Positions 1-64,000 of a DNA stretch of 64,000 bases are shown in pieces. Source of the stretch: Shinella zoogloeoides (lineage in GTDB: Bacteria; Pseudomonadota; Alphaproteobacteria; Rhizobiales; Rhizobiaceae); contig NZ_CP131131.1 in NCBI RefSeq assembly GCF_033705735.1, positions 1,178,001-1,242,000 of the forward strand, written 5' to 3'. The notes under the pieces were generated by a model. That model was not told the DNA's origin and did not search any database. It saw only the letters and a list, made by a program, of their open reading frames with translations. The position numbers and the translations under genes were made by a program. The first letter of the stretch is position 1. Every line of letters begins with the position of its first letter.

Positions 1-2
1 TC

Positions 3-1322
3 TACGAGCGGGAGGGCCGCTCGCATGAGGAGATCGTCAGGATGCGGCGCGAGCTGCTTCTGCCGAACCTCTCCATCTCCTACGAAAAGCCGATCAAGTT
101 CGTGCGCGGCGAAGGCGTCTGGCTGATCGACGACGGCGGGCGGGCCTATCTCGACTGCTTCAACAATGTCTGCCACATCGGCCATGCCCATCCGGCCGTG
201 GTGGAGGCGATGGCCAAGCAGGCCGGAACGCTCAACACCAATACCCGCTACCTGCACGACAATATCGTCGCCTATGCCGAGCGCCTGACGGCGACGCTGC
301 CGAAGGAGCTGACGGTCGCCGGCTTCGTCAACAGCGGCTCGGAGGCCAACAGCCTTGCGCTACGCATGATGCGCGCCCATACCGGCCGCGAGAACGCCAT
401 CACGCTCGACTGGTCCTATCACGGCACGACGCAGGAGCTGATCGACATCAGCCCCTACAAGTTCCGCCGCAAGGGCGGCAAGGGGCCGAAGCCGCATGTC
501 CATGTCGCGACTGTCCCGGACAGCTACCGCGCGCCGGCCGACTGGCCGCTCGAGGAACACGGCAGGCGCTTTGCCGAAAGCGTCGCGGAGCTGATTTCCG
601 CCATGCAGGCGAAGGGCGAAGGTCCCGGCTTCTTCATCGCCGAATCCATTCCGAGCGTCGCCGGCCAGGTCTTCCTGCCGGAAGGCTATCTCAGGGAGGT
701 CTACCGGCTGGTGCGCGAGGCGGGCGGCGTCTGCATCGCGGACGAGGTGCAGGTCGGCTTCGGCCGCGTCGGCAGCCATTGGTGGGCCTTCGAGACGCAG
801 GGCGTCGTTCCCGATATCGTGACCATGGGCAAGCCGATCGGTGACGGCCATCCGATGGCCGCCGTGGTGACGACCCGCGAGGTCACCGAGAGCTTCAACA
901 ACGGCATGGAATATTTCAACACCTTCGGCGGCAACCCGGTCTCCTGCGCCATCGGGCTTGCCGTGCTCGACGTCATCGAAAGCCAGGATCTGCGCGGCAA
1001 TGCGCTCGCGATGGGCAACTACCTGATGGACGCCTTCCGCGACATGCAGAAGCGCCACGAGGTGATCGGCGACGTGCGCGGCCTCGGCCTCTTCCTCGGT
1101 ATCGAGCTGGTGACCGACCGCAAAAGCAAGGCACCCGCGACCGAATTCGCCCGCGCTGTCTCCAACGGCGCCCGCCGGCGCGGCGTGCTGATGGGCACGG
1201 AAGGCCCGCACGACAATGTGCTGAAGATGCGCCCGCCGATGATCTTCTCGAAACGCGATGCGGACCACCTGATCGCCGTTCTCGAGGACACCTTCGCCGA
1301 CGTCGCAAGGACGCTCGGCTAA
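3..1322 (+). CDS. Class III aminotransferase-fold phospho-lyase (PHYKPL/ETNPPL-like), 5' partial
   Basis: PLP-dependent fold-type I enzyme of aminotransferase class III. The sequence resembles the animal 5-phosphohydroxy-L-lysine and phosphoethanolamine phospho-lyases more than ordinary transaminases: counted from the ATG at 42, it has [10 protein letters not shown] (67-76), NSGSEAN (97-103), the PLP-ring Asp in [12 protein letters not shown] (D234) and the Schiff-base Lys in [10 protein letters not shown] (K264). The frame stays open to the left edge of the window, so the protein almost certainly begins upstream. In rhizobia this domain occurs alone or as the C-terminal part of a kinase-containing fusion. 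The next gene is an amino-acid binding protein, so hydroxylysine or ethanolamine-phosphate type catabolism is plausible. Fold and cofactor are confident; the substrate is inferred. Confidence 0.85.
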
Positions 1323-1412
1323 GGCAAGCCACACCAAGGACCGAATAGCCTGAGCCGGGAAAGCCCTTTTCCGGCCGGGATGACGCATATCCAAACAACG
1401 GAGGAGGAACCC

Positions 1413-2423
1413 ATGAAACTGAAAGTTCTGGCCATGGCCGCAGCGGCGCTTGCCGCCGGCACGGCCGCACACGCCGGCACGTTCGACATCATCAAGGAGC
1501 GGGGCGAGGTGCGCTGCGGCGTCAGCCAGGGCGTGCTCGGCTTTTCGGTGCCGGACAAGGACGGGAAATGGGGCGGCTTCGACGTCGACTTCTGCCGCGC
1601 CGTCGCCGCCGTGACGCTCGGCAATCCGGACAAGGTGGCCTATGTGCCGCTTTCCACCAAGGACCGCTTCACCGCGCTGCAATCGGGCGAGGTCGATCTT
1701 CTCTCGCGCCAGACGACGTGGACGCTCTCGCGCGACACCGATCTCGGCATGAGCTTCGTCGGCGTCGCCTACTATGACGGCCAGGCCTTCATGATCAACA
1801 AGGACCTCGGCGTGAAGAGCGTCAAGGAAATCTCGGGCGCCTCCGTCTGCACGGAAACCGGCACGACGACCGAGCAGAACATGGCCGACTATTTCAGCGC
1901 CAACAAGATCGAATACCAGGTCATCGCCTTCGAGAAGCCGGACCAGACCGTGCAGGCCTTCAATACGGGCCGCTGCGACGTCTATTCCACCGATGCCTCC
2001 GCGCTCTACGCCCAGCGCCTGACGCTCAACGACCCGGACCGCTTCGTGGTCCTGCCCGAAGTCATCTCCAAGGAGCCGCTCGGCCCGGCCGTGCGCCAGG
2101 GCGACGACCAATGGTTCAAGATCGTGCGCTGGACGCTCTTCTCGCTGATCGAGGCGGAGGAGATGGGCATCACCCGGGAGAATGCCGCCTCGCTTCTCGA
2201 AAGCGGCACGGTCGCCCAGAAGCGCTTCCTCGGCATCGAGAGCGAAGCCGGCAAGACGCTCGGCCTCGACCCCAAGTGGGCCTACAACGCCGTTGCCGCC
2301 GTCGGCAATTACGGCGAGATCTTCGAGCGCCATCTCGGCAAGGAGAGCCCGCTCAAGATCGATCGCGGTCTCAACCGCCTCTGGAGCGACGGCGGCCTGA
2401 TGTACGCGCCGCCGGCCCGCTGA
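1413..2423 (+). CDS. Amino-acid ABC transporter substrate-binding protein (AapJ-like)
   Basis: Periplasmic solute-binding protein of the general L-amino-acid (Aap/Bzt) type, 336 aa, the usual family length. It starts with a Sec signal peptide ending near AAHA-GTFD, followed by the family pattern VRCGVSQG.LGFS, GFDVDFCRAVAA and a binding cleft with SRQTTWTLSRD. I chose the ATG at 1413 because GGAGGAGG lies just upstream; an in-frame ATG at 1380 has no such site. It follows the phospho-lyase by about 90 bases and is closed by a hairpin, with no permease or ATPase downstream, so its membrane partners are either upstream of the window or encoded elsewhere. Amino-acid uptake is confident; the exact ligand cannot be read. 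Confidence 0.9.
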   Translation: MKLKVLAMAAAALAAGTAAHAGTFDIIKERGEVRCGVSQGVLGFSVPDKDGKWGGFDVDFCRAVAAVTLGNPDKVAYVPLSTKDRFTALQSGEVDLLSRQTTWTLSRDTDLGMSFVGVAYYDGQAFMINKDLGVKSVKEISGASVCTETGTTTEQNMADYFSANKIEYQVIAFEKPDQTVQAFNTGRCDVYSTDASALYAQRLTLNDPDRFVVLPEVISKEPLGPAVRQGDDQWFKIVRWTLFSLIEAEEMGITRENAASLLESGTVAQKRFLGIESEAGKTLGLDPKWAYNAVAAVGNYGEIFERHLGKESPLKIDRGLNRLWSDGGLMYAPPAR

Positions 2424-2443
2424 CGGCCGAGAATCGGGAAAAC

Positions 2444-2480
2444 CTTCGCCGTGGCTCGACGCTGCGGCGAAGCGCTTTTT
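2444..2480 (+). terminator. Rho-independent terminator after the amino-acid binding protein
   Basis: A perfect 8-bp inverted repeat, CTTCGCCG (2444-2451) and CGGCGAAG (2465-2472), is followed by CGC and five T. It lies 20 bases past the stop of the binding-protein gene and marks the end of that transcript. Confidence 0.7.
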
Positions 2481-2772
2481 GGCGGCGGGATGGCGCCTCC
2501 AGCCGCCATCCGGTTTATGTCTGGTGGCCCCATTTTCGGCGATACACGCCTGAATGGAATTAGGTGGACAAGATTTCACAATCCGGAAGCCGCCATATTC
2601 CTAAATCAATAGACAAACTTAGTATATGTAACAAATTGAAATTTATACGTATTATGCCTTTCTTAAAGGGTAACCTTCACCCAAAATTGTCACCACAATT
2701 ATGCCTAGAGTCTGACGGCACATTCTGACCGGTTCAACATTTGCCCGGCAAGGCCGGCAAGGAGCACGGGTC
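2481..2772. other. Intergenic region with an AT-rich core
   Basis: No gene is evident. Bases 2580-2700 are markedly A+T-rich compared with the surrounding high-GC DNA, which is typical of a promoter/operator region for the efflux operon that follows. I could not assign a convincing -35/-10 pair, and no regulator gene is adjacent. Confidence 0.5.
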
Positions 2773-3945
2773 ATGGCGCGATGGGCAAAGGCGGTCGTTG
2801 CGGGCGTGCTGTGCATGGCGGCCGGCGTCTTTCTGGGGGCGAACTGGAGCAGCGGCTCGCTCTCGGGCGCCACGCATGCCGAGAACGCCGCCCCCGCCTC
2901 CGCTGTCCGTCGCAACATCGGCAAGCCCGCGGTCGTCGTCGCGGCCGCCGTCGCCCGGGATTTCCCCTTGAAGGTGCAGACCTTCGCCACCGTGCAGGCG
3001 CCGGCCACCACGGCGATCAGCGCCCGCGTCTCCAGCCAGATCACCGAAATCCATGTGAAGGACGGTCAGATCGTCAAGGCTGGTGACCTCCTCTTCATGC
3101 TGGACGACCGTGCGCTGCAGGCGCAACTGGCGCGCGATCAGGCGACCCTAGCCAAAGACGAGGCGGGGCTTGCCAGCGCCATGGCCGAGCTCGACCGGGC
3201 AAAATCCCTCCTCGGCTCCAGCATCTCGCAACAGACGCTGGAAACCGCGCAGGCCGCCGCCAAGGCCGCGCAGGCGACCATCGGCGCCGACAGGGCGACG
3301 ATCGATGCCGATAATGTCCAGATAAGCTATACCCGCATCACTGCGCCCTTCGACGGCAGGCTCGGCACGGTCGGCGTCAGCGTAGGCGACATGGTGGGCG
3401 GCACAGGCGCGATCACCAGCCTTGCGACCCTCACCGCCATCGACCCCGTGGAGGTCTCCTTCCGCCTGCCCGAGCGAGAGCTCCCTGCCATCAAGGCGGC
3501 GCTCGACGCCGGCCGGCCGCCGACGGTCACGGTGCTGCGCCCGGACAGCGGGGAGACGCTGGCCAAGGGGCCTCTCGATTTCATCGATTCCGCCGTCGAC
3601 AACACGTCCGGCACCATCGCCATGCACGCGACCTTCGAAAACGGCAGCCAGGCCCTGTGGCCCGGCCAGTCGGTGACGGTCGTCGTCGAGAAGAGCGTCC
3701 TTGCCGCGGCGATCACCGTGCCGGCCGTCGCCATCCAGCCCGGGCAGGATTCCGCCTTCGTCTTCGTCGTCAAGCCGGACGATACGATCGAGCGCCGGCC
3801 GGTGACGGTCGCCGCCTCCGACGACATGTCCGCCGCCGTCGACAAGGGGCTTACCGCGGGCGAAAAGGTGGTCGTCGAGGGCCAGTTGAACCTGCGCCCC
3901 GGCCAGGCGGTCACGACGGCCGACGCGCCATCGACCGATTCATGA
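2773..3945 (+). CDS. RND efflux periplasmic adaptor (membrane fusion protein)
   Basis: Adaptor subunit of a tripartite resistance-nodulation-division pump, linking the inner-membrane permease to an outer-membrane channel. The 390-aa protein has an N-terminal hydrophobic anchor or signal (about residues 6-25), a biotinyl-lipoyl half-motif ISARVSSQITEIHVKDGQIVK region, an Ala-rich coiled-coil hairpin (about 120-180), the second lipoyl half (ITAPFDGRLG..GVSVGDMV) and a beta-barrel/membrane-proximal region. GGAG precedes the ATG by about 10 bases. The permease starts 13 bases after the stop, so the two form an operon. No outer-membrane factor gene is adjacent; a TolC-like protein elsewhere is presumably used. 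MdtA-like overall. Confidence 0.92.
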   Translation: MARWAKAVVAGVLCMAAGVFLGANWSSGSLSGATHAENAAPASAVRRNIGKPAVVVAAAVARDFPLKVQTFATVQAPATTAISARVSSQITEIHVKDGQIVKAGDLLFMLDDRALQAQLARDQATLAKDEAGLASAMAELDRAKSLLGSSISQQTLETAQAAAKAAQATIGADRATIDADNVQISYTRITAPFDGRLGTVGVSVGDMVGGTGAITSLATLTAIDPVEVSFRLPERELPAIKAALDAGRPPTVTVLRPDSGETLAKGPLDFIDSAVDNTSGTIAMHATFENGSQALWPGQSVTVVVEKSVLAAAITVPAVAIQPGQDSAFVFVVKPDDTIERRPVTVAASDDMSAAVDKGLTAGEKVVVEGQLNLRPGQAVTTADAPSTDS

Positions 3946-3958
3946 GGATGGACGGGCC

Positions 3959-6900
3959 ATGTCGCTCTCGCAATTCTGCATCCGCCGCCCCGTCGCCACG
4001 CTGCTCCTGTCGATCGCCATGGTCGTCGCCGGCCTCTTCGCCTATGTGAATCTTCCGGTCGCGGCGCTGCCGCGCGCCGATTTCCCGGTCATCAACGTCT
4101 CGGCCTCGCTGCCCGGCGCCTCGGCCGAGACGATGGCGCAGTCGGTGGCCACGCCCCTCATCAAGCAGTTCTCGACCATCGCCGGCATCGACAGCATCTC
4201 TACCACGAACGCGCTCGGCAGCACCTCCATCGCCATCCAGTTCGAGCTGACCCGCGACATCGACGCCGCGGCCGCCGACGTACAGGCTGCGATCACCCGC
4301 ACGCAGCGCCAGCTTCCGCCGGAAATGACCAATCCGCCGAGCTACCGCAAGGTCAATCCCGCCGATGCGCCGATCCTGCTGCTGGCCCTCAGAAGCGACA
4401 CCGTTCCGCTGACCCGCCTCGACGCCTTCGCCGAGGACGTCATCTCCCCGACGCTATCGACGCTCGACGGCGTGGCGCAGGTCTCGGTTCTCGGCAGCCA
4501 GCAATATGCGGTGCGCATCCAGATCGACCCGGATGCGCTGGCCGCCCGCGGCATCTCGGTTCCCGCGCTCCAGCAGGCGATCACCGACGCCAACAGCGAC
4601 ACGCCCCTCGGTACGCTCCGGTCCGAGGGGCGGCAACTGACCATCGTCACCGACGGCGGCCTCGAGAATGCGGCCGCCTTCTCGAAGATCATCGTCAGCA
4701 ACGGCGCGGGCGGCCCCGTGCGGCTCGGCGACGTGACGAAGGTTGTCGATTCCGTCGCCAATACGCAGGTGGCGAGCTGGTACGACGGTTCGCGCGCCAT
4801 CATCCTCGCCGTGCAGCGCCAGCCGGATGCCAACACCGTCGCCGTGGTGGACCGTGTTCAGACCATGCTGGAGACCTTTCGCCAGCAGTTGCCTGCCGGC
4901 GCGAGCCTGGAGACGCTGAACGACCGCTCCCGCTCCATCCGCGCGGCCGTCAGCGACGTGCAGTTCACACTGATGCTGACGATCGGCCTCGTCGTGATGG
5001 TGATCTTCCTGTTCATCCGGCGCCTGCGGGCGACGCTGATCCCGGCCGTCGCCGTGCCCGTCTCCATCATCGCCACCTTCGCGGTGATGTATCTGCTCGG
5101 CCTTTCCATCGACAACATATCGCTGATGGCGCTCACCATTTCCGTCGGTCTCGTGGTCGATGACGCCATCGTGATGCTGGAGAATATCGTTCGGCACATG
5201 GAGGAAGAGGGCAAGGGCGCCTTCCAGGCGGCGCTCGACGGCGCGTCGGAGATCGGCTTCACCATCATCGCGATCTCCCTCTCCCTCGTCGCGGTCTTCC
5301 TGCCGATCCTCCTGATGGGCGGCGTCGTCGGCAAGATCTTCAACGAATTCGCTGTGGTGGTCACGGTCGCGATCCTCGCCTCGGCCTTCGTCTCCCTGAC
5401 CCTGACGCCCATGCTCGCCGCCCGCCTCCCCAAAGGGGCGATGCCCACCGAAGGCGTGCAGGAGCGCGGCATCGGCGGCTGGCTGGAGAAAGGCTTCGCC
5501 AAGGTCCTTTCCGGTTACGACCGGGGCCTTGCGTTTTGCCTGCGCTTCCGCTTCGCGGTCCTTCTCGTCTTCTTCGCCACGATCGCCGTCACGGTCTATC
5601 AGGTCTCGACGATCCCGAAGGGGTTCTTCCCGCAGGAGGATATCGGCCAGCTCCAGGTCACCACGCAGGCACGGCCCGACATTTCCTTCGACGCCATGTC
5701 CGCCCTGCAGGCCAAGGTCGAGGACGTCTTCCGCAACTCGCCCTATGTCGCCAATGTCGGAAGCTCGGTCGGCGCCTCCGGTCAATCCTCGCTGCTGAAT
5801 TCCGGCCGACTTTTCGTGGAACTCAAGCCGAAGACCGAGCGCCCCGCGCTTGCAACCGTGCTGCGGGACCTGCGCCGGCAGCTCTCCACCATCGCCGGCG
5901 TCCAGACCTTCATGTCGCCGGCCCAAAACCTCTCCATCGGCGCGCGCGGTTCGGCGAGCCAGTACCAGCTCGTGGTCCAGAGCCTCGACCAGGACAAGAT
6001 GAACGAATGGTCGGGCAAGCTCGTCGACGCGATGCGCGCCGAGCCGGCTTTCTTCCTCGATGTCAATTCCGACCTGCAAAACAGCGCGCCGCAGGCACGC
6101 CTTGTTGTCGACAAGGACAAGGCGGCCGCGCTCGGCGTCGACACGGGCACCTTGCGCAGCGCGCTTTACGGCGGCTTCGGCTCCCAGCAGATCAGCACCA
6201 TCTTCTCGGCATCCGACAGCTATGACGTGATCATGGAACTCGATCCCGCCATCCACTGGTCGCCGGAGCGGCTGGAGCAGATGGAGGTGCCCGCCGGCGG
6301 CGGCAAGCTCGTGCCGATCGGCGCCTTCGCGCATATGGAGATGACGGCGGGCCTTCTCACCGTCAACCAGCTCGGCCAGCTTCCGGCCGTCACCCTTTCC
6401 TACAACCTGCCCGCCGGGGTGCCGCTCGACGCCAGCATGGCCGAGATCGCCCGCCTGAAGGCCGAAATCGGCCTGCCCGCCGATGTCTCCACGCAATATT
6501 ACGGCACGGCGAAGACCTTCCAGGATTCCGTCGCCAACCAGGGGCTGCTGATCCTTGCGGCAGTCCTGACCATCTACATCGTGCTCGGCATCCTCTACGA
6601 GAGCTTCATCCATCCGCTGACCATCCTCTCGGGCCTGCCATCGGCCGTATCGGGCGCGCTCCTCGCCATCGGCGTCTCGGGCTTCGACCTCTCGGTCATC
6701 GCGGTGATCGGCCTCCTGATGCTCATCGGCATCGTCAAGAAGAACGCCATCATGATGATCGATGTCGCGCTGACGCTGCAGCGGCAGGGGCTTGCTGCGC
6801 GCGACGCCATCCACAAGGCCTGCCTGCTGCGTTTCCGCCCGATCATGATGACGACGCTGGCGGCGATCATGGGCACGTTGCCCATCGCGCTCGGCAGCGG

Positions 6901-7102
6901 CGCCAGTTCCGAGCTCCGCCAGCCCCTCGGCGTGGCCGTGGTCGGCGGCCTGATCGTCTCGCAGACCCTGACGCTCTTCGTGACGCCGGTGATCTACCTC
7001 TACATGGAGGGGCTCAAGGATGCGGTCCGCAGGCTCTTCGGCGGCACGAGGAAGAGCGCACCCGCCGATGCGCTTTCCGTCAGGGTGTCGTCCGAGTCCT
7101 GA
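3959..7102 (+). CDS. RND multidrug efflux permease (HAE1/MdtB-MdtC type)
   Basis: Proton-driven inner-membrane exporter of 1047 aa, the expected size for HAE1 permeases. The N-terminus is the typical short cytoplasmic segment FCIRRPVATLLLS leading into TM1. The paired Asp of the proton relay in TM4 is present in VGLVVDDAIVMLEN (about residue 400), as is the conserved LMGGVVGKIFNEFAV. The second half repeats the fold, with SFIHPLTILSGLPSA and IGIVKKNAIMMID containing the conserved Lys of the relay. It shares an operon with the upstream adaptor (13-base gap, GAGG overlapping the adaptor stop). Substrates are probably amphiphilic drugs or plant compounds, but this cannot be read from sequence. 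Confidence 0.95.
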   Translation: MSLSQFCIRRPVATLLLSIAMVVAGLFAYVNLPVAALPRADFPVINVSASLPGASAETMAQSVATPLIKQFSTIAGIDSISTTNALGSTSIAIQFELTRDIDAAAADVQAAITRTQRQLPPEMTNPPSYRKVNPADAPILLLALRSDTVPLTRLDAFAEDVISPTLSTLDGVAQVSVLGSQQYAVRIQIDPDALAARGISVPALQQAITDANSDTPLGTLRSEGRQLTIVTDGGLENAAAFSKIIVSNGAGGPVRLGDVTKVVDSVANTQVASWYDGSRAIILAVQRQPDANTVAVVDRVQTMLETFRQQLPAGASLETLNDRSRSIRAAVSDVQFTLMLTIGLVVMVIFLFIRRLRATLIPAVAVPVSIIATFAVMYLLGLSIDNISLMALTISVGLVVDDAIVMLENIVRHMEEEGKGAFQAALDGASEIGFTIIAISLSLVAVFLPILLMGGVVGKIFNEFAVVVTVAILASAFVSLTLTPMLAARLPKGAMPTEGVQERGIGGWLEKGFAKVLSGYDRGLAFCLRFRFAVLLVFFATIAVTVYQVSTIPKGFFPQEDIGQLQVTTQARPDISFDAMSALQAKVEDVFRNSPYVANVGSSVGASGQSSLLNSGRLFVELKPKTERPALATVLRDLRRQLSTIAGVQTFMSPAQNLSIGARGSASQYQLVVQSLDQDKMNEWSGKLVDAMRAEPAFFLDVNSDLQNSAPQARLVVDKDKAAALGVDTGTLRSALYGGFGSQQISTIFSASDSYDVIMELDPAIHWSPERLEQMEVPAGGGKLVPIGAFAHMEMTAGLLTVNQLGQLPAVTLSYNLPAGVPLDASMAEIARLKAEIGLPADVSTQYYGTAKTFQDSVANQGLLILAAVLTIYIVLGILYESFIHPLTILSGLPSAVSGALLAIGVSGFDLSVIAVIGLLMLIGIVKKNAIMMIDVALTLQRQGLAARDAIHKACLLRFRPIMMTTLAAIMGTLPIALGSGASSELRQPLGVAVVGGLIVSQTLTLFVTPVIYLYMEGLKDAVRRLFGGTRKSAPADALSVRVSSES

Positions 7103-7119
7103 ACTGGCCGGCTCGTTCT

Positions 7120-7734
7120 TCACTCGAAGGCGTAGTCGGCGGGAACCATCTGCGTCTCGATGGCGAAGGTGACCTCATCGCCGAGTTCGGGAATGGCGAA
7201 GTCCAGACCCCATTCGCTGCGCTTGATGCTGCCGGTCGCCGAGAAGCCGATCTTCGGCACGCCCATCATCGGGTGCTCGGCCATCGAGCCGTTGAAGGTG
7301 ACGTCGAGTTTCGCCGGATGCGTCTCGCCCCGGAAGGTCAAGAGACCCTCGACGGTGCCCGTCTTCTCGCCCGTCACATGAACGCTTTTCGAGACGAAGG
7401 TGATGGGCTTGTCCGCCAGGAACGTCTCCTCGCCGCCGATTTCCCTGTCGAAATCCACCTTCTCCGGCCAGGGATAGTCGGTGCGGACCGAGAGGGGATC
7501 GATGGTGACCGAGAGCGTCGAGGCTTCCGGCCTTTCCGGCTTCCAGTCGAGGCGCGCATCGACCCTGGTGAAGCGCGCCGTATAGTGCGACAGACCGGAA
7601 TGGTTGAACGACCAGTTGAAGCTCGAATGCGATGGGTCGGTCTTGTAGGCCCCGCCCGGCGCCGGGTCGGTGGGGGCGGCAAATGCGGCGGTGCTCAGGC
7701 CAAATGCGAAGGCGAATGCGGTGATGCGAAGCAT
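7120..7734 (-). CDS. YceI-family periplasmic lipocalin-like protein
   Basis: Secreted protein of the YceI family, a beta-barrel that binds long isoprenoid-like lipids; family members are often linked to stress or membrane homeostasis. I chose the start at 7734, where the protein opens with a classical signal peptide (MLRITAFAFAFGLSTAAFA) and then the family opening YKTDPSHSSFNWSFNHSGLSHYTARF. Conserved C-terminal strands include GVPKIGFSATGSIKRSEWGL. The mature length of about 185 aa fits the family. It is convergent with the RND operon, with only 17 bases between them. Upstream, 37 bases away, is the N-acetyltransferase-like gene on the same strand, so co-transcription is possible. Confidence 0.9.
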   Translation of the reverse strand: MLRITAFAFAFGLSTAAFAAPTDPAPGGAYKTDPSHSSFNWSFNHSGLSHYTARFTRVDARLDWKPERPEASTLSVTIDPLSVRTDYPWPEKVDFDREIGGEETFLADKPITFVSKSVHVTGEKTGTVEGLLTFRGETHPAKLDVTFNGSMAEHPMMGVPKIGFSATGSIKRSEWGLDFAIPELGDEVTFAIETQMVPADYAFE

Positions 7735-7771
7735 GGATGTTTCCTTGGCTGCAGGGTGATACGAGGCGGGT

Positions 7772-8617
7772 TCAGGCGGCCTTGTCGCGGCCGATGGCCT
7801 GAAGGCGCTCGAAGACACGGGCCGGATTTGGAACGTCGAGATCGAACACGATCCCGAACGTATCGGCGAGCTGGTCGGCGCTGGTGATGCGCTGCTCGGT
7901 GAGGCTTGCCGCTGTCACCCGACGCAGACAGTCGTTCTGCAGGGCGACATAGCCGTCCGCCGTGTGTCGCAGGATCGCGAGCGCATTGGTGAACGGCGAG
8001 CCGGGATCCTGCATCAGCCAGCCCTGCGTGGCGGCCATCGCGGCCTCGTCGCTATGGTCGGGCCGGAAGTCGAAGCTCTTCGCGATGCCGCGCACATGGT
8101 TGTTGAAGCGCAGCCAGCCGCCGTCGGCCGGCACGATCGAGAAGTCGAAGCCGCGCTGGCTGATCGGTCCGGCGGCAAGCGGAACCGGCTCGACGATGGC
8201 ATCCGCGATGCCGACCTCGGCGAGGTAGGGACGGTCGAGATCGACCCGCAGCGTCAGGTGGTTGCCGATGGCGATATCGCCGAGCCTTTCCCGGTCGACG
8301 CCGCCGCAAAGACGGGTCACGCAGAAACCGAGGGCAGCAAGCGCCGCACCGAAGAGGCCGTTCATCTCGTAGCACCAGCCGCCGCGCCGCCCCTCGACCA
8401 TCTTCGCAAAGGCCGCGGCCGGGGCGACAGAGGACGGCCAGCCCATGAAGGCGTCCAGCGCCTCCCAGGTGAAGGTCATCAGATGGGCGCGGTGCAGCCG
8501 CGACAGGCTTGAGACATCGAGGCGGGCCGGCCGCTCCATTCCGATGCGGGCGAGATAGGCGTCGAGTTGCGCGGCAGTCAGGGTCATTGCGTTTTCGTTC
8601 GAAGGCACGTGCGTCAT
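7772..8617 (-). CDS. Arylamine N-acetyltransferase-like protein (Cys-His-Glu)
   Basis: Member of the NAT family, which moves acetyl from acetyl-CoA to arylamines, hydrazines or amino-hydroxybenzoate precursors. At 281 aa it has normal NAT length. The nucleophile is in RGGWCYEMN (C82) and the catalytic His in IGNHLTLRV (H120). The third triad position, normally Asp in a DVGFG motif, is Glu here (YLAEVGIA, E134), and the usual PFENL segment reads TFTWEALD. The start at 8617 is supported by AGGAGA 7 bases upstream; an in-frame ATG lies 10 codons in. The fold is confident; whether the Glu-containing triad is fully active is uncertain. Confidence 0.85.
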   Translation of the reverse strand: MTHVPSNENAMTLTAAQLDAYLARIGMERPARLDVSSLSRLHRAHLMTFTWEALDAFMGWPSSVAPAAAFAKMVEGRRGGWCYEMNGLFGAALAALGFCVTRLCGGVDRERLGDIAIGNHLTLRVDLDRPYLAEVGIADAIVEPVPLAAGPISQRGFDFSIVPADGGWLRFNNHVRGIAKSFDFRPDHSDEAAMAATQGWLMQDPGSPFTNALAILRHTADGYVALQNDCLRRVTAASLTEQRITSADQLADTFGIVFDLDVPNPARVFERLQAIGRDKAA

Positions 8618-8674
8618 CCTTCAGTCTCCTTTCGATGGACCGTTGTCCGGGTTCCGATGTTGGTTTGAGAGGGT

Positions 8675-9136
8675 TCAGGCGACCTTGCGGTCGTCGTCGG
8701 GCGGGAAGGTCAGGCCGAAATCCTTCGCAAGGGATGCGATCTCTTCGGGCGTCCCGGGCTTGCAGAGTTCGACGATCGGAAAGAAGCTTTCGAAGCCGCC
8801 CGGCGTGACGACGACCATCAGGCGCCCCTCCGTCTGCCCGACATTGCAGAAGCGGTGCGGCACGCCGCGCGGCAGGGCGATGCAGCCGCCTTCCGTCAGT
8901 TCGACATAGTCGCCGGCGCACCAGAAGCCGAAGCGGCCGGCAAGGACGCGGAAGAACTCGTCCTCACGCTCGTGCGCATGCAGCGGCGGACCTTCGCCGG
9001 CCGGCACGAATGCCTCGAACATGCCGAGCGAACCGCCCGTATTGGCCGCCATCATGCGGATGACATGCCTGCCGAATGCCATGGCCGGCGTCCCGTGCCC
9101 AGAAGGCGATATCGCCGCGTGGGTGAAGTTTTTCAT
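8675..9136 (-). CDS. Cupin-domain protein
   Basis: Small 153-aa single-domain cupin. The first cupin motif contains LHAHEREDEFFRVLAGRFGF, with His/His/Glu metal-ligand candidates, and the second is ALPRGVPHRFCNVG. The start at 9136 (MKNFTHAA) has GGAGA close upstream. The first part, GTPAMAFGRHVIRMMAANTGGSLGMFEAFVPAGEGPPLH, is typical of quercetinase-like or storage-type cupins, but no substrate can be assigned. It sits 57 bases upstream of the NAT-like gene on the same strand and probably shares its transcript. Confidence 0.85.
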   Translation of the reverse strand: MKNFTHAAISPSGHGTPAMAFGRHVIRMMAANTGGSLGMFEAFVPAGEGPPLHAHEREDEFFRVLAGRFGFWCAGDYVELTEGGCIALPRGVPHRFCNVGQTEGRLMVVVTPGGFESFFPIVELCKPGTPEEIASLAKDFGLTFPPDDDRKVA

Positions 9137-9414
9137 CTCGTTCTCCAGGTTCGGGCCGCAGCGATGCAGCCTCTCTTGCGGCCGGATACAGAAATCGCGC
9201 CCCCGCCCCGGCATCCGGAGCGTGGTTCGATGTCTTTCTCGCAGGCGGCACGAGCCGCCGATGACGGGCAGATGATGGTTATCCAGGCCGTCCAGCCTGT
9301 ACGCTTTCCCTATAGCGCGGCCTGGAAAACGGCGTTCCTAAATGAATGTGCAAGCCGTGCCTAATATCCTAAAAGTTTGCTAAGAATGGCGGGGACACGC
9401 AGCAGGGGACGGCA
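9137..9414. other. Divergent intergenic region, no clear elements
   Basis: This 278-base space separates the leftward cupin gene from the rightward split-barrel pair. The part nearest 9330-9385 is relatively A+T-rich and must hold the promoters, but I see no strong palindrome or gene. Confidence 0.4.
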
Positions 9415-9885
9415 GTGCGGCTCGACGACAGGCTTATCGACTTTTTCACTCGACCGCTGATGTGCATCGTCGCGGCGGCCGACGCGGCGCGCCGGCCATC
9501 GGCCGGGCGCGGCATCGGTTTCCGGCTCCTCGAAGGCCGCGAGACAATCGACGTCATGTTTTCCGCCTGGCAATGGCCGCGGCTCGAAACCTGCATCCAG
9601 CAGACGGAGCGGCTGGCCGCCACCTTTGTCAGCCCATCGGACTATGTCAGCTTCCAGCTCAAGGGCTCTGCTACGATGCGGAACACAGAGCCACGTGACC
9701 TCGAACATGCCGACCGGTTCATCGTGGCGGCGACGAACGAACTCGAGTCGCTCGGCGTCTCCGACCATCTCATCGCGCCGTGGCTGACCGCGCGGGAGGC
9801 GCGGGTCGCCCGGCTTGCGATCAGCGAAATCTATGTACAGACCCCCGGCCCCCTCGCGGGCATGCTGGCAGGCGCGAGGTCCTGA
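9415..9885 (+). CDS. Pyridoxamine 5'-phosphate oxidase-like split-barrel protein
   Basis: 156-aa protein that looks like a short FMN-binding split barrel related to pyridoxamine phosphate oxidase: an N-terminal LIDFFTRPLMCIVAAADAARRPSAGRGIGF strand pair, then SDYVSFQLKGSATM and a helical C-terminal part. It starts with GTG, with AGGGGAC a few bases upstream. Its TGA shares one base with the ATG of the next gene (TGATG at 9883-9887), so translation of the two is coupled. The next protein begins with another split barrel, suggesting a heterodimer or matched pair. Flavin binding is inferred; no substrate is evident. Confidence 0.65.
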   Translation: MRLDDRLIDFFTRPLMCIVAAADAARRPSAGRGIGFRLLEGRETIDVMFSAWQWPRLETCIQQTERLAATFVSPSDYVSFQLKGSATMRNTEPRDLEHADRFIVAATNELESLGVSDHLIAPWLTAREARVARLAISEIYVQTPGPLAGMLAGARS

Positions 9886-11252
9886 TGAGCTTGCGTCTTT
9901 CCGACCTTTCCGCCTGCTTCGAGGGTGTCATCCCCTCCATCATCGCCACCGCCTCGGCCGATGGCATGCCGAACATTTCCTATCTTTCCCATGTGGTGCG
10001 GATGGATGAGGAGCACGTCGCGCTCTCCAACCAGTTCTTCGCCAAGACGGCGGCGAATGTGCGCGCCAATCCCAAGGTCACGCTGATCCTCGTCGACGGC
10101 TTCACCGGCGACCAGTTCCTGCTCGACATCGGCTTCGTGCGCTCCGTCGATGCCGGACCGCTCTTCGACAAGATCGCCCGCCAGTTGAAAGCAAGCAGCG
10201 CGCAGGTCGGCATGTCGGACGTCATGCGGCTGAAAAGCGCCGATATCTTCCGCGTGCACGGCATCGAGAAGGTCCCATCGCCGGTGGAGACCATGCCGGC
10301 GATGGGAGGCCGGCCTCCCGTGAGCCTTCCCGCCCTTTCGGCGGCGATCAAGGCCATCGAGCGACAGGCCGAGGCGGACGAGATCATCGACAGCCTGCTG
10401 TGCGGCGTCGAACGCGTTCTCGGATACGGTAATGCGCTCGTCCTGATCCACGACGGCCACCGCGGCTGCCTGATCACCACCGGCAGCATCGGCTATCCGC
10501 GCTCGGGGCTCGGCTCGGAGATCGCCGGCAGCGAAGGCATGATCGGTGCCGCGGCGACGAGCGGCCAGACGGTCAAGGTCAGCGACATGAGCCGTGTGCG
10601 CCGGTTCGGCGAAGCCATCGGCCTCGACGCGGAGAAAGAGGAAGAGGCGACACGCAGCATCGCCTTCCCGCACCTGCCGACCGTCATGAGCCAGATCGCC
10701 GTTCCGATGCTTGCCCGCGGCGCCGTGACGGGCGTGCTTTTCGTCGAAAGCGAGCAACGGCTGGCTTTCCGCGAGGAAGACGAGGCGGCTCTCGAAATCC
10801 TGGCGGGACAGGCAGCGAGCGCTCTGAGGGCCAGCGAGCGGGAAGCGGCCGCCACCGAACCGGGGCAGGTGCTCCCCCTGCTCCGACCGGCGGCCGGCCG
10901 GGAAATTCGCGTCGCCCATCACCGTTTCGACGATAGCGTCTTCATCGACGGCACCTATATCGTGAAGGGCGTTGCCGGCATGCTGCTGCGCCTCATGCTG
11001 GAATGGCACCTGAACGAGGGGCGCAGCGAATTCACGAACCGGGAAATGCGGCTTGCCGCCGGCGCCCGTATGCCGGAAATCAAGGACAATCTCGAAACCC
11101 GCCTCCTCCTGCTCAGGCGCCGGCTCGAGGAAAAGCAGGCGCCCGTCCGCCTCGTTCGCGTCGGCAGGGGCCGCGTCCGGCTGGAGGCGGAAGGACCGCT
11201 CGTCCTCGACGCCGCCGCGGGCGATCAGCCACACGGTGGCGCCGCAATGTGA
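9885..11252 (+). CDS. FMN split-barrel + GAF + C-terminal helix-turn-helix-like fusion protein
   Basis: 455-aa multidomain protein. Residues about 1-130 form a pyridoxamine-phosphate-oxidase-like FMN barrel (GVIPSIIATASADGMPNISYLSHV, then NPKVTLILVD). Residues about 160-325 form a GAF domain (IIDSLLCGVERVLGYGNALVLIHD, then SQIAVPMLARGAVTGVLFVES). The last 100 residues (FIDGTYIVKGVAGMLLRLML through REMRLAAG.RMPEIKDNLETRLLLLRRRLEE) resemble a winged-helix or output module. Translation is coupled to the preceding gene through TGATG. The combination suggests a redox- or ligand-sensing protein with a regulatory output. Domain calls are from pattern only; the C-terminal assignment is the least secure. 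Confidence 0.75.
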   Translation: MSLRLSDLSACFEGVIPSIIATASADGMPNISYLSHVVRMDEEHVALSNQFFAKTAANVRANPKVTLILVDGFTGDQFLLDIGFVRSVDAGPLFDKIARQLKASSAQVGMSDVMRLKSADIFRVHGIEKVPSPVETMPAMGGRPPVSLPALSAAIKAIERQAEADEIIDSLLCGVERVLGYGNALVLIHDGHRGCLITTGSIGYPRSGLGSEIAGSEGMIGAAATSGQTVKVSDMSRVRRFGEAIGLDAEKEEEATRSIAFPHLPTVMSQIAVPMLARGAVTGVLFVESEQRLAFREEDEAALEILAGQAASALRASEREAAATEPGQVLPLLRPAAGREIRVAHHRFDDSVFIDGTYIVKGVAGMLLRLMLEWHLNEGRSEFTNREMRLAAGARMPEIKDNLETRLLLLRRRLEEKQAPVRLVRVGRGRVRLEAEGPLVLDAAAGDQPHGGAAM

Positions 11253-11339
11253 AATAGAACCGCGGGCGGGCATGTTTGTCCGCGCCCCGGCGAAAGGCCT
11301 GTGCTATCTGGAGGAAACGATTCTTCAGTAGATTGTCCC

Positions 11340-12209
11340 ATGAGCCCCAAGACCCGCGGCTATCTTTTTGCCTTCCTGGCGATCTGCATCTTTGCCGGCC
11401 AGGATGCGATCACCAAGTATCTCGGCGATCGCTACCCGGCGCTCTTCATCACCATGATACGGTTCTGGGCGTTCGCGCTCTTCGTGTTCGGCTTTGCCGC
11501 CACCTCGCCGGGCGGCGTAAGGGCGGCCATCCGCACGCGGCGGCCCTGGCTGCAGATCGTCCGCGGGCTCCTGCTCGTCGCGGAGATCGTCATCATCGTC
11601 TTTTCCTATGTGCATGCCGGGCTGGCCATGAGCCAGTCGATCTTCCAGGCGACGCCGCTCATCATCACCGTCCTGTCGATCCCCCTTCTCGGGGAAGCCG
11701 TCGGCTGGCGCCGCGGTACGGCGGTGCTGATCGGCCTTCTCGGGGTGCTGGTGATCATCAATCCCGTCGACATCCATTTCGACATGTCGCTGCTCCTGCC
11801 GCTGGCCGCATCAGTGCTGTTCGCGCTCTACAGCATCGCGACGCGCGCGGTGAGCCGCGAGGATACGGCGGTGACGAGCCTTTTCTATGCCGGCGTCGCC
11901 GGCGCCGTGGCGATCTCGCTGATCGGGCCGTTCTACTGGAGCACGGTAAAGCCTTCCGACTGGTTCGCCCTTGCCGCGCTCTGCGTCTGCGGCACCCTCA
12001 GCCACTATTTCCTCATCCGCGCCTACGGGCTGCTGCCGGCCGCCGAAGTCCAGCCGGTGACCTATTTCCAACTGGTGCTCAACGTCATCGTCGCTGTCAG
12101 CCTCTTCGGCGAGAACGTCACCCTGAACATGGTCATCGGCGCCCTCATCGTCGTCGGCGCCGGCCTCTTCACCATCTGGCGCGAACACCAACTGGCAAAG
12201 CGGTCGTAG
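11340..12209 (+). CDS. EamA/DMT-superfamily transporter
   Basis: Inner-membrane drug/metabolite transporter of 289 aa with about ten hydrophobic segments arranged as two EamA repeats; the second starts near SLLLPLAASVLFALYSIATRAVS. The first repeat carries FAGQDAITKYLG.RYPALFITMIRFW, a common EamA opening. I prefer ATG 11340 because the protein then begins just ahead of TM1. A GTG at 11301 is possible, and neither has a strong Shine-Dalgarno site. The gene follows the split-barrel/GAF gene by 87 bases on the same strand. The exported or imported metabolite is unknown. Confidence 0.88.
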   Translation: MSPKTRGYLFAFLAICIFAGQDAITKYLGDRYPALFITMIRFWAFALFVFGFAATSPGGVRAAIRTRRPWLQIVRGLLLVAEIVIIVFSYVHAGLAMSQSIFQATPLIITVLSIPLLGEAVGWRRGTAVLIGLLGVLVIINPVDIHFDMSLLLPLAASVLFALYSIATRAVSREDTAVTSLFYAGVAGAVAISLIGPFYWSTVKPSDWFALAALCVCGTLSHYFLIRAYGLLPAAEVQPVTYFQLVLNVIVAVSLFGENVTLNMVIGALIVVGAGLFTIWREHQLAKRS

Positions 12210-12266
12210 CTCAAGACTCTGTGGGGCGCCGAAACCAGATCGGGCGTGTCGAGAGTTAGACCGGCA

Positions 12267-12572
12267 TCACGCGGCCAGGAAGTCCGCCATCTCGACCTTG
12301 TAGAAGGTCTTCGTCCGCGGACCGGCCAGAATGGGGTCGATCCGGCGCACGCATTCCTGATAGTGCGGCGTCTTGCGATGCTCGTCGAGCGCTTCGGGCG
12401 ACCTGAACACCTCGTAGATGACGAAGCTGTGCTCGTCCTCGGGATTGCGCAGCACATCGAAGCGCAGGTTGCCCGGCTCAAGCCGCGTGCCCTCGTAATT
12501 GATGCGGAAGGCCTCCAGAAATTCATCGGCGTGGCCCGGTTTGACATTGATGCTGACCATCTGGATGAGCAT
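12267..12572 (-). CDS. lsrG: LsrG-like phospho-AI-2 isomerase (antibiotic-biosynthesis monooxygenase fold)
   Basis: 101-aa ferredoxin-like alpha/beta-barrel protein. In E. coli, LsrG converts phosphorylated DPD to 3-hydroxy-2,4-pentanedione-5-phosphate. The sequence shows the family pattern MVSINVKPGHADEFLEAFR, then NYEGTRLEPGNLRFDVLRN and FVIYEVFRSPEALDEHRKTPHY. A Shine-Dalgarno-like AAGGAT lies 8 bases before the start. It is 37 bases downstream of lsrK in the leftward lsrR-lsrK-lsrG operon, which is the main reason to choose LsrG over other short monooxygenase-fold proteins. It is cytoplasmic. Confidence 0.88.
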   Translation of the reverse strand: MLIQMVSINVKPGHADEFLEAFRINYEGTRLEPGNLRFDVLRNPEDEHSFVIYEVFRSPEALDEHRKTPHYQECVRRIDPILAGPRTKTFYKVEMADFLAA

Positions 12573-12609
12573 GTCGTAATCCTTGTTGCGTTGTATCAAT
12601 GATGAAAGG

Positions 12610-14172
12610 TCAAAGGCCCGGCGCTTTCCACATGGCCGTGGTGACGCCCTCGTCGACGAGCTGGCGTTGCAGCGCATAGGCCCGCGCCCAGCGTTCGCCG
12701 GCCTCGTCGTAGATGGCCTTGTGATCGAAATTCGGTTCAAAGCGCCTGTCCCAGCGCACCCAGCCCTCGGCCGCCTCGACGAAATCGCGGCGAAGGCCGA
12801 TGCCGATGGCGGCGGCGGCCGCGCAGCCAAGCGCCGTCGCCTCCTTGACGACGGGAGTGACGACCGGAAGGCCCGTCGCGTCAGACAGGATTTGGGACCA
12901 GTGGGCCGATTTCGAAGCGCCGGCAGCGAAGACGATCTTGTCCGGCGTCTTGCCGGAGAGCTTGAAGATGGCCGACAGGTTGCGGGCGGCGACGATGGCG
13001 GCGTTTTCCTGCAAGGCGCGGAAGATCGCGGCCTTGCCGGATTTTTCCGGGTCGATGGACAGGTTCAGCAGCGACGGGGCTGCGTGATACCAGTTGCCGT
13101 AATGCATGACGTCGGAGAAGACCGGGATGATGCCGTAGGCGCCGACGGGCACGCCCGCCGCCTTCTCCTCCAGCAGCCGGTAGGCATCGCCGCCCGGCCC
13201 GGCCGCGGCCACTTCCTCCGCGCCAAAACCATCGCGGAACCAGCGCATGACGATGCCGACGAAGAAGCTGATCGCCTCGGCCTGGTTGAGACCGGTCACG
13301 ACATGCGGGTTGATGCGCAGGTCCATCGACGGGTCGGAGACGGCGGGGCCGACATTGACTACCTGCTGCCAGAAGGTGCCGCCGAGCACCGCGCAGTCGC
13401 CCTCGTTGACGACGCCGATGGCCGCAGCCCCGCTCTGGCAATCGCCGCCGCCCATGACGACCGGCGTGCTGGCGGCAAGGCCGGTCTCGTCCGCCGCCTT
13501 TTCGGTGACGCGGCCGATGACGGTGCCCGGCTCGACGCTTTCGGGGAAGATGTCACCGCGCATGCCGGCCTTCGCCGTGGCCTCCGGCAACCAGTCGCGT
13601 TTCGTCAGGCTGTAGAGGCCGGTGGTGCCGGCATTGGAGGGATCGCTGGCGATGACGCCGGAAAGGCGCGCCAGAACCCAGTCGGAGAGCATGCTGATCC
13701 GGTCGATGCGGGCATAGACGTCCGGCAGGTTGCGCTTCAGCCAGAGAAGGCGCGGCAGGGCGCCGAGCGCGAAGGTCTGGCCGGTCTCGGCATAGAGGTC
13801 GCGTTCGAGGCCCGGAAAGTCGCGCTTCAGGTCACGCACTTCGCTGACGGCGCGGCTGTCGACATTGGCGCAGGCCCAGATCTCCCGCCCGCTGCGGTCA
13901 TAGGCGACGATGGCCTCGCGCATGCTGGTGGCGCTGACGGCGCGGATATCGGCGGCCGCGATGCCGGCCTCGGATATCGCCTGCCGGATGGCGCGCGAGA
14001 GCAGCGACCAGTTTCCCTCCACATCGAAATCCATGGAGCCGGGAAAGCGCGGATCGGCCTTGTGCCACCATTCGTGCTGGGCGCTGGCGATCTGGTTGCC
14101 GTTCTCGTCGAAGATGACGGCGCGGCCGCTGCCGGTGCCGGCGTCGACGGCCAGCAGGTATGAAGTCGTCAT
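12610..14172 (-). CDS. lsrK: Autoinducer-2 kinase LsrK
   Basis: FGGY-family kinase that phosphorylates imported AI-2 (DPD), trapping it in the cell and producing the inducer of LsrR. The 520-aa protein aligns along its length with E. coli LsrK from memory: LAVDAGTGSGRAVIFDENGNQIA at the N-terminus, SMREAIVAYD, IWACANVDSRA, SDPSNAGTTGLYSLT, LGGTFWQQVVN, NPHVVTGL, WYHAAPSLLNLSIDP and the C-terminal MWKAPGL. Family phosphate loops (DAGTGS, GAGASK) are intact. Only 4 bases separate it from lsrR upstream, and lsrG lies downstream. The assignment is stronger than a general sugar-kinase label. Confidence 0.95.
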   Translation of the reverse strand: MTTSYLLAVDAGTGSGRAVIFDENGNQIASAQHEWWHKADPRFPGSMDFDVEGNWSLLSRAIRQAISEAGIAAADIRAVSATSMREAIVAYDRSGREIWACANVDSRAVSEVRDLKRDFPGLERDLYAETGQTFALGALPRLLWLKRNLPDVYARIDRISMLSDWVLARLSGVIASDPSNAGTTGLYSLTKRDWLPEATAKAGMRGDIFPESVEPGTVIGRVTEKAADETGLAASTPVVMGGGDCQSGAAAIGVVNEGDCAVLGGTFWQQVVNVGPAVSDPSMDLRINPHVVTGLNQAEAISFFVGIVMRWFRDGFGAEEVAAAGPGGDAYRLLEEKAAGVPVGAYGIIPVFSDVMHYGNWYHAAPSLLNLSIDPEKSGKAAIFRALQENAAIVAARNLSAIFKLSGKTPDKIVFAAGASKSAHWSQILSDATGLPVVTPVVKEATALGCAAAAAIGIGLRRDFVEAAEGWVRWDRRFEPNFDHKAIYDEAGERWARAYALQRQLVDEGVTTAMWKAPGL

Positions 14173-14176
14173 GGGT

Positions 14177-15124
14177 TCAGTCCTTGATCTCGATGAGGCC
14201 GGCGGCCGTCGTCTCGTCGGTGATGAGGATGCCGACGAATTTTCCGCGCAGCGCCGCGTGGATGGCCCCGACCTTGTGAATGCCGCCCGCCGCCGCCACG
14301 ACCTTTTCGGCGCGCGACAGCGCCGCGAGCTTCACGCCGATCACCCGGTCGTGCAGCGGCAGGTCGAGCGGTTCGCCGCGCTCGTTGTAGAACTGGCAGA
14401 GGATATCGCCGACCGCACCCTTGCGGCGCAGCGGCTCCACCTCGTCGGGGCTGACATAGCCCGAACGCACGACGGTGGAGGCGGCGGAAAGCTCGCCGAT
14501 GCCGACGAGCTGGTAGGTGGCGTTGAGCGCCATGTCGAGGAGGTTGGCAACCGCCGGCTCCGAAGACAGGTTGCGCGCCACGTCGGGGTCGCGCACGACG
14601 AGGGGCGCGGGCACCAGATGCACGCCGCTGCCCCAATTGGCCGTGCGCATGCCGTCGACATAGGTGCCGACGCCGCCGGTGAGACTGACGAGGCCGATAT
14701 TGCGCTCATTGGCGAGATGGCCGAGCCGCTGGATGGTGTTGGATACGGTAGCGCCCCAGCCGACTGCCAGAAGGTCGTCCGTCTGCAAGCGCTGCATGAG
14801 GAACTGCGCGGCCGCCTGCCCCAGCCGGTCGCTCGGGTCCTGATCGGGAAGCTGCGGCACGACATAGGCCTCGAGCAGCCCGTAGCGCTCCTTGATCTGC
14901 CGCTCCAGCGCAAGGCAGCCCTGATAGCGCGAATTGATGCGCACCTGGATGATGCCCGAGCGGCGGCCGCTTTCGAGCAGGCGCGAGACCTTGATGCGCG
15001 ACATGTTGAGCTTTTCGCCGATCTCGTTCTGCGTCAGCCCGTCGTTGTAGTAGTACCAGGCGATACGGGTGAGAATCTCCTCGTCCGTATCGGCGTAGCT
15101 CCATTCCCCGTTGTCCGACGCCAT
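14177..15124 (-). CDS. lsrR: LsrR-type transcriptional repressor (SorC/DeoR family)
   Basis: 315-aa regulator with an N-terminal helix-turn-helix (ILTRIAWYYYNDGLTQNEIGEKLNMSRIKVSRLLE, about residues 15-50) and a large sugar-phosphate-binding domain (VGWGATVSNTIQRL, LTGGVGTYVDG, GDILCQFYNERGE). In enteric bacteria LsrR represses lsr genes until it binds phospho-AI-2. The start at 15124 is preceded by GAGGGAG; the longer open frame to 15316 would cross the promoter region. It is divergent from lsrA and first in the leftward operon with lsrK and lsrG. The two ends of the divergent region carry related 16-base motifs. Confidence 0.93.
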   Translation of the reverse strand: MASDNGEWSYADTDEEILTRIAWYYYNDGLTQNEIGEKLNMSRIKVSRLLESGRRSGIIQVRINSRYQGCLALERQIKERYGLLEAYVVPQLPDQDPSDRLGQAAAQFLMQRLQTDDLLAVGWGATVSNTIQRLGHLANERNIGLVSLTGGVGTYVDGMRTANWGSGVHLVPAPLVVRDPDVARNLSSEPAVANLLDMALNATYQLVGIGELSAASTVVRSGYVSPDEVEPLRRKGAVGDILCQFYNERGEPLDLPLHDRVIGVKLAALSRAEKVVAAAGGIHKVGAIHAALRGKFVGILITDETTAAGLIEIKD

Positions 15125-15364
15125 GCAAGCGGCTCCCTCGGTCGATTTCTGATCATTTGAATAACAAAAAAACTTTTGATACGTCAACGCATCCGCATGG
15201 CGAAAAATTCTTTGCGACCGCAATCCGTTGATTTTCGCGGATAAATCATATTTTGCAGCGCAATATTCCACTTTCTCGATGCCGACCGGCGCTTTGAGCA
15301 TATTGACGGCCACCAATCACTATGATCACATGATTGACATAGATTACATATGAACAGGTGCAGA
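15125..15364. promoter_or_regulatory. lsrR-lsrA divergent control region
   Basis: A 240-base A+T-rich region between the two divergent lsr operons. It holds two related motifs in the same orientation, TGATCATTTGAATAAC (15150-15165) near lsrR and TGATCACATGATTGAC (15323-15338) near lsrA, identical at 12 of 16 positions. Their placement at both transcript starts fits an LsrR operator pair. No -35/-10 pair is clear enough to call. Confidence 0.55.
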
Positions 15365-16867
15365 ATGACGGGTAGCCCGGCGACCGGGAGGGTCGCGACG
15401 CTGACGGACATCTGGAAGTCCTACGGTGCCGTTCCGGTGCTGAAGGGTGTCTCGCTCGCCTTGCAGACCGGGGAAGTGCACGCGCTTCTCGGCGGCAACG
15501 GCGCCGGCAAGTCGAGCCTCATGAAGATCATGTCGGGCGTCATCCCGGCCAACTCCGGCGCCATCGAGATCAACGGCCGGCCGCTTGCCCATGCTTCGCC
15601 GGCCCATGCGCAGGAGCTCGGCCTCTACCTGGTGCCGCAGGAAGCCCATATCCTGCCCAACCAGAGCGTCCTCGAAAACATCTGCCTCGGCCTTGCCGCC
15701 TCGCCCAAGGCGTTGCGCCCGCGCGTCGAACAGCTCGTCACCGAGCTCTCCGTCTCGCTCGACCTCGATGCCCAGGCCGCCGCCCTCGAAATCGCCGAGC
15801 GGCAGATCGTCGAGATCCTGCGCGGCCTCGTGCGCGATGCGCGCGTGCTGATCCTCGACGAGCCGACTTCCGCCCTCACCCCCTTCGAGACGAGCGCGCT
15901 CTTCCAGCGCGTGCGCAAATTGCAGGCGCAGGGCGTCGGCATCTTCTTCATCTCGCACAAGCTGCGCGAAATCCGCGAGATCTGCGGCACGATCAGCGTG
16001 CTGCGCGATGGCGTGATCGTGCTCTCCGGCCCGCTCGACGGCTACAGCGACGCCGAGATCATCGACGCGATGAGCCGCGTGCAGATCACGGAGACCTCCG
16101 GCAAGGATCGCACCGGCCGCAAGGTCTCGCAGATCGGCCAGCCGCGCCTCAGCGTGCGCGGCCTCAGCGGCGAGGGCTTCCGCAATATCAGCCTCGATGT
16201 GCGGGCCGGCGAAATCCTCGGCCTTGCCGGCGTCGTCGGCGCGGGGCGCACGGAATTCGCCGAGACGCTCTTCGGCCTGCGCCCCCAGACGGCGGGCAGC
16301 GTCATCTTCGACGGCGCGGAACTGAAGAAGCGCTCGCCGCGCCTCTGCATCGACCGCGGCCTCGTCTACCTGCCGGAAGACCGCCAGCAGCATGGCCTCT
16401 TCCTCGAAGCGCCGCTCTTCTGGAACGTCTCGTCCTATCTCGTGCATCGCCTTCCCTTCTTCCTCCGCCCCGGCGCGGAACGGAAGGCCTTCGACGAATT
16501 CCGCTCCAGCATGGGCATCAAGTGCACCGGTCCCGGCCAGGAGGCGCGCGGCCTTTCGGGCGGCAACCAGCAGAAGGTGTTGCTGGCGAAGTGCCTGTCC
16601 GCCCGACCGAAGGTGCTGATCCTCGACGAGCCGACGCGCGGCGTCGACGTCGCGGCGCGCAACGACATCTACGACCTCATCCGCAAGCTCGCCGCCGAGG
16701 GCGTCGCCATAGTCCTCATCTCCTCGGATTTCGACGAGATCGAACAGCTCGCCGACCGCGTCGAGGTCATGGCCTTCGGCCAGTCCGGCGGGGAACTGAC
16801 GGACGACATCTCGGTGGACGCCATCGCCCGCCTTGCCTTCGGCGCCTCGGAGGCCCGTCATGCTTGA
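15365..16867 (+). CDS. lsrA: AI-2 ABC transporter ATP-binding protein LsrA
   Basis: Sugar-type ABC ATPase with two nucleotide-binding domains, 500 aa, energising AI-2 import. The first domain has Walker A GGNGAGKS (43-50), Walker B LILDEPTSALT and an atypical signature LEIAERQIVEI. The second has the degenerate Walker A GVVGAGRTE usual for this family, the signature LSGGNQQKV and LILDEPTRGVDV. The odd first signature resembles that of enteric LsrA. ATG 15365 has AGGTG just upstream; another in-frame ATG is at 15350. The stop overlaps the lsrC start by 8 bases. Confidence 0.93.
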   Translation: MTGSPATGRVATLTDIWKSYGAVPVLKGVSLALQTGEVHALLGGNGAGKSSLMKIMSGVIPANSGAIEINGRPLAHASPAHAQELGLYLVPQEAHILPNQSVLENICLGLAASPKALRPRVEQLVTELSVSLDLDAQAAALEIAERQIVEILRGLVRDARVLILDEPTSALTPFETSALFQRVRKLQAQGVGIFFISHKLREIREICGTISVLRDGVIVLSGPLDGYSDAEIIDAMSRVQITETSGKDRTGRKVSQIGQPRLSVRGLSGEGFRNISLDVRAGEILGLAGVVGAGRTEFAETLFGLRPQTAGSVIFDGAELKKRSPRLCIDRGLVYLPEDRQQHGLFLEAPLFWNVSSYLVHRLPFFLRPGAERKAFDEFRSSMGIKCTGPGQEARGLSGGNQQKVLLAKCLSARPKVLILDEPTRGVDVAARNDIYDLIRKLAAEGVAIVLISSDFDEIEQLADRVEVMAFGQSGGELTDDISVDAIARLAFGASEARHA

Positions 16868-17891
16868 CCTCTTCGCGCGCAATCGCGTCGCAACGCTCAT
16901 CGCCGTTCTCGTCGTCGCCTATGCCGCAATCGGCGCGGCCGCGCCCGGCTATCTCTCCGGCGCCACGGCCTCGGTCGTCCTCTCCAACAGCCTCGTGCTG
17001 ATGCTGATCTCGCTCGGCACGATGATCGTCATCCTGACGCGCAACATCGACGTTTCCAGCGGCTCGGTGCTCGGCCTCAGCGCCGCCGTGCTCGGCCTCT
17101 CGCTCAACGCCGGCCTCGGCCTGCCGCTCGCCATCGCCTTCTGCCTCATGACGGGGGCCGCCGCCGGCGCCTTCAACGGGCTGATGGTCGCCTATCTCGG
17201 CATTCCCTCCATCGTCGCCACGCTCGGCACGCTCGGCCTCTATCGCGGCATCATGCTCGTTTTGACCGGCGGACGCTGGATCGAGGATCTGCCGCAGAAC
17301 CTCAAGGCACTGGCCGGCAATCTCGGCCCCGGCTTCTCTGCGCTCACCGTCGTCGTGCTCGTTCTCGTCGTGCTCGCATGGCTGGTGCTGCGCAAGACGC
17401 GCTTCGGCCGCTATTTCTACGCCGTCGGCGACAACCGCGCCGCCGCGCACCATCTCGGCGTACCGGTGAAGCGCGTACAGTTCACCGCCTTCGTCGCGAC
17501 CGGCATCTGCGCCGCGCTCGCCGGCCTCGTCTTCGCCGCGCAGATCGGCTTCATCCCCAACCAGGCCGGCAACGGCATCGAGCTGAAGGCCATCGCCGTC
17601 AACGTGCTCGGCGGGGTGAGCCTGCTCGGCGGCACCGGCTCGGTCGCGGGCGTCTTTTCCGCGGTCATCTTCATCACCTCCATCGACAGCGCACTCGTCT
17701 TCCTGAAAATCCCAGCCTACTGGAACGACTTCATCGCCGGCGCGATCCTGCTCTCGGTGCTGCTGCTCGACGGGCGCATCCGCCAGATCATCGACCGCCG
17801 CATCCGCGCCCGCCGCTATGCCGTGCACGAGCGCGGCCCCGCCCAATCCGCTGAAACGACAACGGCGCGCACCGTGGAGGCCGGCCGATGA
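16860..17891 (+). CDS. lsrC: AI-2 ABC transporter permease LsrC
   Basis: Inner-membrane permease of the ribose/AI-2 importer family, 343 aa (enteric LsrC is about 342). It has 8-10 hydrophobic segments and the family motif [19 protein letters not shown], corresponding to the conserved GGIDLSVGS region, plus [16 protein letters not shown] near the C-terminus. The start overlaps the end of lsrA by 8 bases, and its TGA overlaps the lsrD ATG (ATGA at 17888-17891), so the three genes are translationally coupled. Confidence 0.93.
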
Positions 17892-18901
17892 AGAAGCTCA
17901 TCTTCCGCTGGGAAACCGCGCTCCTTGCCATGCTCGTCGCCGAGCTTGCCATCTTCGGCATCGTCAATCCGCGCTTCCTCAATGTCGCGAACCTGATCTA
18001 CGGCACCTCGGACTTCGTGCAGATCGGCATCGTCGCGCTGCCGCTGACCCTCGTCATCATCGCCGGTGGCATCGACGTCTCCTTCGCCTCGGTGATCGGC
18101 CTTGCCGCCATCGTCTTCGGCGTCGCCACCTTCTACGGCGTGCCGCTGCCGCTATCGATCGCGCTGGCGCTCGTTTCCGGCGCGCTCTGCGGCCTTCTCA
18201 ACGCCGCCGTCATTCACCTGTCGAAGATCCAGCCGCTCGTCGTCACGCTCGGCAGCCTCTATCTCTTCCAGGGCACCGCAACCGTCGCCTCCGGTCTCGT
18301 CGGCGCGGGCGGCTACGAAGGCATCGGCAACTTCCCGGACGCCTTCAACGCCTTCGGCTATGCGGAAGTCCTCGGCCTGCCGGCTCCGCTCGCGCTGTTC
18401 CTCGCGCTCGCCCTCGTGCTCGTCGTGCTCCTGCACTTCACCCGCTTCGGCCGCGCCGTCTTCCTCTCCGGCCAGTCGGAAAGCGCGGCGCGCTTCGCCG
18501 GCATTCCGGTCGGCCGCGTGCAGACGATCACCTATGTCATCACGGGCGTTTCCGCCGCCATCGCCGGCCTCGTCATGTCGGCCTATTTCGGCTCGGCGCG
18601 CGTCGACCTCGGCTCGGCGACACTGCTGCCGGCCGTCACCGCGGCCGTGCTCGGCGGCGCCTCCATCTACGGCGGCCAGGGCTCCATCCTCGGCACCCTG
18701 ATCGCCACCTTCGTCATCGGCTACCTGCAGCAGGGCCTGCAGGCGGCCGGCGTCCCCAGCCAGATTTCCAGCGCACTTTCGGGAGGGTTGCTGGTTATCG
18801 CGGTCGCATTGCGCCACGGAAGCGCAATGCTGGCCGATTTCATCGCCGTCGCCCGGCAGAAAAGACAGAACCGGGCGGCAGTCACTTCAGGAGGAGAATG
18901 A
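17888..18901 (+). CDS. lsrD: AI-2 ABC transporter permease LsrD
   Basis: Second permease of the AI-2 importer, 337 aa, close to enteric LsrD length. The family motif appears as [20 protein letters not shown], with [13 protein letters not shown] and [17 protein letters not shown] further on. It probably pairs with LsrC in a heterodimeric channel. Its start overlaps the lsrC stop by 4 bases. It ends within the strong Shine-Dalgarno region (AGGAGG, 18889-18894) of lsrB. Confidence 0.92.
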
Positions 18902-18903
18902 GA

Positions 18904-19935
18904 ATGATCAAGAACATCATGAAATCCGGCGCCGTCGCCGCGGCGCTTCTCGCCGGCACCATGCTCGCCTCGGGCACGGCCCATGCCGAAAACCAGATCG
19001 CCTTCATCCCCAAGCTGGTGGGCGTCGGCTTCTTCACGTCCGGCGGCGCCGGCGCGACGAAGGCCGGCGAAGAGCTCGGTGCGAAGGTTACCTATGACGG
19101 CCCGACGGAACCCAGCGTCTCCGCCCAGGTGCAGTTCATCAACAACTTCGTCAACCAGGGCTACAACGCGCTCATCGTCTCCTCCGTCTCGCCGGACGGC
19201 CTGTGCCCGGCGCTCAAGCGCGCCATGGAGCGCGGCGTGCTCGTCATGACCTGGGACAGCGACGTCAACCCCGATTGCCGCAGCTACTACATCAACCAGG
19301 GCACGCCCGAGCAGCTCGGCGGCCTGCTGGTCGACATGGCCGCAGAAGGCGTGACGAAGGAAAAGGCCAAGGTCGCCTTCTTCTACTCCAGCCCGACCGT
19401 GACCGACCAGAACGCCTGGGCGGAAGCCGCCAAGGCGAAGATCGCCAAGGAGCATCCTGGCTGGGAGATCGTCACCACCCAGTACGGCTACAACGACGCG
19501 CAGAAGTCGTTGCAGACGGCTGAAAGCATCCTGCAGACCTACCCGGACCTCGATGCGATCATCGCGCCCGACGCCAACGCCCTGCCGGCCGCAGCACAGG
19601 CAGCGGAAAACCTGAAGCGCGCCGAAGGCGTCACCATCGTCGGCTTCTCCACGCCGAACGTCATGCGCCCCTATATCGAGCGCGGCACGATCCAGCGCTT
19701 CGGCCTGTGGGACGTCACGCAGCAGGGCAAGATCTCCGTCTATGTCGCCGATCACGTCCTGAAGAACGGCCCGATGAAGGTCGGCGACAAGCTGGAAATC
19801 CCCGGCGTCGGCACCGTCGAGGTCTCGGCCAACAAGGTACAGGGCTACGACTACGAAGCCGACGGCAACGGCATCATCCTGCTGCCGGAGCGCACCGTCT
19901 TCACCAAGGACAATATCGCCAACTTCGACTTCTGA
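18904..19935 (+). CDS. lsrB: Autoinducer-2 binding protein LsrB
   Basis: Periplasmic receptor for the R-THMF form of AI-2, 343 aa with a signal peptide ending at TAHA-EN. The six ligand-contacting residues described for Salmonella LsrB (K35, D116, D166, Q167, P220, A222) correspond here to K37, D118, D168, Q169, P222 and A224, every one shifted by exactly two. The supporting segments are [34 protein letters not shown] and [11 protein letters not shown] chose ATG 18904 because AGGAGG is 9 bases away; the ATG at 18898 is too close. The residue match separates it from ribose- and rhamnose-binding relatives. Confidence 0.95.
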
Positions 19936-19946
19936 TAACGCACGAA

Positions 19947-19981
19947 CGGCGGGCGGCTCCGGCTGCCCGCCGCTTTCATTT
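19947..19981 (+). terminator. Hairpin between lsrB and the class II aldolase gene
   Basis: A perfect 8-bp stem, CGGCGGGC (19947-19954) and GCCCGCCG (19965-19972), with a 10-base loop and the tail CTTTCATTT. It lies between two genes on the same strand, so it may be a partial terminator or protect the lsrB message, giving more binding protein than aldolase. Confidence 0.6.
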
Positions 19982-20000
19982 CAAGGACAGGACAATCCGC

Positions 20001-21254
20001 ATGAAAAGCCGCTGGAACGACGAGGATGCAGCCCGTTACGTGGAGGCCGCGCTGGAAGCCGGACAGAGCGAGGCCCTCGGCCTTCGCATCTACACCTCCC
20101 GCATCATCGGCGGTGATCCGGATCTCGTGCTGCACGGCGGCGGCAACACCTCCGTCAAGGTGACCTCGGCCGACGGCGAAGCGCTCATGCACATCAAGGG
20201 CAGCGGCTGGGATCTCGACACGATCGAGGCGCCGGGCCTGCCGGCCGTCCGTCTCGCCCCGCTGTTCGAAGCCCGCAACGGCCCGAAGCTCTCCGACCCA
20301 GACATGGTCGCCCTGCTGCGCGCCAGCCTCATCGAGGCGGACGCGCCGAACCCCTCCGTCGAGGCGCTGCTCCACGCCTTCCTGCCCTTCGCCTTCGTCG
20401 ACCATACGCATGCGACGGCGATCCTCGCCTTAGCCGACCAGCCCGACATGCGCGAGACGGTCAGCCGCGTCTATGGCGAGCGCCTCGCCTATGTGCCCTA
20501 TGTCATGCCCGGCTTCGACCTCTCCATCGTCGCCGACCGCATCTACCGCGACCATCCGGGCTGTGAAGGCCTCTGGCTGGAGAACCACGGCCTCTTCACC
20601 TTCGCCGACGATGCCCGCGCCTCCTACGAGCTGATGATCGAATTCGTCACCATGGCGGAAGAGGAGCTGGCGCGTAAGGGCATCACGCTTTCCGGCCCAC
20701 AGCCGAGCGACGGCGCAGAGGACACGGCGCTGACGGCGCGGCTTGAGGCCGCACTCACCCGCGACGGCTCGCCCTTCGCCAGGGGTGTCTTCCTCGACTA
20801 TCGCTCCACCGCCGCGATCCGCGAACATGCCGGAAAGGAAAACGTCGAGGCGATCGGCCTGCGCGGCACCGTCACGCCGGATCACGTCATCCGCATCAAG
20901 CCCTGGCCGATGGTCATCGAGGCCGGCGCGGACGAGGCCGCGATCGACGCGGCGCTTGCAGCCTATGCCGATCGCTACCGCGCCTATTTCACGCGCAACG
21001 CCACCCGCACCGACGAGCCGAAGCAGATGCTGGACGTCTATCCGCGCCTCGTTCTGGTCCGCGGCAAGGGCATCTACGCCCTCGGCGCCAGTGCGAAGGC
21101 AGCCGGGATCGGCGGCGACCTCTGCGAGCAGGCGACCCGCGCCATCAACGCCGCCGAAGCCTACGGCCGCTTCACGCCCATCGGCGAGGCGGACCTGTTC
21201 GACATGGAATACTGGTCACTGGAACAGGCAAAGCTGAAGGTCGCCGCTCAATAG
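20001..21254 (+). CDS. Class II aldolase/adducin family protein (RhaD-like aldolase domain)
   Basis: 417-aa protein matching the aldolase half of bifunctional rhamnulose-phosphate aldolase/dehydrogenases, without the dehydrogenase half. Visible features are LVLHGGGNTSVK (43-54), the HxH metal pair in FVDHTHATA (H135, H137), the later His in LENHGLF (H196), and a long C-terminal extension with DYRSTAAIREHAGKENVEAIG. Class II aldolases use a divalent metal to split sugar phosphates into dihydroxyacetone phosphate and an aldehyde. AGGACAGGAC precedes ATG 20001. The gene follows lsrB by 65 bases across a hairpin and no lsrF is present, so it may act on phospho-AI-2 products; that role is inference. 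Confidence 0.85.
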   Translation: MKSRWNDEDAARYVEAALEAGQSEALGLRIYTSRIIGGDPDLVLHGGGNTSVKVTSADGEALMHIKGSGWDLDTIEAPGLPAVRLAPLFEARNGPKLSDPDMVALLRASLIEADAPNPSVEALLHAFLPFAFVDHTHATAILALADQPDMRETVSRVYGERLAYVPYVMPGFDLSIVADRIYRDHPGCEGLWLENHGLFTFADDARASYELMIEFVTMAEEELARKGITLSGPQPSDGAEDTALTARLEAALTRDGSPFARGVFLDYRSTAAIREHAGKENVEAIGLRGTVTPDHVIRIKPWPMVIEAGADEAAIDAALAAYADRYRAYFTRNATRTDEPKQMLDVYPRLVLVRGKGIYALGASAKAAGIGGDLCEQATRAINAAEAYGRFTPIGEADLFDMEYWSLEQAKLKVAAQ

Positions 21255-21263
21255 CGTCTTCCG

Positions 21264-23132
21264 TCACGCCTGCCTGGACGGGAAGACGATCGAGCTGCCC
21301 AGCAAGCGGATTTCCGCTTCGAGAAAGGCCGGAACGTCGGGATCGGGCGGTGGTGCGGTGCCGTTGTGGAATGCATTGACGATCCCGGCGAGGCAGGCGT
21401 GCAACTGCGCCGCGCCTTCCTTGCCGAACAGTTCCTCCGCCAGAGCGGCATTTTCCCCTGTCGCCGATGCGGCCTCGATCCGCCAGCCGGCGGCGAGCAA
21501 GCGGTAGGCGAGGCGCTGGGTGGCGACGACGGCGGGCCAGAGCGGTTCTGCCGTGGCCCGGCTTTCCGCACCGCTTCCGGCCGCCGCATCGTAGCTTTGC
21601 AGCAGCAGGATTATGTGATGCTGCAGGTTGCGCCGGGCGCCGCGCACGCCCGCCGTATCGGCATCGCCGGTCGCAAGATGCTGGGCGACCAGATCGATCG
21701 CCCCCCAGGTCCGGAACAGTTCCTGCGAGATCGCCCGGCTCGTTCCCCGTTTCGCCAGAAGCAGGAACGCCGCGACACCGATCGCGCAGCCGAGAAAGGT
21801 ATCTTCCGCGCGGACCCAGACCTGATGGGAAATGTCGGCCACCGGATGACCGCCGGAGGCGATGGTGAGGGCAATCGCCGTGATGAAGACGACCGCGAGC
21901 CCGTAATTGCGCAGCACCAGCAATTCGATGATGAACTGGAGGAGGGCAATCGTGGCCGCGAACCACAGCCCTTCGGGGTGAAGATACAGGACAACACCGG
22001 CGAGGACCGTGCCGATCAGGGTGCCGCCGACCCGCTGGATTCCCCGTTGCAGCATCGTCGCCCGGTCGAGGCCCTGGTAGAGCATCAGCACGGCGGCGGC
22101 GGTGATCCAGTAGGCATGCTCGATATTCGTCAACCAGCCGAAGAGCCCGCTCACCGCCGAGGCCACCGCCACCCGCAGGCCGATCTCGAATGCCTGCGCG
22201 CCCGGGCGCGCCCCCTCCTTCAGGAGCTGCCAGCCGCTGACGCGGCCGAGCGGGATATGGCCGGGATTGGTGACGTCGACCGGCATCGCCCCCTGCCGGG
22301 CGATTGCCCGCACGCGCTCGATATTGGCCTGCGGGATCGGTTCGCCCGCTCCCACCGCATTGATCGCCTCGGCGAAGATCATGTGCAGTTCCCGGCCCTC
22401 GGCGCGCAGCCGCGACAGGGTTCCGTTCGGGCGAGGCTGCACGGGCTGCTGGCTGACCAGCACCGTCCATGCAAGATGCAGCGCGATGGCCGCCTGATGC
22501 CGCGCCGCATCGCCGCCCGGCGTCGTCGCCGCGGCGAGAAAATCGCCAACGGCACGGGCCGCCGCCTTGAGGGCCAGAACCTCGGGCCCACGCGGCGCAA
22601 GGATCGCCCCAGTCATATGCAGCACCCAGGCGAAGGCCCCGCCGGCAAGGACGAGCGTGCCCACATGCCACCAGGACAGGTGCTCCGCCCCCATCGCCGT
22701 ACCGGCCGCGACCGCAAGCGTGAAGAGATAGGCCCCCGGCGGGGAGACCTTCAGCGCGCTGCACAGGAAGGCAGCAGCGGTCGCGAGCAACGTCACCACC
22801 GGAACGGTCAGCCACTCCGTGCCGCCCGCCACCACGCCGATCATCACGGCAAGCGCGAACGACACCGCGATCGCGCCAAGATGAAAGGCGCGGTTCAGGA
22901 ACGGTCGGTCATTGCCGTAGACGGCGGTGAAGCCGCCGATCGTCGCCATCAGTCCCGCCGGCAGGTCCCCCACCGCCCAGCCGATCGCCGCAGGCACGCC
23001 CATGGCAAGGGCTGCGCGCAGCGCGAACGGCCAGCGCCGGGCACCCGGCTTGTTCAGGGCGAACAGCGAGCGTAGCTGGAGCGCGCGCGCCGCTGGCGAT
23101 GGAAGATCGGGTTTTGCAATCGGATCGGGCAT
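21264..23132 (-). CDS. FUSC-family inner-membrane protein (AaeB-like)
   Basis: 622-aa protein with the FUSC architecture: an N-terminal block of about six hydrophobic segments (residues 38-180), a long soluble stretch, a second membrane block (about 320-460, starting FEIGLRVAVASAVSGLFGWL) and a cytoplasmic C-terminal helical domain. AaeB relatives export aromatic carboxylic acids with a small membrane fusion protein, but no such partner is adjacent. The gene is convergent with the aldolase gene, with 9 bases between stops. Substrate and partner are unknown. Confidence 0.85.
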   Translation of the reverse strand: MPDPIAKPDLPSPAARALQLRSLFALNKPGARRWPFALRAALAMGVPAAIGWAVGDLPAGLMATIGGFTAVYGNDRPFLNRAFHLGAIAVSFALAVMIGVVAGGTEWLTVPVVTLLATAAAFLCSALKVSPPGAYLFTLAVAAGTAMGAEHLSWWHVGTLVLAGGAFAWVLHMTGAILAPRGPEVLALKAAARAVGDFLAAATTPGGDAARHQAAIALHLAWTVLVSQQPVQPRPNGTLSRLRAEGRELHMIFAEAINAVGAGEPIPQANIERVRAIARQGAMPVDVTNPGHIPLGRVSGWQLLKEGARPGAQAFEIGLRVAVASAVSGLFGWLTNIEHAYWITAAAVLMLYQGLDRATMLQRGIQRVGGTLIGTVLAGVVLYLHPEGLWFAATIALLQFIIELLVLRNYGLAVVFITAIALTIASGGHPVADISHQVWVRAEDTFLGCAIGVAAFLLLAKRGTSRAISQELFRTWGAIDLVAQHLATGDADTAGVRGARRNLQHHIILLLQSYDAAAGSGAESRATAEPLWPAVVATQRLAYRLLAAGWRIEAASATGENAALAEELFGKEGAAQLHACLAGIVNAFHNGTAPPPDPDVPAFLEAEIRLLGSSIVFPSRQA

Positions 23133-23197
23133 GAGGATTCCGGCGGGTTCGGCAGGCCGAAACTAGTTCGCCTCTTGCGGATTAACAATCGCATGGT

Positions 23198-24079
23198 TCA
23201 GGTTTTCCGGAGGTGACGCGGCGCGGCGACCTGCGGCCTGTTGGCGGTGATCCATTCGATGACGGCACGCGTCAGGAGCATGGTTTCTTCCGGCAGGCCG
23301 GGCCGCACATGGGCCACGAATTCGACATCGGGCAAAGGCGGCAATTGCGCATTGCCCGGCGACGATTGCAGGTTGGCCGGGATCGAACTGGCATTCAGCG
23401 GGGTGACCGCAAGCCCTGCAGCGGCCATAGCCGTCAGGCTACCGAGGCTGGGGCTGACGCTGGTGATCCTCCACGTGCAGTTCTGCGCTGCGAGCGCGGC
23501 AAGGGCGGCGTCCCTGTAGGGGCACGGTTCGGGAAACACGGCAATGGGAATGGGCGTCTCGGCATCGAGCGGGGTCCTTCCGAGCACCCATCGGAGCGGC
23601 TCGTTCCACAGATGCATACCGGGCTGCTCGCCCCGGCAGCGGCAGCCGACGATCAGGTCGAGTTCGCCCTTGTCCATGCTGTCGAGCAGCACCGCCGTGT
23701 TGGAAATATGGACTTCCAGCGTCCTTGCCGTGCGGGAATCCTGGAATTTCCGCAGCACCGCGGGCAGCCATGTGCTCGTCAGATCATCGGATGCGCCGAT
23801 GCGCAGGTGAAGCGCGTTGCTGCTTCCCCGCATCAGGGTCCGGGCTTCCTCGCTCAGGCGCAGGATCGCCCGCGCATGGCCGAGCAGCGCCTGTCCCTGC
23901 GGCGTCAGGGCGACCGTGCGGGTGCTACGCTCGAAAAGGGCGGTGCCCGCCTGTTCCTCCAGCCGCCGGATATGGGCGCTGACGGCGGATTGCGTCAGGT
24001 TCAACTGCTGCCCCGCCTTCGTGAAGCTCGACAGGCAGGCGACCGTTTCGAATGTCCGCAGCAGCACGATGTCGAACAT
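23198..24079 (-). CDS. LysR-family transcriptional regulator
   Basis: 293-aa LysR protein. The N-terminal winged helix contains LLRTFETVACLSSFTKAGQQLNLTQSAVSAHIRRLEEQ (about residues 5-42), followed by a linker helix and a periplasmic-binding-like effector domain (LRIGASDDLTSTWLPAVLRKF). AGGTGG precedes the start at 24079. It is divergent from the LysE-type exporter gene 104 bases away, the classical arrangement in which a LysR regulator controls an amino-acid exporter, so it probably senses the exported compound. Confidence 0.92.
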   Translation of the reverse strand: MFDIVLLRTFETVACLSSFTKAGQQLNLTQSAVSAHIRRLEEQAGTALFERSTRTVALTPQGQALLGHARAILRLSEEARTLMRGSSNALHLRIGASDDLTSTWLPAVLRKFQDSRTARTLEVHISNTAVLLDSMDKGELDLIVGCRCRGEQPGMHLWNEPLRWVLGRTPLDAETPIPIAVFPEPCPYRDAALAALAAQNCTWRITSVSPSLGSLTAMAAAGLAVTPLNASSIPANLQSSPGNAQLPPLPDVEFVAHVRPGLPEETMLLTRAVIEWITANRPQVAAPRHLRKT

Positions 24080-24183
24080 CGATCCACCTCGCTCCGTTAT
24101 CAATGACATGATGATAAATCGTTTCTCATGATCAATAAAGGCTGATTGACTTGCCCCGCCGGCAAAACGGGAGGTCAACCGCC

Positions 24184-24801
24184 GTGTCACTGGAAAGCTG
24201 GATACCCTTCGCCTTCGCTACCATGGCCTTCGCCTGCATGCCCGGGCCGGCCATTCTCTACATGTCGGCGCAGACCCTTGCCCACGGCCGCCGGGCCGGG
24301 CTGATGGCCGCCCTCGGCATCCATCTCGGCTGCTATGTCCACATAGCCGGGGCCTCCGTCGGCCTTGCCGCCCTCCTCCATCATGCGCCCGCGCTCTATA
24401 CAGCCGTCAGGACGGCCGGCGCCCTCTATATGCTCTGGCTGGGCGGCCGGATGATCGTTCCGCCCGGAGCGCGGGCGGAAACCGAAACGCGTCCGAGGCA
24501 AAGGAAGGTCCTGCACGACAGTATCGTGGTCGAGGTCCTCAATCCGAAGACCGCGCTCTTCTTCCTGACCTTCCTGCCGCAGTTCGTCGATCCCGCTGCG
24601 GCGACGCCGGACTGGCTCCAGTTCCTGCTGCTGGGGGTCATCGTCAACGGCGCTTTCTCGCTGGGCGACCTCGCCTCGGTGGGTATCGCGTCCCTCGCCG
24701 CACCGCTCGTTTCCACGCCCGGCTCCGGCCTTTGGGTCTCGCGGATCAGTGGCTGCATCCTCGTCGGGCTCAGCCTTGCCATCATGTTGCGTATCCTGTG
24801 A
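24184..24801 (+). CDS. LysE/RhtB-family exporter
   Basis: 205-aa inner-membrane protein with about six hydrophobic segments and the LysE/RhtB signature early on (FACMPGPAILYMSAQTLAHGRRAGLMAALGIHLG). The later segment VVEVLNPKTALFFLTFLPQFV is the second family hallmark. I chose the GTG at 24184 because GGGAGGTC lies 8 bases before it and the protein then begins immediately at TM1. The family exports amino acids or homoserine lactone-type compounds. The divergent LysR gene is the likely regulator. Confidence 0.92.
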   Translation: MSLESWIPFAFATMAFACMPGPAILYMSAQTLAHGRRAGLMAALGIHLGCYVHIAGASVGLAALLHHAPALYTAVRTAGALYMLWLGGRMIVPPGARAETETRPRQRKVLHDSIVVEVLNPKTALFFLTFLPQFVDPAAATPDWLQFLLLGVIVNGAFSLGDLASVGIASLAAPLVSTPGSGLWVSRISGCILVGLSLAIMLRIL

Positions 24802-24834
24802 GGCAAGCCCGGCCATGAACATGGGAGGAAACGG

Positions 24835-25329
24835 ATGAACATCTCGACACACGCCTTCGCCGCGGCCCTCGCCGTCCTGCCGACGAGCATGTCCGCCATG
24901 GCGGCGGATCACCAATGGAAGACCTATACCAATGTCCGCTTCGGCTACAGCATCTGCTATCCGGCCGATCTCCTTGCTGCCCAGCCGGAGGCCGATAACG
25001 GCGATGGCCGCGTGTTCTCCGCGAAATCGGGCGCCGAATTGCGGGTCTGGGGTGGCTACAACGTGATGGAGCAGACCGCCGACGCCATCGTCTCGGACCT
25101 CGACAGCCCGGATGCCGTCGTCAGCTATCACCGAGCAAAAGAAAACTGGGCCGTCATCTCCGGCCGCGAGAACGGCAGGGTCTTCTATGCCAAGGCCCTG
25201 CTGAGACCGAATGGGCAAAATGACATCGACAGCCTTCACGTCTTCCGCCTGACATATCCGTTGGACGAGGCGAAGACCTACGAGGCCGTGGTCGCCAGAC
25301 TGGCCACATGCTTCCGGCCCGCCCGGTAA
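24835..25329 (+). CDS. Secreted hypothetical protein
   Basis: 164-aa protein with a signal peptide (cleavage near AMA-ADHQW). The mature part begins WKTYTNVRFGYSICYPADLL, a pattern seen in small periplasmic proteins of proteobacteria, and has two Cys residues (about 45 and 159) that could form a disulfide. GGGAGGAAACGG lies just upstream. It is the first of three small same-strand genes at 24.8-26.0 kb. I recognise no catalytic motif and assign no function. Confidence 0.75.
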   Translation: MNISTHAFAAALAVLPTSMSAMAADHQWKTYTNVRFGYSICYPADLLAAQPEADNGDGRVFSAKSGAELRVWGGYNVMEQTADAIVSDLDSPDAVVSYHRAKENWAVISGRENGRVFYAKALLRPNGQNDIDSLHVFRLTYPLDEAKTYEAVVARLATCFRPAR

Positions 25330-25361
25330 CGGTCCCCACTTACGACGCCAAGGAGGAAGAC

Positions 25362-25700
25362 ATGAACCGGCTGCTGCTTGCAATGCCCCTCTTCGTTGCC
25401 GGACTGTACACCGCAGTTCCAGCCACCGCCGCGGAAAAGCTGTTTCCGCGGGCCACCGAAAGCGACGACCAGCTCAAGAAATTCTACGACGATGCGGGAG
25501 ACATCTGCCTGCACAATCCCAGCGGAGACGTCCGCGTCGCCGTCGCCTGCAAGGCGATGACGATCTACGGCGTCGCGCTCAACGAGAGGAACTGGTGCTA
25601 CGGGCGCCGCAGCGAGGCGAATGCCGAGATGCGCTGGCATCGGTGCGGGGCAGATTCCGAGCGATTCACCCTCGATACGCTCAACGATTTTGGGAGGTAG
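25362..25700 (+). CDS. Small secreted hypothetical protein
   Basis: 112-aa protein starting at ATG 25362, where AGGAGG sits 5-6 bases upstream. It has a signal peptide (MNRLLLAMPLFVAGLYTAVPATAA), then a mature part with four Cys residues in ICLHNPSGDVRVAVACKAM and NWCYGRRSEANAEMRWHRC, suggesting two disulfides in the periplasm. It lies 32 bases after the previous secreted protein and 5 bases before the next gene. I know no function for it. Confidence 0.75.
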   Translation: MNRLLLAMPLFVAGLYTAVPATAAEKLFPRATESDDQLKKFYDDAGDICLHNPSGDVRVAVACKAMTIYGVALNERNWCYGRRSEANAEMRWHRCGADSERFTLDTLNDFGR

Positions 25701-25705
25701 ACACG

Positions 25706-25966
25706 ATGCTGAAACCGATCGCTATCTTCGTCGCCAGCCTTATCCTCCTCGTGCCGGTCTGCCTCTTTGCCGGATACGGGATCGGCGAGGTGATCGCCGC
25801 CTTCGTCTATCCACCCGCCCCGCCCGCAACGGATGTCTACCGGGAGGATCGTGAACTCTTTGCCGGCATTTACGGCATCATGTTCATCGGCGGAGGCCTG
25901 TATGTCCTTTGCGCTGCCTTCGCCGTGTTTCGGCTGGTCAGGGCGATCCGCAGGAGCCGGGCGTAA
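25706..25966 (+). CDS. Small two-TM membrane protein
   Basis: 86-aa protein with two hydrophobic helices (about residues 4-32 and 55-80) and a basic C-terminus (RAIRRSRA). The TGGGAGGTAG upstream overlaps the end of the preceding gene, so it is expressed with the two secreted proteins before it. The three genes may encode an envelope-associated set. No family is recognised. Confidence 0.7.
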   Translation: MLKPIAIFVASLILLVPVCLFAGYGIGEVIAAFVYPPAPPATDVYREDRELFAGIYGIMFIGGGLYVLCAAFAVFRLVRAIRRSRA

Positions 25967-26000
25967 TCCCGGACGAAGGGCCCGTTTCCGCGCGCACCGC

Positions 26001-26777
26001 TCAGGGATGGTGCAGCACCGTCATCCCGCCATCGACCGTCAGGCAGGTGGCATTCATGAACGGGCATTCGTCCGAGATCATGAAGAGCGCCGCCTTGGCG
26101 ATTTCCTCCGGCGTCGCGATGCGCCCGCCGGGATGGAGCTTCAGTGTCTCCGCCTCGGCGGCCAGGGGATCGGGGAAGCTGTTCCAGTAGTCCACGACCT
26201 TTTGCGTGCGCACATAGCCCGGCGCCAGCGCGTTCACCCGCACGCCCTGCCCGGCATATTCGAGGCCGAGGGCCTTGGTCATGCCGAGCAGGGCATGCTT
26301 GGCAACCGGATAGGGAAAGCTGTGGGGAACGATGGTGAAGGCATGGGTGGAGGCGATGTTGAGGATGACGCCGCCGCCTTCCTCGAGCAGGCCCGGCAGC
26401 ACCGCGCGGCTGCAATTCCAGGCGCCCTTGAGATTGATATCGAGGCAGCGCTGCCAGTCGGCATCGGAAAGCTTCAGCGGCTCGGAGAAGACATTGACGC
26501 CGGCATTGTTGACGAGCGCGTTCGGCCGGCCGATCTCCAGCGCCGCGGCCGCCACGGCACTCTCGATGGCCGCCGCATCGGTGATATCGACGGCCGCATG
26601 GCCGATCCGCCCGCCGGCCGCGCGCAGGCGCTCCGCCTCAGAGGAAAGCAGGCCGCCGTAGCGATCGATCAGGAAGAGGCTCGCCCCTTCCGCAAGAAAG
26701 GCCTCGGCCATGGCAAGGCCGATGCCCTGCGCCGCGCCGGTGATGACGATCCGCTTGCCTTCGAGGCGTCCTGCCAT
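26001..26777 (-). CDS. SDR-family sugar/alcohol dehydrogenase
   Basis: 258-aa classical short-chain dehydrogenase. It has the nucleotide-binding TGAAQGIG (about 13-20), NNAGVN, the catalytic Ser in NIASTHA, the YxxxK pair in YPVAK, and the C-terminal TVDGGM. An acidic residue after strand 2 (LIDRYGG) suggests NAD. Its start is preceded by GAGGAGA and lies 11 bases after the stop of the GntR gene, so the two form a leftward operon divergent from an arabinose-type ABC transporter. Oxidation of the imported pentose to a lactone is a reasonable guess, not demonstrated. Confidence 0.9.
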   Translation of the reverse strand: MAGRLEGKRIVITGAAQGIGLAMAEAFLAEGASLFLIDRYGGLLSSEAERLRAAGGRIGHAAVDITDAAAIESAVAAAALEIGRPNALVNNAGVNVFSEPLKLSDADWQRCLDINLKGAWNCSRAVLPGLLEEGGGVILNIASTHAFTIVPHSFPYPVAKHALLGMTKALGLEYAGQGVRVNALAPGYVRTQKVVDYWNSFPDPLAAEAETLKLHPGGRIATPEEIAKAALFMISDECPFMNATCLTVDGGMTVLHHP

Positions 26778-26788
26778 GTCGGTTCTCC

Positions 26789-27559
26789 TCAGCGGCCGTT
26801 CGACGACGGATGATTGCGGACGGCGATCGCGATGTCGCGCGCGGCGATGTCGAGCATGCGGCGCGAGCATTCGCGGGCGGCTTGCCTGTCGCGAAGGCGC
26901 AGCGCCTCGACGAGCTGCCTGTGGATCTCCACTGCCTCGCCGCGCGCATCCGCCGCCTCGTTGGAGGTGTGCAGAGAAAATTCCAGCGCCGCCCGGATGA
27001 TGCTGGCGAGCTGCATGAAGACCTGGTTGTGGCTCGCCTTCAGGAGCCCCGCATGAAAGGCGACGTCGGCCTTGGTGAAGGCTTCGAGGTCTCCCTCCGC
27101 ATCGCGCATCTCCTCCCAGGCGCGCTCGATCTCGGCGACCTCCTGCAGCGTCGCCCGCTCGGCGGCGAATTCTGCGGCGAAGGGCTCGATGGCGCGGCGA
27201 GCGTCCAGCACGCAGTTGAGGAGATCGAGTTCGAAGATGCGCGGACCGATCCATTCCAGCACCTGCTGGTCGAGGATGTTCCACTCCTCCTTCGGGCAGA
27301 CGACCGTGCCGACGCGCGAGCGCCCGCGCACAAGCCCCTTGGATTCCAGGATCTTCAGCGATTCCCGGATGACCGTGCGGCTGACGCCGTAGCGCAGGCA
27401 CAGCTCGTTCTCCGTCGGCAGGAAGGCGCCGACCGGGAAGACATCGGCGCAGATATCGGTCGCGATCGTCCGCGTCACGTTCTTTTGCACCCGGGGCCGG
27501 CGCACGCTCCCCTCGCCTTCGGACATATCCGGGCGCTCACTCTGTTGCTGCACGACCAT
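26789..27559 (-). CDS. GntR-family regulator (FadR/FCD subfamily)
   Basis: 256-aa regulator with an N-terminal winged helix (VFPVGAFLPTENELCLRYGVSRTVIRESLKILESKGLVRGRSRVGT) and a helical FCD effector domain with the metal/ligand pattern D.AFHAGLLKASHN and EIHRQLVEAL. I took the ATG at 27559, since a GGGG stretch lies at suitable distance; a GTG at 27571 or the ATG 11 codons later are alternatives. It is first in an operon with the SDR gene and divergent from the AraF-like gene, so it probably controls pentose uptake. A 9-bp inverted repeat lies in the shared region. Confidence 0.9.
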   Translation of the reverse strand: MVVQQQSERPDMSEGEGSVRRPRVQKNVTRTIATDICADVFPVGAFLPTENELCLRYGVSRTVIRESLKILESKGLVRGRSRVGTVVCPKEEWNILDQQVLEWIGPRIFELDLLNCVLDARRAIEPFAAEFAAERATLQEVAEIERAWEEMRDAEGDLEAFTKADVAFHAGLLKASHNQVFMQLASIIRAALEFSLHTSNEAADARGEAVEIHRQLVEALRLRDRQAARECSRRMLDIAARDIAIAVRNHPSSNGR

Positions 27560-27641
27560 TCTCCACCCCACTCAGCCTGCGATGCATAACCGGTTTCAGC
27601 CGCGCTGGCGACGGCCGGTTTCGCGTCGATCCGACATCACT

Positions 27642-27707
27642 ATCATACATCGATATTCAATTCATCATACAAAGACAATTGACGGATATGATGAAAATCC
27701 CTACACC
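27642..27707 (+). promoter_or_regulatory. araF promoter and candidate GntR operator
   Basis: TTCATCATA (27661-27669) and its exact reverse complement TATGATGAA (27687-27695) flank a -35-like TTGACG (27679-27684). A weak -10-like TACACC follows at 27702 after 17 bases. A further ATCATAC half-site starts at 27642. Repression by the divergent GntR protein through these sites is inferred. Confidence 0.5.
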
Positions 27708-27745
27708 AAGAGCACTGCAGACGCAGTTGTTTTGGGAGAGAGACA

Positions 27746-28729
27746 ATGGGCTTTATCAAGGCAGCCATCCTGGCTGGCACCGTCGCCGTATTCGCCGCAA
27801 CCTCCGCCTTCGCCGCCGACGTCAAGATCGGCTTCATCGTGAAGCAGCCGGAAGAGCCGTGGTTCCAGGATGAGTGGAAGTTCGCAGATGTCGCCGCCAG
27901 GGAGAAGGGCTTCACGCTCGTCAAGATCGGCGCGGAAGACGGCGAGAAGGTTCAGTCGGCCATCGACAATCTCGGCGCGCAGGGCGCCCAGGGCTTCATC
28001 ATCTGCACGCCGGACGTCAAGCTCGGCCCCGGCATCGTCGCCAAGGCCGCTGCCAACGATCTCAAGCTGATGACAGTCGACGACCGCCTCGTGAACGCCG
28101 ATGGCAGCCCGATCGAGGACGTGCCGCATATGGGCATTTCCGCCACCAAGATCGGCGAGGCCGTCGGCCAGACGATCGTCGACGAGATCAAGAAGCGCGG
28201 CTGGGACATGAAGGACGTCGGCGCGATCCGCGTCTCCTACGACCAGCTCCCGACGGCCGTCGACCGCGTCGAAGGCGCGCTCTCCGTGCTGAAGGTCGCC
28301 GGCTTCCCGGAAGCCAACATCTTCGACGCGCCCCAGGCCAAGACCGATACGGAAGCCGCCCTCAACGCCGCGACCGTCGTTCTCAACAAGAATGCCGGCA
28401 TCAAGCACTGGGTCGCCGTCGGCCTCAATGACGAAGCCGTCCTCGGCGCGGTGCGCGCCACCGAAAGCGTCGGCATTGCCGCCGACAGCATGATCGGCGT
28501 CGGCATCGGCGGGGCGGATTCGGCGATCAACGAGTTCAAGAAGCCCGCGGCCACCGGCTTCTTCGGCACCGTGATCATCTCGCCGAAGCGCCACGGCTAC
28601 GAGACCGCGCTCAACATGTACGACTGGGTCGCCAACGGCAAGGAACCGGAAAAGCTGATCCTGACCGCCGGCCAGATCGCGCTGCGCGACAATTACGAAA
28701 CGGTTCGCAAGGACCTCGGCATCGAATAA
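27746..28729 (+). CDS. araF: L-arabinose-type ABC transporter substrate-binding protein (AraF-like)
   Basis: 327-aa periplasmic sugar-binding protein with a signal peptide ending at AFA-ADV. It matches E. coli AraF along its length: VKIGFIVKQPEEPWFQDEWKFAD, FIICTPDVKLGP, VDDRLVNADG, SATKIGEAVGQ, KHWVAVGLNDEAVLGAVRATE and ISPKRHGYETALNMYDWV. AraF itself binds L-arabinose, D-fucose and D-galactose. It is first in the araFGH operon, and a hairpin follows before araG. The pentose ligand is likely but not certain, because close homologues bind galactose. Confidence 0.92.
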   Translation: MGFIKAAILAGTVAVFAATSAFAADVKIGFIVKQPEEPWFQDEWKFADVAAREKGFTLVKIGAEDGEKVQSAIDNLGAQGAQGFIICTPDVKLGPGIVAKAAANDLKLMTVDDRLVNADGSPIEDVPHMGISATKIGEAVGQTIVDEIKKRGWDMKDVGAIRVSYDQLPTAVDRVEGALSVLKVAGFPEANIFDAPQAKTDTEAALNAATVVLNKNAGIKHWVAVGLNDEAVLGAVRATESVGIAADSMIGVGIGGADSAINEFKKPAATGFFGTVIISPKRHGYETALNMYDWVANGKEPEKLILTAGQIALRDNYETVRKDLGIE

Positions 28730-28780
28730 TCATCCTCTGAGGATGACCCAGCCCGGCGGCACAGCCGCCGGGCCTCTTTC
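28730..28780 (+). terminator. Double hairpin between araF and araG
   Basis: An 8-bp palindrome, TCATCCTC/GAGGATGA (28730-28746), is followed by a perfect 10-bp stem GCCCGGCGGC (28751-28760)/GCCGCCGGGC (28764-28773) with a 3-base loop and the tail CTCTTTC. Within an operon, this arrangement usually gives far more binding-protein message than ATPase/permease message. Confidence 0.7.
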
Positions 28781-28791
28781 GGGGTGCTGAC

Positions 28792-30324
28792 ATGACTGAC
28801 TTTCTCGAATTCAGGGCGATATCCAAGGGATATCCCGGCGTGCAGGCGCTCGCCGACGTTTCCTTCTGCGTGAAGAAGGGCGCCGTACATGGCCTGATGG
28901 GCGAAAACGGCGCAGGCAAATCCACCCTCATCCGCGTGCTCTCCGGCGATCAGTCCGCCGATGCCGGCGATATCCTCATCGACGGCAAGGCGCAGCATTA
29001 CCGCTCCGTGCGGGATGCCTTCGAGGCCGGCGTCATCGTCATCCATCAGGAACTCCAGCTCGTGCCCGAGCTGACGGTCGCCGAAAACCTCTGGCTCGGC
29101 CGCTTTCCCGGCAGGGCCGGCGTCATCGACCGCACGCGCCTCGTCGGCGTGGTGAAGGAGAAGCTTGCGGAGATCGGCATCGACATCGATCCCGCCGCCA
29201 AGGTCGCCTCGCTCTCGATCGGCGAGCGCCAGATGGTGGAGATCGCCAAGGCGGTGATGGCCGATGCGCGCGTCATCGCGCTGGACGAGCCCACCTCCTC
29301 GCTCTCCTCGCGCGAAAGCGAAATCCTCTTTGCGCTGATCGACCGCCTGCGCGCGCAGGGCAAGGTCATCCTCTACGTCTCGCACCGCCTCGACGAGATT
29401 TTCCGCCTGTGCGACAGCCTCACGGTGCTGCGCGACGGCAAGCTTGCCGCCCATCATCCCGCGATTGCCGAGATCACGCGCGAGCAGATCATCGCCGAAA
29501 TGGTCGGCCGCGAGATTTCCAACATCTGGGGTTTTCGCCCGCGCGAGCGGGGTGCCATGCGGCTGGAGGTCAAGGATCTTTCAGGTCGCAAGCTGCGCAA
29601 CCCGATCGGTTTCTCCGTGCGCCAGGGCGAAATCCTCGGCTTCTTCGGCCTTATCGGCGCGGGCCGCAGCGAGATGGCGCGCCTCGTCTATGGCGCGGAC
29701 AGCCGCCTGCAGGGCACCGTCAGCGTCGATGGCCGGGCAGTCGTGCCCGACAGTCCGCCGCACGCCATCCGCGCCGGCATCGTGCTCTGCCCGGAAGACC
29801 GCAAGTTCGACGGCATCGTGCAGGGCCGCAATATCGAGGAGAACATGGCGATCTCCTCGCGCCGCCATTTTTCCCCCTTCGGCATTCTCCAGCCGAAGAA
29901 GGAAGCGGAACTGGCCGAGCGCTTCATCGCCAAGCTGCGCGTGCGCACGCCCTCGCGCAAGCAGGACATCGTCAATCTGTCGGGCGGCAACCAGCAGAAG
30001 GTCATCCTCGGCCGCTGGCTTTCCGAACAGGGCGTGAAGGTCCTCATCATCGACGAACCGACGCGCGGCATCGATGTCGGCGCCAAGTCGGAAATCTACG
30101 AAATCCTCTACGAGCTTGCCGGCCAGGGCATGGCGATCGTCGTCATATCGAGCGAACTGCCCGAGGTGATGGGCATAACCGACCGCATCATGGTCATGTG
30201 CCAGGGCCGGGTGGCTGCCGATTTCGAGCGTGCCGATTTCGACGAGCGCCGTATCCTTGCCGCCGCTCTTCCCGATGTGGCCAATGCCAGCGAACTTCCA
30301 ACACAGCAGGTCCAGTCGCGATGA
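28792..30324 (+). CDS. araG: L-arabinose-type ABC transporter ATP-binding protein (AraG-like)
   Basis: 510-aa tandem sugar ABC ATPase. Domain one has Walker A GENGAGKST (about 37-45), signature LSIGERQMVEIAKA and Walker B IALDEPTSSLS. Domain two has the degenerate GLIGAGRSEM, signature LSGGNQQKVILGR and LIIDEPTRGIDV. Length and motif layout match AraG/MglA proteins. It lies 62 bases after araF, and its TGA overlaps the araH ATG by 4 bases. Confidence 0.93.
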   Translation: MTDFLEFRAISKGYPGVQALADVSFCVKKGAVHGLMGENGAGKSTLIRVLSGDQSADAGDILIDGKAQHYRSVRDAFEAGVIVIHQELQLVPELTVAENLWLGRFPGRAGVIDRTRLVGVVKEKLAEIGIDIDPAAKVASLSIGERQMVEIAKAVMADARVIALDEPTSSLSSRESEILFALIDRLRAQGKVILYVSHRLDEIFRLCDSLTVLRDGKLAAHHPAIAEITREQIIAEMVGREISNIWGFRPRERGAMRLEVKDLSGRKLRNPIGFSVRQGEILGFFGLIGAGRSEMARLVYGADSRLQGTVSVDGRAVVPDSPPHAIRAGIVLCPEDRKFDGIVQGRNIEENMAISSRRHFSPFGILQPKKEAELAERFIAKLRVRTPSRKQDIVNLSGGNQQKVILGRWLSEQGVKVLIIDEPTRGIDVGAKSEIYEILYELAGQGMAIVVISSELPEVMGITDRIMVMCQGRVAADFERADFDERRILAAALPDVANASELPTQQVQSR

Positions 30325-31271
30325 CGTCCTTGAAAAAACTCCTCCTCGGCGAGCAGGGCCTCGTCGTCATCTTCGCTATCGCCTTCGCCATCGTGGCGCT
30401 CACGGTTCCGAACTTCCTGACCGAGCGCAACATGCTGGGCCTGCTGCAATCGGTGGTCACCATCGGCATCGTCGCCTGTACGATGATGTTCTGTCTCGCC
30501 TCGCGCGATTTCGATCTGTCGGTCGGCTCCACCGTCGCCTTTTCCGGCATGATCGCCGTCATGGCCTCAAACGCCTCGGGCTCGATCGTCGTCGGCCTCA
30601 TCGCCGCGCTTCTGTGCGGCGGGGCGGTCGGCCTCATCAATGGCGTGGTCATCGCCCGCTTCCGCATCAACGCGCTCATCACGACGCTCGCCACCATGCA
30701 GATCGTGCGCGGCTTCGCGCTGATCGCCTCGGACGGCCGCGCCGTCGGCATCAACGATCCCGGCTTCTACCAGCTTGCCCTGTCGAAATTCCTGGGCATC
30801 CCGACGCCGATCTGGGTCATGGCCGTCTTCTTCGTCGTCTTCGGCTTCGTGCTGAACCGCACGGTTTTCGGCAAGAACACGCTGGCGATCGGCGGCAATC
30901 CCGAAGCCTCGCGGCTTGCCGGCGTCAATGTCTCCAACATGCGCATCTGGATCTTCGCGCTGCAGGGCTTCGTCTGCGCCGTCGCCGGCGTGCTGCTTGC
31001 CTCGCGCATCACCTCGGGCCAGCCGAATGCCGCCACGGGCCTCGAGCTCTCGGTCATCTCGGCCTGCGTGCTCGGCGGCGTCTCGCTTGCCGGCGGCCGG
31101 GCGGCCATGACGGGCGTCATCGTCGGCGTACTCATCATGGGCATTGCGGAGAACGTCATGAATCTCCTCAACATCCAGGCATTCTACCAATATGTCGTGC
31201 GCGGCCTCATCCTGCTGCTCGCCGTGCTGCTCGACAACCTCCGCTCGGCCGCCGCTGGCCGGCGGACCTGA
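30321..31271 (+). CDS. araH: L-arabinose-type ABC transporter permease (AraH-like)
   Basis: 316-aa inner-membrane permease of the ribose/arabinose family with 8-10 hydrophobic segments. The conserved cytoplasmic/TM motif is CLASRDFDLSVGSTVAFSG, followed by RFRINALITTLATMQIVRGFA and VLGGVSLAGGRAAMTGV. The ATGA overlap with araG (30321-30324) couples their translation. The operon ends at a long hairpin starting at 31292. Confidence 0.93.
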   Translation: MTSLKKLLLGEQGLVVIFAIAFAIVALTVPNFLTERNMLGLLQSVVTIGIVACTMMFCLASRDFDLSVGSTVAFSGMIAVMASNASGSIVVGLIAALLCGGAVGLINGVVIARFRINALITTLATMQIVRGFALIASDGRAVGINDPGFYQLALSKFLGIPTPIWVMAVFFVVFGFVLNRTVFGKNTLAIGGNPEASRLAGVNVSNMRIWIFALQGFVCAVAGVLLASRITSGQPNAATGLELSVISACVLGGVSLAGGRAAMTGVIVGVLIMGIAENVMNLLNIQAFYQYVVRGLILLLAVLLDNLRSAAAGRRT

Positions 31272-31291
31272 CAGGCCTCACCCATCTCGCA

Positions 31292-31335
31292 AAGGCCGCG
31301 TCTCCGACAACCGGACCGCGGCCTTCGTGCTTTCA
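31292..31335 (+). terminator. Terminator after araH, convergent with aldose epimerase
   Basis: A 9-bp perfect stem, AAGGCCGCG (31292-31300)/CGCGGCCTT (31317-31325), whose loop can pair further (TCCG/CGGA), with T-rich DNA beyond (CGTGCTTTC). It lies between the convergent araH and epimerase genes and may serve both. Confidence 0.65.
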
Positions 31336-32262
31336 TCATGCGGGATGGATCGTGATGCGCATGGAGACGCCAAGGCATTCGCCCGGTTCCAGCACCTTGA
31401 GCCCATGGTCCCGCAGCTCGCCGGGCAGGTTGAAGGCGTCGACGGGATGCGTCACCGGCTCGAAACAGACGAAGTCCGCATCCGCGGCGGGCGAGAAGAC
31501 GACATAGCGGTTCAGCGCCCCGCTCGCCTCGATATCCGCCGCGAGGCCTCTTCCCGGCCAGGCGATCCGCGCCTTGCCGTCCCAACCGTCGAACCAGTTG
31601 TTGACCCAACGGGCCGGAAGAAGCCGGGGGTGGTTGAAATCCATATCCGGATGCATGGCGACGGGCTCGCGGCCCTTCGGAAGATGATCGGCCTGCTCCA
31701 GCCAGACATCCGTGGCGGGGGCGGCGAGCGTCGTATCCGCATCGCGCACGAACCAGGGATGGAAACCAAGGCCATAAGGCAGCCGGATGGCGGCGCGGTT
31801 GGTGACGTCGAGCGTCATGAGGAGCCCGGCATCAATGAGACGGTAGGTCACCGTCGCATCGAAACGGAATGGCCCGGGCCCTTCCGCCGAGAGCGCAACG
31901 CAAATGAAATCCGCCCCTTCCGACGCGACATGCCACGCAGCTGAAAAGCCGCTGCCGTGGAGCGGATAGGCCTCGCTCTCCATGTTGCGAGGCAATGCAT
32001 GGAAGACACCGTCGAACGAGAAACCGCCACCGGAAACGCGCCCGGAAAAGGGCACGAGCAGGATATTGGACAGGGCGAAGGGATGCATCGTCCCGGGATC
32101 GACCGTCCGGAAGATCGGCTGCCAACCGTCATCATGCCGCACGTCGAACGCCGTCAGCCCGGCGCCGAGATCGGGGCGCATGGTGATGCGCGCCCTGCCG
32201 TTGGAAAGCGAGACCGCCGCATCCGACGCGCCGGTGACGGTCCTCTCTGAGTGCTGCGTCAT
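31336..32262 (-). CDS. Aldose 1-epimerase family protein
   Basis: 308-aa galactose-mutarotase-like beta-sandwich. Family motifs include SNILLVPFSGRV, the catalytic His region YGLGFHPWF, and the C-terminal FEPVTHPVDAFN, where Glu and His act. Such enzymes interconvert alpha and beta anomers of free hexoses or pentoses in the cytoplasm. It sits convergent to the arabinose transporter, so supplying the right anomer of the imported sugar is a sensible role. It begins 66 bases from the end of oxyR on the same strand. Confidence 0.9.
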   Translation of the reverse strand: MTQHSERTVTGASDAAVSLSNGRARITMRPDLGAGLTAFDVRHDDGWQPIFRTVDPGTMHPFALSNILLVPFSGRVSGGGFSFDGVFHALPRNMESEAYPLHGSGFSAAWHVASEGADFICVALSAEGPGPFRFDATVTYRLIDAGLLMTLDVTNRAAIRLPYGLGFHPWFVRDADTTLAAPATDVWLEQADHLPKGREPVAMHPDMDFNHPRLLPARWVNNWFDGWDGKARIAWPGRGLAADIEASGALNRYVVFSPAADADFVCFEPVTHPVDAFNLPGELRDHGLKVLEPGECLGVSMRITIHPA

Positions 32263-32328
32263 TTTATGTGACCATTCGTCGTTGAATGAACAGGGGGCCG
32301 ACTTGGCATCGCGCTTCGCACCTGCCCT

Positions 32329-33240
32329 TCATAACTGGGCGCGGGTCTGTTTCTCCAGCCCGGTTTGCCGGACGATTTCGGCGATGCGGGTGAACTGGGC
32401 GGAAAGCGGGTTGGTTTTGCGCCAGACCATGCCGATCCTTCGCGTCGGGCGCGGCTCGGCAAGGCGCGAGATGCAGACCGAGGCGGAGCGCGTCTCCGTC
32501 TCGACGGCCATCTGCGGGATGAGCGTCACCCCGATGCCCGCTCCGACCATCTGGACGAGGGTCGAGAGCGAGCTTCCCTCCATCAGTTCCCGCGTCGAGG
32601 ACGGCGTGATGTTGCAGAGCGAGAGCGCCTGCTCGCGGAAGCAGTGCCCCTCTTCTAGCAGGAGCAGCCGCATCTCGTGCAGCCTGTCGGAACTCGGCAC
32701 GGGCTTGCCCGCGTCCTCCGGCGGCCGCACCAGCACAAATTCCTCCTCGAAGAGTGATACCTCCTCGAGCGCCGGCTCGGATACCGGCAGGGCCACGATG
32801 GCGGCGTCGAGCTTGGCTTCGGCCAGGTCCTCGATCAGCCGGTGCGTGATCGCCTCGCGCGGCCGCGGATCGAGCTCGGGATATTGCCGCGTCAGCGCCT
32901 TGATGACCCCCGGCAGGAGATAGGGCGCAATGGTGGGGATAACGCCGAGCCGAAGACGGCCGGAGAACGGCCCGTGCGAGGCGCGGCCGAGATCCCCGAG
33001 TTCGTCGACAGCGCGCAGGATCGCCCGCGTCCGGCCGGCGAATTCTTCGCCGAGCCCCGTCAGGCGGATGCGGCGCCCGCCCCTTTCCACCAGCGGCGCG
33101 CCGACCAGATCCTCCAGCTCGCGGATCTGCACGGACAGCGCGGGCTGGGAAATGGCGCAGCTTTCCGCGGCCCGGCCGAAATGGCCGAGCCGGGCGAGCG
33201 CATCGAAATAGCGCAGGTGTTTCATGGAGAGGCCAATCAT
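32329..33240 (-). CDS. oxyR: OxyR hydrogen-peroxide-responsive LysR regulator
   Basis: 303-aa LysR protein with the N-terminal DNA-binding part MKHLRYFDALARLGHFGRAAESCAISQPALS. Its redox pair is intact: GHCFREQALSLC places C200 and C209 nine residues apart, as C199/C208 in E. coli OxyR. Peroxide oxidation of this pair would switch the protein to an activator. I kept the start at 33240 because rhizobial OxyR proteins begin with a similar five-residue lead before K.LRYF. It is divergent from katG, its expected main target. Confidence 0.94.
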   Translation of the reverse strand: MIGLSMKHLRYFDALARLGHFGRAAESCAISQPALSVQIRELEDLVGAPLVERGGRRIRLTGLGEEFAGRTRAILRAVDELGDLGRASHGPFSGRLRLGVIPTIAPYLLPGVIKALTRQYPELDPRPREAITHRLIEDLAEAKLDAAIVALPVSEPALEEVSLFEEEFVLVRPPEDAGKPVPSSDRLHEMRLLLLEEGHCFREQALSLCNITPSSTRELMEGSSLSTLVQMVGAGIGVTLIPQMAVETETRSASVCISRLAEPRPTRRIGMVWRKTNPLSAQFTRIAEIVRQTGLEKQTRAQL

Positions 33241-35581
<2,341 letters not shown>

Positions 35582-35597
35582 CCACCCATCCGAAAAC

Positions 35598-35623
35598 GCC
35601 TTCCCCCGCCCGCGGGGGAAGGC
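35598..35623. repeat. 12-bp perfect palindromic hairpin after katG
   Basis: GCCTTCCCCCGC and GCGGGGGAAGGC with a 2-base centre. It probably ends the katG transcript and also resembles the G+C-rich palindromes at 55.7, 55.8, 60.2, 62.26 and 62.34 kb. Confidence 0.65.
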
Positions 35624-35637
35624 AGTTCACCATCCTG

Positions 35638-35817
35638 CTAGGACCGACCCGCCGGCCTCTTCGCCGTATCCTTCGCCGATCCTGGCTTGGGAGCCGAAGG
35701 GTCCTGACCGCCCTTTTCCCGTGCATGGGCCTCCGGCCCCGCGACGATGGTACCGGGTTTCGTCTCGTCCCGGCCGCCCTTTTCCTTGCCCTTCGCTGCT
35801 TCAGCCTGTCTTTCCAT
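35638..35817 (-). CDS. Small basic hydrophilic protein (59 aa)
   Basis: 59-aa protein rich in Lys, Gly, Ala, Glu and Pro (MERQAEAAKGKEKGG at the start, ending AKRPAGRS) with no hydrophobic core, probably disordered. The reason to call it is its start: AAAGGAGG lies 7 bases upstream of the ATG at 35817, one of the best ribosome-binding sites in the window. It is convergent with katG. No family is recognised; a stress-related or nucleic-acid-associated small protein is only a guess. Confidence 0.6.
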   Translation of the reverse strand: MERQAEAAKGKEKGGRDETKPGTIVAGPEAHAREKGGQDPSAPKPGSAKDTAKRPAGRS

Positions 35818-35957
35818 CTGCCTGCCTCCTTTCAAGGTCGCGGGCTTAACGTGCCGGCCGAAGTCCGGTTCCCATGTCCCGCTTGCCAATGCCGGAAATC
35901 GCCTGCACTTTATGCGCGAAGAGCGATCACGCGGGGTTCGGTCGAATGGGTCGTTCC

Positions 35958-36650
35958 ATGAAGTTTCGCAGGGGAATGCTGCCCGTCGTGCTCGCCGTCG
36001 GCCTTTGCGGGCCGGCGCTGGCGGACGATGCGGTCGACTGGGCAAAGCCGCTCGCCGGCGACTGGACCTTTTCAGGCGTTTCCGAGGGCGATCCCTATTG
36101 CCGCCTGACGCTCGGGACCGAAGGGGCGATCGGCGGCGCGGGCGTCGACATCTCCGCGACCTGCCTGCGCAACTTCCCGTTCGGGGACGTCGCCGCCTGG
36201 ACCCTTCGCGACGACGGGATCGCCTTCATCGACCCGCTGCGCAAGACGGTCATCGCGCTGTCCAAAAGCGAAGATGGGTCCTATGGCGCAACGCTCGACG
36301 ACGGCCGCCAGGTCTCGCTCGACCGCGGCGCGCCGCAGGAACCGCAATCGCTGAAAGATCTGCTGGACGGGACCTTCACCCTCAGCGGCGCGAACGATGC
36401 CGAAACCTGCGGCTTTGCCGTCAGCGCCCGCTCGTCGACCGGCGGGACGCTCGAACAGGCCGGCGCATGCCCGGATCGCTGGAAGGGCAAGGGATGGGCG
36501 AAATGGCGGTTCGCCGCCGGCAAGCTCGACCTTCTGACGAAGAAGGACAAGGTCATCCTGACCATGGTCCCGGCGGACGGCTTTACCTTCACCGTGGAGG
36601 AAGACGCAGGGCCGATCTATTTCGGCCCGGGAGCCATTCAGGGCGAATAG
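35958..36650 (+). CDS. Secreted protein with two AprI/Inh-type protease-inhibitor-like repeats
   Basis: 230-aa protein with a signal peptide ending at ALA-DD. The mature part looks like two copies of the small AprI/Inh beta-barrel that inhibits metalloproteases: first LAGDWTFSGVSEGDPYCRLTL..ATCLRNFPFGDVAAWTL, then LLDGTFTLSG..ETCGFAVSA..GACPDRWKGKGWAKWRF. Each repeat has a Cys pair that could form the usual disulfide. ATG 35958 gives a clean signal peptide; an ATG four codons earlier is possible and no strong Shine-Dalgarno decides. Inhibitor activity is inferred from the pattern alone. Confidence 0.65.
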   Translation: MKFRRGMLPVVLAVGLCGPALADDAVDWAKPLAGDWTFSGVSEGDPYCRLTLGTEGAIGGAGVDISATCLRNFPFGDVAAWTLRDDGIAFIDPLRKTVIALSKSEDGSYGATLDDGRQVSLDRGAPQEPQSLKDLLDGTFTLSGANDAETCGFAVSARSSTGGTLEQAGACPDRWKGKGWAKWRFAAGKLDLLTKKDKVILTMVPADGFTFTVEEDAGPIYFGPGAIQGE

Positions 36651-36656
36651 GTGCCG

Positions 36657-36818
36657 TCAGAGGCTCTGCGGCGCAAGAAATTGGTAATAGGCCCAGACGA
36701 GAACGATCACCACGACGACGGCGAGCCAGATCGGCCCCTTCTTCGGGCCGGGCGATGCGGGCTTGTTCTCCGGCTTTGGCTTCCGGCGTTCGAACTTCAG
36801 AACATTGTTGTCGTCCAA
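36657..36818 (-). CDS. Small single-TM protein (TTG start)
   Basis: 53-aa protein: a short cytoplasmic Lys/Pro-rich part (DDNNVLKFERRKPKPENK), then one membrane helix (IWLAVVVVIVLVWAYYQF) and a short tail. I place the start at a TTG at 36818 because GGGAGG lies 6 bases upstream; the ATG at 36875 has no such site. It is convergent with the inhibitor-like gene, 6 bases from its stop. Function is unknown. Confidence 0.6.
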   Translation of the reverse strand: MDDNNVLKFERRKPKPENKPASPGPKKGPIWLAVVVVIVLVWAYYQFLAPQSL

Positions 36819-37065
36819 GGCGCCCTCCCTCGCAAAGCCCGCCGCCGGTTTAGGGGTTTGGAGCCGGGCCGGCAAGCGGGGACATTGGAAATATCCTCCA
36901 TCCCCGCCACCCCTTCAAGCGCGGATCGCGAGGAGCCACGTCTTGCCTTTCCGAGGACAAAGAAACCGCAGCGGAAAGTTTTTCATCGAAACCCGTGCGC
37001 CCATCTGGCTCTGTCGGTCGCGGTCTGATAGCTCAGCCGGCGATCCCGATAGCCGGACTGTTGCC

Positions 37066-37944
37066 GTGTCCCCCATTTCCGCCTCCCGTCATGCCCGCCT
37101 CGCCCTCATCGCCCTCCTCGCCGGAGGCGTCGCCATCGGCGGATCGCCGATCTTCGTGCGGCTTTCCGAAGTGGGGCCGATGGCCACCGCGTTCTGGCGC
37201 GTGTCGCTGGCCCTCCTGCCGTTCTACGTCATGTCGAAGGTGGCGAAGGAAGGCGGCGAAACGCCGGCCGGCCTGCGCGATTATCTCATCCTCTTGCTGC
37301 CGGGTCTCTTCCTCGCGGCGGACCTTGCCGCCTGGCATCTCTCGCTGCACATGACCTCCGTCGCCAATGCGACGCTGCTGACCAACCTCGCCCCCGTCTT
37401 CGTCACGCTCGGCTCCTGGCTGTTCTTCCGCACGCGCATCACGCCTGTCTTCCTCGCCGGGCTGGCGATCGCGCTGGTCGGCGTCATCGTTTTGAAGGGC
37501 GGGCCGGCGGCCATCGGCGGCGGACAGCTTGCGGGCGATGCGACGGCCATCGTCGCCGCCTTCTTCTATGCCTGCTACATGCTGGCGCTCGGCCATGTGC
37601 GCTCGCGCTTCTCCACGCTGCGCATCATGGTGTGGACGACGCTTTCGGCCGCCATCTGCATGCTGCCCGTCGCGCTTGTCTTCGAAGATGCCATGCTGCC
37701 GACGGTGGCCTTCGGCTGGGCGATGTTGATCGGCCTTGCCTTCATCAGCCATGTCGGCGGGCAGGGCCTCGTCACCTATGCCCTCGCCTACCTGCCGACG
37801 GCCTTTTCCTCTCTGACGCTGCTCCTCCAGCCGGTGGTCGCCGCCATCCTCGCCTGGATCCTGCTGGCCGAACCGGTCAGCATCCTTCAGGCGGTCGGCG
37901 GGGCGATCGTGCTGGCCGGCATCCTCGTCGCCCGCCGGGGGTGA
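37066..37944 (+). CDS. EamA/DMT-superfamily transporter
   Basis: 292-aa inner-membrane protein with ten hydrophobic segments in two EamA repeats: GGVAIGGSPIFVRLSEVGPMATAFWR at the start, a central loop near RSRFSTLRIMVW, and FISHVGGQGLVTYALAYLPTAFSSLTLLLQPVVAA near the end. A GTG at 37066 puts the N-terminus just before TM1; the ribosome site is weak and the open frame runs further upstream. It is convergent with the dehydratase gene, 6 bases from its stop. The substrate is unknown. Confidence 0.85.
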   Translation: MSPISASRHARLALIALLAGGVAIGGSPIFVRLSEVGPMATAFWRVSLALLPFYVMSKVAKEGGETPAGLRDYLILLLPGLFLAADLAAWHLSLHMTSVANATLLTNLAPVFVTLGSWLFFRTRITPVFLAGLAIALVGVIVLKGGPAAIGGGQLAGDATAIVAAFFYACYMLALGHVRSRFSTLRIMVWTTLSAAICMLPVALVFEDAMLPTVAFGWAMLIGLAFISHVGGQGLVTYALAYLPTAFSSLTLLLQPVVAAILAWILLAEPVSILQAVGGAIVLAGILVARRG

Positions 37945-37950
37945 CGCCCG

Positions 37951-39732
37951 TCAATGGTTGTGCCGGGGTGGCGTCTCCGCGATCTTGCGGAAATCCGCCG
38001 CGCCGTCGATGACGGCGCCGTCCGAAAGCTGGGTGACGGTCTTGCGGTAGATGCGTTGCCACGGCGTCGCATCCGCCGGCACCGGCGGAATGCCGTCCAC
38101 CCTGCGCCGCTCGATCTCCGCCTCCTCCACCAGCATGTCACAGCGGCCCTCTGCAAGATCGATGCGGATCACATCGCCGGTGCGCAGCCAGGCGAGCCCG
38201 CCGCCCGCGGCGCTTTCCGGCGAAGCGTTGAGGATCGACGGGCTGTCCGCCGTGCCCGACTGGCGCCCGTCGCCGATGGTCGGCAGGCTGGTGATGCCGC
38301 GTTTGAGAAGATGATCCGGTGGCTGCATGTTGACGACCTCCGCCGAGCCCGGCCAGCCGAGCGGCCCCGCGCCCCTTATGACGAGGATCGTCCGCTCGTC
38401 GATGCCGAGCGCCGGATCGTTGATGCGCCGGTGATAATCCTCCGAACCATCGAAGACGACGGCCCGTCCCTCGAAGACGCCTTCGCGCCCCGGCTCGCTG
38501 AGATAGCGCTTGCGGAACTCGTCGGAGATCACCGAGGTCTTCATGATCGCGAAGTCGAAGAGGTTGCCCTTGAGCACGAGGAAGCCGGCCCGCTCCTTGA
38601 GCGGCGCGCCATAGGGGCGGATGACCTCGCGGTCCGTCGCCCCACGCCCTTCGAGGTTCTGCGCGACGGTATGGCCCGTGACGGTGGGACAGGTCCCGTC
38701 GAGCTTTCCGGCATCGAGCAGTTCGCGCATGATCGCCGGCACCCCGCCGGCCCGGTGGAACCGCTCGCCGAGGAAGCGGCCGGCGGGCTGCACGTCGGCG
38801 AGCAGCGGGATATCGTAGCCGTAAGCCTGCCAGTCCTCCGGCTCCAGCGCCACGCCGGCGTGCCTGGCCATCGCCATCAGGTGCGGCTGCGCATTGGTCG
38901 AGCCGCCGATGGCCGAGTTGACGCGGATGGCGTTGAGGAATGCGGCGCGCGTCAGGATATGCGAAGGGCGCACATCCTCCAGCACCAGCTCCACCGCCCG
39001 CCTGCCGGTACGGTAGGCCATCTGCCCGCGCTCGCGATAGGCGGCGGGAATGGCGGCGCAGCCCGTCAGCGACATGCCGAGCGCTTCGGCCAGCGCGTTC
39101 ATGGTCGAGGCCGTGCCCATCGTGTTGCAATGGCCGATAGAGGGCGCCGAATCCATCGCGGCGGCGAGGAAGTCGTCCTCGTCGATGGCGCCCGCCGCCA
39201 GCTTGCGGCGCGAGCGCCAGATGACCGTGCCGGAGCCGACGAGGTCGCCCTCGTGCCAGCCGTCGAGCATCGGCCCGCCGGACAGCACGATGGCCGGGAT
39301 GTCGACCGTCGAGGCCGCCATCAGCGCGGAGGGCGTGGTCTTGTCGCAGCCCGTCGTCAGCACGACACCGTCGAGCGGATAGCCGTAGAGGATTTCGACG
39401 AGGCCGAGATAGGCAAGGTTCCGGTCGAGCGCGGCGGTCGGGCGCTTGCAATTCTCGAAGATCGGATGGGTCGGGAACTCGATGGGAATGCCGCCCGCAT
39501 CGCGGATGCCGTCGCGCACGCGCTTTGCGAGCTCCATGTGATGGCGGTTGCAGGGCGTCAGGTCGCTGCCGCTCTGCGCAATGCCGATCACCGGCTTGCC
39601 GGAGCGCAGTTCCTCCGGCGTGATGCCGTAGTTCATGAAGCGCTCCAGGTAGATCGCCGCCATGTCGATATGGTCGCGGTTGTCGAACCAGTCCTGCGAG
39701 CGCAGCCGGCGGCCTGTCTTTTCATTGGTCAT
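37951..39732 (-). CDS. xylD: IlvD/Edd-family sugar-acid dehydratase (D-xylonate dehydratase-like)
   Basis: 593-aa iron-sulfur dehydratase. It resembles Caulobacter XylD closely along its length: RSQDWFDNRDHIDMAAIYLERFMNYGITPEELRSGKPVIGIAQ, TTGCDKTTPSALMAAST, GHCNTMGTASTMNALAEALG, GRQSGTADSPSILNASPESAAGGGL and the C-terminal PRHNH. Cluster Cys residues are in SDLTPCNRHH, TTGCDK and GHCNTMG. XylD removes water from D-xylonate to give 2-keto-3-deoxy-xylonate in oxidative pentose breakdown. The start at 39732 has AAGGG upstream. No xylonolactonase or keto-deoxy-acid enzyme is adjacent, so the symbol is tentative. Confidence 0.88.
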   Translation of the reverse strand: MTNEKTGRRLRSQDWFDNRDHIDMAAIYLERFMNYGITPEELRSGKPVIGIAQSGSDLTPCNRHHMELAKRVRDGIRDAGGIPIEFPTHPIFENCKRPTAALDRNLAYLGLVEILYGYPLDGVVLTTGCDKTTPSALMAASTVDIPAIVLSGGPMLDGWHEGDLVGSGTVIWRSRRKLAAGAIDEDDFLAAAMDSAPSIGHCNTMGTASTMNALAEALGMSLTGCAAIPAAYRERGQMAYRTGRRAVELVLEDVRPSHILTRAAFLNAIRVNSAIGGSTNAQPHLMAMARHAGVALEPEDWQAYGYDIPLLADVQPAGRFLGERFHRAGGVPAIMRELLDAGKLDGTCPTVTGHTVAQNLEGRGATDREVIRPYGAPLKERAGFLVLKGNLFDFAIMKTSVISDEFRKRYLSEPGREGVFEGRAVVFDGSEDYHRRINDPALGIDERTILVIRGAGPLGWPGSAEVVNMQPPDHLLKRGITSLPTIGDGRQSGTADSPSILNASPESAAGGGLAWLRTGDVIRIDLAEGRCDMLVEEAEIERRRVDGIPPVPADATPWQRIYRKTVTQLSDGAVIDGAADFRKIAETPPRHNH

Positions 39733-39885
39733 CGAAAGAACCCTTGCAGATATCGGGCACAGTCTTCCACCCCTCTCCGCCCGGATCAACCGGCGCGCGG
39801 TTTATGCAGCTATCAAAATTGCTGACTGGATCGGCCTGCCGGAATATGTCACAGCCCTCGGGTCCCAAGACATCGAGCGCCCGCC

Positions 39886-40788
39886 ATGACCGACATCGCC
39901 GCTTCCTCCCCTCATTCCGGCTCCGCCCGTCTCGGCGTCATGCTGATGCTGCTCGGCATGGTCATGTTCTCGCTGAACGACGTGCTCGGCAAATGGCTGG
40001 TCTCCACCTATTCCGTCGGCCAGCTCATGCTGATCCGCAGCCTTGCAGCGCTCGTCGTGCTGATGCCCTTCTTCTGGCGCATGGGCTGGCGGCGGCTGAT
40101 CGACGTCGATCGGCCGAAGCTGCATATCCTGCGCACCACCCTCTTCGCCATCGAGGCCTCCGGCTTCTACTTCGCCGTCGCCTATATGCCGCTCGCCGAT
40201 ACCATGACCTACTGGCTCGCCGCGCCGATCTACGTCGCCGCGCTCTCACCGCTCATGCTGGGCGAGAAAGTCGGCTGGCGGCGCTGGACAGCCATCATCG
40301 TCGGCTTCGTCGGGGTCCTCATCGCGCTGTCGCCGTCGAAGGACACGTTCACCCTGCCTGCGCTGATCGCGCTTGCCGGCAGCATGGCCTTCGGCCTCGC
40401 CATGGTGCTCGGCCGCTCGCTGCGGACGACGCCCGACACGACGCTGGTGTTCTGGCAGGTCGCCGGCGCGGCCATCCTCGCCGGCATCTGGTGCCTTGCC
40501 GATCCGGCCGGCTGGACGCCCGTCAAGCCGCTCGATTTCGGCCTGCTCAGCCTTCTCGGCATCGTGGCGATGAGCGCGCATATGCTGGTGAACCGCTCGC
40601 TGAAGCTCGCCGACGCGGCGACCGTGGTGCCGCTGCAATATACGATGCTGCTCTGGGCGGTGGTCTTCGGCTGGATCTTCTTCGGCGATGCGCCCCGGAC
40701 CGCCATGCTGGTCGGCGCCGGCTTCATCGTGGCGTCCGGCCTCTTCATCTTCTTCCGCGAACAGCAGTTGAAGCGCCGCGCCGGCTGA
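39886..40788 (+). CDS. EamA/DMT-superfamily transporter
   Basis: 300-aa membrane protein with ten hydrophobic segments and two EamA repeats. It begins ARLGVMLMLLGMVMFSLNDVLGKWLVSTYSVGQLMLIRSL, the typical EamA first half, and repeats from about residue 150 (ALIALAGSMAFGLAMVLGRSL). It starts 153 bases from the divergent dehydratase gene, so a link to sugar-acid or metabolite export is possible but unsupported. GC-rich inverted repeats follow its stop. Confidence 0.9.
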   Translation: MTDIAASSPHSGSARLGVMLMLLGMVMFSLNDVLGKWLVSTYSVGQLMLIRSLAALVVLMPFFWRMGWRRLIDVDRPKLHILRTTLFAIEASGFYFAVAYMPLADTMTYWLAAPIYVAALSPLMLGEKVGWRRWTAIIVGFVGVLIALSPSKDTFTLPALIALAGSMAFGLAMVLGRSLRTTPDTTLVFWQVAGAAILAGIWCLADPAGWTPVKPLDFGLLSLLGIVAMSAHMLVNRSLKLADAATVVPLQYTMLLWAVVFGWIFFGDAPRTAMLVGAGFIVASGLFIFFREQQLKRRAG

Positions 40789-40809
40789 AAGGCATCTGAG
40801 GGAAAAGGT

Positions 40810-40827
40810 GGCCGGCCAGGGCCGGCC
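40810..40827. terminator. GC-rich hairpin between DMT and GMC genes
   Basis: GGCCGGCC (40810-40817) and GGCCGGCC (40820-40827), a self-complementary 8-bp stem with a 2-base centre, located between convergent genes. No T-tract follows, so it may be a stabilising hairpin or a Rho-dependent end. Confidence 0.45.
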
Positions 40828-40900
40828 CCAGTTGGCGCGGCTCGACCGGCCGCGCGCGGTCACCGGCCGCCGGAGCGGCCGGGGAGGATTGCGATGGACC

Positions 40901-42472
40901 TCAGATCGTCCCGGCGGCCATTTCCTTGGCGATATGGTCGGCCTGGCGGATGGCGAGCGTGACGATGGTCAGCGTCGGGTTTTCCGCCGCGCCGCTGGTG
41001 AACTGGCTGCCGTCCGAGACGAAGAGGTTCTTGATGTCGTGGGTCTGGCCCCATTTGTTGACGACGCCGTCCTCAGCCTTCTCGCTCATGCGGTTGGTGC
41101 CGAGATTGTGCGTGGAGGGATAGGGCGGCGTCGGGAAGCTGCGGGTCGCGCCGACGGCCTCATAGAGCGCCTGCCCCTGCTTGTAGGCATGGTCGCGCAT
41201 GGCAACGTCGTTCGGATGGTCGGTGAACCAGACATCCGGGATCGGCATGCCGTACTGGTCCTTCAGTTCGCCATGCAGCTTTACCGCGTTCTGCTCCTGC
41301 GCCAGATCCTCGCCGACGATCCAGAGGCCGGCCATGTTGGCATAGCTGTCCATGGCGGAGGCGAAAGAGCGGCCCCAGCCGCCCGGATCGAGGAACGCGG
41401 CCATGAAGGGCACGCCGAGCGAGAGGGTTTCCAGCTCGTAGCCGCCGACGAAGCCGCGGGACGGATCGTGCCGCGCCTCGTCGCGAATGATGCCGGCCAT
41501 GGTAGTGCCGCGATACATGTGCACCGGCTTCTCGAAGACGGCATAGACCGAGCCGGTCGTGTGGCGCATGTAATTCTTGCCGACCTGGCCCGAGGAATTG
41601 GCAAGCCCGTCCGGATATTTGCCGGATGCGGAATTGAGCAGCAGGCGCGGGCTTTCGATGGAATTGCCGGCGACGCAGACGATGCGGGCCTTCTGGCTGT
41701 GCAGCTTGCCGTCCTTGTCGGCATAGACGACGTTCGTCACCTTGCCGCTGTCGTCGTGCTCGATCTTCACGACATGCGAGTTGGGACGGATCTCCAGCTT
41801 GCCGGTCGCCTCGCCCTTCGGGATTTCCGTATAGAGCGTCGACCATTTGGCGCCCCACTTGCACCCCTGGAAGCAGAAGCCGGTCTGCTGACAGCTCATT
41901 CGATCGTCGCGATCGGCCGAGTTGATCGCCATGTTGCCGGTGTGACATTCCTTGTAGCCGAGCTTGTCCGCACCCGCCTTCAGGATCTTGAAGTTGTTGT
42001 TGCCGGGCAGGCCCTCGATGCCGTTGGTGCGCGTCACGCCCATCTTGTCCTCGGCCTTGGCGTAATACGGCTCCAGCTCGGCGAGCGTCAGCGGCCAGTC
42101 GAGCAGGTTGGCGCCCTCGACCTTGCCATAATGGGTCAGCGTCTTGAACTCGTGCTCCTGGAAGCGCAGGGACGCGCCGGCCCAGTGCGTCGTGGTGCCG
42201 CCGACGGCCTTGACGATCCAGGCCGGCAGGTTGGGAAAGTCCTTCGCGACCCGCCAGCCGCCGCCGGTCGTGCGATGGTCGAGCCAGGCGAGCTGGGCGA
42301 AGCTGTCCCATTCGTCGTTGATGAAGTCCTCGTGCTCGATCCGTGAACCGGCTTCCAGGATGACGACGTCGATCCCCTTCTGCGCCAGTTCGTTGCCCAG
42401 CGTGCCGCCGCCGGCACCCGAGCCGATGATGACGACCACGCCGTCGTCGTTGAGATCATAAGGAGCTGCCAT
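40901..42472 (-). CDS. GMC-family FAD-dependent oxidoreductase
   Basis: 523-aa flavoprotein with the dinucleotide-binding VVIIGSGAGGGTLGNELAQ (about 13-31) followed by the adenine-binding Glu (VVILEAGS), a substrate loop near TTGGGWRVAKDFPNLP, and the C-terminal GMC signature with His and Asn (STHNLGTNRM, GAAENPTLTIV). Start 42472 has GGGAGG 6 bases upstream. It resembles the large subunit of membrane-bound gluconate or sugar dehydrogenases. The Tat-signalled small subunit gene immediately upstream supports a complex that is exported folded. No cytochrome c subunit gene is adjacent, which is unusual for this enzyme type. Confidence 0.9.
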   Translation of the reverse strand: MAAPYDLNDDGVVVIIGSGAGGGTLGNELAQKGIDVVILEAGSRIEHEDFINDEWDSFAQLAWLDHRTTGGGWRVAKDFPNLPAWIVKAVGGTTTHWAGASLRFQEHEFKTLTHYGKVEGANLLDWPLTLAELEPYYAKAEDKMGVTRTNGIEGLPGNNNFKILKAGADKLGYKECHTGNMAINSADRDDRMSCQQTGFCFQGCKWGAKWSTLYTEIPKGEATGKLEIRPNSHVVKIEHDDSGKVTNVVYADKDGKLHSQKARIVCVAGNSIESPRLLLNSASGKYPDGLANSSGQVGKNYMRHTTGSVYAVFEKPVHMYRGTTMAGIIRDEARHDPSRGFVGGYELETLSLGVPFMAAFLDPGGWGRSFASAMDSYANMAGLWIVGEDLAQEQNAVKLHGELKDQYGMPIPDVWFTDHPNDVAMRDHAYKQGQALYEAVGATRSFPTPPYPSTHNLGTNRMSEKAEDGVVNKWGQTHDIKNLFVSDGSQFTSGAAENPTLTIVTLAIRQADHIAKEMAAGTI

Positions 42473-42555
42473 GGTTTCCTCCCGAAACATGTGCGGTCGG
42501 CGTCGTGGACGCCCTGCGGCCGCGCCTCCTCCGGCGCGGGGCCGTCAGACCGCCG

Positions 42556-43086
42556 TCAAAGCCATTCGATGTCGTTGAAGCCGCGGGCGATATAGCCGCC
42601 CTTGGAATAGGATTCGCCCTCGTAGCCGAAATGCGGCCAGAGCTCCTTCTGGTTATAGAAGGAGACGACGAGATCGCCGCGCACCGCCTGGAAGAAGGGC
42701 GTCGTCTCGATATCGCGCAGGATCTTCACCCGGTCGTCTTCCCAGCCGAGGCCGCGATAGCCGCCCCCGCCCGCCCGCTTGTCGAGATCGGCGATGCCCG
42801 CCTCGATCAGTTCCTTGTGCTTGGCGTCGGTGCCGGCCTTGGTCTCGTGCCCCTTGACCGCGATGGCGTAGAAACGGTCGGAGACCGCGTCGTGCGGGTA
42901 GATGTCGCGGGCAAGCTTGATGAGGGTCGCCATGGTCTCGGGCTTGAGGGCCGTCGTCTCCATGCCCCAGGCCCGGTCGGGGCTGATCACCGCATTGCCG
43001 GTGATGATGAGCGCCGCGCCGAGCGTGCCGCGCTTGAGAAGCTCGCGCCGGGAAAGCCCGGGGCGCTGCTCGTAGATGGTCGTCAT
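42556..43086 (-). CDS. Gluconate 2-dehydrogenase subunit 3-like protein with Tat signal
   Basis: 176-aa small subunit of a GMC-type dehydrogenase complex. The N-terminus has a twin-arginine signal (LSRRELLKRGTLGAALIITG), so the folded FAD subunit, which has no signal of its own, can be carried out with it. The rest is helical, with TMATLIKLARDIYPHDAVSD and FFQAVRGDLVVSFYNQKELWPHFGYEG typical of the family. GGGAGG lies 8 bases before the start. It lies 83 bases upstream of the GMC gene on the same strand and 56 bases downstream of the glyoxalase gene. Confidence 0.88.
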   Translation of the reverse strand: MTTIYEQRPGLSRRELLKRGTLGAALIITGNAVISPDRAWGMETTALKPETMATLIKLARDIYPHDAVSDRFYAIAVKGHETKAGTDAKHKELIEAGIADLDKRAGGGGYRGLGWEDDRVKILRDIETTPFFQAVRGDLVVSFYNQKELWPHFGYEGESYSKGGYIARGFNDIEWL

Positions 43087-43142
43087 GTCACGTTCCTCCC
43101 ATTGCATCTGAGAGCGGCGGCCTCCTCCGGCCGCCGCCCCGT

Positions 43143-43538
43143 TCATTTGAAGCGGCCGTGCCGTTGCAGGACCTCGATCTTGTAGCCATCCGGATCGGTG
43201 ACGAAGAAGAAGCGGGCGAGAAGGCCGCCGTCGCGATTGAACTCGACGATCTTGCCCAGCGTGTAGCCGAGGGCCGCAAGGCGCGCGTGCTCGCCGTCGA
43301 GATCGGCCACCGAGACGGCGAGATGACCATAGCCGTCCCCGAGGTCGTAGGGTTCGGTCCTGCCCTTGTTGATCGTCAGCTCGAGCTCGAATTCGCTTTC
43401 CGCATTGCTCATGTAGACGAGCGTGAAGGTCTCGAAATCGAGCCGATCGGCGATGGCGAGGCCAAATGCCTTGCCGTAAAAATCCACGGAACGCCCCTCG
43501 TCGAGGACACGGATCATGGAATGAATGGTCTTTGCCAC
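43143..43538 (-). CDS. gloA: Glyoxalase I (lactoylglutathione lyase)-like protein
   Basis: 131-aa vicinal-oxygen-chelate protein. All four expected metal ligands are present: H6 (TIHSMIRV), E53 (ELELT), H72 (GYGHLAV) and E122 (YKIEVL), in the classical glyoxalase I pattern. The enzyme converts the methylglyoxal-glutathione adduct to lactoylglutathione. It starts with GTG, with GGGGAAGG upstream. It is the first gene of a leftward set with the Tat subunit and GMC dehydrogenase, perhaps because that oxidation yields reactive aldehydes. Confidence 0.9.
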   Translation of the reverse strand: MAKTIHSMIRVLDEGRSVDFYGKAFGLAIADRLDFETFTLVYMSNAESEFELELTINKGRTEPYDLGDGYGHLAVSVADLDGEHARLAALGYTLGKIVEFNRDGGLLARFFFVTDPDGYKIEVLQRHGRFK

Positions 43539-43750
43539 GCTGGCCTTCCCCTGCTTGCAGTTCGACTTGTAGGATGAAGTTTGCGCCCGGATCGGCGGGG
43601 GCGGGTAGCAGCCCGCTACCGCATGCTGATTTTCATTTCCGGAGTTTTAAACGAAGGATTTTGCGTGCTTTTCGCCGCTATGGGATGATTTGACCAAAGC
43701 CGGCCCCCACCGCATAATCGCATCATAAAAACACGACTGGAGGATATGCC

Positions 43751-44059
43751 ATGTGTGAGGTCTTTGCGGGCCAGGATCCGCAACGCTACCGGCCCGTCAA
43801 CCGTTCGGTGCGAATCGGGGGGCATTCGACGAGCATTCAGATCGAGGCAGCCTTCTGGGACCTGATCGACGAGATGTCGGCAAGCCAGGGAATGTCGACC
43901 TCCCGCTTCCTCTCGACGCTCTATGACGAGGCGCTGGAGATCAACGGTTCGGTGCCGAACTTCGCCTCGCTGCTGCGGACGAGCTGTCTCATCTACATCA
44001 TGGGCGGAGCGGCCAAGGGCGAGCAGCCGCGGGAGTTCCACATCGTCGCGGCGGAATGA
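43751..44059 (+). CDS. Ribbon-helix-helix domain protein (RHH_4-like)
   Basis: 102-aa protein. The N-terminal NRSVRIGGHSTSIQIEAAFWDLIDEMSASQGMSTSRFLSTLYDEAL region is the ribbon-helix-helix pattern of the small alphaproteobacterial RHH_4 family, followed by ASLLRTSCLIYIMG. Such proteins are probably DNA-binding dimers, but targets are not known to me. GGAGG lies 6-7 bases upstream of the ATG. It is divergent from gloA and convergent with the MerR-XRE-cupin gene, with 3 bases between stops. Confidence 0.85.
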   Translation: MCEVFAGQDPQRYRPVNRSVRIGGHSTSIQIEAAFWDLIDEMSASQGMSTSRFLSTLYDEALEINGSVPNFASLLRTSCLIYIMGGAAKGEQPREFHIVAAE

Positions 44060-44062
44060 AGC

Positions 44063-44878
44063 CTAGAATGTCGGGGGCGTGTTGATCCAGATCAGCACGG
44101 TCTCGCCATCGTGGCGATTGCGCCAGGCGTGGCGGCGGCAGCTTGAGAAATAGAGGCTGTCGCCGGGGCCGAGGTCGTGGAATTCGTGGCCGTCGAGCAC
44201 GATTTCGACCTGCCCGCAAAGCACGTGCACGAACTCCTCGCCGTCATGCGTGTAGGCGCCGTCACTCGACGCGCCGGGCGCCAGCACGAAGCGGTGGCAG
44301 TCCATCATGTTGCGCCCGTCCGCCAGCACCTGCACGGTGACGCCCGGAGACGTCTCGGGCCAGAATTTCCACTCCCCCGCCCTGACGACGGAACGGTTGT
44401 CCTCTTCCTCCTCGCCGGAGAGTTTCGAGACGGTCGTGCCGTAGTAATCGGCAAGGTCATGCAGCACGCGGAAGGTCACGCCTAACGAGGTGCGCTCGAA
44501 GGTGGAGAGCATCGAGGTCGCGATGCCGATATCGCCTGCGACCTGTTCGAGCGTCTTGCCAGCGGCATGGCGCAGGCTCCGCAGCTTGCGCCCGACGCCC
44601 TGAGGCGCATCGCCCTCCCAGGCTCCCGTATCGGCGGCAGGTTCCTCGGCCTCCAATGCCTCGCGGATGGCGGCGGGGTTGAGGCCGCGTTCCGTGCGAT
44701 ACCAGGCGATGCGCTTCAGCCGGGTCACGTCCTCGGCGCTGTATTGCCGGTGCCCCGTTTCCGAGCGGCCGGGCACGACGAGCCCCTGCGTTTCCCACAG
44801 GCGCAGCGTGGAGGCCGAAACGCCGGCAAGCCGCGCGGCTTCCGCCACCTTGTAATGCACCGGTTCGCCGGAACCCAT
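44063..44878 (-). CDS. MerR-XRE-cupin fusion transcriptional regulator
   Basis: 271-aa regulator with three modules. Residues about 8-75 are a MerR-type DNA-binding domain (VAEAARLAGVSASTLRLWETQGLV). Residues about 96-155 are an XRE/Cro-type helix-turn-helix (LRSLRHAAGKTLEQVAGDIGIATSMLSTFERTSLG). Residues about 175-265 are a cupin (HDGEEFVHVLCGQVEIVLDG, then GPGDSLYF). I chose 44878 because the domain starts there; the open frame continues to 45145 but would run through the direct repeats and promoter. It is divergent from gabT-gabD, probably sensing GABA or a related acid through the cupin. The target is inferred from position. Confidence 0.85.
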   Translation of the reverse strand: MGSGEPVHYKVAEAARLAGVSASTLRLWETQGLVVPGRSETGHRQYSAEDVTRLKRIAWYRTERGLNPAAIREALEAEEPAADTGAWEGDAPQGVGRKLRSLRHAAGKTLEQVAGDIGIATSMLSTFERTSLGVTFRVLHDLADYYGTTVSKLSGEEEEDNRSVVRAGEWKFWPETSPGVTVQVLADGRNMMDCHRFVLAPGASSDGAYTHDGEEFVHVLCGQVEIVLDGHEFHDLGPGDSLYFSSCRRHAWRNRHDGETVLIWINTPPTF

Positions 44879-44980
44879 CGCGCCAAATCCCTGATTCTTT
44901 ATTATCCTTCGTATAACATTCCGGGCGCGCCGGCCGGTTGGAAAATCCGTCGCATTGCGCGCGTAGAATGCCGTTGCATT

Positions 44981-45030
44981 CTTGCAGAAAAAATGTAGGA
45001 ATTCCACATGAGACTTGCAGAAAAAATGTA
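44981..45030 (+). promoter_or_regulatory. Two perfect 17-bp direct repeats upstream of gabT
   Basis: CTTGCAGAAAAAATGTA occurs at 44981-44997 and 45014-45030, 33 bases apart (about three helical turns), ending 51 bases before the gabT start. TGCATT/AATGCA elements flank them. The spacing on one DNA face suggests binding of two regulator protomers, most likely the divergent MerR-XRE-cupin protein. Confidence 0.65.
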
Positions 45031-45080
45031 AGTTAATGCAAGCCCAGCGAAACGAAGCCTCCAGATCCAGGAACAGCGCC

Positions 45081-46358
45081 ATGACCGCCACGCCTCTGAC
45101 AGACCGCAAGAACGCCGCCATTTCCCGCGGCGTCGGCATGACCACGCAGATCTACGCCGACCGCGCGGAAAACGCCGAGATCTGGGACAAGGAAGGCAAC
45201 CGCTATATCGATTTCGCCGCCGGCATCGCCGTGGTCAATACCGGCCACCGCCATCCGCGCGTCATCGAGGCCGTCAAGAAGCAGCTCGACCGCTTCACGC
45301 ATACCTGCCACCAGGTCGTTCCTTACGAGAACTATGTCGAGCTCGCCGAGCGCCTGAACGCCATCACCCCCGGCAACTTCGCCAAGAAGACGATCTTCGT
45401 GACGACCGGCGCCGAAGCCGTCGAGAATGCCGTGAAGATCGCCCGCGCCGCCACTGGCCGCCAGGCCGTCATCGCCTTTTCGGGCGGCTTCCACGGCCGC
45501 ACCTTCATGGGCATGGCGCTGACCGGCAAGGTCGTGCCCTACAAGGTCGGCTTCGGCGCCATGCCGGGCGACGTCTTCCACGCGCCCTTCCCCGTCGAGA
45601 TGCACGGCACGAGCGTCGAGCAGTCGCTGGGCGTCCTGAAGAAGCTCTTCGCCGCCGACGTCGATCCGAACCGCGTCGCCGCGATCATCGTCGAGCCCGT
45701 GCAGGGCGAAGGCGGCTTCTATCCCGTCCCGGTCAATTTCATGAAGGCGCTGCGCGAGATCTGCGACCAGCACGGCATCCTGCTCATCGCCGACGAGGTG
45801 CAGACAGGCTTTGCCCGTACCGGCAAGCTCTTCGCCATGGAGCACTACGGCATCGCGGCCGATCTGATGACCATGGCCAAGGGCCTCGGCGGCGGATTCC
45901 CGATCGCGGCCGTCACCGGCCGCGCGGAAATCATGGACGCCCCCGGTCCGGGCGGCCTCGGCGGCACCTATGCCGGCAACCCGCTCGGCGTTGCGGCGGC
46001 CCATGCCGTGCTCGACGTCATCAAGGACGAGGATCTCTGCAACCGCGCCGAAAATCTCGGTGCGCGCCTCAAGCAGCGCCTGGCCTCGCTGCAGGACAAG
46101 GTGCCGGAGATCGTCGACATCCGCGGCCCGGGCTTCATGAACGCCGTCGAGTTCAACGACGTCACCACGAAGCAGCCGAGCGCCGACTTCGCCAACAAGG
46201 TGCGCCTGAAGGCCCTCGAAAAGGGCCTGATCCTGCTCACCTGCGGCGTGCACGGCAACGTCATCCGTTTCCTCGCGCCGATCACCATCCAGGACGAGGT
46301 CTTCGCCGAAGCGCTCGACATTCTCGAAGCGGCGATGGTCGAAGCCCGCGCCGCCTGA
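45081..46358 (+). CDS. gabT: 4-Aminobutyrate aminotransferase GabT
   Basis: 425-aa class III aminotransferase that transfers the amino group of GABA to 2-oxoglutarate, forming succinate semialdehyde. It has YIDFAAGIAVVNTGHRHP, the cofactor loop TTGAEAVENAVKIAR, IADEVQTGFARTG (PLP Asp) and MTMAKGLGGGFPIAAV (Schiff-base Lys). ATG 45081 follows AGGAAC; an upstream in-frame ATG at 45015 would place the repeat element inside the gene. gabD follows 96 bases downstream, so the two give GABA to succinate. Confidence 0.94.
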   Translation: MTATPLTDRKNAAISRGVGMTTQIYADRAENAEIWDKEGNRYIDFAAGIAVVNTGHRHPRVIEAVKKQLDRFTHTCHQVVPYENYVELAERLNAITPGNFAKKTIFVTTGAEAVENAVKIARAATGRQAVIAFSGGFHGRTFMGMALTGKVVPYKVGFGAMPGDVFHAPFPVEMHGTSVEQSLGVLKKLFAADVDPNRVAAIIVEPVQGEGGFYPVPVNFMKALREICDQHGILLIADEVQTGFARTGKLFAMEHYGIAADLMTMAKGLGGGFPIAAVTGRAEIMDAPGPGGLGGTYAGNPLGVAAAHAVLDVIKDEDLCNRAENLGARLKQRLASLQDKVPEIVDIRGPGFMNAVEFNDVTTKQPSADFANKVRLKALEKGLILLTCGVHGNVIRFLAPITIQDEVFAEALDILEAAMVEARAA

Positions 46359-46398
46359 CCGGCGGCGCAAAAGACCGAACGACTTTATTTCAAGGCAA

Positions 46399-46422
46399 CA
46401 CCCGGGGCATAGGCTCCGGGTG
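46399..46422 (+). terminator. Small hairpin between gabT and gabD
   Basis: CACCCGG (46399-46405) and CCGGGTG (46416-46422) form a 7-bp stem with a 10-base loop. No T-run follows, so processing or differential stability of the gabT message is more likely than full termination. Confidence 0.4.
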
Positions 46423-46454
46423 AATGGCCTTTTCTGCCCGAAAGGAATGCAATC

Positions 46455-47936
46455 ATGGCCTTTTACGACGCTCTGACCAGGCACCTGAAATCGACCGAAT
46501 TCCTGCGCGACGCCGGCTATGTCAACGGCAACTGGATCGGCGGCAACGGCGCCGCGACCTTCGATGTCCTCAATCCCGCGACGGGCGAAAAACTGGCGAC
46601 GCTGCCGGAAATGGGCGCGAGCGAAACCGCCGCCGCCATCGACGCCGCCTACAAGGCGCAAGGCCCATGGGCCGCCCGACCCGCCAAGGACCGCAGCACC
46701 CTGCTGCGCAAGTGGAACGACCTGATCGTCGCCAATGCCAACGAGCTGGCCGCCATCCTCACCGCCGAAATGGGCAAGCCCCTGCCGGAAGCGCGCGGCG
46801 AAATCCTCTATGCCGCCTCCTATGTCGAGTGGTACGCGGAAGAGGCCAAGCGCATCAACGGCGAGACGATCCCGGCCCCCTCGCCGGACAGGCGCATGCT
46901 CGTCATCAAGCAGCCGGTCGGCGTCGTCGGCGCGATCACGCCGTGGAACTTCCCGGCCGCGATGATCGCGCGCAAGGTCGCCCCGGCGCTCGCCGTCGGC
47001 TGCACGGTAGTCTCCAAGCCGGCCGAGCAGACGCCGCTTTCGGCCATCGCCCTTGCGGTGCTGGCGGAAAAGGCCGGCATTCCGGCCGGCGTCTTCAACG
47101 TCATCCTCGGCACCGATGGCCCCGCCATCGGCAAGGAGCTCTGCTTCAATCCGAAGGTGCGGAAGATCTCCTTCACCGGCTCCACGGAGGTCGGCCGCAT
47201 CCTGATGCGCCAGTGCTCCGACCAGATCAAGAAGGTGAGCCTGGAACTCGGCGGCAACGCGCCCTTCATCGTCTTCGATGATGCCAATCTCGACGCCGCC
47301 GTCGAGGGTGCGATGGCCTCGAAATACCGCAATGCCGGCCAGACCTGCGTGTGCGCCAATCGGCTCTACGTCCAGTCGAACGTCTACGACGCCTTTGCGG
47401 AAAAGCTGGCGAAGAAGGTCGCCGAGCTCTCCGTCGGCAACGGCTTCGACAAGGGCACGACCATCGGCCCGCTGATCGAGGAAGCCGCCATCGACAAGGT
47501 CGAAGCCCATATCGCCGACGCCGTTTCCAAGGGTGCCACGGTGATCGCCGGCGGCAAGCGCATCGAGGGCAAGGGCACCTTCTTCCAGCCGACCGTACTG
47601 AAGGACGTCGCCCGCGGCATGACGGTGGCGAAGGAAGAGACCTTCGGCCCCGTCGCTCCGCTCTTCCGCTTCGATACGGTCGAAGATGTGATCGAGCAGG
47701 CCAACGACACCGAATTCGGCCTAGCCGCCTACTTCTTCGCCGGCGATCTCAAGAAGGTCTGGAAGGTGGCCGAAGCGCTGGAATACGGCATGGTCGGCGT
47801 CAATACCGGCCTCATCTCCTCCGAAGCCGCCCCCTTCGGCGGCATCAAGCAGTCCGGCCTCGGCCGCGAGGGCTCGGCCCACGGCGCGGAGGATTATCTG
47901 GAGCTGAAATATGTCTGCATGGGCGACGTCGCCTGA
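46455..47936 (+). CDS. gabD: Succinate-semialdehyde dehydrogenase GabD
   Basis: 493-aa NAD(P)-dependent aldehyde dehydrogenase completing the GABA shunt to succinate. Key elements are the Asn region TPWNFPAAMIARKVAPALA, FTGSTEVGR (nucleotide contact), the general-base Glu in LELGGNAPF and the nucleophile in NAGQTCVCANR. The C-terminal ISSEAAPFGGIKQSGLGREGS is the SSADH hallmark. AAAGGAA precedes the ATG. It shares control with gabT from the region containing the direct repeats. Confidence 0.94.
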   Translation: MAFYDALTRHLKSTEFLRDAGYVNGNWIGGNGAATFDVLNPATGEKLATLPEMGASETAAAIDAAYKAQGPWAARPAKDRSTLLRKWNDLIVANANELAAILTAEMGKPLPEARGEILYAASYVEWYAEEAKRINGETIPAPSPDRRMLVIKQPVGVVGAITPWNFPAAMIARKVAPALAVGCTVVSKPAEQTPLSAIALAVLAEKAGIPAGVFNVILGTDGPAIGKELCFNPKVRKISFTGSTEVGRILMRQCSDQIKKVSLELGGNAPFIVFDDANLDAAVEGAMASKYRNAGQTCVCANRLYVQSNVYDAFAEKLAKKVAELSVGNGFDKGTTIGPLIEEAAIDKVEAHIADAVSKGATVIAGGKRIEGKGTFFQPTVLKDVARGMTVAKEETFGPVAPLFRFDTVEDVIEQANDTEFGLAAYFFAGDLKKVWKVAEALEYGMVGVNTGLISSEAAPFGGIKQSGLGREGSAHGAEDYLELKYVCMGDVA

Positions 47937-47971
47937 CGATCCCGGATCGCCCCGCTTCGGCGGGGCGGTTT

Positions 47972-48367
47972 CTACGCGGCTTCGATATCCGTTTTGGAGA
48001 AGTCGTCCCCTTTATAGAGCAGCGGCATGTTGAGATGCCGGGCGCAGGCATAGGCGAAACAATCGCCGAAGTTGAGGCTTGCAGGATGGCGTCCCTTGCC
48101 GAAGCGTTGATAGGCGTCGACGGCAGCGGCCGTCATTGCCGGCTCGATCGTAGCCACCGTAACATCGAAGGGACGAATGTAGGCCTGGACCTCACGCAGG
48201 GCTGCTTGCGGCTCAAGTCCGAAAATCCTGCTGTAAGCGACAGACGCCTCCCAAAGCGCCATCGGCGACGTCACCCTCGTATCAACGCTCATCAAACGCG
48301 TGGACAATATCGTCGCATCGCTTTCATCCGCCATCATGGCGACGATGGCTGAGGCAGCGATAAACAT
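47972..48367 (-). CDS. vapC: VapC-like PIN-domain toxin with Asp4 replaced by Ala
   Basis: 131-aa PIN-domain protein of the VapC family; active members are Mg-dependent RNases that cut tRNA or rRNA. The protein keeps E40 (MALWEASVAYS), D102 (LNFGDCFAYA) and D121/D122 (YKGDDF), but the first metal-binding Asp near the N-terminus is Ala (MFIAASAIVA, A4; codon GCT where GAT would be one base away, at 48357). Its ATG shares one base with the vapB stop (TGATG). The toxin is probably weakened or inactive. Confidence 0.88.
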   Translation of the reverse strand: MFIAASAIVAMMADESDATILSTRLMSVDTRVTSPMALWEASVAYSRIFGLEPQAALREVQAYIRPFDVTVATIEPAMTAAAVDAYQRFGKGRHPASLNFGDCFAYACARHLNMPLLYKGDDFSKTDIEAA

Positions 48368-48606
48368 CAGTCTTCGTAAAGGCTATCGATGAAGGCCTTA
48401 TCGGCCTTGAGACCAGTCGGAGAATACTTCTGATTCAACGCGCGGGTCATGGCAACAGCCTTCTCCACCAAGGTCGGCTCGCTTTCAACCCGCTCGAGTT
48501 CATGCGCCAAAGCCTGTCGCACCGCCTCGGTCTTGCTGACCTTGCGCAGAGCGGAAAGCCGGTCGGCGAGCCTGTCGACTTCCTGATCTTTTACATAGAG
48601 CGGCAT
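48367..48606 (-). CDS. vapB: VapB-type antitoxin
   Basis: 79-aa antitoxin of the short Rv0623/PSK type. The N-terminal MPLYVKDQEVDRLADRLSALRKVSKTEAVRQALAHELE forms a ribbon-helix-helix that binds its own promoter, and the C-terminal part (SPTGLKADKAFIDSLYED) would wrap the toxin. Start 48606 has AAAGGGAT 8 bases upstream; an ATG 12 codons earlier is less supported. It is translationally coupled to vapC and probably autoregulated. Confidence 0.88.
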   Translation of the reverse strand: MPLYVKDQEVDRLADRLSALRKVSKTEAVRQALAHELERVESEPTLVEKAVAMTRALNQKYSPTGLKADKAFIDSLYED

Positions 48607-48663
48607 AGTATATCCCTTTACAGCTAGGGGTATATATAGCACGCTTTATCCGGCTTTCAAAGC

Positions 48664-49308
48664 TCAGGTCGCCCTCACCGTCTCCGGATGCGCCGCCTTG
48701 AAGGCTGGCAATTCCAAGCAGGTTTCGGCGATGCGGCGCACCCGCTCCAGCCCGGATATGTCCACACCCCAACGGTTGGCGTTGTAGACCTGCGGGACGA
48801 GGCAGAAGTCGGCCATGGTGGGGGTGTCGCCGTGGCAGAAGGTGTCGGTGGCGGTATTTTCGAGCAGGATTTCGACGGCGGCGAGGCCTTCGCCGATGAA
48901 CTTCTTCATCCAGTTGGAACGAACTTCGTCTCCGCCGCCGGTGATCTCCATGACATGGCCGACGATGCCCGTGTTGCAGACGGCGTGGATTTCCATGGCG
49001 ATGGCGTAGGAGAGCGCGCGCACACGCTGCCGGCCGAGCGGGTCGGCGGGGAGGAAACGCGCCCCGGGGCGCGTTTCCGAGAGGTATTCGATGATCGCGA
49101 GGGACTGCGTCAACGTCTGGCCGTCGATCACCAGCGCCGGGACGAGGCCCTGCGGGTTGCGGGCGCGGTGTTCGGGCGCGCGCTGCTCACCGGCCAGAAG
49201 GTCCACGGAGACCCGCCGGTAGGCGAGGCCGAGGCTTTCGAGCGCGATGCGCACGCGGTAGCTGGCGGAAGAACGCCAGTAGTCGTAGAGCACGATCTCC
49301 TCGCTCAT
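48664..49308 (-). CDS. maiA: Maleylacetoacetate isomerase (zeta-class GST)
   Basis: 214-aa glutathione transferase fold. The N-terminal DYWRSSASYRVRIALESLGL contains the zeta-class SSxSYRVR glutathione motif, followed by NPQGLVPALVIDG and QSLAIIEYL. The enzyme isomerises maleylacetoacetate to fumarylacetoacetate in tyrosine/homogentisate breakdown. It starts 4 bases after the stop of fahA, forming a leftward pair. The substrate is supported by this neighbour and by hmgA nearby. Confidence 0.93.
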   Translation of the reverse strand: MSEEIVLYDYWRSSASYRVRIALESLGLAYRRVSVDLLAGEQRAPEHRARNPQGLVPALVIDGQTLTQSLAIIEYLSETRPGARFLPADPLGRQRVRALSYAIAMEIHAVCNTGIVGHVMEITGGGDEVRSNWMKKFIGEGLAAVEILLENTATDTFCHGDTPTMADFCLVPQVYNANRWGVDISGLERVRRIAETCLELPAFKAAHPETVRAT

Positions 49309-49312
49309 CGGG

Positions 49313-50329
49313 TCAGTCCTTTTCGTAGCGCGTCACGGTCTGCTCGATGGCGCCGAAGATGGAGTGGCCGGCCTTGTCCTTCATCTCGATGCGCACGATG
49401 TCGCCGAACTTCATGAAGGGGGTCTTCGGGGCGCCGGTGGCGATCGTCTCGATGGTGCGGACTTCGGCAATGCAGGAATAACCGGCGCCACCTTCGGAAA
49501 CCGGCTTGCCGGGGCCGCCGTCGAGCTTGTTGGAGACCGTGCCGGAACCGATGATCGAGCCGGCGACGAGCGGACGGGTCTTTGCCGCATGGGCGACGAG
49601 CTGGCCGAAATCGAAGGTCATGTCGACGCCGGCATCGGCTTTGCCGAAGGCCTTGCCGTTGAGCGAGACGAGGAGCGGCAGGTGCAGCTTGCCGCCGTCC
49701 CAGGCATCGCCCAGTTCGTCCGGCGTGACCGCAACGGGGGAGAAGGCGGAGGAGGGTTTCGACTGGAAGAAGCCGAAGCCCTTGGCGAGTTCACCGGGGA
49801 TGAGGCCGCGCAGCGAGACGTCGTTGACCAGCATGACGAGGCGGATCGCATCGCGCGCCTCTTCCACGCTCGCGCCCATCGGCACGTCGTCGACCACGAC
49901 GGCGATCTCGCCCTCCATGTCGATGCCCCAAGCCTCGTCGGATGCGAGGATCGGGTCGCGCGGGCCGAGGAAGCTGTCGGAGCCGCCCTGGTACATCAGC
50001 GGATCGGTCCAGAAGCTTTCCGGCATCTCGGCATTGCGGGCCTTGCGGACGAGTTCGACGTGGTTGACATAGGCCGAGCCATCCGCCCACTGGTAGGCGC
50101 GCGGCAAGGGAGAGGTCGCGTCGTGCTCGTGGAAGCGGGTGGTCGGCTGCGAGCCGGTCTCCAGCCCTTCGGCAACCCGTTCCAGCCGCGGCGCGACATG
50201 CGCCCAGTCGTCGAGCGCCGCCTGCAGGCTGCGGGCGATATGGCCCACTTCCGAGCAGCGCGTCAGGTCGCGCGAGACGACGACCAGACGGCCGTCGCGG
50301 GTGGAATCCTTCAGTGTCGCAAGTTTCAT
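49313..50329 (-). CDS. fahA: Fumarylacetoacetate hydrolase (FAH) family enzyme
   Basis: 338-aa FAH-fold hydrolase that splits fumarylacetoacetate to fumarate and acetoacetate, the last step of homogentisate breakdown. Metal-binding acidic residues are in WGIDMEGEIAVVVDDVP, followed by MLVNDVSLRGL and GSGTVSNKLDGGPGKP. It starts with ATG 50329 (MKLATLKD), the usual bacterial opening. It is followed by maiA after 3 bases; hmgA is the third gene of the set, separated by an opposite-strand UPF0314 gene. Confidence 0.93.
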   Translation of the reverse strand: MKLATLKDSTRDGRLVVVSRDLTRCSEVGHIARSLQAALDDWAHVAPRLERVAEGLETGSQPTTRFHEHDATSPLPRAYQWADGSAYVNHVELVRKARNAEMPESFWTDPLMYQGGSDSFLGPRDPILASDEAWGIDMEGEIAVVVDDVPMGASVEEARDAIRLVMLVNDVSLRGLIPGELAKGFGFFQSKPSSAFSPVAVTPDELGDAWDGGKLHLPLLVSLNGKAFGKADAGVDMTFDFGQLVAHAAKTRPLVAGSIIGSGTVSNKLDGGPGKPVSEGGAGYSCIAEVRTIETIATGAPKTPFMKFGDIVRIEMKDKAGHSIFGAIEQTVTRYEKD

Positions 50330-50442
50330 GCGTGTCGCTCCCGATCTTGTTTCCGGCCGGCGGATCGTGTCATCTTCCGGCCACCTGTCTCCACCCGCAT
50401 GCGCCGCATCCGCGCCGCATCGCCTCTCCAAGGAAATCCCGC

Positions 50443-51003
50443 TTGAACCGCACGGTCCGAAATTCCCTGCTGATCGCCGCCGGCTTTATCGCCGTGACGG
50501 CCGCCATCCTTTATACGATGGGTCAGCCGCTCATCTGCAAGTGCGGATATGTGAAACTGTGGCATGGCGTGGTGGTTTCCTCCGAAAATTCGCAGCACCT
50601 TTCCGACTGGTACACGCCGAGCCACATCATTCACGGCATCCTGTTCTTCGGCTTCTTCACGCTGATCCTGAAAAAGGCGGGCATAAATGTGCGTCTCGCC
50701 CTCGCGCTCGTCGTGGAATGCGCCTGGGAAATCCTCGAAAACACCGACATGGTGATCAACCGCTACCGCGAATCGACGGTCTCGCTCGATTATTTCGGCG
50801 ACAGCGTGATCAATTCCAGCGCGGATATCCTCGCCATGGTCGTCGGCTTCTTCCTCGCCTCGCGCCTGCCCGTCTGGGCAAGCGTCGCGCTCATCGTGAT
50901 CTTCGAGGCGACGACCACCTACCTCATCCGCGACGGGCTGGCGCTGAACATCCTGATGCTCGTCTGGCCGATCGAAGCGGTGAAAGCCTGGCAGGGCGGC
51001 TGA
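50443..51003 (+). CDS. UPF0314/DUF2585-family membrane protein (TTG start)
   Basis: 186-aa membrane protein with about five hydrophobic segments and the conserved ICKCGYVKLWHG.V.SSENSQHLSDWYTPSHIIHGILFFG block of the alphaproteobacterial UPF0314 family, plus VECAWEILENTDMVINRYR. I place the start at a TTG (50443) because AAGGAAA lies 7 bases upstream. The gene lies on the opposite strand between fahA and hmgA, with its stop 2 bases from the hmgA stop. Function is unknown. Confidence 0.88.
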   Translation: MNRTVRNSLLIAAGFIAVTAAILYTMGQPLICKCGYVKLWHGVVVSSENSQHLSDWYTPSHIIHGILFFGFFTLILKKAGINVRLALALVVECAWEILENTDMVINRYRESTVSLDYFGDSVINSSADILAMVVGFFLASRLPVWASVALIVIFEATTTYLIRDGLALNILMLVWPIEAVKAWQGG

Positions 51004-51005
51004 AT

Positions 51006-52334
51006 TCATTTCACGCCCGGCGTACCGTCGAACCGGCGCTCCAGCCCGTCCCAGCAGTCGAGATAGTTGTCCTGCAGCGTCTCCAGCTCGGCCGCGAATT
51101 TCGTGAGCTGCTGCGGAAAGCGCGTCTCGAACATGAAGGCCATGGTGTGCTCCAGCTTGACGGGCTTCAGCTCGCTGCTGGAGGCCTTCTCGAAGCCGGT
51201 GGCGTCGGGTCCATGCGGCAGCATCATGTTGTGCAGGCTCATGCCACCGGGCACGAAGCCCTCCTCCTTGGCATCGTACTGGCCATGGATGAGACCCATG
51301 AACTCACTCATGATGTTGCGGTGATACCAGGGCGGGCGGAAGGTATGCTCGGCGACCAGCCAGCGCGGCGGGAAGATGACGAAGTCGATATTTGCCGTGC
51401 CGGCCTCTTCGGTCGGGGCCGTCAGCACAGTGAAGATCGACGGGTCTGGATGGTCGAAGAGGATCGCGCCGACGGGGGAATAGGTGCGAAGGTCGTATTT
51501 GAACGGCGCGTAGTTGCCGTGCCAGGCGACGACGTCGAGCGGCGAATGGCCGATCTCGGTGACGTAGAACTTGCCGCACCATTTGACATGGACGCGGCAG
51601 GGCGTCTCCTTGTCCTCATAGGCGGCGACAGGGGTCTTGAAGTCGCGCGGATTGGCGAGGCAGTTCGCGCCGATCGGCCCGCGATCCGGCAGGGTGAATT
51701 TCGCGCCGTAGTTCTCGCAGACATAGCCGCGCCAGACATCGCCCTCGCCGATGCGCGAGACCTTGAACATCATGCCACGCGGGATGAGTGCGATTTCCAG
51801 CGGCTCGACATCCATGATGCCCATTTCGGTGAAGACGCGGATCGCGCCCAGTTGCGGCACGACCAGCAGTTCGCCATCGGCGTTGAAGAAATAGTCATCC
51901 ACCATGTCGGCGTTGAACGTATAGGCGTGCGCCGCCATACCCACCTGGGTCAGCACGTCCCCCGCCGTCGTCATGGTGCGGATGCCTTCGAGGAAGTTCA
52001 GCGTTTCCTTCGGCGCGGGCAGCGGGTTCCAGCGAAGCTGGCCGAGCGGCAGGGAATGGTCGTCGAGGCAGGGCGCGGTCTTCCAGTGCGGGTAGCTCGC
52101 ATTGGAGAAACGGCGGGTGTGGCGCACGCTCGGGCGGATGCGGTAGAGCCAGGAGCGCTCGTTGGTGCCGCGCGGAGCGGTGAAGGGCGAACCGGAAAGC
52201 TGCTCGGCATAGAGGCCGTAATTGCACTTCTGCGGGCTGTTCTGGCCCTGCGGCAGGGCGCCGGGCAGGGATTCCGTCTCGAAATCGTTGCCGAAGCCCG
52301 GCATGTATTTCAGGCTGTTGACGCTGTCAGGCAT
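51006..52334 (-). CDS. hmgA: Homogentisate 1,2-dioxygenase
   Basis: 442-aa iron-dependent ring-opening dioxygenase turning homogentisate into maleylacetoacetate. The iron ligands of the human enzyme (H335, E341, H371) correspond to H338, E344 and H374, in [14 protein letters not shown] and MLPHGPD, each shifted by three. GGAGGAGGG lies before the ATG. Divergent 81 bases away is a MarR-type gene with a palindromic operator between, so expression is probably induced by homogentisate. Confidence 0.96.
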
Positions 52335-52368
52335 GGCTTGCCCTCCTCCGCAAGGCTCCGTATCAGAT

Positions 52369-52384
52369 AGTTACAAGCGTAACT
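52369..52384. promoter_or_regulatory. Palindromic operator between hmgA and marR
   Basis: AGTTACAAGCGTAACT, two 6-bp arms with a 4-base centre, extended by further partial symmetry, and a lone GTAAC at 52394-52398. It is centred in the 81-base divergent region, the expected place for a MarR dimer site controlling both genes. Confidence 0.65.
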
Positions 52385-52415
52385 GTCCATTTTGTAACCA
52401 TCAAGGCGGCCGGCC

Positions 52416-52874
52416 ATGGACTTCAAGCTCGAAACCTTCCTGCCCTACCGATTGAACCAGGCGGCCGAGCGGGTGAGCCAGCGCTTCGCCGCGCAATACC
52501 GCAGCCGCTACCGGATGACCCGGCCGGAATGGCGGGCGCTCGCCGCGCTCGGCTCCTACGGCCGCATGACGGCGACGGAGATCGGCGCCAATTCCAGCAT
52601 GCACAAGACCAAGGTTTCCCGCGCCGTCCGGGCGCTGGAGGAAAAGCGCTGGCTGAAGCGCAGCGAAGACGCCGACGACCGCCGCTTCGAGCATCTGGAA
52701 CTGACCCCGGCCGGCCGGCGCATCTTCACCGAGATGATCGAACTCGCGCATGCCTACGAGCGGGAAATGGCACAGCTCCTCGGCGCCGGCGCCCTCGAGC
52801 AACTGGAGGCCGGCCTTGCGGCGATCGAGGCGAAGCTGCCGGGCACGATGCCGTTGCGGTCGTCCCGCGAATGA
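52416..52874 (+). CDS. MarR-family regulator (likely homogentisate-responsive)
   Basis: 152-aa MarR protein with the winged helix YRMTRPEWRALAALGSYGRMTATEIGANSSMHKTKVSRAVRALEEKRWLKRSEDADDRR (about 31-90) flanked by dimerisation helices. It is divergent from hmgA. In other bacteria, HmgR-type repressors of this or the IclR family release DNA when homogentisate binds. The palindrome at 52369-52384 is the likely operator for both genes. Confidence 0.92.
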   Translation: MDFKLETFLPYRLNQAAERVSQRFAAQYRSRYRMTRPEWRALAALGSYGRMTATEIGANSSMHKTKVSRAVRALEEKRWLKRSEDADDRRFEHLELTPAGRRIFTEMIELAHAYEREMAQLLGAGALEQLEAGLAAIEAKLPGTMPLRSSRE

Positions 52875-52918
52875 CTGGTCTTGAACTTTCGCCGGCATGA
52901 TAAACGAGCGGGTCATCG

Positions 52919-53482
52919 CTATGAGCCGGTATTATCAACCGGCTCGCCTGCAGCGGGATAGATCACGGTTCCGTCCGGCTGGGGCTCGGCGCCGGAAGTG
53001 AGATGCGCTTCCTCGAACCGGCCTTCGCCCATGATGTGGAAGACGGTTTCGCCCTGCGCGATCAGGTAGTCGGAAACGATGCGGCGGTGGCAGCGCCACC
53101 AGACCGCCTCCGCGCACATCATCGCGCAGCGCTTCCGGTGTCCTTCTGCGCGAAGATGTTCAAGGCTCGCATGGAAGGCATCGGACAGCGCATAGTCGGC
53201 GTAGTTGTGGAAGCTCCTGTTTTGCCAGAAGCCATTGATCTCAGGCGGCAAGGCCGGCCTGCGGCCGCGAAGTCCGCCGAGCGCCGCGACATGCTCATAG
53301 CCTATCTGCATCTCGGCCAGCGCGGCGGACAGCTCATCGTGGTTGAACTGCGGATTGGCGCGCGACATCGGCATCTTGCGAATATCGACGACCCGTTCGA
53401 TGCGCGCGGAGCGCAGCAGGGCGATGAACTCCGCTAGGCTGCGGTTGGAATGGCCGATGGTGAAGAATGGCAGCGTCATCAT
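52919..53482 (-). CDS. DUF488-family protein
   Basis: 187-aa DUF488 protein starting FFTIGHSNRSLAEF, with the family's basic VVDIRKMPMSRANPQFN and the CxE-CHR pattern AMMCAEAVWWRCHRR. Biochemical function is not established to my knowledge. The start overlaps the stop of the upstream DUF1810 gene by 4 bases (ATGA at 53479-53482), so both are translated together. Confidence 0.9.
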   Translation of the reverse strand: MMTLPFFTIGHSNRSLAEFIALLRSARIERVVDIRKMPMSRANPQFNHDELSAALAEMQIGYEHVAALGGLRGRRPALPPEINGFWQNRSFHNYADYALSDAFHASLEHLRAEGHRKRCAMMCAEAVWWRCHRRIVSDYLIAQGETVFHIMGEGRFEEAHLTSGAEPQPDGTVIYPAAGEPVDNTGS

Positions 53483-53940
53483 CGTCTCGCAGGATCGTGG
53501 GCGCCACCGTCATGGATGAGGTCCAGCGTATTCCGGTCGGGCTCGCCGGCAAAGAAGCGCTCAAGCGCAAGCCGGAACCTTTTCTCCCTGCCGCCCGCCG
53601 CTTTATCGAACAGGGTCATCGAGGAGCGGAATTTCAGATCGTCGGGCGATCCGAAGATGTCATGGACGGAACGCCCCTCCACGGCGAGCACCGCATCCAC
53701 CGCGTCGGCCAGCCTCCCGGCAAGGACGGGATGTTCGAGATAGGCCCTCGCCTCGTCCAGAGACCCGATGCCGTAGAATTTCGCGGTGGGGGACCGTCCG
53801 AGCGTACGCAATTGCGGGAAAACGAACCACATCCAATGGCTTTCCTTGCGCCCGGCCCGCAATTCCGCGAGAACCGTGTCGAAGACATGGTCCTGTGCCG
53901 CGACGAAGCGGGAAAGCTCGAACCGGTCATCCTCCGCCAT
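53479..53940 (-). CDS. DUF1810-family protein
   Basis: 153-aa protein with the family hallmarks LSRFVAAQDHVFDTVLAELRAGRKESHWMWFVFPQLRTLGRSPTAKFYGI and YLEHPVLAGRL. Members resemble calpastatin-like repeats in name only, and no reaction is established. GGGAGAGG precedes the start. It is operonic with the DUF488 gene through an ATGA overlap. Confidence 0.9.
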   Translation of the reverse strand: MAEDDRFELSRFVAAQDHVFDTVLAELRAGRKESHWMWFVFPQLRTLGRSPTAKFYGIGSLDEARAYLEHPVLAGRLADAVDAVLAVEGRSVHDIFGSPDDLKFRSSMTLFDKAAGGREKRFRLALERFFAGEPDRNTLDLIHDGGAHDPARR

Positions 53941-54308
53941 CGCATCCTCTCCCTGATACCCGGACGTATCCTATCACAGCGGCCATCGGCCGATGGCGTA
54001 TCCACCCAACGATCGAGCGCCTCGTGTTGTTTCCCTCCCGATCGTTTGGTGCGGTTCTTCGATGACGCGCCATCGGCGCTCTTGAATTCCCGCCGCCCTC
54101 TCCCCATCTCTCGCTCACTGCCCGTATTCGACGACTGCCTGCAGCGACGGCCCCCTGTCGCGCGTTCGTAGTTGTCCGGGCTCGAAGGGCGCTCCCCGAA
54201 AGGGTCGAGCGCCCTTCGTCATTTCAGGACTCCGGTAGCGCGCGCGAATTGTCGGATTCCGCCGCTCTGCGCCGTCCTTGGTGGGAAGACCGCAAGGAGG
54301 AGAAAGCC
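53941..54308. other. Intergenic region with palindromes and a possible recombinase remnant
   Basis: 368 bases without an intact gene. It contains a perfect 16-bp palindrome, GCCATCGGCCGATGGC (53982-53997). Reading leftward from about 53993, a short frame gives MAAVIGYVRVSGRG, like the start of a serine recombinase, then stops. A strong hairpin lies at 54184-54217. Confidence 0.5.
54184..54217 (+). terminator. Strong hairpin, terminator-like
   Basis: GAAGGGCGCTC (54184-54194) and GAGCGCCCTTC (54207-54217), an 11-bp perfect stem whose loop CCCGAAAGGG can itself fold with a GAAA tetraloop. ATTTC follows. No protein gene ends just upstream on either strand, so it could end an unannotated small RNA. 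Confidence 0.5.
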
Positions 54309-54902
54309 ATGAGAGACCTCATCTTAAAGATGTCCATATCGATCGACGGTTTCGTGAGCGATCCGGATGGCCGGAATGGGTGGATGTTCGGCACCGATCA
54401 GGAGGCGAAGGCCTGGTCTGTCGAGATCCTGTGGAGCGCCGGCCTGCACATCATGGGCAGCCGCACCTTCCGGGACATGGCTGCCTATTGGCCGACCTCC
54501 ACCGACATGTTCGCGCCGCCGATGAACCGGATTCCCAAGGCCGTCTTTTCGCGGCAGGGACCGGCAATCCTGACGAACGACGGCAATGCGGCAACCGAGC
54601 AAATGCAGCCCGGTGCGGAAAGCTGGGCGGAGGCCTACGTTGCCAGTGGCAGCCTGGCGGAGGAAATCGCCGATCTGAAAGCCCGGGACGGTAAGCCGAT
54701 CATCGCCCATGGCGGCGTCGGCTTCGCCCGCAGTCTCGTGGCGGAGGGCCTGGTAGACCAGTTCATCCTATTGGTGGCTCCCGTCGCGCTGGGCAAGGGG
54801 CTGCCGTTGTTCTCCGGCCTTGCAGCACCAAAGCGCCTGAAGCTCCTGAGCTCAAGGGCATTTCCAGGAGGTGCGGTCGCGCAGGTCTATCGGGCCGCAT
54901 GA
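54309..54902 (+). CDS. RibD C-terminal/dihydrofolate-reductase-like protein
   Basis: 197-aa protein of the short DHFR-like (RibD_C) family. It has MRDLILKMSISIDGFVSDPDG at the start, then MGSRTFRDMAAYWP, KAVFSRQG and the GKPIIAHGGVGFARSLVAEGLVDQF nucleotide-binding part. Members are NADPH-dependent reductases of unknown substrate, not true folate enzymes. AGGAGG lies just before ATG 54309. It stands alone between intergenic regions. Confidence 0.9.
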   Translation: MRDLILKMSISIDGFVSDPDGRNGWMFGTDQEAKAWSVEILWSAGLHIMGSRTFRDMAAYWPTSTDMFAPPMNRIPKAVFSRQGPAILTNDGNAATEQMQPGAESWAEAYVASGSLAEEIADLKARDGKPIIAHGGVGFARSLVAEGLVDQFILLVAPVALGKGLPLFSGLAAPKRLKLLSSRAFPGGAVAQVYRAA

Positions 54903-55015
54903 GCCGTCGCGCAGGTCCGCGCCACGCAAAAGAGGATGGGCTTCGCAAAGTTTGAGTTGACCCGTGTTGCCGGTGAGGTGACACTTCGCTTCACGGTAAG
55001 ACGGGAGGACAGACG

Positions 55016-55321
55016 ATGGATGAACCAGAACGCTGGCGCCAGATGCCGAGCGCCCCGAAGGACGGTAGCCGGATCCTCGTCACGGTGCGCTCCTCCGAGC
55101 AGGGCCCGGCGGAAGTCGATGTCGCCTACTGGTCGCATGGCGACCGCTTCAGCGGTGAAGGCTGGCGCGCCTCCGATTCCGCGCCCGGCTGCATCATCGA
55201 ATATGCCGAGCCGGAGCTGAAGTGTTGGATGCCGATGCCCTCGGCCAATTTCGGCCGCGCCGCCGCGCCCTCTCCATGGCAGGGCGACGATGCCCAACAA
55301 CTCGACGGGTCGGGAATCTAG
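55016..55321 (+). CDS. Small conserved hypothetical protein
   Basis: 101-aa protein beginning WRQMPSAPKDGSRILVTV, a pattern common to small proteins of rhizobia and their phages (W..M..APKDG..ILV), followed by VDVAYW and a C-terminal KCWMPMP. No catalytic residues stand out. GGGAGGAC is about 6 bases upstream. It is 113 bases after the DHFR-like gene. Function is unknown. Confidence 0.75.
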   Translation: MDEPERWRQMPSAPKDGSRILVTVRSSEQGPAEVDVAYWSHGDRFSGEGWRASDSAPGCIIEYAEPELKCWMPMPSANFGRAAAPSPWQGDDAQQLDGSGI

Positions 55322-55419
55322 GCCGAACCCATGTTTCAGGGATAACGCAGTCTCGGCTGCACAAAACGCGCGGTTAGGCAGCCGTCGCCGGGACTGAAGT
55401 TCGGACTGGCGGAAGAGCG

Positions 55420-55611
55420 TCAGTCGGATTTCGACTTGTGCTCCGGCTTGCCCTTGCGCTTGGTGGAGGCCATTTCCTCCAGCTCCTTTTCCGACATGGA
55501 TTTCTCCATGCCCTTCGAGGCGCCCTTGAGCTCGCTTTTCTTCATGTCGCCGCGCTTGGCGGCAAGGGCCGCACCGGCGGCCTTCTGCTGCGCTTTCGAT
55601 TTTGCCGGCAT
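55420..55611 (-). CDS. DUF3008-family small protein
   Basis: 63-aa Lys-rich protein matching the DUF3008 family: MPAKSKAQQKAAGAALAAKRGD, then KKSELKGASKGM and MSEKELEEMASTKRKGKPEH. AAGGAGG lies 5 bases before the start at 55611. The family is small and common in Alphaproteobacteria. No function is established; its charge suggests nucleic-acid or protein binding. Confidence 0.9.
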   Translation of the reverse strand: MPAKSKAQQKAAGAALAAKRGDMKKSELKGASKGMEKSMSEKELEEMASTKRKGKPEHKSKSD

Positions 55612-55676
55612 GACAGCCTCCTTTGTCGATAGGAGCGCAAACGCGGGCGGCCATGCGATGTTCCGGGGCATGCTTG

Positions 55677-55747
55677 GCCCCTCATCCCCCTGCCGGGACC
55701 TTCTCCCCGCAAACGGGGAGAAGGGGATATGCCGCACCGGCTTCCCC
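55677..55747. repeat. Palindromic intergenic repeat, copy A
   Basis: About 71 bases opening GCCCCTCATCC, with a central hairpin CTTCTCCCCG/CGGGGAGAAG and then GGGGATATGCCGC. A second copy is at 60155-60226 with the same order of elements and only scattered differences. This is typical of rhizobial short palindromic repeats. Confidence 0.75.
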
Positions 55748-55774
55748 AACCAACAACTGCCCGTGGGGCACGTC

Positions 55775-55800
55775 CCCTCTCCCCGCTCGCGGGGAGAGGG
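55775..55800. repeat. 12-bp perfect palindrome downstream of putR
   Basis: CCCTCTCCCCGC and GCGGGGAGAGGG with a 2-base centre, followed by CCAGGGTGAGGGGC. It is related in sequence to copy A next to it and may act as the putR terminator. Confidence 0.65.
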
Positions 55801-55832
55801 CCAGGGTGAGGGGCAGCCCACAGGCGATACCG

Positions 55833-56303
55833 TCACCCCCGCTCCTTCACCGTCTCCATCGCCACATTGGTCGAGGTATTGGCGACATAGGGCAGGTTCG
55901 AAATCCTCTCCCCGAGCACCAGCCGGTATTTCTTGATGTCGCGGGTGCGGATCTTCAGGAGATAGTCGAAGCGGCCGGCGATCATGTGGCACTCCTCGAC
56001 CTCCTTGATCTTCTTCACCGCCGCGTTGAAGCTGGTCAGCGCCTCCTCCTGCGTGTTGGTCAGCTTCACCTCGGCGAAGGCGATATGGTCGAGGTTCATC
56101 TTCGAGGGATTGAGGATCGCCTTGAAGCCCTGGATGAAGCCTTCGGCGATCAGCCGCTTGAAGCGGTTCTGGCAGGGCGTCTTGGAAAGACCCACCTTCT
56201 CGGCCAGCTCCGCGACGGGAATGCGGCCGTTTTCCGTGAGTTCCTCGAGAATTTTTCGGTCGAAGGCATCCAACGACCCATCAGCATGGGAAATATCGGG
56301 CAA
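55833..56303 (-). CDS. putR: Lrp/AsnC-family regulator PutR
   Basis: 156-aa Lrp-type protein with an N-terminal helix-turn-helix (LDAFDRKILEELTENGRIPVAELAEKVGLSKTPCQNRFKRL) and a C-terminal RAM effector domain (DHIAFAEVKLTNTQ, CHMIAGRFDYLLKIRTRDIKKY). I place the start at a TTG at 56303 because GGAGGG sits just before it and the protein then begins LPDISHADGS as in related PutR. In Agrobacterium and Rhodobacter, PutR activates putA in response to proline. It is divergent from putA. Confidence 0.9.
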   Translation of the reverse strand: MPDISHADGSLDAFDRKILEELTENGRIPVAELAEKVGLSKTPCQNRFKRLIAEGFIQGFKAILNPSKMNLDHIAFAEVKLTNTQEEALTSFNAAVKKIKEVEECHMIAGRFDYLLKIRTRDIKKYRLVLGERISNLPYVANTSTNVAMETVKERG

Positions 56304-56441
56304 ATCACCCTCCAATCTTCAGAAAATAGATGCGATCAGCCTAATCGGAGGCGATTTGAAGTCCATTTGTTTTTTAGCGCCGTGATATTGTCCGCGCCAG
56401 TTTCCCGGATATCATGCAAACCGCTTCTCATAGGTCCCGCC
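56304..56441. promoter_or_regulatory. putR-putA divergent control region
   Basis: 138 bases holding both promoters. A short inverted pair, TGATAT (56384-56389) and ATATCA (56409-56414), lies close to putA and could be part of an Lrp-type site. A T-run (TTGTTTTTT at 56368-56376) is typical of bendable Lrp targets. Evidence is modest. Confidence 0.45.
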
Positions 56442-59400
56442 ATGCAGAAACCCTTCGCCGATTTCGCCCCGCCGATCCGTCCCCAGAGCGCGTTGCGCCA
56501 GGCGATCACCGCCGCCTATCGCCGCCCCGAGACCGAGTGCCTTCCGCCCCTCGTCGCGGCCGCACGCGTCACCGACACGCAGCGTTACGATATCCGCAGC
56601 ACCGCCCGCACGCTGATCGAGGCGCTGCGCGCCAAGCACAAGGGCACGGGCGTCGAGGGCCTGGTGCAGGAATATTCGCTGTCGAGCCAGGAAGGCGTGG
56701 CGCTGATGTGCCTTGCCGAGGCGCTGCTGCGCATTCCCGACACCGACACGCGTGACGCGCTGATCCGCGACAAGATCGCCGAAGGCGACTGGACCTCCCA
56801 TATCGGCGGCGGCAAGTCGATGTTCGTCAACGCCGCGACCTGGGGCCTCGTCGTCACCGGCAAGCTCACTTCGACCGTCAACGACCGCGGCCTTTCCGCC
56901 GCGCTGACGCGCCTCATCGCGCGGGCCGGCGAACCGGTCATTCGCCGCGGCGTCGACATGGCGATGCGCATGATGGGCGAGCAGTTCGTCACCGGCGAGA
57001 CCATCGAGGAGGCGCTGAAGCGCTCCAGGCCGCTCGAAGCCCGCGGCTTCCGCTATTCCTACGACATGCTGGGCGAGGCCGCGACCACCGCCGCGGACGC
57101 CGAGCGCTATTACCGGGACTACGAGAAGGCGATCCACGCCATCGGCAAGGCCTCGGACGGCCGCGGCATCTATGACGGCCCCGGCATTTCCATCAAGCTC
57201 TCGGCGCTGCATCCGCGTTATGTCCGCGCGCAGGCCGAACGCGTCATGGGCGAACTGCTGCCGAAGGTGAAGGCCCTCGCCGCCATCGCCAAGAGCTACG
57301 ACATCGGCCTCAACATCGACGCCGAGGAGGCCGACCGGCTGGAACTCTCGCTCGACCTCCTCGAAGGCCTCTGCTTCGACGAGAACCTCAAGGGCTGGAA
57401 CGGCCTCGGCTTCGTGGTGCAGGCCTATGGCAAGCGCTGCCCCTTCGTGCTCGATTTCATCATCGACCTTGCCCGCCGCTCCGGCCGGCGCGTCATGGTG
57501 CGCCTCGTCAAGGGCGCCTATTGGGATGCCGAGATCAAGCGCGCCCAGCTCGACGGCCTCGAAGGCTTCCCGGTCTATACGCGCAAGATCTATACGGACG
57601 TCGCCTATGTCGCCTGCGCCCGCAAGCTGCTGGCCGCGCCGGATGCCGTATTCCCGCAATTCGCCACGCACAATGCGCAGAGCCTTGCCACCATCTACCA
57701 GCTCGCAGGCCCCGATTTTGCCGTCGGCAAATACGAGTTCCAGTGCCTGCACGGCATGGGCGAGCCGCTTTACGACGAGGTCGTCGGCAAGGACAAGCTG
57801 GACCGGCCCTGCCGCATCTACGCCCCCGTCGGCACGCATGAGACGCTGCTGGCCTATCTCGTCCGCCGCCTCCTCGAAAACGGCGCGAATTCCTCCTTCG
57901 TCAACCGCATCTCCGATCCGAAGGTCTCGGTGGAATCGCTGATCGCCGATCCGGTCGATATCGTCGCCGCCATGCCCGTCGTCGGCGCGCAGCACGACCA
58001 GATCGCCCTGCCGGACAATCTCTTCGGCAAGAGCCGCGAGAACTCCAAGGGCCTCGACCTCTCCAACGAGACGACGCTTGCTGAGCTTGCCGGTGAGCTT
58101 GCCGGCACCGCCGCGAAACAGTGGCACGCCGCCCCGCTTCTGGCGGACGGCTCCACGGCAGGCGAGACGAGCGACGTGCTGAACCCCGCGGACCACCGCG
58201 ACGTCGTCGGCCGCGTCACCGAGATCAGGGCGGAAGACGCCGAGCGCATCGTCGGCATGGCGGCGGACAGCGTCGCCGCCTGGGCCGCGACCGCCCCCGC
58301 CGAGCGCGCCGCCTGCCTCGACCGCGCGGCAGACCTCATGGAAGCCCGCATCGAACCGCTGATGGGCATCATCATGCGCGAGGCCGGCAAGTCGGCGGCC
58401 AACGCCATCGGCGAGGTGCGCGAGGCCGTCGATTTCCTGCGCTACTATGCCGAACAGGCGCGCCGCACGCTCGGCCCGTCTCACCTGCCGCTCGGCCCGA
58501 TCGTCTGCATCAGCCCGTGGAACTTCCCGCTCGCCATCTTCACCGGACAGGTCGCCGCCGCCCTCGTCACCGGCAATGCCGTGCTGGCGAAGCCCGCCGA
58601 AGAGACGCCGATCATCGCGCATGAGAGCGTGAAGATCCTGCACGAGGCCGGCGTTCCGGCCGGGGCACTGCAATTCGTACCCGGCGCGGGCCGCGTCGGC
58701 GCGGCGCTTGTCGGCGCGTCGAAGACGGCCGGCGTCATGTTCACCGGCTCGACGGAAGTTGCCCGCCTCATCCAGGCCCAGCTTGCCGAGCGCCTTTCGG
58801 AAACCGGCAAGCCGATCCCGCTGATCGCCGAGACCGGCGGCCAGAACGGCATGATCGTCGATTCCTCGGCGCTCGCCGAACAGGTCGTCGGCGACGTCAT
58901 CGCCTCTGCCTTCGACAGCGCCGGCCAGCGCTGCTCGGCGCTGCGCGTCCTGTGCCTGCAGGACGATGTCGCGGATCGCACGCTGACCATGCTGAAGGGG
59001 GCGCTCAAGGAACTGACGCTCGGCCGCACGGACAGCCTCAATGTCGATATCGGCCCGGTCATCACCGCCGAGGCCCGCGACGGCATCGTCAAGCACATCG
59101 AGCACATGCGCGAACTCGGCAACAAGGTCGAGCAGCTTCCGCTGTCGGCGGGTACGGAGAACGGCACCTTCGTTCCGCCGACGATCATCGAGCTGAAGAC
59201 GCTTTCCGACCTCAAGCGCGAGGTCTTCGGCCCCGTGCTGCACGTCATCCGCTTCCGCCGCGCCGATCTCGACCGGCTGATCGACGATATCAACGCCTCG
59301 GGCTACGGCCTCACCTTCGGCCTGCACACGCGCCTCGACGAGACGATCGCGCATGTCACGAGCCGCATCAAGGTCGGCAATATCTACGTCAACCGCAACA

Positions 59401-60104
59401 TCATCGGCGCGGTCGTCGGCGTGCAGCCCTTCGGCGGGCGCGGCCTTTCCGGTACCGGTCCCAAGGCCGGCGGCCCGCTCTATATCGGCCGCCTCGTACA
59501 GAAGGCCCCGGTCCCGCCGCAGCAGGATTCGGTGCATACCGACCCGGCGCTGCGCGACTTCATCACCTGGCTCGACCGCAAGGGCAAGACTGCTGAAGGC
59601 GAGACGGCGCGTGGCTTCGCAAACCGCTCTGCGCTCGGTCTCGAGCGGGAACTGCCCGGCCCGGTCGGCGAGCGCAACATCTACGCGCTCCATCCGCGCG
59701 GCCGCATCCTCCTCGTGCCGAAGACGGAAACCGGCCTCCTGCGTCAGGTCGCGGCGGCGCTGGCGACGGGCAACCAGATTGCCATCGACAGCGTCGAGGC
59801 CCTGAAGCCCGCCCTCGCCGATCTCCCCGCCTCCGTCGCCGCCCGCCTGACATGGACGGCCGACTGGGCAAAGGATAGCCCGTTCGCCGGCGCGCTCGTC
59901 GAGGGCGAGGCGGCGGACGTCGAACGCGTCAACCGCAAGATCGCCGGCCTTCCCGGCCCACTGGTGCTGGTGCAGGCAGCGACGACGGCAGAACTTTCGA
60001 GCGACCCCGAAGCCTACTGCCTCAACTGGCTGCTGGAGGAGGTCTCCACCTCCATCAACACCGCTGCCGCGGGCGGCAATGCCAGCCTGATGGCGATCGG
60101 CTGA
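56442..60104 (+). CDS. putA: Bifunctional proline dehydrogenase / L-glutamate-gamma-semialdehyde dehydrogenase PutA
   Basis: 1220-aa two-enzyme protein converting proline to glutamate. The FAD-binding proline dehydrogenase barrel spans about 150-480 (GISIKLSALHPRY, RLVKGAYWDAEIKRAQ, FATHNAQSLA). The aldehyde dehydrogenase part spans about 540-990, with its Glu in LIAETGGQNGM and its nucleophilic Cys in DSAGQRCSALRV. A C-terminal ALDH-like extension follows. It lacks the N-terminal ribbon-helix-helix of E. coli PutA, so it cannot repress itself; the divergent PutR takes over regulation. A far upstream start is ruled out because it would cross putR and the repeats. Confidence 0.96.
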   Translation: MQKPFADFAPPIRPQSALRQAITAAYRRPETECLPPLVAAARVTDTQRYDIRSTARTLIEALRAKHKGTGVEGLVQEYSLSSQEGVALMCLAEALLRIPDTDTRDALIRDKIAEGDWTSHIGGGKSMFVNAATWGLVVTGKLTSTVNDRGLSAALTRLIARAGEPVIRRGVDMAMRMMGEQFVTGETIEEALKRSRPLEARGFRYSYDMLGEAATTAADAERYYRDYEKAIHAIGKASDGRGIYDGPGISIKLSALHPRYVRAQAERVMGELLPKVKALAAIAKSYDIGLNIDAEEADRLELSLDLLEGLCFDENLKGWNGLGFVVQAYGKRCPFVLDFIIDLARRSGRRVMVRLVKGAYWDAEIKRAQLDGLEGFPVYTRKIYTDVAYVACARKLLAAPDAVFPQFATHNAQSLATIYQLAGPDFAVGKYEFQCLHGMGEPLYDEVVGKDKLDRPCRIYAPVGTHETLLAYLVRRLLENGANSSFVNRISDPKVSVESLIADPVDIVAAMPVVGAQHDQIALPDNLFGKSRENSKGLDLSNETTLAELAGELAGTAAKQWHAAPLLADGSTAGETSDVLNPADHRDVVGRVTEIRAEDAERIVGMAADSVAAWAATAPAERAACLDRAADLMEARIEPLMGIIMREAGKSAANAIGEVREAVDFLRYYAEQARRTLGPSHLPLGPIVCISPWNFPLAIFTGQVAAALVTGNAVLAKPAEETPIIAHESVKILHEAGVPAGALQFVPGAGRVGAALVGASKTAGVMFTGSTEVARLIQAQLAERLSETGKPIPLIAETGGQNGMIVDSSALAEQVVGDVIASAFDSAGQRCSALRVLCLQDDVADRTLTMLKGALKELTLGRTDSLNVDIGPVITAEARDGIVKHIEHMRELGNKVEQLPLSAGTENGTFVPPTIIELKTLSDLKREVFGPVLHVIRFRRADLDRLIDDINASGYGLTFGLHTRLDETIAHVTSRIKVGNIYVNRNIIGAVVGVQPFGGRGLSGTGPKAGGPLYIGRLVQKAPVPPQQDSVHTDPALRDFITWLDRKGKTAEGETARGFANRSALGLERELPGPVGERNIYALHPRGRILLVPKTETGLLRQVAAALATGNQIAIDSVEALKPALADLPASVAARLTWTADWAKDSPFAGALVEGEAADVERVNRKIAGLPGPLVLVQAATTAELSSDPEAYCLNWLLEEVSTSINTAAAGGNASLMAIG

Positions 60105-60494
60105 CAGATAGTCGCGGCGGGTTCCGCCGCGACACTCCTTCCCGTGGGCATGACGCCCCTCATCCGGCCTGCCGGCCCCCTTCTCCCCGCGAGCAGGAGA
60201 AGGGGATATGCCGCGCTGGTTTCCCTTTCCCGCATCTCACACGGATGCATCCCTCGCCTCTTGTGGGTGAGGAACAATCGTCACGCCCGGCCAGCAATTC
60301 GGTGAAAAAATCCCCGCTTTCCCGGCATTCTTCTTGCACTTGCGGCCCCGTCATGCCAATCGGGCGCGAACAGCTCAGAGCAGCCGGGCCCGCCTTCATT
60401 CGCTTATCTGCTCTGTCCATTTGTTTTGCCGCATTTGTGCGACGGCAGGCGGAAGTGCCTGCCTGCAGAATGCTCCAGCGCCGGAGACGAGAGC
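60105..60494. other. Intergenic region between putA and purM
   Basis: 390 bases with no credible gene on either strand. The left part holds a palindromic repeat (60155-60226). The right part, about 60290-60440, is less GC-rich and probably carries the purM promoter. I see no purine riboswitch-like fold. Confidence 0.5.
60155..60226. repeat. Palindromic intergenic repeat, copy B
   Basis: Second copy of the element at 55677-55747: GCCCCTCATCC at the left, hairpin CTTCTCC and GGAGAAG around CCGCGAGCA, then GGGGATATGCCGC and TTTCCC. It lies directly downstream of putA and probably serves as its transcript end. Confidence 0.75.
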
Positions 60495-61568
60495 ATGAGC
60501 CAGTCGGAAAAGAACGGTCTGACCTATAGCGATGCGGGCGTCGACATCGACGCGGGCAACCTGATGGTCGAGAAGATCAAGCCGGCGGTGCGCTCCACGC
60601 GCCGCCCGGGCGCGGACGGCGAGATCGGCGGCTTTGGCGGCCTCTTCGACCTCAAGGCGGCCGGTTTCAAGGATCCGGTGCTCGTCGCGGCCAACGACGG
60701 CGTCGGCACCAAGCTGAAGATCGCCATCGACGCGGACCGCCACGACACGGTCGGCATCGACCTCGTCGCCATGTGCGTCAACGACCTCGTGGTGCAGGGC
60801 GCAGAGCCCCTCTTCTTCCTCGACTATTTCGCCACCGGCAAGCTCGATCCCGAACAGGGCGCGGCCATCGTCGAAGGCATCGCCGAGGGTTGCCGGCAGG
60901 CAGGCTGCGCGCTGATCGGCGGCGAGACCGCCGAAATGCCCGGCATGTATTCGCATGGCGACTATGACCTTGCAGGCTTCGCCGTGGGTGCGGCCGAGCG
61001 AGGGCAGCTGCTGCCGGCGGGCGACATCGGCGAAGGCGACGTCATCCTCGGCCTCGCCTCCTCGGGCGTTCACTCCAACGGCTATTCGCTGGTGCGCAAG
61101 ATCGTCACGCTCTCGGGCCTTGCCTGGGATGCACCTGCCCCGTTCGACAGCGCGAAGAGCCTTGGCGAGGCGCTGCTGGCGCCGACGAAAATCTATGTGA
61201 AACCGCTCCTCAAGGCGATCCGCGAGACGGGCGCGATCAAGGCGCTGGCGCATATTACCGGCGGCGGCTTCCCGGAGAACATTCCGCGCGTGCTGCCGAA
61301 GCACCTTGCCGCCGAGATCGACCTCGATGCCGTCAAGGCTCCCGCCGTCTTCTCCTGGCTCGCCAGGACCGGCGGCGTGGAAGCCAAGGAAATGCTGCGC
61401 ACCTTCAACTGCGGCGTCGGCATGATCGCCGTCGTTCCCGCCGACAAGGCCGATGCGGTCTCGGCCGCGCTTGTCGCCGAAGGTGAAAACGTCTTCCGCC
61501 TCGGCCGCATGGTCGCCCGCGAAGAAGGTGCGGCCGGTACGATCTACAAGGGCACGCTTGCCCTATGA
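60495..61568 (+). CDS. purM: Phosphoribosylformylglycinamidine cyclo-ligase PurM
   Basis: 357-aa AIR synthetase of purine biosynthesis. It has the characteristic [67 protein letters not shown] and [16 protein letters not shown] segments. GGAGACGAG lies before ATG 60495. Its TGA overlaps the purN ATG (ATGA at 61565-61568). Start and length fit the bacterial family. Confidence 0.97.
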
Positions 61569-62230
61569 CGTCGCCCCGCAAGCGCGTCGTCGCCTTCATC
61601 TCCGGCGGCGGCTCCAACATGCTGGCACTGGCGAAGGCGGCTCAGGCGCCGGACTTCCCGGCCGAGATCGTCGCGGTCTTCTCCGACAAGGCGGAGGCGG
61701 GCGGGCTTGCGAAGGCCGAGGCGCTCGGCATTCCGACCCGCGCCTTCCTGCGCCGGGACTTGGCCAGCAAGGAAGCCCACGAAGCCGCGATCCTCGATGC
61801 GCTGGACGCGCTCTCGCCCGATATCATCTGCCTCGCCGGCTACATGCGCCTGCTCTCCGGCACCTTCATCAACCGCCATGAAGGCCGCATCCTCAACATC
61901 CACCCCTCCCTACTGCCGCTCTTCCCCGGCCTTCATACGCACCAGCGCGCCATCGACGCCGGCATGCGCCTTGCCGGCTGTACGGTGCATTTCGTGACGG
62001 AAGGCATGGATGAAGGTCCGGTGATCGTGCAGGCGGCCGTGCCGGTTCTGCCGGCCGATACGGCGGAGACGCTCGCCGCGCGGGTGCTCACCGTGGAGCA
62101 CCGCAGCTATCCGCTGGCGCTGCGGCTCGTCGCGGAAGGCAAGGTGCGAATGGAAGGCGGCAAGGCCGTTGCTTCCGGCGACCTGCCGCAGGTGGACGGC
62201 GCGTATCTGATTTCGCCGGCGGCGGCCTGA
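61565..62230 (+). CDS. purN: Phosphoribosylglycinamide formyltransferase PurN
   Basis: 221-aa 10-formyl-THF-dependent GAR transformylase. It has [12 protein letters not shown] at the N-terminus, [14 protein letters not shown], the catalytic [19 protein letters not shown] (Asn/His) and [11 protein letters not shown] (Asp). It is translationally coupled to purM by a 4-base overlap, the standard purMN pair. Hairpins follow in the convergent space before the transpeptidase gene. Confidence 0.96.
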
Positions 62231-62256
62231 GAAAAATCCGCCTCTGCCTGCCGGCA

Positions 62257-62276
62257 TCTCCCCACAAGGGGGGAGA
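62257..62276. repeat. Short GC-rich hairpin after purN
   Basis: TCTCCCC (62257-62263) and GGGGAGA (62270-62276), followed by AAAGTCAAAG, 26 bases past the purN stop. It probably contributes to transcript ending and resembles the other G+C-rich palindromes here. Confidence 0.5.
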
Positions 62277-62334
62277 AAGTCAAAGGCTTGCTCACCGTTC
62301 AAAATCTGAATGCAGAGGGTGCGGCAGGTTAAGT

Positions 62335-62355
62335 CCCTCCCCCTTGTGGGGAGGG
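62335..62355. terminator. Hairpin between purN and the L,D-transpeptidase gene
   Basis: CCCTCCCC (62335-62342) and GGGGAGGG (62348-62355) with a 5-base loop, between convergent genes. ATTTAGGGAGGGG follows, so alternative pairings exist. It probably ends transcription of the leftward gene. Confidence 0.5.
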
Positions 62356-62378
62356 ATTTAGGGAGGGGTCTTTTCCCC

Positions 62379-63155
62379 TCAGATCACCAAGATCGGCGCC
62401 TTGCCCTTCACGCGATCGTAAAGGTCGATCACATCCTGGTTGAGCATGCGCACGCAGCCCGACGAGACGGCCTTGCCGATGGACTTCCATTCCGGCGAGC
62501 CGTGCAGGCGGTAGAGCGTATCCTGCCCGTTCTGGAAGATATAGAGCGCGCGGGCGCCGAGCGGGTTGTTGAGCCCACCGGCCATGCCGCCGTTTGCGCC
62601 GGAATATTTGACGAGTTCCGGCTGGCGCTTGACCATCTCGTCCGGCGGCGTCCATTTCGGCCAGGCCTGCTTCCATTGGATGACGCCGCGGCCCGACCAG
62701 GCAAAACCCTGCCGGCCGATGCCGACGCCGTAGCGCATGGCGCGGCCCGACGGCAGGATGAGATAGAGGAAACGGTTGCCCGTATCGACGATGATTGTGC
62801 CCGGCTTTTCGGCGAAGGGGCTCTCGACCTCCTGCCGGTAGAAGCGCGCGTCGATCTGCTGGTAGGGTACGGCCGGCACCTGGAAGCCGCCGTCGTTCAA
62901 AGGGCCATAGATCGAGGCATAGCGCGAGGATTCGGGCAGCAGGCCCGAGGGCGGCGTCTGGCCGTAAAGGCCGACCGGCTGCCGGTTGTCGATATATTCC
63001 GGCCGACCTTCCAGCGCGGGATTGCGGAAATAGGGCCGCGTCTCGTAGCGGAACTGGTCCGTGTTCATGGACGAGGTGCAGCCGGCAAGGCCGCTTGCCA
63101 TGGCAAGGCCGGAAAACTGGAGGAAGCGGCGGCGGGAAAGCGCGGTATCGGTCAT
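62379..63155 (-). CDS. L,D-transpeptidase (ErfK/YbiS family) lipoprotein
   Basis: 258-aa YkuD-domain protein that forms 3-3 crosslinks in peptidoglycan or attaches proteins to it. The N-terminus combines a twin-arginine-like SRRRFLQFSG with a lipobox (LAGC, C26), so it is probably a lipoprotein. The catalytic motif HGSPEWKSIGKAVSSGCVRM gives H218 and C234. The YkuD domain covers about 115-258 (IIVDTGNRFLYLILPSGRAMRYGVGIG). It is divergent from the mutase gene. Confidence 0.93.
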   Translation of the reverse strand: MTDTALSRRRFLQFSGLAMASGLAGCTSSMNTDQFRYETRPYFRNPALEGRPEYIDNRQPVGLYGQTPPSGLLPESSRYASIYGPLNDGGFQVPAVPYQQIDARFYRQEVESPFAEKPGTIIVDTGNRFLYLILPSGRAMRYGVGIGRQGFAWSGRGVIQWKQAWPKWTPPDEMVKRQPELVKYSGANGGMAGGLNNPLGARALYIFQNGQDTLYRLHGSPEWKSIGKAVSSGCVRMLNQDVIDLYDRVKGKAPILVI

Positions 63156-63389
63156 GAAAGCGTGGGCACCCGTTTATCGGAAAGACAGGATGAACGAAGA
63201 GGCTGAATCACCAACTAACAAAAGGCGAATTGGGTCCGCAATCCTGCCCTAATTGTGGCAGCCGCGACTGGCCCGAGGCTTGCGCGCCGGAATTTTCACC
63301 CGCTGTCGCCCGAAGGTCACTCTACCAAAGTGGCCCTTTACGCTGTATCCCGGATGGAAGAAATTCCGGGAAACGGAGAACGCGACGGG

Positions 63390-64000
63390 ATGGACGCGAG
63401 CATATTGACGGATGCGGGCTTTGCGCCGCTCGACGAGGCGGATTGGCGCAAACTGGCCGAAAAGGCGCTGAAAGGCGCGAATTTCGAGGCGACGCTCGTC
63501 TCGCGCAGCGACGACGGCCTTGCCATCCAGCCGATCTACAGCCGCCGCGAAGGCGCAGCACCCCTTGCCCACGGCCATGCCGATACGCCGCACGCAGGCG
63601 GCGCATGGACCGTCAACCAGCGCCGCGACGATGCAGACCTTGCCCGCGCCCGTGCGCAGATGGCCGACGACCTCGAAAACGGCGCGACCGGCGCTTCCCT
63701 CGTCTTCCGTGGCAGCGCCGCGGCGCATGGCACGGGCATCGCAGCCGGCAGTGAGATCGCCTTCCGCAAGACCGCCGCCGCGCGCGCCGCAGCCCCCTTC
63801 TCGCTGCGGCTCGAAGCCGGCTTTGCCGACCGGGCGCTCGCGACGACGCTTGCCCATGCGCTCGCCGATGCAGGGGCGCAGACAGCGCCGGTGCATTTCG
63901 GTCTCGATCCCTTCACCGCGGCGCTTGCGGGGGGCCGCGCCGAAAGCAACGCACTAACCAGCCTCGCCAAAGAGCTGATCGGCTTCGGCTTTTACGGCTC
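63390..64000 (+). CDS. mutA: Methylmalonyl-CoA mutase small (beta) subunit, 3' partial
   Basis: The first 203 residues of a frame that stays open to the window edge. ADWRKLAEKALKGANFEATLVSRSDDGLAIQPIY, the WTVNQRRDDAD segment and GLDPFTAAL are typical of the N-terminal part of the methylmalonyl-CoA mutase beta subunit, which partners the cobalamin-binding alpha subunit in propionyl-CoA metabolism. ATG 63390 has a GGGA just before it; an in-frame ATG at 63354 lies 12 codons upstream. The cut at the right edge prevents any further check. Confidence 0.88.
   Translation, partial: MDASILTDAGFAPLDEADWRKLAEKALKGANFEATLVSRSDDGLAIQPIYSRREGAAPLAHGHADTPHAGGAWTVNQRRDDADLARARAQMADDLENGATGASLVFRGSAAAHGTGIAAGSEIAFRKTAAARAAAPFSLRLEAGFADRALATTLAHALADAGAQTAPVHFGLDPFTAALAGGRAESNALTSLAKELIGFGFYG

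Follow-up and report, generated by a model that had tools for sequence, protein, structure and literature searches.

A class II aldolase behind lsrB as a candidate replacement for LsrF in the AI-2 cluster of Shinella zoogloeoides

In E. coli and Salmonella, the last step of AI-2 processing is ensured by LsrF, which transfers the acetyl group of the LsrG product to CoA; to our knowledge, LsrF is the only terminal AI-2-processing enzyme described so far. In the window, that is the whole stretch of 64,000 nucleotides of Shinella zoogloeoides DNA analysed here, the gene that follows lsrB encodes a class II aldolase. The original prediction suggested that this enzyme takes the place of LsrF on phospho-AI-2, or else that it serves an unrelated sugar entering through the same importer. 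Which of these roles does the aldolase have, and how would it end the AI-2 pathway?

We observed that all seven proteins of the cluster (Table 1) match Lsr models best. LsrK, LsrA and LsrB are over the curated NCBI cut-offs, whereas LsrR, LsrC, LsrD and LsrG are best matches below theirs. The start of lsrB is inferred, that of lsrR is inferred from the conserved part of a longer ORF, and that of lsrA is the first possible one, the true start lying perhaps further in. The nearest named relative seen is S. zoogloeoides PQ7 (98% for LsrK, 99% for the aldolase). With the lsr system of E. coli and Salmonella (lsrACDBFG, lsrRK; compared on the E. coli K-12 map), the cluster shares the importer, the kinase, the isomerase, the repressor and the divergent layout, and there the gene after lsrB likewise encodes an aldolase-type enzyme. 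However, LsrF has a class I aldolase fold and is a CoA-dependent thiolase, whereas the Shinella protein is a metal-dependent class II aldolase and belongs to a different fold family; in addition, lsrG lies behind lsrK in Shinella and behind lsrF in E. coli and Salmonella. The region between lsrR and lsrA carries on both of its sides operator-like elements that adjoin TTGACG boxes and are conserved in relatives, TGATCANNTGA at 15150-15160 and 15323-15333 and ACATATGAAC at 15346-15355. They are likely the LsrR operators of alphaproteobacterial lsr clusters, to which LsrR would bind.

Table 1. Features of the lsr cluster in the window, and the LsrF-family gene on contig C2
Feature	Position	Strand	Remark
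lsrG, phospho-AI-2 isomerase	12267-12572	-	105.9 bits vs cut-off 135
lsrK, AI-2 kinase	12610-14172	-	855.9 bits vs cut-off 528
lsrR repressor	14177-15124	-	313 bits vs cut-off 486
Divergent control region, operator-like elements	15125-15355	.	conservation among relatives
lsrA ATPase	15350-16867	+	725.7 bits vs cut-off 586
lsrC permease	16833-17891	+	385.7 bits vs cut-off 388
lsrD permease	17888-18901	+	387 bits vs cut-off 500
lsrB, AI-2 binding protein	18904-19935	+	NF011937, 636 bits vs cut-off 384
lsrB-aldolase gap, 65 bases	19936-20000	+	GC-rich hairpin at 19947-19972
Solo class II aldolase, 417 aa	20001-21254	+	proposed LsrF replacement
LsrF-family gene	C2:780107-780973		479.8 bits vs cut-off 297

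The predicted aldolase ORF is present at its expected distance from the end of lsrB. Its sole Pfam domain is Aldolase_II (PF00596; residues 34-221, 76.7 bits for a gathering cut-off of 22.2) and, together with the conserved residues and the predicted fold, which is of the class II aldolase/adducin type, it places the protein in that superfamily. The metal residues H135, H137 and H196, described as intact from the beginning, are invariant in an alignment of 27 sequences and in all 61 aldolases compared, and so are N49, S51, S68, G69, S119 and H125. E121 is invariant in the 27-sequence alignment and replaced by D in one rhizobial fusion among the 61 sequences, where G67 is also A in one rhizobial fusion. 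By analogy with FucA and RhaD, we take the three histidines to be metal ligands, E121 to be the catalytic-type residue and the N/S motifs to bind phosphate.

The best NCBI models for this protein are those of the bifunctional aldolase/short-chain dehydrogenase (SDR) group, which it matches over the aldolase half only and below the cut-off of each model (NF006192, the best one, 475 bits for a cut-off of 639, positions 1-429 of 685; TIGR02632, 235 for 568). Since the models match that half only, we consider the protein to be the aldolase half of the bifunctional family standing alone. It aligns to this whole half and differs from the bifunctional rhamnulose-1-phosphate aldolase/SDR proteins (TIGR02632, PRK08324), to which it is not assigned, by an operon context that is AI-2 and not rhamnose and by the SDR domain, found in it neither by Pfam nor by the NCBI models. 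It is not a member of the LsrF family either: NF006081, a class I aldolase family, is absent from the 12 families that it matches at E 0.001. With FucA, RhaD, YgbL and the 5-deoxyribose-pathway aldolase, the structural neighbours of its model, it shares about 15-21% identity over about 170-190 residues, the neighbour rows spanning model residues 17-228 only; unlike them, it has an extra C-terminal region of ~190 residues and a different expected substrate. We considered that the C-terminal half might be a second aldolase copy that has degenerated, and rejected this, the epimerase match there being weak and the profile comparison giving a probability of only 1.7%. Modelled alone, this half has a mean pLDDT of 37.7.

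A strong GC-rich hairpin lies in the gap between lsrB and the aldolase gene in all 24 loci folded, with a conserved position and a sequence that differs between lineages. The terminator scan lists the hairpin of the window as a terminator-like site, one of 6 such sites for 3.8 expected by chance. Behind it the T tract is weak in the window, and some relatives (L033 and L054) have a T run there, so that partial termination may occur between the two genes; the hairpin may also set the ratio of LsrB to aldolase expression.

The proposal would have been weakened if the aldolase were not conserved next to lsrB in related genomes; this is not what we observed. Among 199 genomes of the family of the window (Rhizobiaceae), lsrB was detected in 11 (E 1e-100) and an aldolase with at least 73% identity in 7, directly after lsrB in each of them. 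The other 60 family genomes that match the aldolase at E 1e-100 do so with 44-54% identity, and almost all of these matches lie in frames the size of the fusion (684 aa or more). In G175, residues 1-51 of the aldolase remain directly after lsrB (L031 8629-8781; 84% identity, E 8e-23), and G075 has two short pieces there that match weakly (L030 1494-1647; E 0.001 and 0.02); such remnants suggest that the aldolase step may have been lost while lsrG stays. No aldolase was found after lsrB in G151, nor in the 2.5 kb of contig left after lsrB in G081.

We scanned named genomes with an LsrK alignment and kept the best 80 of 500 loci; these are the best LsrK matches and not a random sample, so that lsr clusters far from the query, for example those of Firmicutes, are outside the survey. 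It overlaps with the family survey, L055, L056, L064 and L076 corresponding to G094, G169, G175 and G075. Within these best 80 of 500, 56 loci have lsrB, and lsrG is found in all of them. The aldolase alone occurs in 27, lsrF alone in 25, neither in 4 and both together in none. Two of the four loci with neither gene are contigs with aldolase pieces (L064 and L076), one ends about 0.8 kb after lsrB (L074), and the last (L050) shows no remnant. Much of this exclusion tracks the split between alpha- and gammaproteobacteria; it also holds inside the alphaproteobacteria, since three of their loci (Cohaesibacter twice, one Ancalomicrobiaceae) have lsrF and no aldolase. In 26 of the 27 aldolase loci (best 80 of 500) the gene starts 63-106 bases from lsrB, the exception being Devosia limi, where it lies between lsrR and lsrK. 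A class-wide LsrK survey, with 1 of 385 genomes at E 1e-130, was too sparse for use.

Matches to the aldolase were also found in 124 plasmid records at E 1e-60. We examined six of them, from S. meliloti (pSymB), Thalassospira, Paracoccus, Tritonibacter, Ensifer and Rhizobium, and in each one the aldolase gene follows lsrB in an lsr cluster. The arrangement extends beyond the rhizobial setting first proposed, since Thalassospira, Paracoccus, Tritonibacter, Kaistia and Devosia also have it. On pSymB of S. meliloti 1021 the arrangement is the same and the aldolase is 80.7% identical. The lsr clusters of S. meliloti pSymB and R. sphaeroides were described as lsrBDCARKG, and the word "aldolase" is absent from the main text of that article (PMC2561040); the S. 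meliloti 1021 cluster that it describes is of the same type and carries the aldolase. The same plasmid (L040) has a second short aldolase piece ~9 kb downstream, at 20105-20329 (73 residues, 75% identity). Its lsrK frame (2575-4173) departs from the LsrK of the window near residue 444, so that S. meliloti 1021 may make an altered AI-2 kinase; LsrK of S. meliloti 4H41 (L071) matches that of the window over its full length.

In genome G139 (L036), lsrR, lsrK, lsrG and an aldolase gene (54% identity) are found within 10 kb, lsrG and the aldolase gene being spaced by 19 bases, with a ribose/xylose-like ABC importer. This set beside a different importer argues that the aldolase belongs with the enzymes and not with the importer.

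Among the best 80 of 500 LsrK loci, 24 have no lsrB: 16 of Campylobacterota, one of Motiliproteus, four of Serratia and three alphaproteobacterial contigs (L061, L069, L088) that begin in or near lsrK or lsrR. In the Serratia loci (L100, L106, L113, L126), lsrK and lsrG are divergent, and our thresholds detected no lsrB, LsrF or aldolase in the locus. The Campylobacterota loci (16) and the Motiliproteus locus, of 3-21 kb each, gave no match to LsrA, B, C or D at E 1e-10. The aldolase was not seen in the locus in 7 of these 17 (best 80 of 500); the same 17 genomes contain LuxS in 16 cases, an aldolase in 17 and, at E 1e-40, LsrF in none. The genes luxS, aldolase, LsrG-like and lsrK lie side by side in L080, L082 and L121, and L083 has LsrG-like, metK, aldolase and lsrK together. 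The gene metK, for S-adenosylmethionine synthesis, lies among the LsrG-like, aldolase and lsrK genes or next to them in two Sulfurimonas-type loci (L083 451-4747 and L103 9729-12845), a vicinity that ties the gene set to methyl recycling.

We then surveyed the order to which the Sulfurimonas genome G592 belongs, with 199 genomes (LsrK at E 1e-110, aldolase at E 1e-45, LsrG-like at E 1e-12). LsrK is present in 45 and a related aldolase in 45, with both in 41, LsrK alone in 4, the aldolase alone in 4 and neither in 150 (Fisher p 3e-33, uncorrected for shared descent); 18 of the 41 pairs lie within 10 kb. The LsrG-like protein is found in 39 of the 199 genomes, together with the aldolase in 37, with LsrK in 36 and with both in 34, and 22 of the 37 LsrG-like/aldolase pairs are within 200 bases. 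Three Campylobacterota LsrK proteins have 54-57% identity to both the LsrK of the window and that of E. coli, and the latter two share 57% with each other. Two LsrG-like proteins were tested; they belong to the ABM family and have no NCBI LsrG model match at E 1e-10, and their isomerase role is putative for this reason.

In a tree of 61 aldolases, 37 of 39 proteins from lsr clusters form one group (96/98), and 15 LsrK-linked proteins form another (96/94), made of 12 of the 13 solo Campylobacterota aldolases and three SDR fusions. The aldolases of G139 and Devosia fall outside the main lsr group; they have, as do L148, the L037/L038 type and the rhizobial fusions, an unsettled placement and long branches. 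The tree, which bears a long-branch warning, favours neither a single LsrK-linked origin of the alphaproteobacterial and Campylobacterota aldolases nor separate ones.

Gene order, conservation, active-site residues, predicted fold, exclusion of LsrF and co-occurrence with LsrK and LsrG-like proteins were all observed. Because the aldolase excludes lsrF, stays with lsrK, lsrG and lsrR in G139 and has a relative that accompanies LsrK in Campylobacterota, gene context gives good support to its standing in for LsrF on phospho-AI-2. We consider it probable that it is a metal-dependent, CoA-independent LsrF replacement that would split the LsrG product to dihydroxyacetone phosphate (DHAP) and acetate; the substrate, the cleavage, the products, the metal and control by LsrR are proposed as follows. 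AI-2 (DPD) would be imported by LsrACDB and phosphorylated by LsrK, then isomerised by LsrG to 3-hydroxy-2,4-pentanedione 5-phosphate, a compound that already contains a DHAP half. The aldolase would bind it through its phosphate and Zn2+ and break the bond between the DHAP and acetyl halves, releasing DHAP and acetate via a hydrated carbonyl. This breakdown would lower phospho-AI-2, and LsrR would repress again. In Campylobacterota, the related aldolase would act behind LsrK on self-made, LuxS-derived AI-2. According to one study, S. meliloti fails to grow when AI-2 is its only source of carbon (PMC3386761), so that signal removal fits better than feeding.

The aldolase could also act on phospho-AI-2 in a different way: it would take phospho-DPD itself, or a reductase would first convert the LsrG product into a 5-deoxypentulose 1-phosphate, which the aldolase would split to DHAP and acetaldehyde. 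The parent family carries a fused SDR, and in L094, L109 and L086 an SDR-fused aldolase gene precedes and adjoins lsrK. The structures 6btg/6btd, neighbours of the aldolase model, belong to a 5-deoxyribose pathway, whose aldolases form DHAP and acetaldehyde. Moreover, among the 10 Campylobacterota-type loci that have LsrK and aldolase and no lsrB, 5 show no gene of the LsrG-like type (two of these five contigs are below 6 kb), and in Kaistia defluvii (L062) an SDR gene comes right behind the aldolase gene on the same strand. However, lsrG is kept in every lsr locus of the best 80 of 500, 22 genomes have the LsrG-like gene next to that of the aldolase, and only 3 of 33 lsr loci with the aldolase (L032, L033 and L062; same strand in L062 only) have an SDR gene at 3 kb or less from it. 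These 33 are the 27 from the best 80 of 500, to which the window and five further loci were added. Such rarity of SDR genes near the aldolase favours a reductase-free cleavage but does not prove it; we judge the other route unlikely.

Does the aldolase rather serve an unrelated sugar using the same importer, its operon place being historical? The family is named for rhamnose use, and in two loci (L037 4251-9187, L038 5142-10229) relatives with 51-53% identity stand with an LsrK-like kinase, a D-2-hydroxyacid dehydrogenase and a distant LsrR-like regulator. This kinase falls just below the cut-off and differs from LsrK, and these sets have no LsrG. Since these relatives have other partners, the aldolase family has more than one substrate, and gene context therefore carries much of the argument. 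This context opposes an unrelated sugar: the aldolase stays with lsrK, lsrG and lsrR despite the different importer of G139, its relatives accompany LsrK where the locus shows no importer gene (17 loci), and it excludes lsrF in the 56 loci from the best 80 of 500. G139 and the Campylobacterota thus weaken this alternative, which we judge very improbable.

The absence of lsrF, put forward in the original prediction, is correct for the lsr cluster and not for the genome, where an LsrF-family gene lies 418 kb away on contig C2 and rules out a genome devoid of lsrF. Its product passes the NCBI LsrF cut-off and shares 68.5% identity with LsrF of E. coli K-12; a control genome labelled Escherichia coli fell below this cut-off, so that LsrF of MG1655 was used as yardstick. 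A DeoR-type regulator gene is alongside, with an aldolase/SDR fusion and a sugar ABC importer downstream. Co-regulation with the lsr cluster would have argued against the aldolase, and the operator-like motif of the lsrR-lsrA region was not found in the 18-kb locus of this gene (L007), which weakens the case for its control by LsrR. LsrF is over the cut-off in 8 of the 199 family genomes, with lsrB in two of them (G000 and G151); the other six have no lsrB match at E 1e-100, and LsrF gave no match at E 1e-90 in 6 of the 7 genomes where the aldolase follows lsrB. The LsrF genes of L127, L128 and L133 each have an SDR-like gene behind them and two ORFs ahead; in L128 (whole region, 27-3188) these two ORFs encode Dak1 and Dak2 proteins. 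These neighbourhoods suggest that rhizobial LsrF-family proteins outside lsr clusters, named AI-2 thiolase by the NCBI model, may serve another pathway. The distant protein may act in trans, and G151 has an lsr cluster without the aldolase and LsrF on another contig; yet the distributions, the SDR and Dak neighbours and the missing operator-like site all speak against its performing the terminal step with the aldolase as an accessory, the least probable of the explanations considered.

In the literature searched, which did not cover the primary AI-2 papers, we recognised no report that connects lsr with a class II aldolase, or the metabolism of Campylobacterota with LsrK; in a gut-genome survey, Campylobacterota are assigned AI-2 receptors other than LsrB (PMC12503165). 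More broadly, the aldolase may be a second, CoA-independent terminal AI-2 enzyme with two settings, AI-2-scavenging alphaproteobacteria that bear the importer and Campylobacterota with luxS that could phosphorylate, isomerise and cleave the DPD they make themselves, within the cell (by LuxS, LsrK, LsrG-like protein and aldolase), with no lsr importer gene in the loci seen; we find the arguments for and against this wider proposal evenly balanced.

If the replacement of LsrF by the aldolase is true, it would explain how rhizobial and marine alphaproteobacterial eavesdroppers on AI-2 end the signal, and AI-2 degraders overlooked in lsrF searches could be recognised by this gene. If the wider proposal is true, LsrK of Campylobacterota would serve to dispose of a reactive by-product of methyl recycling or to recover its carbon, and not signal uptake. 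Its co-occurrence with the aldolase suggests that LsrK can take part in a pathway within the cell that removes the DPD derived from LuxS; this touches on the long-standing debate over the LuxS by-product as signal or waste. Altogether, these genomic comparisons point to a possible second, alternative way of AI-2 breakdown in some soil and marine bacteria and in environmental relatives of Campylobacter.
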